A DNA stretch of 41,765 nt. It comes from Spirirestis rafaelensis WJT71-NPBG6 (lineage in GTDB: Bacteria > Cyanobacteriota > Cyanobacteriia > Cyanobacteriales > Nostocaceae). The position numbers and the translations under genes were made by a program. Positions 1 through 41,765 of the stretch are shown here, piece by piece (position 1 is the stretch's first letter; every line of letters begins with the position of its first letter). Location of the stretch: the NCBI GenBank assembly GCA_019359015.1, contig JAHHID010000070.1:1-41765 (forward strand), given 5' to 3'. The notes beneath the pieces were generated by a model, which searched no databases, had not been told where the DNA came from, and saw only the letters and a list, made by a program, of their open reading frames with translations.

Positions 1-132
1 GTTTGGTCTTGTTCACGAGTGAGGAATACCCTTAAACGAGCGCCCATATGTAGGTTACCTAAGTTGATATATTCTCCATATTTATTTATCTTCACATAGT
101 TTGGTTTTTTTGCGCCGACCTACTTAGATGTT
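1..132. other. Unrecognised flank left of the truncated amidase
   Basis: No reading frame here resembles an amidase N-terminus. The amidase frame is open only back to a TAG at 97-99, and homology to the family can be followed back only to about the GAT codon at 127. The stretch is AT-rich and carries a run of seven T before GCGCCGACC. I infer that this is the end of an inserted mobile element, but I see no terminal inverted repeat because the other end is outside the window. Confidence 0.3.
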
Positions 133-1050
133 TTGGCAGGGTATGACCCTAATGACCCTGTGACTGCAAAAAGCATCGGTAAAATTCCCCAAAGCTATAC
201 AGACTCTTTGAATGAAGGCGGACTTAAAGGAAAGCGCATCGGAGTAATTCGAGAACTGGTTGAAGCTGACATGGGTAAAAATGCTACCGACCCAGAGATA
301 AAGGCTTTAGTGAATGCAGCAATCGAAGATATGAGGAAAAAAGGTGCTGAAGTCTTTGATGTAGAAATTCCCAATCTGGATTATTTTGTCAGGACAAATC
401 CTTATGCAGACCTTGGCTTTCAATACAGAAGTAAGTTTGATATTAATGATTACTTAGCTTCTCGTGGACCCGACATTCCATATAAAACTCTTACAGAAAT
501 AATCAATTCTGGTAAGATACTTCCCATTCCTTCTGTTGAGGGATATTTAAGTTTATATGACGAAACAACAGTACCTCCAGAACAAAGTCCAGAATATCAG
601 CTTTATCTGAAAAATAAAGAAGAATTAACAACTACTGTTAAAAGCGTTATTCAATCACAAAATCTAGACGCTTTTTTGTACCCAAGTATAGTGTTAAAGC
701 CAAGTTTAATCGGTGCTCCTTATCCTGAAGGATATCCTGGCAACGCTCTTTTAAGTTCTTTTACAGGATTTCCGGCTTTGGTTGTACCCGCTGGATTTAC
801 ATCTGATAATTTGCCAGTTGGAATTGAGTTGTTAGGTTCGGAATTTGGTGAACCAACTCTGATTAATATTGCTTATTCATACGAGCAAGCAACTAATCAC
901 CGTCGCTTACCTACAACTACACCACCTCTTCCTGGGGAGGAGTTTGAATATAAGTATAAGTCAGTCCCTGAACCGGATTATGTATTAGGCACAATAGCCT
1001 TTGCTTCTTTAGGTGTTGCATATAAGCTCAAACGTAAAAAGAAACGATGA
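133..1050 (+). pseudogene. Amidase, C-terminal half, with PEP-CTERM-like tail (5' truncated)
   Basis: This encodes about 305 residues that match the C-terminal half of amidase-signature enzymes, which hydrolyse C-N amide bonds. Visible family features are the DVLAGYDPNDPVT segment that normally follows the catalytic core, the linker KGKRIGV, and the FTGFPALVVPAGF and PVGIELLG strands near the end. The Ser-cisSer-Lys triad and the glycine/serine-rich signature lie in the missing N-terminal half, so this piece should not be catalytic. The only in-frame start is TTG at 133, directly after the break, with no ribosome binding site, so I treat the gene as broken. The C-terminus reads VPEP, then a hydrophobic segment, then KLKRKKKR. 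That is the layout of a PEP-CTERM sorting signal, which suggests the intact protein was exported and processed. Family assignment is solid; the pseudogene call is inference. Confidence 0.75.
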
Positions 1051-1084
1051 AGAAGAGGGGGAGGGGGAGGCAGTGCGATTTTTA

Positions 1085-1275
1085 TGTGAGGTTGCATATT
1101 ATCGCCCTGCGCCAAGCGCACGCGATCGCGTTCAGGCGCTTTAGCCTGGACGCCACATGCGCGTCTGCCGGCGGAGCCTTTCAGCAGTCGCTCACGGGGG
1201 AAACCCCCTTGGCGCTACGCGAACACCAACGCAGTGGCTCGGCTACACAAACAAAGCCTGCCGACCCAGGCTCAT
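1085..1275. repeat. GC-rich palindromic repeat cluster
   Basis: This is a noncoding patch far more GC-rich than its flanks. It contains a HIP1-like ACGCGATCGCG, a perfect GGGGG-AAA-CCCCC hairpin at 1196-1208, and at its end the motif CTACACAAACAAAGCC followed by an AGCCTG/CAGGCT hairpin (1255-1272). The same motif and hairpin arrangement recurs at 3541 and 5519. A plus-strand open frame across 1047-1412 only reads through the repeats and does not look like a protein. From 1276 to 1455 I see nothing recognisable. Confidence 0.6.
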
Positions 1276-1455
1276 TCTATGCATCTTTAAAAAGAATTGG
1301 TATTAGGGCTAAAAGTTACGCAACTTATTTTTATACGATTCCTTACCAGATACTTGCGACAGAATCTTTTTTCAAACAGTTAAATTTTCTTTATATCCTG
1401 GGGGAGAGGTAAACAAAGCGACTTGGAGCGAATCTAGGTAGAAGAGGTGAAACTC

Positions 1456-1482
1456 ATGTTGACACCCCTTTTAGGCAAATAG
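1456..1482 (+). other. Possible 8-codon leader peptide upstream of the diiron oxidase
   Basis: A strong Shine-Dalgarno-like AGAGGTG sits about 7 nt before an ATG that opens an 8-residue frame (MLTPLLGK, then TAG). The next gene's ATG follows 7 nt after the stop and has only a weak site of its own. This layout would allow translational coupling. It may also be chance. Confidence 0.3.
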
Positions 1483-1489
1483 AGATTCC

Positions 1490-2623
1490 ATGCAAAGCAA
1501 CTTAATTAGGTTCCCCATCGCTGAGGTGTCGGAACATAGTGAACAAACACTTTCTAAAACATCTACCAAGTACGATTGTGCGGAGCAGCAATTTAAACAG
1601 CTGCTGGCAACGGAGGATTTGGATAATAAAGTGGATGCACAAGCATCTATAGTTAGTGAGTTTGAAGACACACTACAATCTGCAATTAGTGCTGCTTATG
1701 AAAAAGGCTGTGATGATGCTCACCTTTTTCTACAGCGAGTTCTTTATGGTATCAATCGGCTAAAGCTGTTTTGGTATGACGATTTGCGGCACTATAATAA
1801 TGAGCGATCGCTTTATCTATCCTCATTGCGTCAGCAAATTGAAGCAGCTTGGCAAAATTGGGAATTAGCACAAATCGATGTTGCTGCACTCCAACAAGTG
1901 GATGTCAAAGATGCGTTAATTAAACGTGCTGCGGAGGATTTAGATCCACCGTTGTCGTCGGAAAGTCGCTACATTCGTGAGGAAATGAGCGTTCACGGTT
2001 ATTGTGACTTGTTAGCGATCGCCTCTTTTGATGGTTTAGTCGAAGGTAGTCGGCTTTCCCGCATTTTAGGTGGTGCGGCAAATGAAGTGCAATGTACCCT
2101 GGTGCGGGTATTGCTAGAAGAATACGGCAACGGGCGCTTATCTCGCAAGCACTCGACATTTTTCAAGGCAATGATGGCTGAGTTTGGTATGAACACTGAG
2201 CCAGAGGGATACTTTGATTTAGTGCCTTGGGAAGTGCTTGCCTGCGCTAATCATAACTTTTTGGTGACCGAGCGTAAGCGTTATTTCCTCCGCTATAGTG
2301 GGGGGTTAACTTATTTTGAAGTCGCAGGACCCGCAGCCTATAGAAATTATCTCACGGCGGCGCAACGACTGCAACTGTCGGAAGCGGCGATGGGTTATTG
2401 GGAACTGCACATTAGGGAAGACGAACGCCACGGACGTTGGATGCTGGATGATGTAGCTTTGCCTTTGGCAGAACAATATCCCTCGGATGCGTGGGAATTA
2501 GTGCTGGGGTATGACCAAGAGAAATTGATGAGCGATCGCGCTGCTGGTGCTGTCGTGCGATCGATACGCGAGGCTGAACATTCCGGTTCACTCATCAAAG
2601 AAATAGAACAAGTTCAAAACTAA
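1490..2623 (+). CDS. Iron-containing redox enzyme family protein (heme-oxygenase-like diiron oxidase)
   Basis: The 377-residue protein matches the Haem_oxygenase-2 / HDO group (iron-containing redox enzymes). These are all-helical proteins that bind two irons and oxidise small amine or fatty-acid-derived substrates with O2. The N-terminal 150 residues are variable. The likely metal-binding helices are at residues 205-225 (Glu210/Glu211 and His221 in LLEEYGNGRLSRKH) and 303-315 (Glu305, Asp311 and His314 in WELHIREDERHGRW). The ATG at 1490 is used because nothing longer is in frame. The gene stands alone, followed by a hairpin terminator. The substrate cannot be read from sequence; in other bacteria such genes occur in natural-product loci, but no such partner is next to it here. 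Confidence 0.8.
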   Translation: MQSNLIRFPIAEVSEHSEQTLSKTSTKYDCAEQQFKQLLATEDLDNKVDAQASIVSEFEDTLQSAISAAYEKGCDDAHLFLQRVLYGINRLKLFWYDDLRHYNNERSLYLSSLRQQIEAAWQNWELAQIDVAALQQVDVKDALIKRAAEDLDPPLSSESRYIREEMSVHGYCDLLAIASFDGLVEGSRLSRILGGAANEVQCTLVRVLLEEYGNGRLSRKHSTFFKAMMAEFGMNTEPEGYFDLVPWEVLACANHNFLVTERKRYFLRYSGGLTYFEVAGPAAYRNYLTAAQRLQLSEAAMGYWELHIREDERHGRWMLDDVALPLAEQYPSDAWELVLGYDQEKLMSDRAAGAVVRSIREAEHSGSLIKEIEQVQN

Positions 2624-2634
2624 AAATTAAAGAT

Positions 2635-2657
2635 GGCAAGTTTTCTCTTGCCTTTTT
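2635..2657 (+). terminator. Rho-independent terminator
   Basis: A GGCAAG/CTTGCC stem with a six-base loop is followed by TTTTT, starting 12 nt after the stop of the diiron oxidase gene. Confidence 0.8.
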
Positions 2658-2804
2658 AGTTTTGTTTCTTAATTATGTAATTGGAAAGTTGCTCATAAAA
2701 ATATTCCTTTAGTCACTAGTTACTAGCTAAAGGATCACTATTTCCTTGCTTTTATTAAGCGAGTAATTAAGTTTTTTCCTAGTCATATCATAAACGCAAT
2801 TCCC

Positions 2805-3500
2805 ATGAAAGACATTTTTGTTTGTCCCGAAGAATCTAATTTTTATTCCAGTTGTTTGGAAAACCTTGTCATCAGAAATTGTCAAAATGAAGAGTCAGTT
2901 GTAGAATTTGGCTCTGGAGATGGCAGCCCGGTTATCAATTCATTATTAAGAAACAAATTTGATGGTGTAATACATGGATTTGAATTAAATACTTCGGCAT
3001 GGAAAGCTGCTAATTCTACAATTGATGAATATAATCTCACGAATAAATACATAATCAATAATTCATGTTTGTTTAAATCATCTAAACCTAAAGCCGAGTA
3101 TCTAATTGCTAATCCGCCATATTTACCTGCACCAGATAAAGATATATACATGCCATTGTTATTTGGCGGTATAGATGGAGCGGCAGTTACTAACGAGCTT
3201 TTGTCATTAGATTATGATAATGTGTTACTTTTAGTATCTAGCTATTCTAATCCAGAAAGTACGATTGAGAAGGCGAGAGAAAACGGCTACAGTGTTAATA
3301 ATTTTGTCGTCTTACCGTTGAAATTTGGCTACTATAGTTCTGAGCCAAAAGTCAAAAAACACATCGAAGAATTAAGAAAACATAAAATGGCGTTTTATTC
3401 CGGTGATTATTACTTCTTAGCTGGAGTTTTATTTAAAAAATGCCATGACTGTGATGTTGATTTATCTAGTGAATTAGGTCATGTAATGACGAGTTTGTAA
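2805..3500 (+). CDS. Class I SAM-dependent methyltransferase (NPPY type)
   Basis: The 231-residue protein has the Rossmann motif I VVEFGSGDGSP (residues 32-42) that binds S-adenosylmethionine, and NPPY at 103-106. NPPY is the motif IV used by methyltransferases that modify a planar nitrogen, such as PrmC/HemK-type glutamine or adenine N6 methylases. The C-terminal part is short and lacks a recognisable DNA-target domain, so modification of a protein or small molecule is as likely as DNA. The gene is AT-rich compared with its neighbours and flanked by repeats, which fits horizontal acquisition. The start is the first ATG, without a clear ribosome binding site. Family call firm, substrate unknown. 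Confidence 0.7.
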   Translation: MKDIFVCPEESNFYSSCLENLVIRNCQNEESVVEFGSGDGSPVINSLLRNKFDGVIHGFELNTSAWKAANSTIDEYNLTNKYIINNSCLFKSSKPKAEYLIANPPYLPAPDKDIYMPLLFGGIDGAAVTNELLSLDYDNVLLLVSSYSNPESTIEKARENGYSVNNFVVLPLKFGYYSSEPKVKKHIEELRKHKMAFYSGDYYFLAGVLFKKCHDCDVDLSSELGHVMTSL

Positions 3501-3540
3501 GAATGGGGGCTAATAAGCCACACCCTGGAACGGTGAAGCT

Positions 3541-3578
3541 ATACAAACAAAGCCCCAGGCTTATAGCCTGAGGGCTTT
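3541..3578. repeat. ACAAACAAAGCC-type hairpin
   Basis: ATACAAACAA is followed by a stem AGCCCCAGGC / GCCTGAGGGCT with one bulge and a TTATA loop, about 50 nt after the methyltransferase stop. It may act as a terminator. It is one of three copies of this motif-plus-hairpin in the first 6 kb. Confidence 0.5.
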
Positions 3579-3642
3579 ATATTTGACCAATGTTTATAAT
3601 TATAAGGAATTATAAGGTTCGCCAGAGCGATCGCCTTTTTTA

Positions 3643-3755
3643 TATACAGCAGTTTGCAAGTTGCTCCGAAGTACAGTATTTAAAAAGTCAAAGCCAGATA
3701 CAAAGCGTTTTTCACTTCGGAATTCTGACTTTTGAGTACTGAATTCTGCTGTATA
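3643..3755. mobile_element. Putative 113-bp MITE with TATACAGCAG ends
   Basis: The stretch begins TATACAGCAG and ends with its exact complement CTGCTGTATA. It encodes nothing and sits in the 330-bp gap before the nucleotidyltransferase. The size and perfect 10-bp terminal inverted repeats fit a miniature inverted-repeat element, with the flanking TA as a possible target duplication. No related transposase is in the window. Confidence 0.5.
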
Positions 3756-3830
3756 ATATTAAGTCTGCTTCACCCAACACAAGCTGAGTATAGTTAATTT
3801 TTTTCATATCTCTCCTACTTTTAATTCACT

Positions 3831-4598
3831 ATGAGAGAAAAAATTTTAGAAACACTCATCACTGCGTTAGAACCAAAAGATTTTGTATTAGCTTTTTGGC
3901 AAGGAGGTTCAGCAGCGCATGGGTATACAGATGAATGGTCTGATTTAGATATTGAAGTAATTGTTAAAGATGATGAGGTTCAACAGACTTTTGATGCTGT
4001 AGAAGAAGCTTTACAAACAATTTCAGAAATTAGTTTGAAGTATAGAGTTCCCGAACCTACATGGCACGGTCACTCACAAACATTTTACCAGTTAGCAGAA
4101 GCAAATCCATTTTTGGTGATTGATTTTGCAGTTATGAAGCAAAGTAGCCGCAACCATTTTTTAGAAGTCGAACGACATGGAAACGCGGTTATTGCATTTG
4201 ATAAGGCTAATCTAGTTGTACCGAAAAATGTGAATCAATCCGAGCATTTTTCCCAAATGAAAGAAAGATTTACACATCAAAAAAAGCTCTTCAACTTTTT
4301 GCAAGTATTCGTCAAAAAAGAAATAAATCGCGGACATTTAGCGCAAGCGATCGCCAACTATCAATCATATACCCTGCGAAATTTAGTTGAACTTTTGGGA
4401 ATGCTATATCGTCCCTACCGATACGATTTTACAATCAAGTATTTTAATCGAGATTTTCCACCTGAAGTTGTAGCGCGTGTAGAACCACTTTTTTGTATAA
4501 CGGATTTGGCTGATTTGGCAAAGAAACAGCAACTTGCAGAGCAAATGTTCGCAGAAACCTTATCGCGTGTAGAAGAAGCGCTTGAAAAATATAAGTAG
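3831..4598 (+). CDS. Nucleotidyltransferase-fold protein (aminoglycoside adenylyltransferase-like)
   Basis: The 255-residue protein carries the nucleotidyltransferase signature: GGSAAHGYTDEWSDLD (residues 25-40), with Asp38 and Asp40 as the paired metal ligands and a third acidic residue in VIDFA (Asp98). This arrangement is typical of the polymerase-beta fold used by streptomycin/aminoglycoside adenylyltransferases and by many uncharacterised bacterial relatives. The C-terminal half is helical. The family transfers NMP from NTP to a small molecule or protein; the acceptor cannot be deduced. The length fits single-domain members. The gene is monocistronic, starts at the first ATG and has no strong ribosome binding site. 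Drug resistance should not be assumed. Confidence 0.7.
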   Translation: MREKILETLITALEPKDFVLAFWQGGSAAHGYTDEWSDLDIEVIVKDDEVQQTFDAVEEALQTISEISLKYRVPEPTWHGHSQTFYQLAEANPFLVIDFAVMKQSSRNHFLEVERHGNAVIAFDKANLVVPKNVNQSEHFSQMKERFTHQKKLFNFLQVFVKKEINRGHLAQAIANYQSYTLRNLVELLGMLYRPYRYDFTIKYFNRDFPPEVVARVEPLFCITDLADLAKKQQLAEQMFAETLSRVEEALEKYK

Positions 4599-4701
4599 CC
4601 TTCATGAACTGTGACCCCATTTTGAAGATAGGTCAAGATGATACAAACAAATCTTTTCTACTTCAGTTAAGCTGACAACAGCAGTTTTAATTCCCAAAAC
4701 A

Positions 4702-5487
4702 ATGACGGCAAATAGTCCTACAATTCTCGCTTTAGACTTTGATGGTGTAATTTGCGACGGACTAATTGAATATTTTCAGGTAGCATGGCGTGCTTATTGT
4801 CAAGTATGGTCGCCAATTAACCAAACACCATCAGATGATTTAGCTTCTAGATTTTATCGGCTGAGACCTGTAATTGAAACAGGTTGGGAAATGCCCGTCT
4901 TAATTAAAGCTTTGGTAGCGGGAATTGATGATGAAAAGATTCTTCAGGAATGGGCAAGTATCGCTCAACAAATTTTGTTAGAAGACAAGCTACTGGCTAA
5001 AGAAATTGCCACAAAACTAGATAATCTCCGGGATGAATGGATTGCCACAGATTTAGATGGTTGGTTGAGTCTCCATCGATTTTATCCGGGTGTAGTAGAA
5101 AAAATTAAAGTAACTCTTGCTAGTAAAATCAAGCTGTATATCGTCACTACCAAAGAAGGACGTTTTGTAGAGCAGTTGTTGCAACAACAAGGAGTTACCT
5201 TAGAAAGAGATGCAATTTTTGGTAAAGAAGTCAAGCGTCCTAAATACGAAATTCTGCGAGAATTAATTCAGGCAGCACAGGAAAAAGCAGTTAGTTTATG
5301 GTTTGTAGAAGACAGAATCAAAACGTTACAGTTAGTCATACAGCAAACGGACTTGGAAAATGTGAAACTCTTTCTGGCAGACTGGGGTTATAATACTTAC
5401 CCAGAAAGAAACGCGGCTGAAAACGATTCGCGAATTCAGCTAATATCGCTTTCTCAGTTTGCTCAAGATTTTTCTGCTTGGTGTTAA
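4702..5487 (+). CDS. HAD-superfamily hydrolase
   Basis: The 261-residue protein shows all four HAD motifs: LDFDGVICDG near residues 11-20 (nucleophile Asp12, acid/base Asp14), VTTK around 149-152 (motif II Thr), a lysine in GKEVKRPKYEIL (motif III) and FVEDR (motif IV acid). A long helical cap lies between motifs I and II. Such proteins are phosphatases of the beta-phosphoglucomutase/phosphoglycolate phosphatase type, with the substrate set by the cap. This appears to be the cyanobacterial form often annotated only as HAD hydrolase. It follows the nucleotidyltransferase gene at 103 bp and ends at a hairpin, so it is probably transcribed alone. Confidence 0.75.
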   Translation: MTANSPTILALDFDGVICDGLIEYFQVAWRAYCQVWSPINQTPSDDLASRFYRLRPVIETGWEMPVLIKALVAGIDDEKILQEWASIAQQILLEDKLLAKEIATKLDNLRDEWIATDLDGWLSLHRFYPGVVEKIKVTLASKIKLYIVTTKEGRFVEQLLQQQGVTLERDAIFGKEVKRPKYEILRELIQAAQEKAVSLWFVEDRIKTLQLVIQQTDLENVKLFLADWGYNTYPERNAAENDSRIQLISLSQFAQDFSAWC

Positions 5488-5518
5488 TCTCTTGATACCC
5501 TGACCCTAGAAGGGTTGG

Positions 5519-5552
5519 GCTACACAAACAAAGCCTGCCTCCGCAGGCTTCA
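5519..5552 (+). terminator. Hairpin after the HAD gene (ACAAACAAAGCC family)
   Basis: CTACACAAACA is followed by a perfect AAGCCTGC / GCAGGCTT stem (5531-5550) with a CTCC loop and then an AT-rich tail, 43 nt after the stop. It probably terminates transcription, and it is the best-formed copy of the motif also present at about 1243 and 3541. Confidence 0.55.
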
Positions 5553-5617
5553 AACTTTAAAGAGAAACTATTATTCTTAACTAATAACTTGTAACTCCTA
5601 ACTCCTAACTCTTAGCT

Positions 5618-6793
5618 ATGCTTGACCTTACACAACTAGCGCGACAAATGCAAGGCTTAAGTCAGCATCTAACTTTAGAAGCTGCTGCAAGTCGTCAGCG
5701 TTTAGAATTGGCGCAACAACATCTCAAAAATGCTTATGATTGTCAAGATGATTTAGTACAGCGACAGGAAAAATGGCGCGATCGCATTATTTTTTCTAAT
5801 GCTACCCCAGTTGAGCCACTAGATGCCTGTATTGATATTCCGGTTCCGCCAAAGGTACATAGCGTTATTGCTACCGACGGTTCCCAAATTGCCCCCAACC
5901 ACCATGAAATTGCTTACTGCTATCTTCTCAACATCGGCAGAGTCGTTTTGCACTACGGACAAAATCTTCATCCACTTTTAGATAGTTTACCAGAAGTATT
6001 TTACCGCGCGGAAGATTTATATATGTCGCGGCAGTGGGGAATTCGTACTGAAGAATGGATGGGTTATCGACGTACTGCGAGTGAAACTACTGTGTTAGCA
6101 GAACTTGCTTGTGCAGAAAAGACGGAAGCACCAACCTTAGCAATGGTGGATGGTTCGTTAATTTACTGGTTTTTGGAACAGTTGCCATTTGATGCACGCG
6201 ATCGCATTTTACCTCCGATCCTCGAAGCTTGGAAGCAAATGCGCTCTGCTCAAATTCCCATCATGGGTTATCTCAGTGCTTCTCGCAACATTGAAGCGAT
6301 GAACTTTTTACGTTTAACAGCTTGTTCTCACCCAGTACCTGATTGTAAAAGTTTTTGCCCAAATCAATTAGAAAAAGTGCCCTGTAAAATATTTGAACCT
6401 TTACGAGATACTGCGCTTTGGTTAACTAAACTCAAACCAGGACAACGCAGCAATTTATGGCGTAGTAATGCTCACATTTTAGAACAGTATGAAGACCAGA
6501 AAATTTACTTTTGCTACGTCCACGTTGGTACCGAAATTGCTCGGATAGAAGTTCCGGCGTGGGTAGCAGAAAATACCACTATGTTAGACCAAGCATTAGG
6601 ATTGATGTTGGCACAAGTGCAAAAAGGATATGGATATCCAGTAGCGATCGCGGAAGCGCATAATCAAGCTGTGGTCAAAGGTGGTGATAAAGCGCGTTTC
6701 TTTGCCTTATTGGAACAACAAATGATTAAAGCCGGTTTGAGAAATGTCGGCACTTCCTATAAAGAGGCTAGGAAACGCGGTAGTATTGCTTAA
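5618..6793 (+). CDS. nurA: NurA-domain nuclease
   Basis: The 391-residue protein belongs to the NurA family, 5'-3' nucleases that in archaea work with HerA in end resection at double-strand breaks. The N-terminal 60 residues form a helical coiled-coil-like segment. The nuclease core follows with ATDGSQ (Asp87) and AMVDGSLI (Asp178), the two acidic strands that bind catalytic Mn, and a C-terminal strand GYPVAIAEAHNQAVV with conserved His. Cyanobacterial homologues have about this length. In this genome neighbourhood no HerA ATPase is adjacent, so the role in repair is inferred from the family only. The ATG at 5618 is the first in frame. The last 45 codons also exist as a separate diverged copy at 7852-7989. 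Confidence 0.8.
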   Translation: MLDLTQLARQMQGLSQHLTLEAAASRQRLELAQQHLKNAYDCQDDLVQRQEKWRDRIIFSNATPVEPLDACIDIPVPPKVHSVIATDGSQIAPNHHEIAYCYLLNIGRVVLHYGQNLHPLLDSLPEVFYRAEDLYMSRQWGIRTEEWMGYRRTASETTVLAELACAEKTEAPTLAMVDGSLIYWFLEQLPFDARDRILPPILEAWKQMRSAQIPIMGYLSASRNIEAMNFLRLTACSHPVPDCKSFCPNQLEKVPCKIFEPLRDTALWLTKLKPGQRSNLWRSNAHILEQYEDQKIYFCYVHVGTEIARIEVPAWVAENTTMLDQALGLMLAQVQKGYGYPVAIAEAHNQAVVKGGDKARFFALLEQQMIKAGLRNVGTSYKEARKRGSIA

Positions 6794-6883
6794 TTAAAAT
6801 TTGGGTTGATGGGGGGTATCGTGGTAAGGATTTTGGACATTGGATTATCATAGAGAAGCTTTCAGTCCCTCTTGTTTTTCTAT

Positions 6884-7144
6884 ATGCCTCTGAGCGAAAT
6901 TTTATCAACCGTCAGTCAACTTTCTCATCAAGATAAACTTCGGTTGATCCATTTTCTTCTTTTAGCAGTTGCGAAGGAAGAAGGATGCAACTTAGAACCT
7001 GTTGCAGATATTGAATCAGAGAGCGCACTTCTAAATCAACTATCATCAACTGAAGCTGTTGTATGGTCTCCTCAAGCAGATCATGAGGCAGTTCAAGCCT
7101 TGTCAGATATTCTGGTAGCAGCACAAGAGGCAGCTAATGGTTGA
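6884..7144 (+). CDS. Small helical protein upstream of a DTG protease (antitoxin-like)
   Basis: This encodes 86 residues from the ATG at 6884; a TTG 12 nt upstream is a poorer choice. The first 35 residues (LSHQDKLRLIHFLLLAVAKE) form an amphipathic helix resembling the N-termini of small cyanobacterial antitoxin-like proteins. The end WSPQADHEAVQALSDIL is a second helix. The stop codon overlaps the start of the next gene by 8 bp, so the two are one operon and translationally coupled. In cyanobacteria short proteins of this look commonly precede retropepsin-like genes. I know of no demonstrated function. A toxin-antitoxin role is only a guess from size and layout. Confidence 0.6.
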   Translation: MPLSEILSTVSQLSHQDKLRLIHFLLLAVAKEEGCNLEPVADIESESALLNQLSSTEAVVWSPQADHEAVQALSDILVAAQEAANG

Positions 7145-7556
7145 TGGTCAACGTTTTTCATTCACGGAGCGAACTGATAGCTTTGGGAGATCAAATATCA
7201 TGCCATATTTGCCCTTAACCCTTAGCAACGGAAGCCTTTCTGTAGAAGCGATGGCGTTATTGGATACAGGTGCCAGTGTCAATGTTCTGCCTTACGAAAT
7301 TGGTGTACGGCTAGGGGCAGTTTGGGAAAATCAAACTGTCTCTATTCCATTGACCGGGAACTTAGCTCATAGTGAGGCAAGAGGCTTGGTTCTGTCTGGT
7401 ACAATTGCTCCATTTTCCCCTTTTTTGCTTGCATTTGCCTGGACTCAATCGCAAGATGTACCTGTGATTCTTGGACACATGAACTTTTTTGCAGAGTTCA
7501 ACGTGTGTTTTTATCGATACGATTTAGCTTTCGAGGTTTTCCCAAGAGAAAAATGA
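7137..7556 (+). CDS. Retropepsin-like aspartyl protease domain protein
   Basis: The 139-residue protein is a single-domain retropepsin fold: a beta strand MPYLPLTLSNG, then the catalytic ALLDTGASVNVLPYEIG (DTG at about residues 41-43) and a later VPVILGHMNFF strand matching the family's second conserved hydrophobic-Gly element. Single-domain members must dimerise to form the active site. Translation probably starts at 7137, overlapping the upstream small gene. An ATG at 7200 would give the bare domain. It is paired with the small helical protein, which may be its partner, regulator or substrate. Proteolytic activity is expected from the intact DTG but not shown. Confidence 0.7.
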   Translation: MVDGQRFSFTERTDSFGRSNIMPYLPLTLSNGSLSVEAMALLDTGASVNVLPYEIGVRLGAVWENQTVSIPLTGNLAHSEARGLVLSGTIAPFSPFLLAFAWTQSQDVPVILGHMNFFAEFNVCFYRYDLAFEVFPREK

Positions 7557-7630
7557 AGTTGAGTTTTGTAGCCAGCAGCCTAACCAGTCTGTTATGGTTT
7601 TTAGCGTTCATGTTCCAGAGGAACCGCTAC

Positions 7631-7846
7631 GCGATCGCATAAAATACTCACCCCAAGCGATCACATAAAATACACACTCAAAGCGATCGCACAAAATACC
7701 CACCCCAAGCGAGCGCATAAAATACCCACCCCAAGCGAGCGCATAAAATACCCACCCCAAGCGAGCGCATAAAATACACACTCAAAGCGATCGCACAAAA
7801 TACCCACCCCAAGCGAGCGCATAAAATACACACCCCAAGCGATCGC
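7631..7846. repeat. 26-bp minisatellite built on HIP1 (8 units plus a ninth HIP1)
   Basis: Eight consecutive units, all exactly 26 bp, start at 7631 and run to 7838. Each begins GCGATCGC, GCGATCAC or GCGAGCGC, continues AYAAAATAC and ends in CACCCCAA or CACTCAAA. A ninth GCGATCGC at 7839-7846 is fused to the nurA tail. Because 26 is not a multiple of three, the minus-strand open frames across the array change register in each unit and are not genes. The 7557-7630 spacer shows nothing else. Confidence 0.85.
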
Positions 7847-7851
7847 ACCAA

Positions 7852-7989
7852 GCGCATAATCAAGCTGTGGTAAAAGGTGGTGATAAAGCACGTTTCTTTG
7901 CTTTATTGGAACAACAAATGATTAAAGCTGGCTTGAGAAATGTGGGCACTTCCTATAAAAAAGCTAGGAAACGCGGTAGTATCGCTTAA
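7852..7989 (+). pseudogene. Detached second copy of the nurA 3' end
   Basis: This 138-bp stretch encodes the same last 45 residues as the complete nurA (HNQAVVKGGDKARFF through KRGSIA, then TAA) with no indels. Compared with 6656-6793 there are nine base differences in eight codons. Seven codons differ only silently at the third position and one changes Glu to Lys. There is no start or upstream nurA sequence; it follows a HIP1 octamer, just as the same segment follows HIP1 in the intact gene (6644-6651). It is therefore a remnant, not a gene. Confidence 0.85.
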
Positions 7990-8021
7990 TTTGACGCTAT
8001 GAAAGCAAATTCCACCATTCT

Positions 8022-8163
8022 CTATTAGCATTCTAGCCCGCCTAGGGTTATAAACCCCAGGCTAATAGTCTAAGTCCATTGAAATGGACTGAAATCCTTA
8101 GTTAGTAAATGTTCAGTCCTCTTGAGAGGACTTATGCTATTAGCCTTGGACTTAAGTCCAAGG
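8022..8163. repeat. Cluster of four hairpins
   Basis: Four inverted repeats lie in tandem: CTATTAGC...GCTAATAG (8022-8068), AGTCCATT-GA-AATGGACT (8073-8090), AGTCCTCT-TG-AGAGGACT (8115-8132) and a perfect 20-bp palindrome with arms CCTTGGACTT / AAGTCCAAGG (8144-8163). This matches the style of dispersed palindromic repeats in Nostocales genomes. No protein is encoded. Confidence 0.6.
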
Positions 8164-8523
8164 TGGATGCGATCGCACCTTTATATATATGTTCATCTGC
8201 TTCTTCTGATAATTGCAGTAATTTCTTCACTATCCCGTACAAGATGAGTGCAGGTTGGTGGTTTGGGACAGAGCGTTATAGTAAATTTTTTCAAGCTACT
8301 ATTGAGCAGGCAGAGTTTTCTTGAGAATCGTTAATTACCGCTTTTTTCCAGACCCAAAATGCCGGATTGAGAAAGTCGAGGAGAGCATTGCTGCTCTACC
8401 CCTTCTATCTGATATCGTGTTGCATCTGTGTGTCTGTGCATGAGGCAAATTCATATCTTAATTCAGCAACGCCAAGTTTTCAGTCCAGAATATGTGCCTC
8501 GTCTCCTACTCGAATAAATTCAG
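8164..8523. other. Spacer without a supported gene
   Basis: Short open frames exist on the plus strand, but none has a credible start, ribosome binding site or family likeness. A piece near 8245-8320 reads GWWFGTERYSKFFQATIEQA and could be the tail of a lost gene, but I do not recognise it. I see no promoter or RNA gene. Confidence 0.3.
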
Positions 8524-10002
8524 TTAGGTTCGTGGACCTACCGTTGACTTCTTCAATCCGTTAGTGAAAATATCCTCCGCAATCTTAATGCCAAGCGGGA
8601 CTCCCCCAATATTTTTTGAGAGATTGGGTTTGCCATTATTTTTGACTCTAAAAGCATCAAAGACCCAATGGACACCGAGGAGAACGCGACTAAACCCGTT
8701 TTCGAGAATCATCTGCCACAACCCATCATCAAAATCGCGGCGATGCAGTGGTCGCACTGTGCCTCTGTTATCTTGATTGCTGCCATTCAACTCTTCAGAG
8801 ACGAAATCCAGTCCATCGAATAAATTATCTGGTTTTCTATCTCCAATTTCCACGCCGTAGAAAAGCCGTGTTATATGCAAAGCAGCGGCACCGAACGTCG
8901 CATGTCCTGACGGGTATGCCGGAAAGTTTGGCGTAAAATTCTTCAATGGAATTGTGTTTGTCGTTAAATTTCGATTGACTGAGTTTGTTCTTGGTGCACC
9001 TAAGGGCAACCAAAATGGGTCGGAATCCTTTGAGATATTATTGTTGGCATCTGTCGCTGCCGGACCTACTGATTCATCATGTTCACGAATGCCGAGCACA
9101 GGTCGCCAGAAATCGTGAAAGTATTTCTGGTCCCATGCTAGAATGCCGGCATCACCCATAGCTGCGTTCACTAGAGCGAATAAACGAGCATTTTGGGCTT
9201 CCGTGTTGCCTCTGGCGATCGCCACAGTGCGAACGATTTGGTTATACAAACGCGGTGGTGTTCCTAATCCAATCGCTCCATCATACGCCCAATAAATACC
9301 GACTAAGGTTTCCTCCGGAGTTCGGATGTCATCTTCAAAATCTTCATCCAGTGTTCCCATCAGCTCGGGTGCAATGCCTTTTACGCGCACCTGTCTCAAT
9401 GCTTTAAGATATTCCAAATTGTCAAATGGTGGTGCATCAAGTTCGTGTCGAGCTGTAATCGCAAAGCCTTTTGACTGCGCTCCATAAAATGGCGCATCAA
9501 AACCTTGCCCTGGATTATCAGGATCAACTCGATGTCTACCACGTTCTGTAGAAAACTCGTAGCCAGCATCACTGTTATCTGGGTCATTCTGTCTATCGGC
9601 TAGAATCGCTTGAGCTACTGTCACCCCAAAATCATGTCCAGGGTTAGCCACATCACCGTGTTCTGCCAACTTTGCATCAAAAAAACCTGTTTGCTTTGTA
9701 TACAAGGCTATCAGTGTTGTGTAAGCAGCCGCTGCTACTGCTGCGGTTGGTGATGCGCCATTTGGAGCTGATGGTAGTCCAGGCAGATAAGGCGGTAAAT
9801 TAGCCGGGTCATTAACTACACCAGCATATGCATCGTACATAGCCAAGTGAACAATTGCCAACGCACGTGAACTGAGCGTTGGTCCGGGTTGTTCCGGCTT
9901 TTTATTGCCATTCATGTCTTCAATCATCGCCTCTGGTTTTGTGAAGCTGATACGATTAGCTTCAAGCGCGACTTCGTTCCAGATAAGAATAGAATCTGTC
10001 AT
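8524..10002 (-). CDS. Vanadium-dependent haloperoxidase (PAP2 fold)
   Basis: The protein is about 492 residues from the ATG at 10002, preceded by AAAAAGGA. An ATG at 10023 would add seven residues and lacks a ribosome binding site. Counting from that longer start, the complete vanadate-binding set is present: Lys300 and Arg307 in KYFHDFWRPV, Ser372-Gly-His374 in FPAYPSGHATFG, and Arg446 plus His452 in SRVLLGVHW. The N-terminal half is the all-helical region typical of bacterial and cyanobacterial members. The family uses H2O2 to oxidise chloride, bromide or iodide, giving hypohalous acid or halogenated organics. No signal peptide is evident. Halide preference cannot be read from sequence. The gene stands alone between repeats, on the opposite strand to its neighbours. 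Confidence 0.88.
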   Translation of the reverse strand: MTDSILIWNEVALEANRISFTKPEAMIEDMNGNKKPEQPGPTLSSRALAIVHLAMYDAYAGVVNDPANLPPYLPGLPSAPNGASPTAAVAAAAYTTLIALYTKQTGFFDAKLAEHGDVANPGHDFGVTVAQAILADRQNDPDNSDAGYEFSTERGRHRVDPDNPGQGFDAPFYGAQSKGFAITARHELDAPPFDNLEYLKALRQVRVKGIAPELMGTLDEDFEDDIRTPEETLVGIYWAYDGAIGLGTPPRLYNQIVRTVAIARGNTEAQNARLFALVNAAMGDAGILAWDQKYFHDFWRPVLGIREHDESVGPAATDANNNISKDSDPFWLPLGAPRTNSVNRNLTTNTIPLKNFTPNFPAYPSGHATFGAAALHITRLFYGVEIGDRKPDNLFDGLDFVSEELNGSNQDNRGTVRPLHRRDFDDGLWQMILENGFSRVLLGVHWVFDAFRVKNNGKPNLSKNIGGVPLGIKIAEDIFTNGLKKSTVGPRT

Positions 10003-10236
10003 GGTTGCATTTTCCTTTTTCATTAAGAGCGCATAATGCTTGTATTGACAAAATGCACATTTTGTATTTATGCGCTGTTAATTATTCCTCAAATCTCCGT
10101 TTGTGGATTAGGCAAGATGTCAGATATTCGTAATATTTCTTTACATAATTGAGGTCTACTTTTCAAGCTAGAGCGATCGCATTAATTTTGCCCAATTGGA
10201 ACACTCTAAAAGCAAGTTTGCTAAGTTCCTATATTA

Positions 10237-10467
10237 AATTCGGGCAGTCGTTGATTGAATTCGGGCAGCCGTTGATTGAATTCGGACAGTCGTTGATTGA
10301 ATTCGGGCAGTCGTTGATTGAATTCGGGCAGTCGTTGATTGAATTCGGGCAGTCGTTGATTGAATTCGGGCAGCCGTTGATTGAATTCGGGCAGTCGTTG
10401 ATTGAATTCGGGCAGCCGTTGATTGAATTCGGGCAGTCGTTGATTGAATTCGGGCAGTCGTTGATTA
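10237..10467. repeat. 21-bp tandem array, 11 units
   Basis: Eleven consecutive 21-bp units starting AATTCGGGCAG, then T/CCGTTGATTG, run from 10237 to 10467. They differ only at one C/T position and a few single changes. A further partial unit (TTGAATTCGGGCA) lies at 10591, on the far side of a MITE. The unit is a multiple of three, so the plus strand has an open frame encoding a seven-residue repeat (SLIEFGQ), and the minus strand is open too. I regard this as a by-product of the array, since there is no ribosome binding site or recognisable flanking domain. The rest of the 10003-10775 gap has no other gene. Confidence 0.85.
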
Positions 10468-10590
10468 GATATCTTGCAAAAGTCCCTAACACCCCACCCC
10501 TTAATCCCCTCCCCTTAGCAAGGGGAGGGGAGACAAAGCGTAGTTTTGGCGGGGTGGGGTTCAAATTTTGTGATTTATGCAAGAGGTCTA
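10466..10590 (-). mobile_element. MITE copy A (TAGAC..CTTGCA ends), inside the 21-bp array
   Basis: A noncoding 125-bp element begins TAGATATCTTGCAAAAGTCC and ends GATTTATGCAAGAGGTCTA. It has imperfect terminal inverted repeats and a C/G-rich core with a CCCCTCCCC...GGGGAGGGG hairpin. It is the reverse orientation of the copy at 14749-14871. Array sequence resumes directly on its right side, showing that it inserted into the array. Confidence 0.7.
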
Positions 10591-10775
10591 TTGAATTCGG
10601 GCAATCCCCCAAGAATTTACTTAAAGCCATTCAAGATATTCGTGATAAATAAATCAATTTCTACTGAATAATGCGGGTGTCAAGTAACCCTAATTCTGTC
10701 TATCCTAGTGCTGTACAGTTCAGGGTATAAGTCAGTTTTTATCCTGGCGCATTATTAATAACAGGAAAGTGATTT

Positions 10776-11138
10776 ATGTCACGTCCAAAACGCGGGTCTA
10801 AAGTAATTGATAGAGCACAGCGTCGGATTGCGGCTTTGAAATCGATCAGTGCCACCTTAGACTTAGGCAATGGGGTAACAATTGACTCTTTTGCAACTGC
10901 CATCAAAACAACGCAAGACAAGTTAGAAGTATATAACTCAAGCCTCTCCACCGTGGATCTGACTCAGGGAGCCTTAGAACTTGCCGAAAAGTCGCTGATG
11001 GAACTAACAGAACATATGTTACTCAGTGTAGCTGCAAAGTATGGCAAGAATAGCGATGAGTACAAAATGGCAGGAGGCGTTCGTCGAAGCGATCGCAAGC
11101 GTCCGGTGCGTCAGCCTAAACAAGGGGCTGTTGCTTGA
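10776..11138 (+). CDS. Conserved hypothetical protein, basic C-terminus
   Basis: The 120-residue protein is preceded by AGGAAAG 6 nt before the ATG, a good ribosome binding site. The N-terminus is basic (MSRPKRGSKVIDRAQRR). The middle (residues 20-75) is a helical segment resembling a short coiled coil, and the C-terminus has a conserved-looking KYGKNSDEYKMAGGVRRS segment followed by a KRPVR tail. Similar small proteins with a YGxxSxEYxMAGG motif are frequent in cyanobacteria, but I know of no function. No partner gene is adjacent. The base composition and ribosome site support a real gene; the function is unassigned. Confidence 0.65.
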   Translation: MSRPKRGSKVIDRAQRRIAALKSISATLDLGNGVTIDSFATAIKTTQDKLEVYNSSLSTVDLTQGALELAEKSLMELTEHMLLSVAAKYGKNSDEYKMAGGVRRSDRKRPVRQPKQGAVA

Positions 11139-11149
11139 TAAATCTGGGT

Positions 11150-11535
11150 TTTACCCCACCCTAACCCTCCCCTTGGAAAGGGGAGGGAACTGGATTTCGT
11201 GTTTCCCCTCTTGGGGTTTTTCTGCAATATTCGCACAAGGAAACTTGGAAAGGGGAGGGAACTGGATTTCCTGTTTCCCCCCTTTCTAAGGGGGGATTAA
11301 GGGGGGTAATTTGACTATAGTCTCTTAAAGCCCACCTTTATAAGGGGGGTTGGGGGGGTAACGTCAGATTTTAATGTGCTATACGACATTTTTCAAACAT
11401 CCTCTTAGTGACATTTGGTTTAGTTCTTTTATTCTTGGGTAACAGGGGTTCAATAATCTAATACAAGGCTTGATCCTCCCTAACCCTCCTTAAAAAGGAG
11501 GGAACTAAGCCCCCCTTAAAAAGGGGGGTTGGGGG
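11150..11535. repeat. C/G-run palindromic spacer repeats
   Basis: The spacer is made of fragments rich in CCCTCCCC and GGGGAGGG. A 37-bp direct repeat (CTTGGAAAGGGGAGGGAACT and onward) occurs at 11172 and again at 11244 with one mismatch. Further hairpins such as CTCCTTAAAAAGGAG and CCCCTTAAAAAGGGG occur near 11484-11530. These are noncoding dispersed repeats; plus-strand open frames through them are not credible genes. Confidence 0.55.
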
Positions 11536-11547
11536 GATCTTCCGAGG

Positions 11548-11622
11548 TCAAACATCATTAACTGAACTGTATTGTTCAACAATCTCCCACTCTTTATCTG
11601 TCAAGCTGCTTGAATATGGCAT
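11548..11622 (-). pseudogene. IS5-type transposase N-terminal scrap
   Basis: On the minus strand an ATG at 11622 opens a 24-residue frame starting MPYSSSLTDKEWEIVEQ and ending at a stop. The (S)SSLTDKEWEII start is typical of IS5-family (DDE) transposases in cyanobacteria. Only this N-terminus survives; nothing downstream matches the rest. It marks an old insertion next to the TPR gene. Confidence 0.55.
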
Positions 11623-11731
11623 TTTTGCCAAATTATACTCTTTTACCAAAATCCCAAATGCATCTATAAACAGCCTCTTACTCAGCCAAGAAGTTATAAT
11701 ATCAATCAAACTGATTGGACTCTGGGTAATA

Positions 11732-12193
11732 ATGCCAAATGCTAGCGTAGCAAGTTTACTAGAGCAAGGACACAACCAACTCGATTGCAGAGAGTACCAA
11801 GCAGCTTTAGAGATTTTTCAGCAAGCTGCTGTACTGGAACCGCAAAACCCCCAAGTAAGTTATGGGTTGGGTCTAACTTGTTATCGTCTAGAACAATACC
11901 ACGAGTCCATTGAATACCTAAACCAAGCTTTGAGAATTAACCCAAACTACATTTTGGCGCTAGTATGGCGAGGATTGGCTTACCAAGAAATTGACCAAGC
12001 GCAGCAAGCACAAGCAGATTTGGAGCAAGCGATCGCACTTACCCCCCAAGATTCAGAAGACTGGCAAGGTAGAGGAATTGCATTAAATGAATTACAACGC
12101 TATGAGGAAGCGATCGCATCTTACAACCAGTGCGATCGCATTGCTTTTGTAGGGTGCGTTGCGCCTTTGCGACAACGCACCCTTGTATTTTAG
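11732..12193 (+). CDS. TPR-repeat protein with a replaced C-terminus
   Basis: The 153-residue protein contains three full tetratricopeptide repeats and the start of a fourth: about 5-38 (QLDCREYQAALEIFQQAAVL), 39-72, 73-106 and 107-135 (LQRYEEAIASYNQ). TPRs are helix-pair scaffolds for protein contacts. The fourth repeat stops at SYNQ, exactly where a TGCGATCGC begins. The remaining residues (CDRIAFVGCVAPLRQRTLVF) are the translation of a palindromic repeat, so the original gene was probably longer. Start ATG at 11732; no strong ribosome binding site. It may be a truncated but stable TPR protein or a pseudogene. Confidence 0.6.
   Translation: MPNASVASLLEQGHNQLDCREYQAALEIFQQAAVLEPQNPQVSYGLGLTCYRLEQYHESIEYLNQALRINPNYILALVWRGLAYQEIDQAQQAQADLEQAIALTPQDSEDWQGRGIALNELQRYEEAIASYNQCDRIAFVGCVAPLRQRTLVF
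12151..12183. repeat. AGGGTGCGTTG palindrome
   Basis: An 11-bp perfect inverted repeat AGGGTGCGTTG / CAACGCACCCT with an 11-base loop. It is a common cyanobacterial repeat type, here translated as the C-terminus of the TPR protein. Confidence 0.65.
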
Positions 12194-12513
12194 AAGAGTG
12201 GCAGCTATTACTGAAGTGTTGCCAGCAAATGCCCATTGCACTCACCCAACACGTAGATAAGAAACTATGCTGCGAGTCTACCATTGACGATAAATCCCCA
12301 TTTACAAGCAGAAACGCCATCTTAAAAATCATGCCGATTGCCGATTGCTCTTACTCTCCAATCTGAATAAAAGTAAAATTTAAGACAAATTATATTGAAA
12401 CAGTAAGAATTTACGTCTTTTAGCTAGACTTAGTTGCAATAAACACGCTTGGGCAATCATTTAGGTAAAGATTAGGATACAAGGCAAGCATTACTCAGGT
12501 ATAAGGATTTCTG
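12194..12513. other. Upstream region of the Roco gene
   Basis: Apart from a weak open frame at 12130-12366 that I do not believe, nothing coding is visible. The last part is AT-rich and should hold the promoter of the original Roco gene. A ribosome binding site (ATAAGGATTT) lies just before the ATG at 12514. Confidence 0.3.
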
Positions 12514-12590
12514 ATGACGAATGAAGAACTGGTGGAAATCCTCTAATATCACTTCCCCCAGAAATCCGCAAGAAAGGCTTTAGAGCAATC
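12514..12590 (+). pseudogene. Remnant 5' end of the Roco gene (leucine-rich repeats deleted)
   Basis: After a good ribosome binding site, an ATG at 12514 encodes MTNEELVEIL and then stops. That is a typical start of cyanobacterial leucine-rich-repeat proteins. From about 12534 a different frame, the one used by the GTPase, reads GNPLISLPPEIRKKGFRAIL. This is the typical last leucine-rich repeat and linker before the Roc domain. The sequence between, the repeat domain itself, is missing. The two parts share the bases GGAAATC at the junction. Confidence 0.7.
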
Positions 12591-14285
12591 TTGAACTTTT
12601 ACAAACAACAAATAGAACAAGAAACCGATTACCTCTACGAAGCTAAATTACTCATTGTGGGAGAAGGTGGTGCAGGTAAAACTACCTTAGCAAAAAAAAT
12701 TCAAAACTCAGATTATCAGCTAGAGCAAGATGAAATCTCTACTGAAGGCATTGATATTATCCGATGGAGCTTCCCATTAGAAAATGACAGAGGGTTTCAG
12801 GTTAACATTTGGGACTTTGGTGGTCAGGAGATTTACCATACCACCCACCAGTTTTTCCTGACCAAACGCTCTTTTTATATCCTGGTTGCTGATAGCCGAA
12901 AAGAAGACACAGATTTTTATTATTGGCTGAATGTAGTAGAACTGTTAAGCGAAAACAGTCCCTTACTTATTATTAAAAATGAAAAGCAGGAGCGCAAACG
13001 CGAAATAAACGAGCGACAATTACGAGGTGAATTCATTAATCTTAAAGAAACACTCGCTACAAACCTTGCTACTAATCGCGGTTTGTCAGAAATTCTGAAT
13101 AAAATTAAACATTATATTAGCAATCTACCCCATGTTGGAACAGAACTGCCCAAAAGCTGGATTAAAGTACGGGAAGCTCTAGAACGTGACTCCCGCGACT
13201 ATATTAGCTTGCAAGAATATCTAACTATCTGTCAGGAAAATGGGTTTACTACACAAAAGGACAAACTCCAACTTAGTGGCTATCTGCATGATTTAGGTGT
13301 ATGCCTTCATTTCCAAGAAGATGACCTTTTAATAAAAACCGTAATTCTCAAGCCAACTTGGGGTACAGATGCGGTTTATAAAGTATTAGATAACTCACAA
13401 GTAATTCAAAATTTGGGTAAATTTGACCGTCATGATTTAGCAAACATCTGGAATGAAAACAAATACCTCAACATGCGGGCAGAACTGTTGCGATTAATGA
13501 TAAATTTTAAATTGTGTTATGAAATTCCCAGTTGCCCTGGTACTTACATTGCTCCACAACTTCTTAACCCTAACCAACCAGAGTATGAGTGGCAAGAAAA
13601 TGATAACTTGCTTTTGCGCTACGAATATGAATTCATGCCCAAAGGTATCCTGACTCGTTTCATCGTCGAGATGCACTCATGGATTGAAGGACAAACTGTT
13701 TGGAGAAGCGGTGTTGTCTTGAATAAAGATCAAGCGCAGGCAGAGGTGATTGAGTATTATCGCTATCACAAAGGAGAGATTCGGATTCGTGTTTCCGGTA
13801 AGCGTAAGCGAGATTTGTTGGTTACGGTGAGGCACGAACTCGACAAAATTCACTCTTCTTACGAACGTTTGAAGTATAAAATACTAGTTCCCTGCAATTG
13901 CCAAGCCTGCAAAGGTAATCAAACACCCCACTTCTACCCATTACAGGTGCTATATAAATTTATAGATGACAAACAAACTCAGATTCAGTGTCAAAATAGT
14001 TACCAGATGGTAAACGTTCGAGGCTTGATTGACGATGTAGTTTTTAAACAACCTAGCTTAACAGACTCACAACGACAACATTTAAAACAGCGACAAGACA
14101 CGCTTCAGGCAGAGTGGCAGCTAAGGAGCGAAAAGTTGAATAAACTGCGTTTGGATTATGCAATTGAGGTAGGCACTGCCATTAAGTTTCAGTTACAGCA
14201 ACAAATTCAATTTGAGGAAACTCAACTGTCACACTTAGAGAGAGACTTGGACGAAATTGAGCAAAATCTAAGAGGCAGTAACTGA
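12591..14285 (+). CDS. Roc-COR (Roco) GTPase lacking its leucine-rich repeats
   Basis: Of the 564 residues, the Roc GTPase domain is at about 18-170: P-loop GEGGAGKTT (24-32) and switch II WDFGGQE (74-80). The usual NKxD guanine motif appears as KNEKQ and is weak. The COR dimerisation domain follows (LKPTWGTDAVYKVLDN and onward, about 230-400). After it come a Cys motif CNCQAC (435-440) that could bind metal, and a C-terminal coiled coil (about 490-560). Roco proteins are G proteins activated by dimerisation, related to human LRRK2. The only in-frame start is TTG at 12591, without a ribosome binding site, because the native ATG is now out of frame. It may therefore be poorly expressed or dead. 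A small gene follows at 13 bp. Confidence 0.8.
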   Translation: MNFYKQQIEQETDYLYEAKLLIVGEGGAGKTTLAKKIQNSDYQLEQDEISTEGIDIIRWSFPLENDRGFQVNIWDFGGQEIYHTTHQFFLTKRSFYILVADSRKEDTDFYYWLNVVELLSENSPLLIIKNEKQERKREINERQLRGEFINLKETLATNLATNRGLSEILNKIKHYISNLPHVGTELPKSWIKVREALERDSRDYISLQEYLTICQENGFTTQKDKLQLSGYLHDLGVCLHFQEDDLLIKTVILKPTWGTDAVYKVLDNSQVIQNLGKFDRHDLANIWNENKYLNMRAELLRLMINFKLCYEIPSCPGTYIAPQLLNPNQPEYEWQENDNLLLRYEYEFMPKGILTRFIVEMHSWIEGQTVWRSGVVLNKDQAQAEVIEYYRYHKGEIRIRVSGKRKRDLLVTVRHELDKIHSSYERLKYKILVPCNCQACKGNQTPHFYPLQVLYKFIDDKQTQIQCQNSYQMVNVRGLIDDVVFKQPSLTDSQRQHLKQRQDTLQAEWQLRSEKLNKLRLDYAIEVGTAIKFQLQQQIQFEETQLSHLERDLDEIEQNLRGSN

Positions 14286-14298
14286 GATCATCGGCATA

Positions 14299-14556
14299 TT
14301 GAGCAAAATACAACAGAAACATCCAACTGCGACTGAGGCAGAAGCCGAGGAAATAATTGAGGCTGAATTTGAAGAGATTATAAGCAATCAACCAAGTAAA
14401 TGGCAGAAACTTCGGCAACAACTATTGAATCGGGAACGTTGGTTTAATGGTGGCAAACAAGCTGTGAGTGAGGTTGCTAAACATTATGTGGAAGGCAATG
14501 TAGTTTACAAAGCAGGACTTGCATTCCTCGATGGCTTCAGTGCAGATGAGGATTAG
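14299..14556 (+). CDS. Small helical protein downstream of Roco
   Basis: This 85-residue acidic-then-basic helical protein starts at TTG (LSKIQQKHPTATEAEAEEII). It continues with a tryptophan-containing basic stretch and ends GLAFLDGFSADED. Similar short sequences are common behind cyanobacterial Roco, NACHT and CHAT-type genes, sometimes as the C-terminus of larger proteins. Only 13 bp separate it from the Roco stop, so it is co-transcribed. The frame stays open upstream of the TTG into the Roco gene, so it might be the C-terminus of a once-fused product. Function unknown. Confidence 0.5.
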   Translation: MSKIQQKHPTATEAEAEEIIEAEFEEIISNQPSKWQKLRQQLLNRERWFNGGKQAVSEVAKHYVEGNVVYKAGLAFLDGFSADED

Positions 14557-14748
14557 ACATCAAGACAGATTTATTGACTAAGTGCGATGAGCGCACTTGA
14601 GAACTACAGCCTGACAATACCCCGATTCAGTGCGCTGATCATTCTTGTGTGCGGTTCCGAAAGCGTTATCATCAGCGTCGGAAACCGGCACTGTGACTTC
14701 TTTGTGCATCTGTGCGGTTTAAGAATGCGTCAGTCTTAAATTAATCAC
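14557..14748. other. Spacer, no gene seen
   Basis: The 14557-14871 gap holds this unremarkable stretch and then a MITE. I find no promoter, RNA gene or credible small protein here. Confidence 0.3.
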
Positions 14749-14871
14749 TAGACATCTTGCATAAATCAAAAATTAAGAACCCCACCCCGCATTTGCTGAC
14801 GCAAACGCTCCCCTCCCCGCTTGCGGGGAGGGGTTGGGGGTGGGGTGTTATGGACTTTTGCAAGAGGTCTA
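14749..14871 (+). mobile_element. MITE copy B, abutting the bioF stop codon
   Basis: A 123-bp noncoding element starts TAGACATCTTGCATAAATCA and ends GACTTTTGCAAGAGGTCTA. The core contains CTCCCCGC...GCGGGGAG in an accurate hairpin. Its last base at 14871 touches the stop codon of bioF (14872-14874, read from the minus strand). It is the intact reference copy for the family that also includes 10466-10590 and 24974-25080. Confidence 0.7.
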
Positions 14872-16032
14872 CTATATATAGATACTCGAAAGCGCTTCCA
14901 CCAACTTCAGAAGATGCACTGATTCATGCGTTGCCATCACAGATATGCGAATGCGACTTGTGGGAACTGTTGGGGGACGAATCGCTGGGGCAAAAATGCC
15001 AGATGCTTTTAGCTGCTTTCCTGCTTCTAAGGCTGCTGCTGCACTGGGCAATTGAAAACATAATATAGGAGATTCCGAAGGCAATAATTTTAAGTTGGGC
15101 AATTGCATCGACTTTTTCAACTCATCGACATTTGCCCATAATTGCTTGCGACGTTGCGGTTCTTGCTGCACTATCTTGATTGCTGCTAAGGCTGCTGCGG
15201 TGTCTGCGGGGGACAGCGCGGTAGTGTAAATCCAACTGGGGGCGCGATTTCGCAAAAAGTCGATTAAAGTAGCACTCCCGGCGACATACCCCCCTAAACT
15301 GCCCAAAGCTTTACTCAAAGTGCCAATTTGAATTAATTGGCGATCGCTACACCCAAAATGTTCGACACAGCCAGCACCAGTTTTACCCATTACCCCAGTG
15401 GCATGAGCTTCATCAATTAGCAGCATACAGCTAAATTCTTCAGCTAAATTTAGCAGTGTAGGTAGAGGACATAAATCTCCATCCATGCTAAAGACGCTAT
15501 CAGTGATAATTAAACAGCGTCGGTAGTTTTGCCGCTGACTCAAGAGATTTTTTAATGTTGCGACATCACAGTGCGGATATTCAATGACTGTCGCTCCACT
15601 GAGAATCGCTCCATTTTTCAAGCTAGAGTGATTGTATTCGTCAGAAAGTATTAAATCACGCTTGCCTACTAAGGCGGTTATTGCTCCTAAATTTGCTAAA
15701 TAGCCAGAACTGAATACCAGTGCATCTTCTGATTGTTTCAGTTCGGCGATCGCTTGCTCTAACTCTCTATGTAATTCTCGATGCCCGCTGAGTAATCTCG
15801 AACCAGTGCTTCCCGTGCCAAATTGTTTGGTAGCTGCAACCCCAGCCTCAATTAGGCGATCGTCCCCCGCTAATCCCAAATAGTCGTTACTGGCAAAATT
15901 AATTACCTCTCGACCATCCACAATCACCATCGCACCAGGGCGACCGTGGATGGTTTGTACTGAACGATACCAGTCTGCCCGGTGAATAGTTGCCAGGGAT
16001 TCCTTCATCCAAGCATAAGGGTTTGGGGGCAT
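14872..16032 (-). CDS. bioF: 8-amino-7-oxononanoate synthase (biotin synthesis)
   Basis: BioF condenses pimeloyl-ACP or -CoA with alanine to KAPA, the first committed ring-precursor step of biotin synthesis. The protein is 386 residues from the ATG at 16032, whose [23 protein letters not shown] region matches normal cyanobacterial BioF starts. A longer frame from 16089 only adds a proline/serine stretch translated from simple repeats. Diagnostic features are SNDYLGL, the alpha-oxoamine synthase DEAHATG (the Asp and His that hold PLP), and [11 protein letters not shown] with the Schiff-base Lys (residue 241 in this numbering). It is the third gene of a minus-strand set after spp and ruvA. No other bio gene is nearby. 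Confidence 0.88.
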
Positions 16033-16120
16033 GGGAGAGGGGGGGAGTGGGGGAGATGAGGGAGATGAGGAGGTGGGGGGGAGTACCAATTACCAATGCC
16101 CAATGCCCCATGCCCAATGA
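16033..16120. repeat. Purine-run and GGGCATT simple repeats between ruvA and bioF
   Basis: The gap consists of a GGGAGATGAGGGAGATGAGG-like run and, next to ruvA, copies of the CAATGCCC heptamer-type repeat. The same GGGCAAT/GGGCATT repeats appear at 18370-18402 and 24621-24657. It carries no clear ribosome binding site for bioF. Confidence 0.5.
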
Positions 16121-16759
16121 CTAATATTCAACTTGTTCGCTGCTAAGAAGTGCGATCGCTTGTTTTATCCAATCTTCTACATAAGCATCTTTGGGTAGTC
16201 CAATATCTTCACTCACTACATGTAAAGCGTGACTGACTTCATGTGCGGTATATCCCAAAGCAAAGAGGGTCATTTGCACTTCTTCGAGAATATTTGGTGC
16301 GGGACCACCTGTAGCCACGAAGAAGCCTGCTGATTTGCGCCACTCGATTAACTTGCTTTTAAGTTCTAAACAGATGCGTTCAGCGGTCTTTTTGCCCACT
16401 CCCGGCGCTTGAATTAAGATTTGTGTATTAGCGGCAATGATCGCTTGGACTAACTCTGGTAATTCCAGAGTGTCCAATAAGGCGATCGCTAAAGATGCAC
16501 CAATCCCACTTACAGTTAAAAAGTGGCGAAACAAATCTCTTTCGGATGGCGAAGCAAAGCCATATAGGAAAGGCACTTCTTCACGAATTTGGTAATGGGT
16601 AAAAATTTGGACTTCCCCTCCCGTTCCTGGTAACTGTTGTCCCAGTCGTTGGGGAACTTGTAAATCGTACCCAATGCCATTTACTTCTAAAGTCAGTATG
16701 ACGCGATTCGCGCCACATTTTTGCACACCAGCAACCAGACCTTTAAGATAGCTAATCAT
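16121..16759 (-). CDS. ruvA: Holliday junction DNA helicase subunit RuvA
   Basis: RuvA binds four-way junctions as a tetramer and loads the RuvB motor during recombinational repair. The protein is 212 residues starting [12 protein letters not shown], the normal RuvA start. Domain I (OB fold, GIGYDLQVP and [13 protein letters not shown]) is at 1-65. Domain II has two helix-hairpin-helix motifs, [14 protein letters not shown] and [17 protein letters not shown], that grip the DNA backbone. Domain III at the C-terminus ([19 protein letters not shown]) contacts RuvB. The ATG overlaps the upstream spp stop as ATGA, so the two are translationally coupled. Upstream extension to 16807 would run inside spp and is rejected. 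Confidence 0.93.
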
Positions 16760-17505
16760 TCGATAAAACCAAAGTGTTTTAAGCCTTCGAGAATTCCACC
16801 TGCACAAAAGTTTTGTGCGAGGTAACGATAGTCAGCGGGATTTTCATTGTGCCATTCGAGTAATTCTGGACGGGCATTTCCGACGAGAATTCCTCTTTCG
16901 TTCCCCACGGCAAATAAAGCAATATCATTGCCAGAATCACCACAGACAACCGTTTTCTCTGCTACAATTCCCCACTTTTGGCGGAGAAATTGCATAGCCT
17001 GACCCTTATCGCTGTGGCGGGGTACGATGTCAAGGTCAACACCGCTGCTATAGATTAACTTTATATTTAAACCACATTTTGACAAGTTTGTGTCAAGTAA
17101 TGGTAAAATTTTATGTGCTGATTCTTCTTTTAGGAAAAAACTTATCTTAAAAGGGCGCTGTTCTGAATCTGGCTGGGGGACTAATTCAGGATATTTTGCA
17201 GTTTCAGCTAATACGAGGTCACAATTCCAGCCGTCGGAAAGTCGCGCTGACCAAGTAGAATCTGGAGTATCGCTTTCATCCAAATAAATTTCTGTTCCGA
17301 CAGAAACGACCAAAGCATCTGGTTCTATCAGGTTTTTTTCAATTTGCAGTTCTCGGTAAAGTACACGCGATCGCCCTGTGGCATAAACAATCTTAGTACC
17401 ATACTTTTGCCGATGTTCGCTAAGTGTTTGCTGAAGTTCTGTTAAGGCTTCGTCATTACCCACGAAGGTATTGTCTAAGTCTGTTACAAAAAGAAATTTA
17501 TCCAC
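16756..17505 (-). CDS. spp: Sucrose-phosphate phosphatase family HAD enzyme
   Basis: The protein is 249 residues. It has HAD motif [14 protein letters not shown] (Asp9, Asp11), motif II VYATGRS, the family element KISFFLKE in the cap, motif III lysine in RHSDKGQAM and motif [13 protein letters not shown]. This set and length match cyanobacterial SPP (about 244-250 aa), which removes phosphate from sucrose-6-phosphate made by sucrose-phosphate synthase. Sucrose is an osmolyte and a carbon currency between cells in filamentous cyanobacteria. No sucrose-phosphate synthase is adjacent, so mannosyl-3-phosphoglycerate phosphatase activity cannot be excluded. First gene of the spp-ruvA-bioF set, with a 4-bp overlap with ruvA. 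Confidence 0.82.
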
Positions 17506-17590
17506 AGCTACCTCTTATTGTGTTGCCAGGTTTACCATCAAAAAGTTTATGTCAGATAGTGCCCATCGCAGTAGCTAGATTTTTCCTTTA

Positions 17591-17762
17591 AGTGTCCAAT
17601 TAATTAAAATTCACTTTAAGTAGTACTAAATTACTATTAAAGTAGTTATAAAGCAATTAATTCAAAAATTTTAAAGTTAGTACTAATCTACTACTAAATG
17701 TCATCAGAAACTAATTAATTGAAAGTTGTTTAAAATAGTACTAATTTACTAATAAACTAACC
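17591..17762. repeat. Three imperfect AT-rich direct repeats (AGTACTAA..TACTA)
   Basis: Upstream of spp lie three loosely repeated blocks of about 55 bp. Each has AATTAATT or a relative followed by a core close to AGTACTAAATTACTATTAAA (cores near 17621, 17672 and 17735). The 17506-17874 gap is otherwise noncoding. Repeated cores of this kind could be protein-binding sites for spp expression, but they could also be simple drift. Confidence 0.45.
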
Positions 17763-17768
17763 TAATAT

Positions 17769-17797
17769 AAAAAATAGGGTAAGCAATGCTCACCCTA
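17769..17797 (-). terminator. Rho-independent terminator of the small exported protein gene
   Basis: On the minus strand a TAGGGTGAGC-ATT-GCTTACCCTA hairpin (one mismatch) is followed by TTTTTTATA. It lies 78 bp after the stop codon at 17875. Confidence 0.75.
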
Positions 17798-17874
17798 GGT
17801 TTAAAAATTCAGCAACATTTAAAATTAGACAAACTTAATTACTGAGAAGTTTCGCGTTTTACTTTTTCAATGTT

Positions 17875-18264
17875 TTAATCGTAATCTCCACGTTGCGCTT
17901 TGTTGCGGGCAAGTTCTTGCTCAATTTCGCTACGTTCGTAGTCTTGTGCACCAAAAGAGCGTTTTTGCGGTTCGTTAGTTAATTCTGAGCCAAAGCGGTT
18001 CAGCATCTCCACGGGATTTTTTTGTCGGCTTCCAGTTCCCAAATCCTTAGGGATGACTTCTGCTGCTCGCTTACCGCTTTCGATATAATCATCACCGTGT
18101 GTGGCTTGTCCGGTAGGATTAATGTCTTTAGTGCCAAAATCGCCGGAGTAATAACCTACGGCTTGAGCTGAAGCGGGTAAGCTAGTTAAAAACATTAAAC
18201 CTGCCAAGAAAGCGATCGCAATACTGCGACGCAATTGATTAAATATTCTATTGAATGCCAACAT
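17875..18264 (-). CDS. Small exported cyanobacterial protein
   Basis: The protein is 129 residues from the ATG at 18264. A longer frame from 18294 adds ten residues that would spoil the signal peptide. The N-terminus is a classic Sec signal: basic NRIFNQLRRS, hydrophobic IAIAFLAGLMFLTSLP and a cleavage site after ASAQA. The mature part is hydrophilic and charged, with YYSGDFGTKDINPTGQAT and an acidic/basic helical C-terminus (YERSEIEQELARNKAQ). Similar proteins are found across cyanobacteria without a known job. The location is probably the periplasm or the thylakoid lumen. Transcribed alone, with its own terminator. Confidence 0.75.
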   Translation of the reverse strand: MLAFNRIFNQLRRSIAIAFLAGLMFLTSLPASAQAVGYYSGDFGTKDINPTGQATHGDDYIESGKRAAEVIPKDLGTGSRQKNPVEMLNRFGSELTNEPQKRSFGAQDYERSEIEQELARNKAQRGDYD

Positions 18265-18402
18265 TCGGGAATTTCCCTCCAATTTCTCTGCCAAATGCTT
18301 GAATGTTACGAAATTCTCATAATATTAGCGTCTTCCTCTGGGAAGGTTACATATATATATCAAAAGAAGGGGGCAATGGGCAATGGGCAATGGGAATTGG
18401 GC

Positions 18403-18526
18403 ATTCTCTCGTTCCTTGACTTTGGTAAGGAATGCATTCTTGGAGGGCTGCTGCCTCCTTTGTGGTTAACTAGAGGCAGAGCCTCTAAAAGTTGATTCCC
18501 AGGCTGGAGCCTGGGAACGAGAGAAT
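18403..18526. repeat. Inverted-repeat element with ATTCTCTCGTTCC ends
   Basis: The element is bounded by ATTCTCTCGTTCC (18403-18415) and its exact complement GGAACGAGAGAAT (18514-18526). It contains inner hairpins such as CCCAGGCT-GG-AGCCTGGG and AGAGGC-AG-AGCCTCT. It looks like a known style of cyanobacterial foldback repeat and lies directly behind the aldolase stop, so it may also end that transcript. Just left of it (18370-18402) are GGGCAAT simple repeats. Confidence 0.6.
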
Positions 18527-18539
18527 CCTCAGTCAGCTT

Positions 18540-19622
18540 TTAGGCGATCGTCACATCTTTTGATAAATAAACATCTTGAATGGTGTGAAACAGCTTTACA
18601 CCTTCGTCAAAGGGACGCTGGAATGTCTTGCGTCCAGAAATTAAGCCTGTACCACCAGCACGCTTGTTAATTACAGCAGTGCGAATCGCTTCGGCAAAGT
18701 CGCTTTTACCAGACGCACCACCAGAATTAATCAAACCCGCACGTCCGCAGTAGCAATTTAGCACCTGGTAACGAGTCAAATCGATGGGGTGGTCGGTTGT
18801 CAAGTCTGTGTAAACTCTTTCATTCGTTTTCCCGTAACTTTTACCTGTCGCTTTGGCAACAGCTCCGTAACCATTGTTAATTTCGGGTAACTTTTGTTTG
18901 ATGATGTCAGCTTCAATGGTGACACCTAAATGATTCGCTTGTCCGGTGAGGTCGCCGGCGAGGTGATAATCTTTATCTTGTTTAAAAGCGTTATTACGCA
19001 GATAACACCAAAGAATTGTTACCATCCCTAATTCATGAGCGCGTTTAAAAGCGTGGCTAACTTCTTGAATTTGCCTGGTGGATTGTTCGGAACCAAAATA
19101 AATTGTTGCACCCACCGCAGCTGCACCCAAATTCCAAGCTTGTTCCACATCACCAAACATGACTTGATCGAATTGATTCGGGAAAGTTAGCAATTCGTTG
19201 TGGTTGAGTTTGACGATAAAAGGGATTTTGTGAGCGTATTTGCGAGAAACGCTACCCAATACTCCTAAAGTGGTAGCGACAGCATTACATTCAGCAGCGA
19301 TCGCTAACTTGACAATATTTTCGGGATCGAAGTATATCGGATTAGGTGAAAAAGATGCGCCGGCAGAGTGTTCTATACCTTGGTCTACTGGCAAAATCGA
19401 CAGATAACCGGTATTCGCCAAACGACCTGTAGAATACAAAAGCTGGAGATTACGCAAAACTTGCGGATTGCGATCGCTGTTTATCCAAACTCGATCTACA
19501 AAGTCGGGTCCGGGTAAATGGAGTAAATCTGAGGAAACCTTTGCTTTAAATGTAAGCAGGTCTTCTGCTTCTTTACCTAGCAACGATTCGATAGAATTAG
19601 GCGCAGATAGTGTTGAAGTCAT
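18540..19622 (-). CDS. fbaB: Class I fructose-bisphosphate aldolase (FbaB/DhnA type)
   Basis: The 360-residue protein is of the archaeal-type class I aldolase group (E. coli FbaB is about 350 aa), which cleaves fructose-1,6-bisphosphate by a Schiff base without metal. Visible features are [38 protein letters not shown], the strand with the probable Schiff-base lysine [10 protein letters not shown] (Lys242), and the phosphate-binding [13 protein letters not shown] and [17 protein letters not shown]. In cyanobacteria it acts in glycolysis and the Calvin cycle alongside the class II enzyme. The start at 19622 is ATG with upstream AGGAAAAGGCT (minus strand) as ribosome site. It is probably transcribed alone. 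Confidence 0.9.
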
Positions 19623-19732
19623 AGCCTTTTCCTGAAAACTTCTGTTTTTATGGTGGCTATGTTCAGACTAACGTATGTCTGTCTGAAGACATATGATTAT
19701 CTTTTCTTTGAGAATGTGAGAATTTGGGAATC

Positions 19733-19863
19733 ATATCGTGTCCGGTTAAAGACTTATCATGGTTGTCCGCACTCTTGCACTCTTGCACTCTTGCAGGGGG
19801 AAAGAGGGTTTCCCGGTTTTTGCTATTATGTGGGAATTATAACTAATTAGCCGGACATGATAT
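19733..19863. mobile_element. Putative 131-bp MITE with ATATCRTGTCCGG ends
   Basis: Left end ATATCGTGTCCGGTTAA (19733) is matched by TTAGCCGGACATGATAT at the right (19847-19863), 15 of 17 positions. The core holds a CTCTTGCA triplication (about 19772-19796) and no gene. The 19623-20016 gap is otherwise only the aldolase upstream region and spacer. Confidence 0.5.
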
Positions 19864-20016
19864 CACTAGTTATTTAAATATGCACCGCTTCTAAAAACCT
19901 GTACAAATCTGCTCACAAGTAGACAAAGATGTACAAGGGGAAGTTAGCGGTTTATCTTCCAAGAAATCATCTTTAGCGCTTGCGCTTGCTTTTTTCTTAC
20001 CCTTTCCCCTTCATTT

Positions 20017-21699
20017 TCATTTGACGATTCCTAAAATTTGTGCTGTTTCTACTTCAGCAATTTTTGGTGTCAATAATCCATTCGCGTAAATTCCAGGGTT
20101 CGTTTGAGCTATTTGCGTGTAAGTTTGGCGAACTTGAGTGTTAACTGCAACTGTTTTTACATCGTACATTTGCATTGTAAATTTAGGATATAAACCAATG
20201 CCAATAATCAAGACGATGAAACTAGCTGCAATTAATATTTCTCGCGGACTTGCATCTCTGTAAATAGCTTGGGTGGGAATAACGCAATCAGTACCAAAAC
20301 AAACTGCTTCGTCTTCCTGATTTTCTACCCCAGGATCACCAATGTTGCATTTGAGTTCTGCACCAGTTCCGTAAAATACCTGTTTCAACATCGATAGCAG
20401 GTAAATCGGGGTAAGAATTACTCCAATTGCGGCAAGGAATACTGTCACTGTGCAAAATGTCGAACTGTAGATATCGCTGGTTGTCACCCCGACGAATACC
20501 AAGATTTCGCTAGCAAAACCGCTCATTCCAGGGAGTGCTAAGGATGCCATTGCAGCGATTGTAAACAGTGCGAATACCTTGGGCATTACCTGACCAATTC
20601 CACCCATGTCAGTCATTGCCATTGTTTTGGTGCGGTCATAGGTTACACCAGCTAAGAAGAATAATACTGATGCAATCAAACCGTGGGAAATCATTTGCAA
20701 CATTGCACCGTTAATACCAATATCGGTAAAGGATGCAATACCCAACAGCACAAAGCCCATGTGGGAGACTGAAGAGTAAGCAAGACGACGTTTCATGTTT
20801 GTTTGGGCAAACGAGTTTAACGCACCGTAGATAATGTTAACTACACCTAAAATTGCCAGAATCGGTGCAAAGTAAATATGTGCGTGGGGGAGAAGTTCTA
20901 AATTTAGGCGAATTAATCCGTATCCACCCATTTTTAAAAGTACACCTGCTAGTATCATCGATACGGGTGAGGATGCTTCACCGTGAGCATCTGGTAGCCA
21001 AGTATGCAACGGGAAAATAGCTAGTTTGACACCGAATGCAATCAACAATCCCGCATATAATAACAGTTCTAAGGCAAGGGGATAATCTTTGAGGGCAAGT
21101 TGCGCGATATCAAAGGTTACATTGCTACCCTCGGAAAGTGCCATACCCAAGGCAGCTACGAGGATAAAAATAGAAGCTGCTGCGGTGTAAATAATGAATT
21201 TTGTGGCTGCGTAACGACGCTTTTCACCACCCCAAATATTAATTAGTAGGTAAACGGGAACTAGTTCGACTTCCCACATAATGAAAAACAGCAGCAAGTC
21301 TTGAGTGACAAAAACTCCTATCTGCGCGGAATATAACATTAACATCAGCGCGTAGAAGAGTTTTGGTCTGCGGTCAACTTGCCAAGCTGAAAAAATCGAA
21401 AGCGTTGTCACAAATCCAGCTAAAAGAACTAGAGGTGCTGACAACCCATCGACAGAAACAGCCCAGTTTAGACTTAACTGAGGCACCCAAGTATAACTTT
21501 CTGCGAGTTGAAAAGTCGCGCTGCTTGCGTCGTAATTGTTCCAAAAGGCGTAGCATATCAAGATAAGATCTGCGATCGCAACACCTAATGCATACCATCG
21601 TACCCACTTACCCTCTTTGTCAGGTAATAGTGGAATTAGTAAGGAAGCTACGGCAGGCAGCAGGATTATCGCAGTTAGCCAGGGGAATTGTTCTGCCAT
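20017..21699 (-). CDS. ndhD: NAD(P)H-quinone oxidoreductase subunit 4
   Basis: The 560-residue membrane protein is of the NuoM/NdhD (antiporter-like) family with about 14 hydrophobic helices. Key features are [15 protein letters not shown] (Glu in TM5), the loop [31 protein letters not shown] with the broken-helix lysine, and [15 protein letters not shown]. As part of cyanobacterial NDH-1 it carries protons across the thylakoid or plasma membrane in respiration and cyclic electron flow. The sequence looks more like the D1/D2 paralogues than the D3/D4 set used for CO2 uptake, but this needs a tree. It stands alone here, without ndhF. The loop near residues 450-475 is unusually Cys/acid-rich ([18 protein letters not shown]). 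Confidence 0.9.
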
Positions 21700-21838
21700 T
21701 GTGGTTACTGAGCAAAAATACTTACTTATTCAATGACATTATCTTATAATGTTTTGTAAATAATTGTTCATAATTATTTCTTGGGGTTAACTATAAGTAA
21801 ATACACGCATAATTGTTTTTCTTGGCTATTTAGAGAAA

Positions 21839-21967
<129 letters not shown>

Positions 21968-22259
21968 TATATTATTTCACTCAAAGTGTGATACAAATCA
22001 TTCTCTTTTCCCCTGTTAGAAAGTCACCTGCAAGGGTGGGGTCTATTTGTATCAACCTTAAACTGAATTGTTTCTTGGTAAACGAAAATAAACTCTCTTT
22101 TTTCGCCACGATGAATACTGAATCACTATTCTAGGGGAAATTGCGCCTAAGAGTGTTCGGTTCTACGACTGTTGCCAGTACACAAATGACTATAACCTCG
22201 TAGTGGGATGTCTTTTATAGATGCTGTCAGCCGTTGAGTGAACTAAGAGGTGAAAACCT

Positions 22260-23669
22260 GTGTACAAATGGATCTTGCCAAGTCTGAGTGAAATTTTAGC
22301 CGAAAGTCAATCAAACGTGGCTGAATGTTCACCTGCTGCATCAGACCGGCAGTGGTGCGTCAGTTTAGCCGCAACTGAACAGTTGCTATTAAATACTTTA
22401 GCAACTACTTCAACTGATGCCACCCAAGGATTAGTTTTAGCTGCACCGGCACCTTTGTTCAGTGATCCAAGATTGACTCAAAGCTTGCAAACAATAACTT
22501 TTACAGCAAAACCATTTAACCCGTTGGCATTGATGCCATTTCAGATGCCTACTGCAACCACAGTAACGGCAGATGAAATTGCTCCTCATGAATCGGTATT
22601 GCCTTTATTAGCTGCCGATCCGTTGGGAAGTGAGCAGTTTTGTTTAATTTTTACAGAAAAATTTAGATTAGTATTAGTTTTAGCAGAAGATAATTGCGGT
22701 AAGAAAAGGTTTTCGTTTTCTTTTGACCCAGAAGTGGTTCAGATGGCGTGGCGATCGCTTGGTGCGAGAGTCATGCTGAACAATCCAGATTTTTACGCCG
22801 AACTGAATTCTTTAGTGCAAAAATACGAACCAGTTGCACCAGATTACCACATTTTGATGCAATTTAGTCAGTTATTGTTAACACAATTACCCCAAGAAGA
22901 AAAAGGCACAAGCCGACACGGTAAGGAAAATTGCGCTTCTTCTGCCTCTGCTCACCGTTCGTCCCGTCCTGATGTAGAATTGCTGCAAGCTTTTGCTCAC
23001 GAAGTCCGCACACCCTTGACAACGATTCGCACCATGACTCGTCTGCTGTTGAAGCAGAAAACTCTGCCAGCAAACGTTATCAAACGTTTGGAAGTTATCG
23101 ACCACGAGTGTACAGAGCAAATTGATCGTATGGAGTTGCTCTTTAAAGCCGCAGAATTAGAAACTTGTGCGCCGGCGAAATCGAGCAGCACTCAACTGAC
23201 ACCAACTTCTTTAGATCAAGTTTTACAGCAGAGCATTCCCCGCTGGCAACAAACCGCAAATCGCCGTAACTTGACTTTGGATGTTGTCTTACCGCAGCAA
23301 TTACCAACGGTGGTAAGCAATCCTTCGATGCTCGATCGCGTACTCACGGGTTTGATGGAAAATTTTACTCGCAGTTTACCAGCTGGTAGCCATATTCAAG
23401 TACACGTAATTCCTGCCGGCGATCAATTAAAGTTACAATTATCACCCCACACTCAATGCAAAGACAGTGAAAACACCTTTGGAGTCGTAACCCCGCCAAT
23501 TCGTAAGGCTTTAGGTCAATTGTTGATGTTTCAACCAGAGACAGGTGTAATTAGTTTAAATCTTTCTGCGACAAAGCATTTGTTTCAGGCGATTGGGGGC
23601 AAACTTATTGTCCGCCAGCGTCCGCAACATGGGGAAGTGTTAACAATTTTTCTGCCGCTGAAGGATTGA
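22260..23669 (+). CDS. Histidine-kinase-like protein with degenerate ATP-binding domain
   Basis: The 469-residue protein starts at GTG 22260 with AGAGGTG 7 nt upstream. The N-terminal 200 residues form a cyanobacterial sensor-like region without membrane segments. The dimerisation/phosphoacceptor helix has a good H-box, FAHEVRTPLTTIRT (His247). In the HATPase part an N-box-like asparagine remains (GLMENFTRS), and the end (GGKLIVRQRPQHGEVLTIFLPL) is typical. The G1 box DxGxG expected after the N-box cannot be found; the place is taken by LSPHTQCKDSENTFGV. It may therefore bind ATP weakly or not at all and act as a phosphotransfer or scaffold protein. No response regulator is adjacent. Confidence 0.75.
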   Translation: MYKWILPSLSEILAESQSNVAECSPAASDRQWCVSLAATEQLLLNTLATTSTDATQGLVLAAPAPLFSDPRLTQSLQTITFTAKPFNPLALMPFQMPTATTVTADEIAPHESVLPLLAADPLGSEQFCLIFTEKFRLVLVLAEDNCGKKRFSFSFDPEVVQMAWRSLGARVMLNNPDFYAELNSLVQKYEPVAPDYHILMQFSQLLLTQLPQEEKGTSRHGKENCASSASAHRSSRPDVELLQAFAHEVRTPLTTIRTMTRLLLKQKTLPANVIKRLEVIDHECTEQIDRMELLFKAAELETCAPAKSSSTQLTPTSLDQVLQQSIPRWQQTANRRNLTLDVVLPQQLPTVVSNPSMLDRVLTGLMENFTRSLPAGSHIQVHVIPAGDQLKLQLSPHTQCKDSENTFGVVTPPIRKALGQLLMFQPETGVISLNLSATKHLFQAIGGKLIVRQRPQHGEVLTIFLPLKD

Positions 23670-23685
23670 TGAGATGTGGCAATTT

Positions 23686-23806
23686 GAGGAGGGGAAAGGG
23701 GAAAGGGGCAGAGCTGTTTAAAATTAGTAAAAATGTCTAAAATTACTTCAACTTTCCCCCTCTTCATTTCCCTTTCCCCCTTTCCCTTTCCCCTTTTCCC
23801 CTCTTA
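23686..23806. repeat. AGGGGAAAGGGG / CCCCTTTCCC mirror and inverted repeat
   Basis: Between convergent stop codons, a purine run (GGAGGGGAAAGGGGAAAGGG from 23687) is complemented by a pyrimidine run (TTTCCCTTTCCCC at 23768-23805). It could fold into a long stem or triplex and serve as a two-way terminator. Confidence 0.45.
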
Positions 23807-23816
23807 AAAAAGCCCA

Positions 23817-24608
23817 TTACCCAATACAAGTAACTAACTGATTCACACGCGGTTTACCGAAGCGTTCCCAAGCGTTACCACCGCGCAGAAATAATTCCAT
23901 CCAACGAATCGATCGCGTTCCATCAGGTGTTAACCAACCAGAACTTCCCGGTGCAAAGGCTAATGTCCCTTCTGGCACTTTAAAGCTGCCGTCGGAGTAT
24001 ACTGCATCACTCACTACATCACCGACGCGGATAATTACTTTGGCTTCGGGTTTGAGGTTGATGCTATCTGCTGAAATGGTAGTTTTGATGTTACCGTAAC
24101 CATCAATCCAGGCGACGCGATCGCTTGGTGCATCAGGAACATCACTTTTGTTCAAGACTTCTCCCAAAACGCTTAAATCCCCTCTGCCAATTGCGCCGGC
24201 TGCACTGGGAAATACATCACGCGAGCGAAATTGCGAACCGCCTCTAGAAACCTTGACTATATGCAGGTGTTGTGCGTAATCTTTGATAAACGAGAGGGTG
24301 TAACCAGCATTAACACCGACGACTTTAACACCATTGGATAGGAGAGCATAAGTTAATCCCTCGCCTTCATTGTCCCGTCTGGCTTGTTTATCATCTTGGC
24401 GGGGCGCACAATTATGATAAATTAAGCGTTCTTCGGGACCTTGGTTCAGACCGAGTTGAGCAATCCAAAAGCCAGTAGCGAGGGTACTGAAAGCCGGGGC
24501 TGAAACTAAGTTGATTTGCGCTTGCGGTAATTCCGTTAATAAACGCTGTGTAACCTCAGCAAAAGCCGGATCGCCGTTTCCGTAGTCTGCAATTAAGGTG
24601 ATGAACAT
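23817..24608 (-). CDS. DUF62 family protein (SAM hydroxide adenosyltransferase-like)
   Basis: The 263-residue protein belongs to the fluorinase/chlorinase/DUF62 family, whose usual member splits S-adenosylmethionine with water into adenosine and methionine. It keeps the N-terminal LIADYGNGDPAFAEV and the C-domain IDGYGNIKTTI. The usual V(V)DPGVG segment, with the first catalytic Asp, reads YHNCAPRQDD. The usual FHGRD(I/V)F, with the catalytic His, reads FRSRDVF. So two of the three Asp-Arg-His residues seem changed. It may act on another ligand, or may be a binding protein. The start is an ATG at 24608. No partner gene is in operon with it. The product should not be called a halogenase. Confidence 0.75.
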   Translation of the reverse strand: MFITLIADYGNGDPAFAEVTQRLLTELPQAQINLVSAPAFSTLATGFWIAQLGLNQGPEERLIYHNCAPRQDDKQARRDNEGEGLTYALLSNGVKVVGVNAGYTLSFIKDYAQHLHIVKVSRGGSQFRSRDVFPSAAGAIGRGDLSVLGEVLNKSDVPDAPSDRVAWIDGYGNIKTTISADSINLKPEAKVIIRVGDVVSDAVYSDGSFKVPEGTLAFAPGSSGWLTPDGTRSIRWMELFLRGGNAWERFGKPRVNQLVTCIG

Positions 24609-24620
24609 AGTTGAGTGTTA

Positions 24621-24657
24621 AGAATTGGGCATTGGGCAATGGGCATTGGGCAATGGG
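24621..24657. repeat. GGGCATT/GGGCAAT simple repeat
   Basis: About five 7-bp-spaced GGGCAAT/GGGCATT units lie just upstream of the DUF62 start codon. The remainder of the 24609-25186 gap up to 24973 is AT-rich spacer with two HIP1 sites and no credible gene; from 25090 to 25180 there is a GC-rich repeat scrap. Confidence 0.6.
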
Positions 24658-24973
24658 GAGGGTGCTTGGATTCCCCATCGCTACTATGCGCGATCGCTAA
24701 CTGTATTGTAAAAATAGAACCTTGTCTAAATTGCGCTCTAATTCTACCAGATGCAATAAACCAGTAATTAGGGAACTTTGGCGATCGCACTATTAAATAG
24801 ATTATTCCATCTCAGTCATACTTAATAATTACCTCTCCTCACGATAAACATACTTAGTTACTTCATCGAAAAAATAAATTAAAGTCGAATTTAATGAGCA
24901 AAATACTTAAATGCTTTCTCAAACTTGAGTTTGCTTTCTCATTTGGGTAGATTCAGCTAGCAAACAGGCATAT

Positions 24974-25080
24974 TAGACTTCTTGCATAAATCAAAAAGAA
25001 GAACCCCACCCTGCCTTTAACTTACGTCAAAGTCTCACCTCCCCGCCTGCGGGGAGGGGTTGGGGTGGGGTTTTGGGGTT
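24974..25080 (+). mobile_element. MITE copy C, right end lost
   Basis: This begins TAGACTTCTTGCATAAATCA, as in copy B (14749), and has the same GAACCCCACC..., CTCCCCGC/GCGGGGAGGGG core. After GGGGTTTTGGGGTT the similarity stops, and no CAAGAGGTCTA end follows. It is a decayed copy in the same orientation as copy B. Confidence 0.6.
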
Positions 25081-25186
25081 AAGTAGTTGACGCACTCATA
25101 ATAGTGATGTCTTCTTTTCGAGACGCTGCGCGAACGACAAGTCGCTAACCTGCGCCAACGGGAAGGGCAAACGCGTCTACGCTTTA

Positions 25187-25711
25187 TTACCTTCCCATAT
25201 AGCGATTAGCCATTTGCATTGCGTCAGCAATATCAACATCGCCATCGTTGTCAGCATCCAAGAAAGAATTCAGCACCGAATTGCCTCCCCCTTGGGGATT
25301 TCTAGCGTTTGCTCCAGATTTCAACACATTCAGCACTATGGGAACTACTATCGGTAGCAATCCTTGAATCATATTTGCATCTAAGCCAGTACGTTGAGCA
25401 ACAGTTTGAGCTATTTGTTGCTGCATCCCAGATGAGAATAGCGAAGCAACGGCTGAAGGATTGGGAGAAGTACCACCAAATTGATTTACTACAGCTTCTG
25501 CTGCTTGATTACCATCTGTATCTCGCTTTTGTTGTAAAGCAGAACGTACTTGTCCGCCTATAATTGAGAAAACCGATTGCATGGTTGAGGAATCTGCCCC
25601 AGTGGTATTACTCAGTTGCTGCACGGTGTTCATGATATTACCTATTTGTCCGATATTGCCTTGTTGATTCGGATTGGCAACAGCACCAATAATTTGCTCA
25701 AAAAGTCCCAT
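25187..25711 (-). CDS. DUF937 protein with C-terminal EF-hand/dockerin-like motif
   Basis: The 174-residue protein is made mostly of DUF937 (about 1-140): MGLFEQIIGAVANPNQQG, a Gln/Asn-rich helical region and LLPIVVPIVLNVLKSG. DUF937 proteins (YidB-like) are soluble bacterial proteins of unknown role. The C-terminus adds DADNDGDVDIADAMQMANRYM, whose DxDxDGxxD spacing is a calcium loop of EF-hand or dockerin type followed by a helix. The ribosome site AGGAG is about 12 nt before the ATG. Transcribed alone. The calcium motif suggests Ca-dependent binding, which is inference. Confidence 0.8.
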   Translation of the reverse strand: MGLFEQIIGAVANPNQQGNIGQIGNIMNTVQQLSNTTGADSSTMQSVFSIIGGQVRSALQQKRDTDGNQAAEAVVNQFGGTSPNPSAVASLFSSGMQQQIAQTVAQRTGLDANMIQGLLPIVVPIVLNVLKSGANARNPQGGGNSVLNSFLDADNDGDVDIADAMQMANRYMGR

Positions 25712-25875
25712 AATCTTTTTTCTCCTTTTGTTTTTAGCGTATCAAATGCAAATTTTTACATATTGAGTGCTAATAAAGTACCCACTTTGCGATCTTCACC
25801 TAATCTCCCCACCCTACAACCGAAACCATTAAGATGAAAAGCATCTGCCTACTTACCCATTAATCTTTGCCATCC

Positions 25876-27432
25876 ATGCCTCTCTCGCGCATAGTAACGC
25901 TGATTGTTGGTCTAATCCTTATTTTAGGACTAAGCCTGTGGCTGATTGATTCCCTATCACGCCTTTATTGGCAGTTGTCTTACTCGCCGCTTTTGGGCAA
26001 TTTGCTGTTATTGCTACTGGTTGTTTTGATTGGAGCATTAATTGCCGCTTTTGTCTATTATGTGTTGAAAATTCAAAAAAGTGAGAAGCGATCGCAACGC
26101 AAACGTCGTGTCACTGCGGCGGAAATTCCGGCTGTGAAATCTGAAGCGGCTTCTTCCACATTACAAGCTGTGCGGCAACAGGTATCAATAATTCAAGATG
26201 AAGTGCAAAGGCAAGCGTTACTAAGTCGCTCGCGTGAGATTGAGGCAAACTTAGCACGTGGCGAAATTCAAGTAGTAGTCTTTGGCACAGGAAGTGCTGG
26301 TAAAACTTCTTTGGTAAATGGCGTGATGGGACGCATGGTAGGACGCGTGGATGCGCCGATGGGAACGACTCAGGTAGGAGAAACTTATTGTTTGAGGTTG
26401 AAGGGATTAGAACGTAAAATTTTAATTACGGATACACCGGGGATTTTAGAAGCGGGGGTAGCGGGAACCGAACGCGAACAATTAGCGCGAGAACTGGCGA
26501 CTGAAGCTGATTTGCTGTTGTTTGTGGTGGATAATGATTTACGGCGGTCTGAATATGAACCGCTGCGAACTTTGGCGGAAATTGGTAAGCGATCGCTTCT
26601 AGTTCTCAACAAAATCGATATGTACACCGAAGAGGATAAAGAAGCCATCCTTGCACGGTTGCGCCAACGAGTGCGCGGATTTATTGCAGCAAATGATGTC
26701 GTGGCGATCGCTGCTAATCCCGAAGCTGCACAATTAGAAAATGGCGAAATCTATCAGCCAGAACCAGATATTTTACCATTGTTGCGGCGGATGGCTGCAA
26801 TATTGCGGGCAGAAGGTGAAGATTTGGTGGCAGATAATATTTTGCTGCAATCAATGCGATTGGGAGAAGAAGCCCGGAAACTCATCGACGCTCAACGTCG
26901 CCGCCAAGCTGATAAAATTGTCGAGCGGTTTCAGTGGATTGGTGCTGGTGTAGTTTCGGTAACACCTTTACCGATGGTCGATTTGCTGGCTACAGCTGCC
27001 GTAAACGCGCAAATGGTTGTAGAAATTGGGAAAATTTACGGTAGTGAGTTGAATATGGAGCGCGGGCGAGAATTAGCTCTGTCTTTAGCGAAAACTCTTG
27101 CAAGTTTGGGTATTGTCAAAGGAGCGATTCAATTACTTTCAACTGCATTGCAACTTAATGTTGCTACGTTTATTGTCGGTCGGGCAATTCAAGGTGTTAC
27201 AGCGGCTTATTTAACTCGGATTGCTGGTAAAAGCTTTATTGAGTATTTCCGTCACGATCAAGATTGGGGTGATGGTGGGATGACCGAAGTCGTACAGCGA
27301 CAGTTTCAAATTAACCGGCGCGATGAATTTGTTAAGGCTTTTATTCAACAGGCGATCGCACGAGTAGTCAAGCCGTTGCAAGATAAATTTGAAGCGGTGG
27401 AAGAAAACGAGGAACTCGAAGCTGGAGACTAA
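25876..27432 (+). CDS. Membrane-anchored DUF697 GTPase
   Basis: The 518-residue protein starts at the ATG at 25876 (a TTG nine bases upstream is poorer). Two N-terminal membrane segments are IVTLIVGLILILGLSLWLI and LLLLLLVVLIGALIAAFVYY. After a basic linker comes the G domain: G1 GTGSAGKTS (about 136-144), G2 GTTQVGE, G3 DTPG, G4 NKID (LVLNKID). The C-terminal DUF697 region (IGAGVVSVTPLPMVDLLATAAV) has further hydrophobic segments. This is the YcjF/Era-like GTPase group found in all cyanobacteria. The role is not established; membrane or thylakoid remodelling is only a suggestion. Single gene, divergent from DUF937. Confidence 0.85.
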   Translation: MPLSRIVTLIVGLILILGLSLWLIDSLSRLYWQLSYSPLLGNLLLLLLVVLIGALIAAFVYYVLKIQKSEKRSQRKRRVTAAEIPAVKSEAASSTLQAVRQQVSIIQDEVQRQALLSRSREIEANLARGEIQVVVFGTGSAGKTSLVNGVMGRMVGRVDAPMGTTQVGETYCLRLKGLERKILITDTPGILEAGVAGTEREQLARELATEADLLLFVVDNDLRRSEYEPLRTLAEIGKRSLLVLNKIDMYTEEDKEAILARLRQRVRGFIAANDVVAIAANPEAAQLENGEIYQPEPDILPLLRRMAAILRAEGEDLVADNILLQSMRLGEEARKLIDAQRRRQADKIVERFQWIGAGVVSVTPLPMVDLLATAAVNAQMVVEIGKIYGSELNMERGRELALSLAKTLASLGIVKGAIQLLSTALQLNVATFIVGRAIQGVTAAYLTRIAGKSFIEYFRHDQDWGDGGMTEVVQRQFQINRRDEFVKAFIQQAIARVVKPLQDKFEAVEENEELEAGD

Positions 27433-27677
27433 GCGTTTATTTTAAGTACTTCTTTTAACTACTCGTAAAAATACTTATTAAACCAGATACCCAAACTGGC
27501 ATAGTCGAAATGTGAAGAATAATGCCCATATTCAACAAAAGAGCAATATTTCATACCTGATGCCTATTTTTCTATATGTATAATTAGACACTGGTATTTA
27601 TTTACTTTAGGCATAATAATACTGAAATTATAAAGAATATTCTCGAATGAATCAGCGCTCTATTTAAGAATTCATAA

Positions 27678-27695
27678 GGGTTTCCGGAAAAACCC
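27678..27695 (+). promoter_or_regulatory. Hairpin over the ribosome-binding region of the kinase gene
   Basis: GGGTTT-CCGGAA-AAACCC ends 4 nt before the ATG at 27700 and includes the only Shine-Dalgarno-like purines (AAGGG). If it forms in mRNA it would hide the start region. The rest of 27433-27677 is AT-rich spacer with no gene. Confidence 0.4.
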
Positions 27696-27699
27696 GGTA

Positions 27700-29556
27700 A
27701 TGTCCGAAAACCTAAATAGCGACTTACTCAGTAACCAACTCATGACTCAATACATGATCGGTAAAGTACTACAAGGGCGGTACCAAATCGTTCAAAGCCT
27801 GCGTGCGGGGGTATTTGGACAAACATACATCGCCGTAGATATAGATCACCCTGAAAACCCAAAATGCGTAGTTAAAAAGCTAAAGGCAACTAGTTTTCAA
27901 CCGAGTTACTTGGATACTCTCAGGTTGCACTTTCTCACGGAAACCGAAACTCTTAAGCAGTTGGGACACCATAACCAGATTCCCGAACTTCTTGCTTGTT
28001 TTGAAGAAAATGAAAGATTTTATCTAGTACAAGAGTTTATTGAAGGACATGCATTGACGGCTGAATTGCCGATGGGTCAACAATGGGGACGACTTTGGAG
28101 TGAAAGCGAAGTTATCCAATTTCTAAATGATGTTCTCGAAATTCTCGAATTTGTTCACTTACAAGGAGTCATCCATTGCGACGTTAAACCGGAAAACTTG
28201 ATCAGACGCGCTTGTGACGGCAAGCTAGTTCTCATCGATTTTGGTTCAATCCAGCCGATTGATTTTGGTTTAGATGGAGAATTGCCGATTAATTCCCTTG
28301 CCGCTACGTCTTTGGGATATATACCCCCAGAACAATTTATTAGTCAAGCACAGCCCAATAGCGATATTTATGCTTTGGGGATGATTGCCATCCAAGCTTT
28401 AACTGGGTTAACACCCCTACAATTAAAAATAGATCCTTATACAAATGACATTTATTGGCGTTTCCATAATACGCCAGTTAATGATTATCTAGCTGCTGTC
28501 CTCAGCGGAATGATTCGTTACGACTACGAAACCCGCTTTCAGTCAGTGGTTGAGGTTTTGCAAGTGCTCAAGCAAATGCCTTTGGATGAGTCACAAATAT
28601 TAGATGCAGAATATATTGTCTCCGCAGAGAGTGATAACTCCGAAGGACGGTTTAAATTTATAAAATCACCCTCTCCAGTGACAGGAATGAGAGTAGGGTT
28701 AGCAGCTAATTGCTTGGTGATGGGATTTGGAGTATATTCTTTAATCAATAATTCTCCAGCCTATTCAGAAGCAGAAGCTTTATATAAAGCAACCGAAGAA
28801 TATCAAGCGGGAAATTTAGAAGGAGCGATCGCTTTAGCGCGATCTATTCCCTCAAATAGCAACGTTTATTCAGAAGCTCAAGCCACAATTGGCGAATGGC
28901 AACAACAATGGGAAGTAGCAGCACAACGATATCAAGCTGTTGAAAGAGCCTTTAACGAAAATCGATGGGCAGATGTACTTCGTACTGCTGCTCAGGTTCC
29001 CGATATTTTATATTGGCAATCGAAAAGTGATAAACTAGCTAAACAGGCACGCGCCAATCTTGAAGTAGAGTCAAAGGGCTTATTAGCCAAGGCTTACGAG
29101 AGAGCAGGTCAAAAAGATTTCTCCACTGCTTTAAATTACTTGCAGCAAATTCCTCAAGAAAGCTCTTCTAAAACTGTAGTTGAACAAAAGTTAACTGAGT
29201 ACAATAAAAAGCAGCAAATTAGAGCAGCTTACTTGGTTCAAAAGGCTTACAACAAAGCAGCAGAGGGTGACTTTAATGGTGCTGTGGAGTTTCTCCAACA
29301 AGTTCCCCAAGGTACTCAAATTTATGCTCAAGCTCAAGCTAAACTAATGGAATATACGCAAAAGCAGCGTTTACAAGCTGCTAAAACTTCTAGTGATGAT
29401 ACTAGGCGATCGCAACTTCGACAAGAGCAAAAGGTAGCTACAGCACCAATAGCAAAAGCTATGTGGACAAATTCATTCATCCAAAGTAAAACTGCTACCA
29501 ACTTGGACAATTTTCAGCCAGGAAATTACATGCAAGAGGTGAACATTAAACAGTGA
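27700..29556 (+). CDS. Serine/threonine protein kinase with C-terminal helical repeats
   Basis: The 618-residue protein has a kinase domain at about 22-290: glycine loop LRAGVFGQTY (shortened), VVKKLK with the ATP lysine, HCDVKPENLI (catalytic Asp; Cys replaces the Arg of HRD, giving an HCD type common in cyanobacteria), DFG as LIDFGS, and LGYIPPEQ (APE equivalent). A single membrane segment lies at about 329-349 (MRVGLAANCLVMGFGVYSLI). The outer part contains four TPR-like helical repeats with the recurring (L/F)LQQ(I/V)PQ ending. The layout is a transmembrane kinase with a protein-binding sensor. The substrate is unknown. The start ATG is preceded by a hairpin. Confidence 0.85.
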   Translation: MSENLNSDLLSNQLMTQYMIGKVLQGRYQIVQSLRAGVFGQTYIAVDIDHPENPKCVVKKLKATSFQPSYLDTLRLHFLTETETLKQLGHHNQIPELLACFEENERFYLVQEFIEGHALTAELPMGQQWGRLWSESEVIQFLNDVLEILEFVHLQGVIHCDVKPENLIRRACDGKLVLIDFGSIQPIDFGLDGELPINSLAATSLGYIPPEQFISQAQPNSDIYALGMIAIQALTGLTPLQLKIDPYTNDIYWRFHNTPVNDYLAAVLSGMIRYDYETRFQSVVEVLQVLKQMPLDESQILDAEYIVSAESDNSEGRFKFIKSPSPVTGMRVGLAANCLVMGFGVYSLINNSPAYSEAEALYKATEEYQAGNLEGAIALARSIPSNSNVYSEAQATIGEWQQQWEVAAQRYQAVERAFNENRWADVLRTAAQVPDILYWQSKSDKLAKQARANLEVESKGLLAKAYERAGQKDFSTALNYLQQIPQESSSKTVVEQKLTEYNKKQQIRAAYLVQKAYNKAAEGDFNGAVEFLQQVPQGTQIYAQAQAKLMEYTQKQRLQAAKTSSDDTRRSQLRQEQKVATAPIAKAMWTNSFIQSKTATNLDNFQPGNYMQEVNIKQ

Positions 29557-29622
29557 AGGTACAAAAAGCTATGGTGCATAAACTATCCAGCTTATAGGCA
29601 GCAAACACCATATTTTTGTACA

Positions 29623-29784
29623 CTAGCTTGCATGGTTCCAGTCACTTAAGGCTTCATGTTGCTGGTTCGTTTTGCGTTGGCGAACTGGTACTTTAGGAGT
29701 ACCAATATCTGTATGATGAAGAGACTGTTTCTTCTTGGCTGATTTTTTTTCTGATTTGTTTGAGCTAGTTTGTGTGGTTGCCAT
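29623..29784 (-). CDS. Very small basic protein (53 aa)
   Basis: An ATG at 29784 with GAGGT about 8 nt before it opens a 53-residue frame ending at a TAG at 29623-29625. The product starts MATTQTSSNKSEKKSAKKKQ and ends KTNQQHEALSDWNHAS. It is strongly basic and probably disordered. Lys/Ser-rich small proteins of this kind are seen in cyanobacteria, but I recognise no family. The ribosome site overlaps the stop codon of an upstream 60-residue frame, so the two may be co-translated. Confidence 0.5.
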   Translation of the reverse strand: MATTQTSSNKSEKKSAKKKQSLHHTDIGTPKVPVRQRKTNQQHEALSDWNHAS

Positions 29785-29794
29785 TTTATTTACC

Positions 29795-29977
29795 TCATGC
29801 TGCCACTGAGATTTTAGTTACTCTTACCGAAGAAATCACAGTGGCATCTCCTAATTTCCAATTCAAGCCATAGGCTTTATTTATATCTTCACTCTTTAGA
29901 TAGCTTTTTCCTGAAAAAAACAGAAAATAAATTTCTGCTTTGTCAAACCTTGAAAAATATAGTAATTCTATTTTCAT
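29795..29977 (-). CDS. Possible 60-aa protein upstream of the small basic protein
   Basis: An ATG at 29977 gives 60 residues (MKIELLYFSRFDKAEIYFLF to VRVTKISVAA) ending at a TGA, part of TGAGG, which doubles as the next frame's ribosome site. It has no ribosome site of its own and no family likeness. The only support is its tight link with the next gene. Confidence 0.3.
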   Translation of the reverse strand: MKIELLYFSRFDKAEIYFLFFSGKSYLKSEDINKAYGLNWKLGDATVISSVRVTKISVAA

Positions 29978-29997
29978 TGTGAAAATTCACGCGGCAC

Positions 29998-30030
29998 AGA
30001 AACCCAACTTCTCAAAAAAGTCGGGTTTCT
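29998..30030. terminator. Hairpin behind pbpC
   Basis: AGAAACCCAACTT / AAGTCGGGTTTCT stem with one mismatch, five bases beyond the pbpC stop codon. There is no long T run on the pbpC strand, so it may be a processed or two-way terminator. Confidence 0.6.
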
Positions 30031-30035
30031 AAATT

Positions 30036-32369
30036 TCACCGCTGAGATTTTGTGGGATTAACCGCAGAAAAGCCGCGACGTGTGGGGTTAATAGTAGCTA
30101 ACTGGACTTGAAAAGTTACTTTGTCGCTGATATCACCACTTTTTGCTGATAAAGTCCAGTTACCGGGGGATAAACTCCAAAAGAACGCACTCGCTGATGT
30201 ATCTAACTTTTCACCATTCAACCGCCATTCTACAGGCGTAGATGATATTCCCCCTAGCTTAAATTCTAATTTTTGCTTTCCTTCTTCGCCTGGATATAAT
30301 AAGAATAAATCGCGATTATGAGGCGATATAATTTTGAAGTTGTCAGAAGCTAAATTGAATTGATTTTGTCTTGCTAACCATTCATCATATTCAGCGGGTA
30401 AATTGAACTGGTTTTCTTCATAACTGCTTTTATCTTCTGGATAGAAATATTCTTCCACAACTGAGGTGCAATTTGGTGTAGGTTTTAACCCAGAAATCGC
30501 ACATATAGGTAATTTTCTCATCCCTTCTGGAGGGGGAAAATTAGCTGGTTCTTGTGAGGAGTGCAAATATAACATAATTCGATTCCACAATGGCGCTGCG
30601 CCGGTAACTCCAGAGATTTGGCGCATCGGTTCCCCATCGAAATTACCTACCCAGGTAGCCACTGTGTAATCGCTAGAAAATCCGACAGTCCATGTATCGC
30701 GAAAATTAGAAGATGTGCCTGTTTTTACCGCAGTGGAAAAGGGTAAATTTAATACTGAGTCTACACCAAAAGCTGTCGCACGGGCATAGCGATCGCTCAA
30801 CATATCAACAATCAATTCCCACGTTGTTGTCGTAGTGACGCGATGAATCGCGTCCAAACTAGAAACTTGAGGAAACATACTCACCAAAGGTATAGCTGAC
30901 CCAAATCGTGCCATACTTACATAAGCTTTAGCTAATTCCCATAAACTGACTTCGCCACTACCAAGAGTCAGCCCCAACCCATAATATTCTGCTGGGTGAG
31001 TTAGGTGTGCAAACCCCAAGTCACGCAGACGATTGAGAAAAGTCTGCACACCAACCTTTTCTAACACCCTAACTGCTGGTACATTCAGCGAATTCGCTAA
31101 AGCGACGCGCACGCGCACTGGTCCAGTAAAGCTTCGGGTATAATCTGTAGGACTGTAAAGTTTCGCCCCAGGAATTGCGTAGTTTGCGGGTACATCTGCT
31201 AAAATAGAATTAGGGCGAATTATGCCTTTTTCTAAAGCTAACTCATATAAAAACGGCTTGAGTGTAGATCCTGGTTGACGTAGCGCCTGAACTCCATCAT
31301 TACGTCCGAGTTTGGCTTCATTAAAATAATCAGGCGAACCGACATAAGCCAAAATTTCCCCGGTGTGGTTGTTAATTACTAAAGCAGCTGCATCATGAAC
31401 GTTGTTAGCAGCGAGGTTGGTAAGTACTTGCTGTACCTGTGCTTCGACAAACTGCTGTAAAGGGAGATTTATGGTGGTGCGGATAGGAGATGAAGATTTG
31501 TTAAGCGAGTTTGTGGGGATTTGACTTGATAGCCAAAATAAAAAGTGTGGTGCAGCAATGATTCCCGGTTGACGAGACGCAAATATAACTTTTTCGGTGT
31601 ATGCTCGTTCTGCGATCGCCTTCTGGATATACCCATCCTGTATCATCCGATTAAGGACGTATTTTTGCCGCTGTTTTAAGCGTTGATAATGTTCGTAAGG
31701 ATTAAAGTAGGTAGGATTATTGGGAATAGCAGCTAATAAACTCGCTTGTGCTAGATTCAAATCGCTTGCAGGTATGGAAAAATAGATTCGAGATGCAGCT
31801 TCTACACCATAGATATTTCCTCCCATTGGTAAACGATTGATGTATGCACTGAGGATATCATCTTTGTTCATTCCGGCTGTTAATCGCCAAGACAACCAAA
31901 TTTCTTGAGTTTTACCTGATACAGTGCGGGGTAGTGAATTCAACATCCGCGCTAGTTGCATGGTGATGGTAGAAGCACCGGAAACTATTCGTTTGGCGTG
32001 AATTGCGTCTTTGATAGCGCGAGCGATCGCTTTTAAATCTAGTGCGCCGTGGTGATAAAATGTACTATCTTCCGCTGCTAAAATCGCGTGGATAAATTGG
32101 GGGGAAACTTGATTTAATGGTACGACTGCGGTATGTTCGCGATCGCGCGTGAGTAGTGTTCCCAATAATAGCCCATTGCGATCTGTAAAGGCGATCGCTT
32201 GTTTATCTTGGGCAATATCTGCGGTACGAATTGGCGCGAAATATGGCAATAAGCGTACTGTCACGCATAATAGCAGGATTACGATAACCGTAGTCAGGGC
32301 TTTAGCCCTCATCATAATAGATTTAAGGGCTGAAGCTCTTACTATAAACTTACTTTTACCTATACTCAT
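30036..32369 (-). CDS. pbpC: Penicillin-binding protein 1C
   Basis: The 777-residue bifunctional peptidoglycan synthase has a cytoplasmic tail and membrane anchor TVIVILLLCVTVRLLPYF (about 27-44). The glycosyltransferase GT51 domain (about 70-240) has catalytic Glu100 in AILAAEDSTFYHHGALD and TITMQLARML. The transpeptidase has S368-x-x-K (QPGSTLKPF), S427-L-N and K549-T-G (AVKTGTS). A C-terminal BiPBP_C immunoglobulin-like domain (about 690-765) is diagnostic for PBP1C. It makes and cross-links glycan strands in the periplasm. It is divergent from an alpha-2-macroglobulin gene; in E. coli pbpC is also next to such a gene. Residues 8-27 are translated from a cyanobacterial repeat, and a second ATG inside it could be the start. 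Confidence 0.92.
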   Translation of the reverse strand: MSIGKSKFIVRASALKSIMMRAKALTTVIVILLLCVTVRLLPYFAPIRTADIAQDKQAIAFTDRNGLLLGTLLTRDREHTAVVPLNQVSPQFIHAILAAEDSTFYHHGALDLKAIARAIKDAIHAKRIVSGASTITMQLARMLNSLPRTVSGKTQEIWLSWRLTAGMNKDDILSAYINRLPMGGNIYGVEAASRIYFSIPASDLNLAQASLLAAIPNNPTYFNPYEHYQRLKQRQKYVLNRMIQDGYIQKAIAERAYTEKVIFASRQPGIIAAPHFLFWLSSQIPTNSLNKSSSPIRTTINLPLQQFVEAQVQQVLTNLAANNVHDAAALVINNHTGEILAYVGSPDYFNEAKLGRNDGVQALRQPGSTLKPFLYELALEKGIIRPNSILADVPANYAIPGAKLYSPTDYTRSFTGPVRVRVALANSLNVPAVRVLEKVGVQTFLNRLRDLGFAHLTHPAEYYGLGLTLGSGEVSLWELAKAYVSMARFGSAIPLVSMFPQVSSLDAIHRVTTTTTWELIVDMLSDRYARATAFGVDSVLNLPFSTAVKTGTSSNFRDTWTVGFSSDYTVATWVGNFDGEPMRQISGVTGAAPLWNRIMLYLHSSQEPANFPPPEGMRKLPICAISGLKPTPNCTSVVEEYFYPEDKSSYEENQFNLPAEYDEWLARQNQFNLASDNFKIISPHNRDLFLLYPGEEGKQKLEFKLGGISSTPVEWRLNGEKLDTSASAFFWSLSPGNWTLSAKSGDISDKVTFQVQLATINPTRRGFSAVNPTKSQR
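32290..32347. repeat. AGGGCTTTAGCCCT repeat inside pbpC 5' end
   Basis: Two hairpins, AGGGC-TTTA-GCCCT (32296-32309) and AAGGGCTGAAGCTCTT (32325-32340), make up a common cyanobacterial intergenic repeat. Here it is in frame and gives SALKSIMMRAKALTT near the PBP1C N-terminus. Confidence 0.55.
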
Positions 32370-32592
32370 TTCTCTAACTTTAATTATTAAGATTTGTAAT
32401 GTTTTTCGGAAACAATCAGACTCAATTGGTTGTCTAAATAATCCATTACTATTTTATGAAAAAGATTTGAGTTAACGAACCGCAGAGACACAGAGGACAC
32501 AGAGTAAAGAAAAGAGAGAAATTTTGACGCTCTTATTTAGGATTGCTATAACAGTTATACAACTGCTACGTTACTTTATTTTATTTTTTTAG
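32370..32592. promoter_or_regulatory. Divergent promoter region of pbpC and the macroglobulin gene
   Basis: The two start codons face away from each other across 223 bp of AT-rich DNA, so both promoters must be here. I see no clear -35/-10 pair or operator. The T-rich run before 32593 holds no ribosome binding site. Confidence 0.4.
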
Positions 32593-35500
32593 ATGCTCAT
32601 AATAATAATGCAGTCCCTGCTTATCCTAACATTCGTAATAGGAATAACAGGGTGTAATTTAATTGGTATCGCTCCAGGTAAAGAACAATTACCAGAAGTT
32701 TCCGCACTAACTCCACCAAATTTACCAGATTGGATTGAACAAATTAGTCCACTAGGAGATGCTAAACCTCTTCAGCAAATTCGCATCCGCTTTAAAGAAG
32801 CTTTAATTCCTCTTGAAAGTTTTGATAACCCAGAACAAGAAAGTTTGTTACAAAAATTTGAACTTATACCACCTTTATCCGGTCATTTCCGATTTTTGAC
32901 ACCGCGTATGGTCGGATTTCAAGCTGAGAAAGCACTACCAAAAGCAACGCGATTTCAAGTTACTCTCAAAGCTGGTTTATCAGACTTAAAAAAACACCGT
33001 CTTGAAAAAGATTTAGCTTGGACTTTCAACACCGAACTCATCAATTTAAGTAACTTCCCAGGTGTTAATCCTATAGAAAAGGTTGAAGAGTCGATTGATT
33101 TAAAACAAAAATTGCAATTTACATCAAATGTAGAATTGAATCTAGCTTCAGTGGAAAAGCATTTGCAACTTCTTCCTGAAGGGAAAAAGCAGGGTGTACG
33201 TTTCAAAGTTGATTTAGCTAAAGAAGAAAAACCGTTAGAAACTGAAGAACCCCTACAAAAATTTGATTCTTCAGCACGCAATTGGGTTTATAACTTGATT
33301 CCGCAGCAAAACCTAGAAAAAGCAACTCGTTATCGCTTGCAATTTTCTCCCGGTGTGCGTCCGGCTGATGGTAATCTATTAAGTGACAAAGAGTTTGTCA
33401 GTAAGTTAACGACTTATTCCCCATTGACATTTCAAGGAATTAAATTTTACGGACAACCTGATGCTGGTGGAACATATGGCAGATTTATTCAAGGTAGTCC
33501 ACAGTTAGAATTTAATAACGTCTTAGTAGCTGATTCGGCTATTGAAAACATTAAAATCAATCCTGCACCGCAAGACATTTCTCGAATTATTCAAGTGAAT
33601 GACCAAGATAAACTTGTCAGCATCAATCCTTATGCTTTAAAACCTGCGACTCATTACACAATTACGATTGGTGCAAATCTCAAAGATAAATTTGGGCAGA
33701 TTTTAGGTAAACCAGTTACCGTCAATTATGATACTGGAGATTTAGCGGGGGATATTTGGGTTCCTGATGGATTAAATATTTTCCCAGCGGGTAATAATTT
33801 ACAACTAAATATTAATACAGTCAACTTGCCTGAATCAAAATATAAAGCTGCTTATAAAGTAGTTCAACCAAGAGATTTAGTTTATTTCAACAGTGGGAAT
33901 GATTTATTACCTAAATCATCGGAATGGCAAAGCTTTAAAATAGCTGCAAAGAAGAATCAATCAGCTGATTTGAGTATTCCTTTACGAGAAAAGCTTGGTG
34001 CTTCTACAGGAATGCTAGCTTATGGAGTACAGGGACGCACTAATAAATATCAAGAGAATAATAAAGAACTTTGGAGAGAACCTACGAGTTATGGGTTAGT
34101 TCAATTGACGAATTTGGGTGTATTTTCGCAGTGGTTTCCGGAATCGAGTTTAATTCGGGTTCATCATCTTGCTGATGGTTCACCTGTAAAAGGTGCTGCT
34201 GTGGAAATTTATGAATCAAAATTCAATGCAAAATCTCGTCCGCAACCGATACCTTGTGCATCAAGTAAAACTGATGAAAATGGAAATTTAAAGCTCAATC
34301 GTTTAGATTTGCAGTCATGTTATGCTCAAAGTCAGACTTTTACAAAATCGCCACAACTATTAGTAGTAGCGCGTGAAAATCAAGATTGGGCATTTACACG
34401 CACTGATGAATATAGCGGTAGTTATGGTTACGGTATTGATGCAGGTTGGCAAAATGGTCAACCAGAATCACGCGGGGTAATTTTTTCTGATAGGCAGTTG
34501 TATCAACCCAGTGAGAAAGCTTATTTTACTGGCTTTGCTGATTATTTGCAAAATGGCATCATTCAGCAAGATAAAAATGCAGCTTACCAATTAAATCTTA
34601 TAAATCCAGATGGGCAAAAGACAGATTTAGGTACGCAAACAACTAATGAGTTTGGTACATTTTCTTTAGAAGTCCCTATCAAGAGCAATCAAAAATTAGG
34701 TTATTATACAATTCAAGCGAAGGGGAAAAACGGACATCAAATTTCTGGAGAATTTCGCGTAGCTGAATTTAAACCGCCAAATTTTAAAGTTGAACTAGCT
34801 TTAGATAAGCAATTTGCTTTAGCCGGTGATAATATTGCAGCGAAAACCACAAGTAATTATCTTTTCGGTTCACCTGTGGAACAAGGAAAGGCAAAATATT
34901 TTGTCACGAGAAATCAGACTAATTTTATCTCTAAAAGTTGGGAGGAATTCAGTTTTGGTAGACAATGGCTTTTCCCAGAAGAATCTCCTTCTTTACCAAG
35001 CGATGTTTTACAAGCTGATACTCAGCTAGATGCTAATGGTAAAAGTAGTCAAATTGTAAATGTGGGAAAATTGCCTTATCCGATGATTTATCGGGTGGAT
35101 GTTGAAGTTGCAGATGTTTCTAATTTATCTGTAGCGAATTCTCAGACTTTTACAGCTTTGCCAAGTAATCGTCTCATCGGTTTAAAAAGCAACTTTGTGG
35201 CTGAAGCTGGGAAAGCTTTTCCAATTCAAGTTATCGTTTCTGACTTTACGGGAAAAGTACTGGAAGGTCAACGCATTAGGCTGGAATTGCAGCAGATGAA
35301 ATACAGCAGTTTAACTCAAGTGGTGGAAGGGAGTAAAACTGCGAAAAATCAAGTTGAATATAAGACGGTTGGAAAAATAGAAGTTACATCTGGTAAAAGT
35401 GCTCAATCTGTAACTTTAACACCCACTGAATCCGGTTCTTACAGAATTCAAGCTAATTTTAGCGATGCGAAAGATGATTCAAGTGCTACAGATTTGCAAA

Positions 35501-38277
35501 TTTGGGCAACTGGGGAAAATCCGGTGCTTTGGGGTGAAGGTGAAAAAGATAAGTTGGAGGTCAAACTTGATAAAAAAGAGTTTAAAGTCGGTGAAACTGC
35601 TACTGCATTGATTCAATCTCCTTATCCAGAAGGAGAATTGTACTTTGCTGTTGTCAAAGATAAACCTATCTTTCAACAGATTACCAAAGTTAAGGGCGGA
35701 GCGCCACAAATTCAATTTAAAGTTACACCGGAAATGCTACCAAATGCAGCAGTTGAAGCTGTGTTGGTACGTCAGGGTGTTTCTCTGAATAAATTGGAAC
35801 CAGGAAGTTTAAATAATTTAGGAAAAATTGGCTTTGCACCTTTTAAAGTTAATTTGTCAGATAAATATTTAAAGCTGCAAGTTACACCTTTGCAAACTTC
35901 ATTAGAACCTGGTGCGTCAGAAACGGTTCAATTGGAATTAAAGGATAATCAAGGAAATCCCACCAAAGGACAATTCACCGTCATGGTGGTGAATGAAGCA
36001 GTGTTACAACTTTCTGGTTATCGTCCCCCAGATTTGGTAAATACGGTTTATGCTGAACAACCAATATCTACCCGCTTTAGTGATAATCGTCAAAATGTGG
36101 TGGTCGAACAAAATGCTGTAGCTAAACCGAAAGGTTGGGGTTATGGAGGTGGATTCTCATCTGGTGCAGCAAATACCCGCATCCGTACAGATTTTCAAGC
36201 TTTAGCTTACTATAACAATATAATTACAGACGCTGATGGTAAGGCACAGATAAGCTTTAAATTACCAGATAACTTAACTACATGGCGAGTAATGGCTGTA
36301 GCTACTGATGGAAATCTGCGTTTTGGTAATGGGGAAACGACGTTTATCACCACAAAACCACTGCTAACTAATCCAATATTGCCACAATTTGCGCGTCCAG
36401 GCGATCGCCTTCTTGCTGGTTTATCGGTAACTAACAACACTGGCACATCTGGTACTTTGACAATTGATGGTGCAGTTAGCGGTACAATCAACTTTGAAGG
36501 CAAAAATCCCACAGCCGTTTCTTTACAAACCCAGACTCAATCAGCTACTTCTGCTTATCGCTTTCCTATTGTCGCTTCCAGTGTTGGTGAAAGTAAAATC
36601 CGCTTTACCACTCAACTAAATCGCAACGCTGATGCTTTTGAAGTACCTTTGGAAATTAAACCGCTGGAAATTACAGAAGAAGTTGTCGAAACTGGTGTCA
36701 CTGCAAATCAAGTCAAAATTCCTTTGAATGTCGATAAAAATGTCTTCCCCGAAGCGGGAGGTTTAGACATTCAATTAGCGAGTACTCTGATTCCAGAAAT
36801 TAAAGCACCCGCAAAACAAGTTATAGAAGATGATGATTTACCCTTTGCAGAACCAGCTGCGAGTAAGTTGATAATTGCCGCTAATCTGCAAACACTCTCA
36901 GAGAAATACAGTCAAATCCGAGAATTTAACTTTACCAAAGAATCAACCCAAGCGATCGCCCAATTGCAAAAACTCCAACTTGCCGATGGTGGTTTTGCAG
37001 CTTACCCAGGACAAGAAAAATCAGATCCTTGGATTTCTCTTTATGTGGCTGAGTCTTTGGCGAAAGCAAATGTAGATTCAGGGATGATACCACGCCTCAA
37101 GGGTTATTTGCAGAAAATCCTCGCCAACCCCGGACAATTTGAGTTTTGTAAACAGCAACCCTGTAAAAGCCAAATCCAACTTAATGCTTTAATTGCTTTC
37201 GCACAATTTGGCGATAAACGCAATAGCTTTTTGACAGATATTTACCAACAACGCAACGCTTTTGATTTAGTAACGCAAATTAAATTAACGCGATATCTAT
37301 CTCAGTTTCCCGAATGGCAAGATGAATCTAAACAACTTTTACAGCAGTTACAACAAAATATATATGAAACTGGTCGCACAGCAGTTATAAATTTACCCAG
37401 CAGTTGGGGATGGATGAGTTCACCGACAACCGCACAAGCGCAAGCTTTACGGTTATTTATCGCTGCCAAAGCCAAACCAGAAGTGATCGATAAGTTATTT
37501 CAAAGCCTTTTAACACTGCGACGCAATGGGACATGGCAAAGTAGTTATAACAATGCCCAAGCGCTGACAGCTTTGGTGGAATATAGCAAACTGCAACCAA
37601 CACCGCCAAATTTTCTTGCGACTGTGAAATTAGCTGGTAAGAAAATCGGAGAAAGTCGGTTTGAAGGATACCGTAATCCTAGTTTACAGCTAAATGTAGC
37701 GATCGCTAATTTACCTCGCGGACATCATGATTTAACTCTGCAAAAATCAGCTTCAGGCAGATTACACTATCTAGTTACCTATCGCTATCGCTTGCCAGGA
37801 AATCAACCAGGAAGATTTAACGGTTTACGGATATCGCGAGAAATTAGCCGTGTCGGTGACGAAAAAGTGTTGCAAAAAATAGGACTTTACGCTTTTGATA
37901 AGCCCTTAACAATAGAGACAGGACAGGTATTTGATATTAATTTAGAGGTGATTGCCGATCATAGAGTAGATCATGTGGTGATTAGCGATCCCCTACCAGC
38001 GGGATTTGAAGCTGTCGATCAAAGTTTCCAAACAGCCACATCAGCCTTAAAAGCAAAAGCCGACAGTTGGCAACTTAACTTTAAGACAATTTATCGCGAT
38101 CGCATTATCGCCTATGCCGACCATTTAGAGCCAGGCGTTTATAGCCTTCATTATTTAGTGCGTTCCGTGACACCTGGCACATTTGTTTATCCTGGTGCGA
38201 AAGTACACTTGCAATATGCACCTGAAGAATTTGGGCGATCGGCTGATTCTACGCTAGTGCTGGAGGAGAAAAATTAG
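32593..38277 (+). CDS. Alpha-2-macroglobulin family lipoprotein (no thioester)
   Basis: The 1894-residue protein starts with a lipoprotein signal (hydrophobic SLLILTFVIGITGC, lipid Cys21, lipobox ITGC). Then follow a series of MG beta domains (for example SDRQLYQPSEKAYFTGF, about 630-650), the alpha-2-macroglobulin signature region YNNIITDADGKAQISFKLPDNLTTWRVMAVATDG (split here only by length: YNNIITDADGK, then LPDNLTTWRVMA), and an alpha/alpha toroid with QLADGGFAAYPG. The thioester CxEQ normally just before the toroid is absent; the site reads DDLPFAEPAASK. Bacterial members trap proteases in the periplasm, and the gene often pairs with pbpC, as here in a divergent arrangement. Without a thioester it cannot bind its prey covalently. 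ATG at 32608 is an alternative start. Confidence 0.88.
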   Translation: MLIIIMQSLLILTFVIGITGCNLIGIAPGKEQLPEVSALTPPNLPDWIEQISPLGDAKPLQQIRIRFKEALIPLESFDNPEQESLLQKFELIPPLSGHFRFLTPRMVGFQAEKALPKATRFQVTLKAGLSDLKKHRLEKDLAWTFNTELINLSNFPGVNPIEKVEESIDLKQKLQFTSNVELNLASVEKHLQLLPEGKKQGVRFKVDLAKEEKPLETEEPLQKFDSSARNWVYNLIPQQNLEKATRYRLQFSPGVRPADGNLLSDKEFVSKLTTYSPLTFQGIKFYGQPDAGGTYGRFIQGSPQLEFNNVLVADSAIENIKINPAPQDISRIIQVNDQDKLVSINPYALKPATHYTITIGANLKDKFGQILGKPVTVNYDTGDLAGDIWVPDGLNIFPAGNNLQLNINTVNLPESKYKAAYKVVQPRDLVYFNSGNDLLPKSSEWQSFKIAAKKNQSADLSIPLREKLGASTGMLAYGVQGRTNKYQENNKELWREPTSYGLVQLTNLGVFSQWFPESSLIRVHHLADGSPVKGAAVEIYESKFNAKSRPQPIPCASSKTDENGNLKLNRLDLQSCYAQSQTFTKSPQLLVVARENQDWAFTRTDEYSGSYGYGIDAGWQNGQPESRGVIFSDRQLYQPSEKAYFTGFADYLQNGIIQQDKNAAYQLNLINPDGQKTDLGTQTTNEFGTFSLEVPIKSNQKLGYYTIQAKGKNGHQISGEFRVAEFKPPNFKVELALDKQFALAGDNIAAKTTSNYLFGSPVEQGKAKYFVTRNQTNFISKSWEEFSFGRQWLFPEESPSLPSDVLQADTQLDANGKSSQIVNVGKLPYPMIYRVDVEVADVSNLSVANSQTFTALPSNRLIGLKSNFVAEAGKAFPIQVIVSDFTGKVLEGQRIRLELQQMKYSSLTQVVEGSKTAKNQVEYKTVGKIEVTSGKSAQSVTLTPTESGSYRIQANFSDAKDDSSATDLQIWATGENPVLWGEGEKDKLEVKLDKKEFKVGETATALIQSPYPEGELYFAVVKDKPIFQQITKVKGGAPQIQFKVTPEMLPNAAVEAVLVRQGVSLNKLEPGSLNNLGKIGFAPFKVNLSDKYLKLQVTPLQTSLEPGASETVQLELKDNQGNPTKGQFTVMVVNEAVLQLSGYRPPDLVNTVYAEQPISTRFSDNRQNVVVEQNAVAKPKGWGYGGGFSSGAANTRIRTDFQALAYYNNIITDADGKAQISFKLPDNLTTWRVMAVATDGNLRFGNGETTFITTKPLLTNPILPQFARPGDRLLAGLSVTNNTGTSGTLTIDGAVSGTINFEGKNPTAVSLQTQTQSATSAYRFPIVASSVGESKIRFTTQLNRNADAFEVPLEIKPLEITEEVVETGVTANQVKIPLNVDKNVFPEAGGLDIQLASTLIPEIKAPAKQVIEDDDLPFAEPAASKLIIAANLQTLSEKYSQIREFNFTKESTQAIAQLQKLQLADGGFAAYPGQEKSDPWISLYVAESLAKANVDSGMIPRLKGYLQKILANPGQFEFCKQQPCKSQIQLNALIAFAQFGDKRNSFLTDIYQQRNAFDLVTQIKLTRYLSQFPEWQDESKQLLQQLQQNIYETGRTAVINLPSSWGWMSSPTTAQAQALRLFIAAKAKPEVIDKLFQSLLTLRRNGTWQSSYNNAQALTALVEYSKLQPTPPNFLATVKLAGKKIGESRFEGYRNPSLQLNVAIANLPRGHHDLTLQKSASGRLHYLVTYRYRLPGNQPGRFNGLRISREISRVGDEKVLQKIGLYAFDKPLTIETGQVFDINLEVIADHRVDHVVISDPLPAGFEAVDQSFQTATSALKAKADSWQLNFKTIYRDRIIAYADHLEPGVYSLHYLVRSVTPGTFVYPGAKVHLQYAPEEFGRSADSTLVLEEKN

Positions 38278-38343
38278 GTAAAAATTGTAAACAAATGAGA
38301 CACAGGTAAATCTAGTCTGTCAAATACGTGGTTAATTTAATCA

Positions 38344-41300
38344 CTAAATGTCCTGAGACGGTTTACCCAATCTTTTCAACGCCTCAGCGGCACTACCACG
38401 CACATCAGAATCATCATCTTCCAGACACGCCCTAAGCGCTTGCATCACCGTCTCTGAGGTGTTACCTAAGTTGCCCAACGCCTCAGCGGTAATATTACGC
38501 ACATCAGAATAATCATCTTTCAGACACGCCACAAGCGCTTGCAGTACCGACTCTGAAATGTTACCTAACTTGACCAACGCCCAGGCGGCACTACCATGCA
38601 AATTATAATCATCATGTTCCAGACACGCCACAAGCGCTTGCAGTACCGACTCTGAGGTGTTACCTAACTTGACCAGCACCCAGGCGGCACTACGACGCAC
38701 ATCAGAATCACCATCTTTCAGACACCCCATAAGCGCTTGCAGTACCGACTCTGAGGTGTTACCTAACTTGACCAACCCCCAGGCGGCATTACCACGCACA
38801 TAATAATCATCATCTTTCAGACACGCCATAAGCGCTTGCAGTACCGACTCTGAGGTGTTACCTAACTTGACCAACGCCCAGGCGGCACTACGACGCACAT
38901 CAGAATCATCATCTTTGAGACACGCCATAAGCGCTTGCAGTACCGACTCTGAGGTGTTACCTAAGTTGACCAATGCCTCAGCGGCACGAAGACGCACACC
39001 AGAATCATCATCTTTGAGACACCCCACAAGCGCTTGCAGTACCGACTCTGAGGTGTTACCTAAGTTGCCCAACGCCTCAGCGGCATTACGACGCACATAT
39101 TTCTCATCATCTTCCAGACACGCCACAAGCGCTTGCAGTACCGACTCTGAGGTGTTACCTAAGTTGCCCAACGCCACAGCGGCACAATAACGCACCTCAG
39201 AATTATCATCTTTCAGACACGCCAGAAGCGCTTGCAGTACCGACTCTGAGGTGTTACCTAAGTTGCCCAACGCCTCAGCGCCATCAGAACGCACATCAGA
39301 ATTATCATCTTTCAGACACGCCACAAGCGCTTGCAGTACCGACTCTGAGGTGTTACCTAAGTTGCCCAACGCCACAGCGGCACTACCACGCACATAATTC
39401 TCATCATCTTTCAGACACGCCACAAGCCCTTGCAGTACCGGCTCTGAGGTGTTACCTAACTTGCCCAACGCCACAGCGGCACTACGACGCACACTATAAT
39501 TATCATCTTTCAGACACGCCACAAGCCCTTGCAGTACCGACTCTGAGGTGTTGCCTAACTTGCCCAACGCCTCGGCGGCACTAACACGCACATCAGAATC
39601 ATCTTTCAGACACGCCACAAGCGCTTGCAGTACCGACTCTGAGGTGTTACCTAAGTTGCCCAATGCCTCGGCGGCACTACGACGCACACCAGAATCATCA
39701 TCTTTCAGACACGCCACAAGCGCTTGCAGTACCGACTCTGAGGTGTTGCCTAACTTGCCCAACGCCTCGGCGGCACTAACACGCACATCAGAATCATCTT
39801 TCAGACACGCCACAAGCGCTTGCAGTACCGACTCTGAGGTGTTACCTAAGTTGCCCAATGCCTCGGCGGCACTACGACGCACACCAGAATCATCATCTTT
39901 CAGACACGCCACAAGCGCTTGCAGTACCAACTCTGAGGTGTTGCCTAACTTGCCCAACGCCTCGGCGGCACTACGACGCACACCAGAATCATCATCTTTC
40001 AGACACGCCACAAGCGCTTGCAGTACCAACTCTGAGGTGTTGCCTAACTTGCCCAACGCCTCGGCGGCACTAACACGCACATCAGAATCATCTTTCAGAC
40101 ACGCCAGAAGCGCTTGCAGTACCGACTCTGAGGTGTTACCTAACTTGCCCAATGCCTCAGCGGCACTACGACGCACACCAGAATCATCATTTTTCAGGGC
40201 TATGAGAAGACCATCAACCGCAGATTTAGCTGTTGCTGCCATTTTACTTAATTCTTTAACCGCACGTCGCCTATCTTCCACCTCTGGAACAAACAGGTCA
40301 TTGGTTAGGCGTCGAATACGTTGCTTCTGTTGTTCTTGCTTTAACGCTTCCAAATCTAGCCCTGCGAGTTTGCCTAGTTCCTCAGCCACGAAACTGGGTA
40401 CTTTCGCTTCTGTCCCTTTTGCCAGACAGCAGTCTCTCACTGCTAGCAGAAAACCTTTAATTTCTTCCCGTTTGTTTGGATTTGAGTCTACTTTTGCGAA
40501 AAAGTCGTGCCAGCTTGCTTCTTTTTCATTGTAATTTTCTACCAGGTATAGTCCTGCTAAATATTCAGCCAAAGGGTCTAGAGCAAACCTAATTGTGCCT
40601 GATTTTCCTGACTTAATTAAATGGAGTTTTTTCTCAAAATGCTCAAGGGAGTTATCAGCTTTTTTCTCCCCCAAGGCAACAATCACAGACTCACGCTCTA
40701 CATAACTTGGCTTATAGTGCTGCTCAAGACATTTCCAAGCAATAAGCTTGGCATCGAATTCAAGTGTGTGATATTCCTCATTCGTCAGTCTTTCCACTTC
40801 CCGATTAAGCTTTTTTAAGTGGTCAATTATCAAGTCAGGGATATTATCAAGGGAACGCTCCCTGAGTGATGAATTCTCCTTAGCATTAATCATTCGCTCT
40901 GCATACAGTTTAGCCAGCAAAACTGTAATTGTTTTCTTATCACCCACTATCCCTGCAAGTTGGGCACATTCTTGCAAAAACTCTTGTTGATTCTCCTGAA
41001 AAAGTTCCCACTTTTGGCACTGTTTCAAATACTGCTCGATAAAATATGCTAACTTCCCGCCATCGAACCGGAGAGTCGTAATCTTGTTGTCAATTCCGTT
41101 AAATTTTTCTTCAATTCGTGAGGTGATTACCAAAGCATTCGCTGGAAACTCTGGAACTTCCGGATTAATCTTTTCACGGGTTTGTTGACTCATTTCCGAG
41201 AAATGATCGACAATCAAGAGAATCCGGCGTTTTCGTAAAAGTTGTTCTACTAGCAATTCATCAACAATCTTTTGTTCCCCGTCGCTCAGATCCTGGATTT

Positions 41301-41568
41301 GTCCTACAATGTCTTCCATCAAAGGCTTCATGCCTTCCCCTGACTGCGATTTCAGTTCTTGCTCAATTAAAACTGGTAACATTAAGTGTTGAGTCAGGCG
41401 TTTGGACTTGTCCTTTATCATTGCCCATTTCGCAATCTGACAAGCAATGGTTGTTTTTCCTGAACCTCCCTCTCCCCAAATCAAAAGCCGCACGCGCTTT
41501 TCTTTTTCAAAAGTTTTCCTCAAGTCTTCCGTTGTCAGTTCTTCAATCTCCTGCTTATTTAACTCCAC
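38344..41568 (-). CDS. NACHT-type NTPase with 19 HEAT repeats, 5' end interrupted by a group II intron
   Basis: The coding part in the window is at least 1074 residues. Near the start is the Walker A GEGGSGKTT (about 32-40). Walker B follows as ILLIVDHF, with downstream NACHT-like LVITSR and helical winged regions. From about residue 445 come 19 HEAT repeats of 32-33 residues (NTSESVLQALVACLKDD and onward), almost identical to each other, then KPSQDI. NACHT proteins with repeat sensors are signal-transducing NTPases; several bacterial ones are anti-phage. GTG at 41568 is only the first start codon in frame: the frame is open, with sensible sequence (DTFDKKFQENETVGERKDY), right up to the intron edge at 41639. 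The N-terminal effector therefore lies beyond the intron, outside the window. Confidence 0.85.
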   Translation of the reverse strand: MELNKQEIEELTTEDLRKTFEKEKRVRLLIWGEGGSGKTTIACQIAKWAMIKDKSKRLTQHLMLPVLIEQELKSQSGEGMKPLMEDIVGQIQDLSDGEQKIVDELLVEQLLRKRRILLIVDHFSEMSQQTREKINPEVPEFPANALVITSRIEEKFNGIDNKITTLRFDGGKLAYFIEQYLKQCQKWELFQENQQEFLQECAQLAGIVGDKKTITVLLAKLYAERMINAKENSSLRERSLDNIPDLIIDHLKKLNREVERLTNEEYHTLEFDAKLIAWKCLEQHYKPSYVERESVIVALGEKKADNSLEHFEKKLHLIKSGKSGTIRFALDPLAEYLAGLYLVENYNEKEASWHDFFAKVDSNPNKREEIKGFLLAVRDCCLAKGTEAKVPSFVAEELGKLAGLDLEALKQEQQKQRIRRLTNDLFVPEVEDRRRAVKELSKMAATAKSAVDGLLIALKNDDSGVRRSAAEALGKLGNTSESVLQALLACLKDDSDVRVSAAEALGKLGNTSELVLQALVACLKDDDSGVRRSAAEALGKLGNTSELVLQALVACLKDDDSGVRRSAAEALGNLGNTSESVLQALVACLKDDSDVRVSAAEALGKLGNTSESVLQALVACLKDDDSGVRRSAAEALGNLGNTSESVLQALVACLKDDSDVRVSAAEALGKLGNTSESVLQGLVACLKDDNYSVRRSAAVALGKLGNTSEPVLQGLVACLKDDENYVRGSAAVALGNLGNTSESVLQALVACLKDDNSDVRSDGAEALGNLGNTSESVLQALLACLKDDNSEVRYCAAVALGNLGNTSESVLQALVACLEDDEKYVRRNAAEALGNLGNTSESVLQALVGCLKDDDSGVRLRAAEALVNLGNTSESVLQALMACLKDDDSDVRRSAAWALVKLGNTSESVLQALMACLKDDDYYVRGNAAWGLVKLGNTSESVLQALMGCLKDGDSDVRRSAAWVLVKLGNTSESVLQALVACLEHDDYNLHGSAAWALVKLGNISESVLQALVACLKDDYSDVRNITAEALGNLGNTSETVMQALRACLEDDDSDVRGSAAEALKRLGKPSQDI
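38365..40230 (-). repeat. Coding tandem array of 96/99-bp HEAT units
   Basis: Nineteen units of 99 bp (or 96 bp when one Asp codon is missing) encode the HEAT repeats. Blocks 39541-39735 and 39736-39930 look identical base for base until the last few positions, i.e. a 195-bp two-unit higher-order repeat. Units near 38.4-39.2 kb have diverged most. The complementary strand shows long open frames that are shadows of this repetition. Confidence 0.85.
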
Positions 41569-41639
41569 TGGCAGAGAAACGTAATCTTTGCGCTCACCAA
41601 CGGTTTCATTCTCCTGGAATTTTTTATCGAAAGTATCAA

Positions 41640-41765
41640 GTTAGAGTCGATGGTGGGTATTATCCCACGCACCTCTCTGTTAGAACCGTGCGTGCCACTT
41701 TCATGGCACACGGCTCCCGATATTCTTAGGGTTATACCCTTTGCTTCATGTGAATATAATCGTGA
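41640..41765 (-). mobile_element. Group II intron, 3' end (continues beyond the window)
   Basis: Read on the minus strand, a canonical 34-nt domain V hairpin (41716 to 41683) begins GAGCCGTGTG and ends CACGGTTC. A short linker and a domain VI stem follow (AGAGGTGCGTGGG ... CCCACCATCGACTCT), with an A seven bases from the end (CGACTCTAAC) as branch point. The intron should end with AC at 41641-41640. The exon then continues in the NACHT frame. The reverse transcriptase/maturase ORF would be upstream on the minus strand, outside the window. Confidence 0.9.
41683..41716 (-). ncRNA. Group II intron domain V
   Basis: This is a 34-nt hairpin with the near-invariant GAGCCGT... stem start, a GAAA tetraloop (CCATGAAAGTGG) and GCACGGTTC closing arm. 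Domain V is the catalytic metal-binding heart of the ribozyme. Confidence 0.88.

Follow-up and report, generated by a model that had tools for sequence, protein, structure and literature searches.

In the cyanobacterium Trichodesmium erythraeum, 17 group II introns are documented to splice in vivo (PMC4649490, by the excerpted text of that paper), and a survey of intron numbers and protein types, known here in extract, describes an increase of CL-type group II introns in Cyanobacteriota (PMC8919778). The alternative splicing of a Clostridium tetani group II intron, located in the gene of a surface-layer protein, shows that such introns can affect the product (PMC3919590, as excerpted). Among the papers listed for group II introns together with NACHT or anti-phage genes, no title points to an intron in a NACHT gene; in the available part of PMC7159879, group II intron and NACHT are both mentioned, unrelated to each other. 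Here, the end of a group II intron was found to run directly into a NACHT-HEAT gene at the edge of a 41,765-nt window, which is the entire contig C70 of the 7.07 Mb genome of Spirirestis rafaelensis WJT71-NPBG6 (143 contigs). That an intron has inserted into this gene is close to certain. The fuller reading, in which a mobile intron entered recently and in a target-directed manner and splices out of the pre-mRNA, is considered likely from the sequence features described below.

The last 126 nt of the window (41640..41765, minus strand) form the 3' end of the intron, and the contig ends inside it. A cmscan search of the whole window placed a full-length RF00029 match (1-77/77) at 41640-41718 on the minus strand, with a score of 61.8 bits against a gathering score of 40 and an E-value of 6.5e-10. 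The 79 nt comprising domains V and VI have a predicted folding energy of -39.7 kcal/mol (z -6.24), and none of 200 dinucleotide shuffles of this stretch folded equally well. Based on the RF00029 alignment and the fold, the 34-nt domain V was assigned to 41683..41716 (-) and domain VI to 41643..41678 (-). The latter contains an unpaired GA, the A of which (41647) lies 8 nt from the intron 3' end and is the candidate branch point, and this catalytic-type domain V/VI fold with a bulged candidate branch A is as expected of a group II intron. Group II introns begin with GUGYG and end with AY; both ends of the present intron fit these motifs, with GTGCG at C26:123 and a terminal ...AAC at 41640. Positions 41732..41764 (-) hold the last codons of the intron-encoded protein, HDYIHMKQRV plus a stop, recognized from the translation and from relatives, and this sequence resembles the C-terminus CHDYIHMSK... 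of the RT frames in full-length related introns. Of the presumed RT/maturase, for which the first-pass annotation had proposed a search upstream, the final ten codons (41764-41735) are present, and the rest is absent from the assembly.

Downstream of the intron, the 3' exon of the NACHT-HEAT gene extends over 38344..41639 (-) and consists of two bases of a split Ile codon, 1097 codons and a stop; TT at 41639 completes the split codon, and from 41637 the frame DTFDKKFQ... continues without interruption until the stop at 38346-38344. Inside the intron, this frame is closed by a TAA at 41643-41641, so that the frame opens only after the intron and the GTG at 41566..41568 (-), listed mechanically as an ORF start, is an internal codon of the real gene. 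The missing part was located by means of an uninterrupted homologue in a congener (G003), which is 86% identical over a 446-residue query. When the N-terminus of the G003 protein was compared with the own genome, it matched one strong place, C26:125-595 (-), with query residues 1-155 at 95% identity and an E-value of 1.1e-95, the second-best match having an E-value of 0.22. From this match, the 5' exon, which lies outside the window, spans C26:124-595 (-). Its coding sequence ends ...GTTGAGAAACACA and is directly adjoined by the GTGCG of the intron 5' end, GTGCGATTCG..., starting at C26:123. The real gene start is thus 181 codons further upstream than GTG 41568, on contig C26. The intron splits the Ile codon as A|TT, and the spliced frame comprises 157+1+1097 codons. 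The joined exon ends of C26 and C70 align with G003 without gaps and with zero mismatches at the junction. The homologues in G009 and G054 also align across the junction, with more differences, and the gaps in G054 lie away from it. Similarity to G003 extends beyond the gene end (G003 4522-5501 to C70 38820-37841, 85%). The link between C26 and C70 is drawn from gene continuity, not from reads.

The first-pass annotation had described domain V, domain VI and an AC end at 41640 as followed by a NACHT exon from 41639, had placed the intron in the gene's own strand and had regarded the annotated start as an artefact. The RF00029 match of 61.8 bits with the open frame behind it bears out the first of these claims; both elements are on the minus strand, in sense orientation, and the TAA at 41643-41641 together with a gene start on C26 disposes of the annotated one. 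The upstream exon and the GTGCG 5' end that it suggested looking for were both located on C26; the NACHT frame continues in that exon, and no intact gene start lies directly upstream of 41568. An assembly artefact, in which the intron end was misjoined to the NACHT frame, would suit a window that ends at a repeat, with a shared end of 127 nt as expected of a k-mer assembly break. However, the C70 exon starts exactly where the congener gene continues, the C26 exon stops at the complementary point, and two independent contig ends would need to be wrong in a matching way, which makes this explanation scarcely credible. A chimeric contig was likewise ruled out by the exon join, which matches the congener at the base level. 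At the other end of the window, positions 6-126 have a match (86% over 122 bases) far 5' of the G003 gene, and this end may therefore be a repeat too.

Eleven loci were fetched from the 18 strong homologue matches outside the own genome, and in all 11 the insertion site is uninterrupted and is preceded by a recognizable [V/I]LDxWV motif. A conserved intron of NACHT genes was excluded on this basis, and the best reading is that the insertion into the NACHT gene is recent. A clean exon join and an empty site in relatives were found for the NACHT gene and, likewise, for the copy on contig C32.

The own-genome search revealed that the same 127 nt that terminate the window also terminate contigs C32 and C76. 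The last 126 intron nt are identical among C70, C32 and C76, and the first 123 intron nt are identical between C26 and C32; near-identical 3' and 5' ends occur on these contigs only, all other own-genome matches being 72-85% alike or short. On C32 (73,340 bases), the two intron ends face each other around the contig, which carries genes for a ParA-type ATPase (PF01656, with part of the frame tested), ParB (PF02195) and Mob_Pre (PF01076), and C32 is a probable circular plasmid opened at its intron. The gene split there is a small conserved plasmid gene, unrelated to the NACHT gene, with the intron in the same phase. Its 5' part matches 45 plasmid records (18 at 80-90% identity and 27 below 60%) and its 3' part matches 17. 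Both parts are present in 17 records: in 16 of these the spacing between the halves is exactly 3 nt, as long as the split codon, and in the remaining one, NZ_CP050444, the gene spans the record start. This spacing favours a single intron copy at the C32 ends, and two different copies are disfavoured. Since the 3' end on C76 has no identical 5' partner in the own genome, there may be a truncated copy, or the partner may be missing from the assembly; C10 matches the intron 5' end at 75% but has no RF00029 match. The occurrence of identical copies at several sites points to an intron that was recently active.

A similar upstream sequence is present at the two insertions. When the 19 nt 5' of the intron in the NACHT gene (GCTTGGGTTGAGAAACACA) are compared with those in the C32 gene (GCATGGGTGGATAAGCACA), 15 positions are identical; the stretch was picked after viewing the alignment. 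This similarity fits recognition through IBS1/IBS2, and a common target of this type would explain why the two insertions have the phase and the peptide AWV[E/D]KH in common. Among the relatives, the picture is mixed, with all partners and candidates counted with no chance control. In G249, the last 12 exon bases of the two copies are almost identical, and each copy has an exact 7-nt IBS1 partner at intron position 323; G297 has a single exact 6-nt partner at intron position 336. In G184, G210 and G353, three or four scattered EBS1 candidates each were obtained with G-U pairs allowed, and their placement is not secure. Like 5' flanks are also common to some of the six copies in Chlorogloea.

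Matches to the 126-nt intron end (E <= 1e-12) were found in 96 of 388 genomes of the order, with at most two candidates scored per genome, and in 26 plasmid records, several of which annotate the gene overlapping the match as a reverse transcriptase. No match to the intron 3' end was found in the phage collection, and a 20-nt exact intron pattern gave no loci in viral contigs and seven in genome contigs (six in Chlorogloea sp. CCALA 695 and one in an Aliterella MAG). None of these provides a full-length identical intron, as the sequence stops 63-141 nt into the intron at all seven loci. Six full-length relatives, drawn from five genomes and delimited by BLAST matches, measure 2198-2214 nt. They and locus L131 contain long frames ending, for example, ...HESCHDYIHMSKR, which we take to be RT-HNH proteins. 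An RT family search of the own genome gave eight matches; none of the RT-bearing stretches compared, from C131, C77, C115, C47 and C4, matches the intron 5' end, and we conclude that the assembly lacks the intron body.

The own genome contains 18 RF00029 matches in many contexts, 17 of them above the cut-off, with 150 of 393 candidates scored. Starting at the 3' boundary, the best of the three frames stays open for 80 codons or more in 10 of these 18 cases. This count considers frame length alone, with no chance control, and takes in C1, whose frame has an EF-P-like start shortly after its beginning, and C124, in which a frame other than the longest is gene-like. Insertion inside genes is therefore probably not special to the NACHT gene. 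These counts also bear on the idea, raised by the first-pass annotation, that splicing of the intron regulates production of the NACHT protein. Its one point of support is the position of the intron inside the gene; against it, the intron is absent from all 11 homologous loci read, the same intron interrupts the unrelated gene of C32, and RF00029 matches occur in many contexts in the genome, so that regulation of this kind is very improbable. Under the preferred reading, any effect on the NACHT protein would be incidental and not an evolved regulation.

The host gene encodes a NACHT NTPase, as indicated by the P-loop GEGGSGKT at 41452..41475 (-), by a PF22731 NCH4 match of 80 bits, found together with HEAT matches in the window part of the protein, and by the intact congener protein, which matches NACHT PF05729 at 29.4 bits (cut-off 26.7) and contains HEAT repeats. 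For the window protein itself, PF05729 was absent from the best 25 of 48 matching families. The HEAT array, delimited by repeat analysis and Pfam HEAT families, occupies 38377..40197 (-), with a period of 99 bp, 18.5 copies and 89% matches. HEAT motifs were counted 18 times in the window protein and four times in that of the congener, for which a looser pattern was used; together with the near-identical repeats, this suggests that the array has recently changed in size. The 5' exon matches no Pfam family above the cut-off, and hydrophobic stretches in its N-terminal part, judged by eye, indicate that the protein is probably membrane-anchored. PADLOC families were compared without curated cut-offs: none matched the 5' exon, four matched the congener protein, and seven matched the 3' exon at E <= 0.01. 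Six of these seven have their best stretch in the HEAT array, the seventh, IetA (E 1.5e-4), matches over the P-loop region, and no NACHT system is among the names. Hence a defence role is proposed by analogy with bacterial NACHT proteins, and the label "immune-type" follows from the NACHT-HEAT architecture. A more far-reaching scenario, in which a plasmid-borne intron with a specificity fitting the AWV[E/D]KH codons lands in a NACHT-type conflict gene of the host, and the resulting dependence on splicing dampens a system possibly acting against mobile elements, is again regarded as most unlikely.

Based on these observations, a possible course of events was proposed. An intron of probably about 2.2 kb with its own RT-type protein may have recognized the target via EBS/IBS pairing and, through retrohoming or ectopic retrotransposition, inserted in sense orientation into codon 158 in phase 1. 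Splicing from the pre-mRNA would then restore the normal protein of 1255 residues, with an mRNA junction reading ...GAGAAACACATTGATACTTTC... (ACACA-TTGAT), and the insertion could be tolerated because the intron splices out. The main rival is that the intron splices poorly, in which case the NACHT gene would be effectively knocked out and its exons would be a young pseudogene. Neither exon contains a stop codon, and comparison with G003 shows one in-frame gap in each and dN/dS values of 0.29 for the 5' exon (155 aligned codons) and 0.45 for the NACHT part (479 aligned codons). These values do not prove present function, as most of the divergence may predate the insertion, and intact frames would be expected of so recent an insertion regardless; furthermore, the C76 copy, as one of three 3' ends, lacks an identical 5' partner, and not all copies need be complete. 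On the other hand, both ends are canonical and the 3' domains have a stable predicted fold, recent activity of the intron is implied by its identical copies, and the sense orientation is accompanied by in-frame exon joins in both host genes. A knockout is thus rated as a minority possibility, and a splicing intron remains the preferred reading.

Further intron boundaries were observed in the same genome. On C115 (L036), at about 8902-12756 (-), two introns are nested, the inner one splitting the RT frame of the outer intron at YGFRPG|RSC. The inner intron has its 5' end, GTGCGATTCG, at 12243 and its 3' end at 10192, and its own RT frame looks broken. The 3' end of the outer intron (8902) is followed by a possibly TnpB-like frame with no Pfam match; as a Cas12f1-like TNB domain lies in a separate frame further downstream, the TnpB-like gene looks broken. 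For such nesting, the excerpted text of PMC4649490 (2015) describes the case reported there as the sole twintron in a bacterial protein-coding gene. Another group II intron, at C4:64152-64230 (-), has an RT frame of 611 aa and is followed by a 3' exon starting KTTTAVNLSATF...; seen from this exon, the intron seems to interrupt the Walker A motif of a ParA-type ATPase (PF13614, PF01656). The first 127 bases of C101 and C124 constitute another shared intron end. The two frames that follow it differ but look related (QIAREAEQGRRYADKLVKVW... and, read by eye, EVIRDAELGRRFADKLVKIY...), and they hint at a second intron that prefers a site within a single gene family.

At base resolution, the locus thus shows one mobile intron that resides on a plasmid-like contig and, within the same genome, in a second gene, with the phase shared and the target sequences similar. 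It also corrects the model of the NACHT gene, which would lose 181 codons if started at GTG 41568. If splicing is conditional, the locus could serve to examine, in a natural setting, whether a potentially harmful NTPase can be tuned by an intron. Compared with the excerpts of the reports on known systems, it resembles the introns of T. erythraeum in that a cyanobacterial group II intron lies inside a protein-coding gene (PMC4649490), and differs from them in the host gene and in that the intron is known from its DNA ends alone. Like the CL-type introns (PMC8919778), it is a multi-copy cyanobacterial intron, and it may itself belong to the CL type; in contrast to that survey, a single insertion in a single gene is considered here. 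The C. tetani case (PMC3919590) likewise concerns a bacterial group II intron within a protein-coding gene. As for the host protein, a central NACHT NTPase is shared with bNACHT25 as described in the excerpt of PMC12169576, whereas a HEAT array and a hydrophobic N-terminal region set the window gene apart. Since introns in cyanobacterial protein-coding genes are known (PMC4649490), the insertion is a new example of a known event and not a new system.
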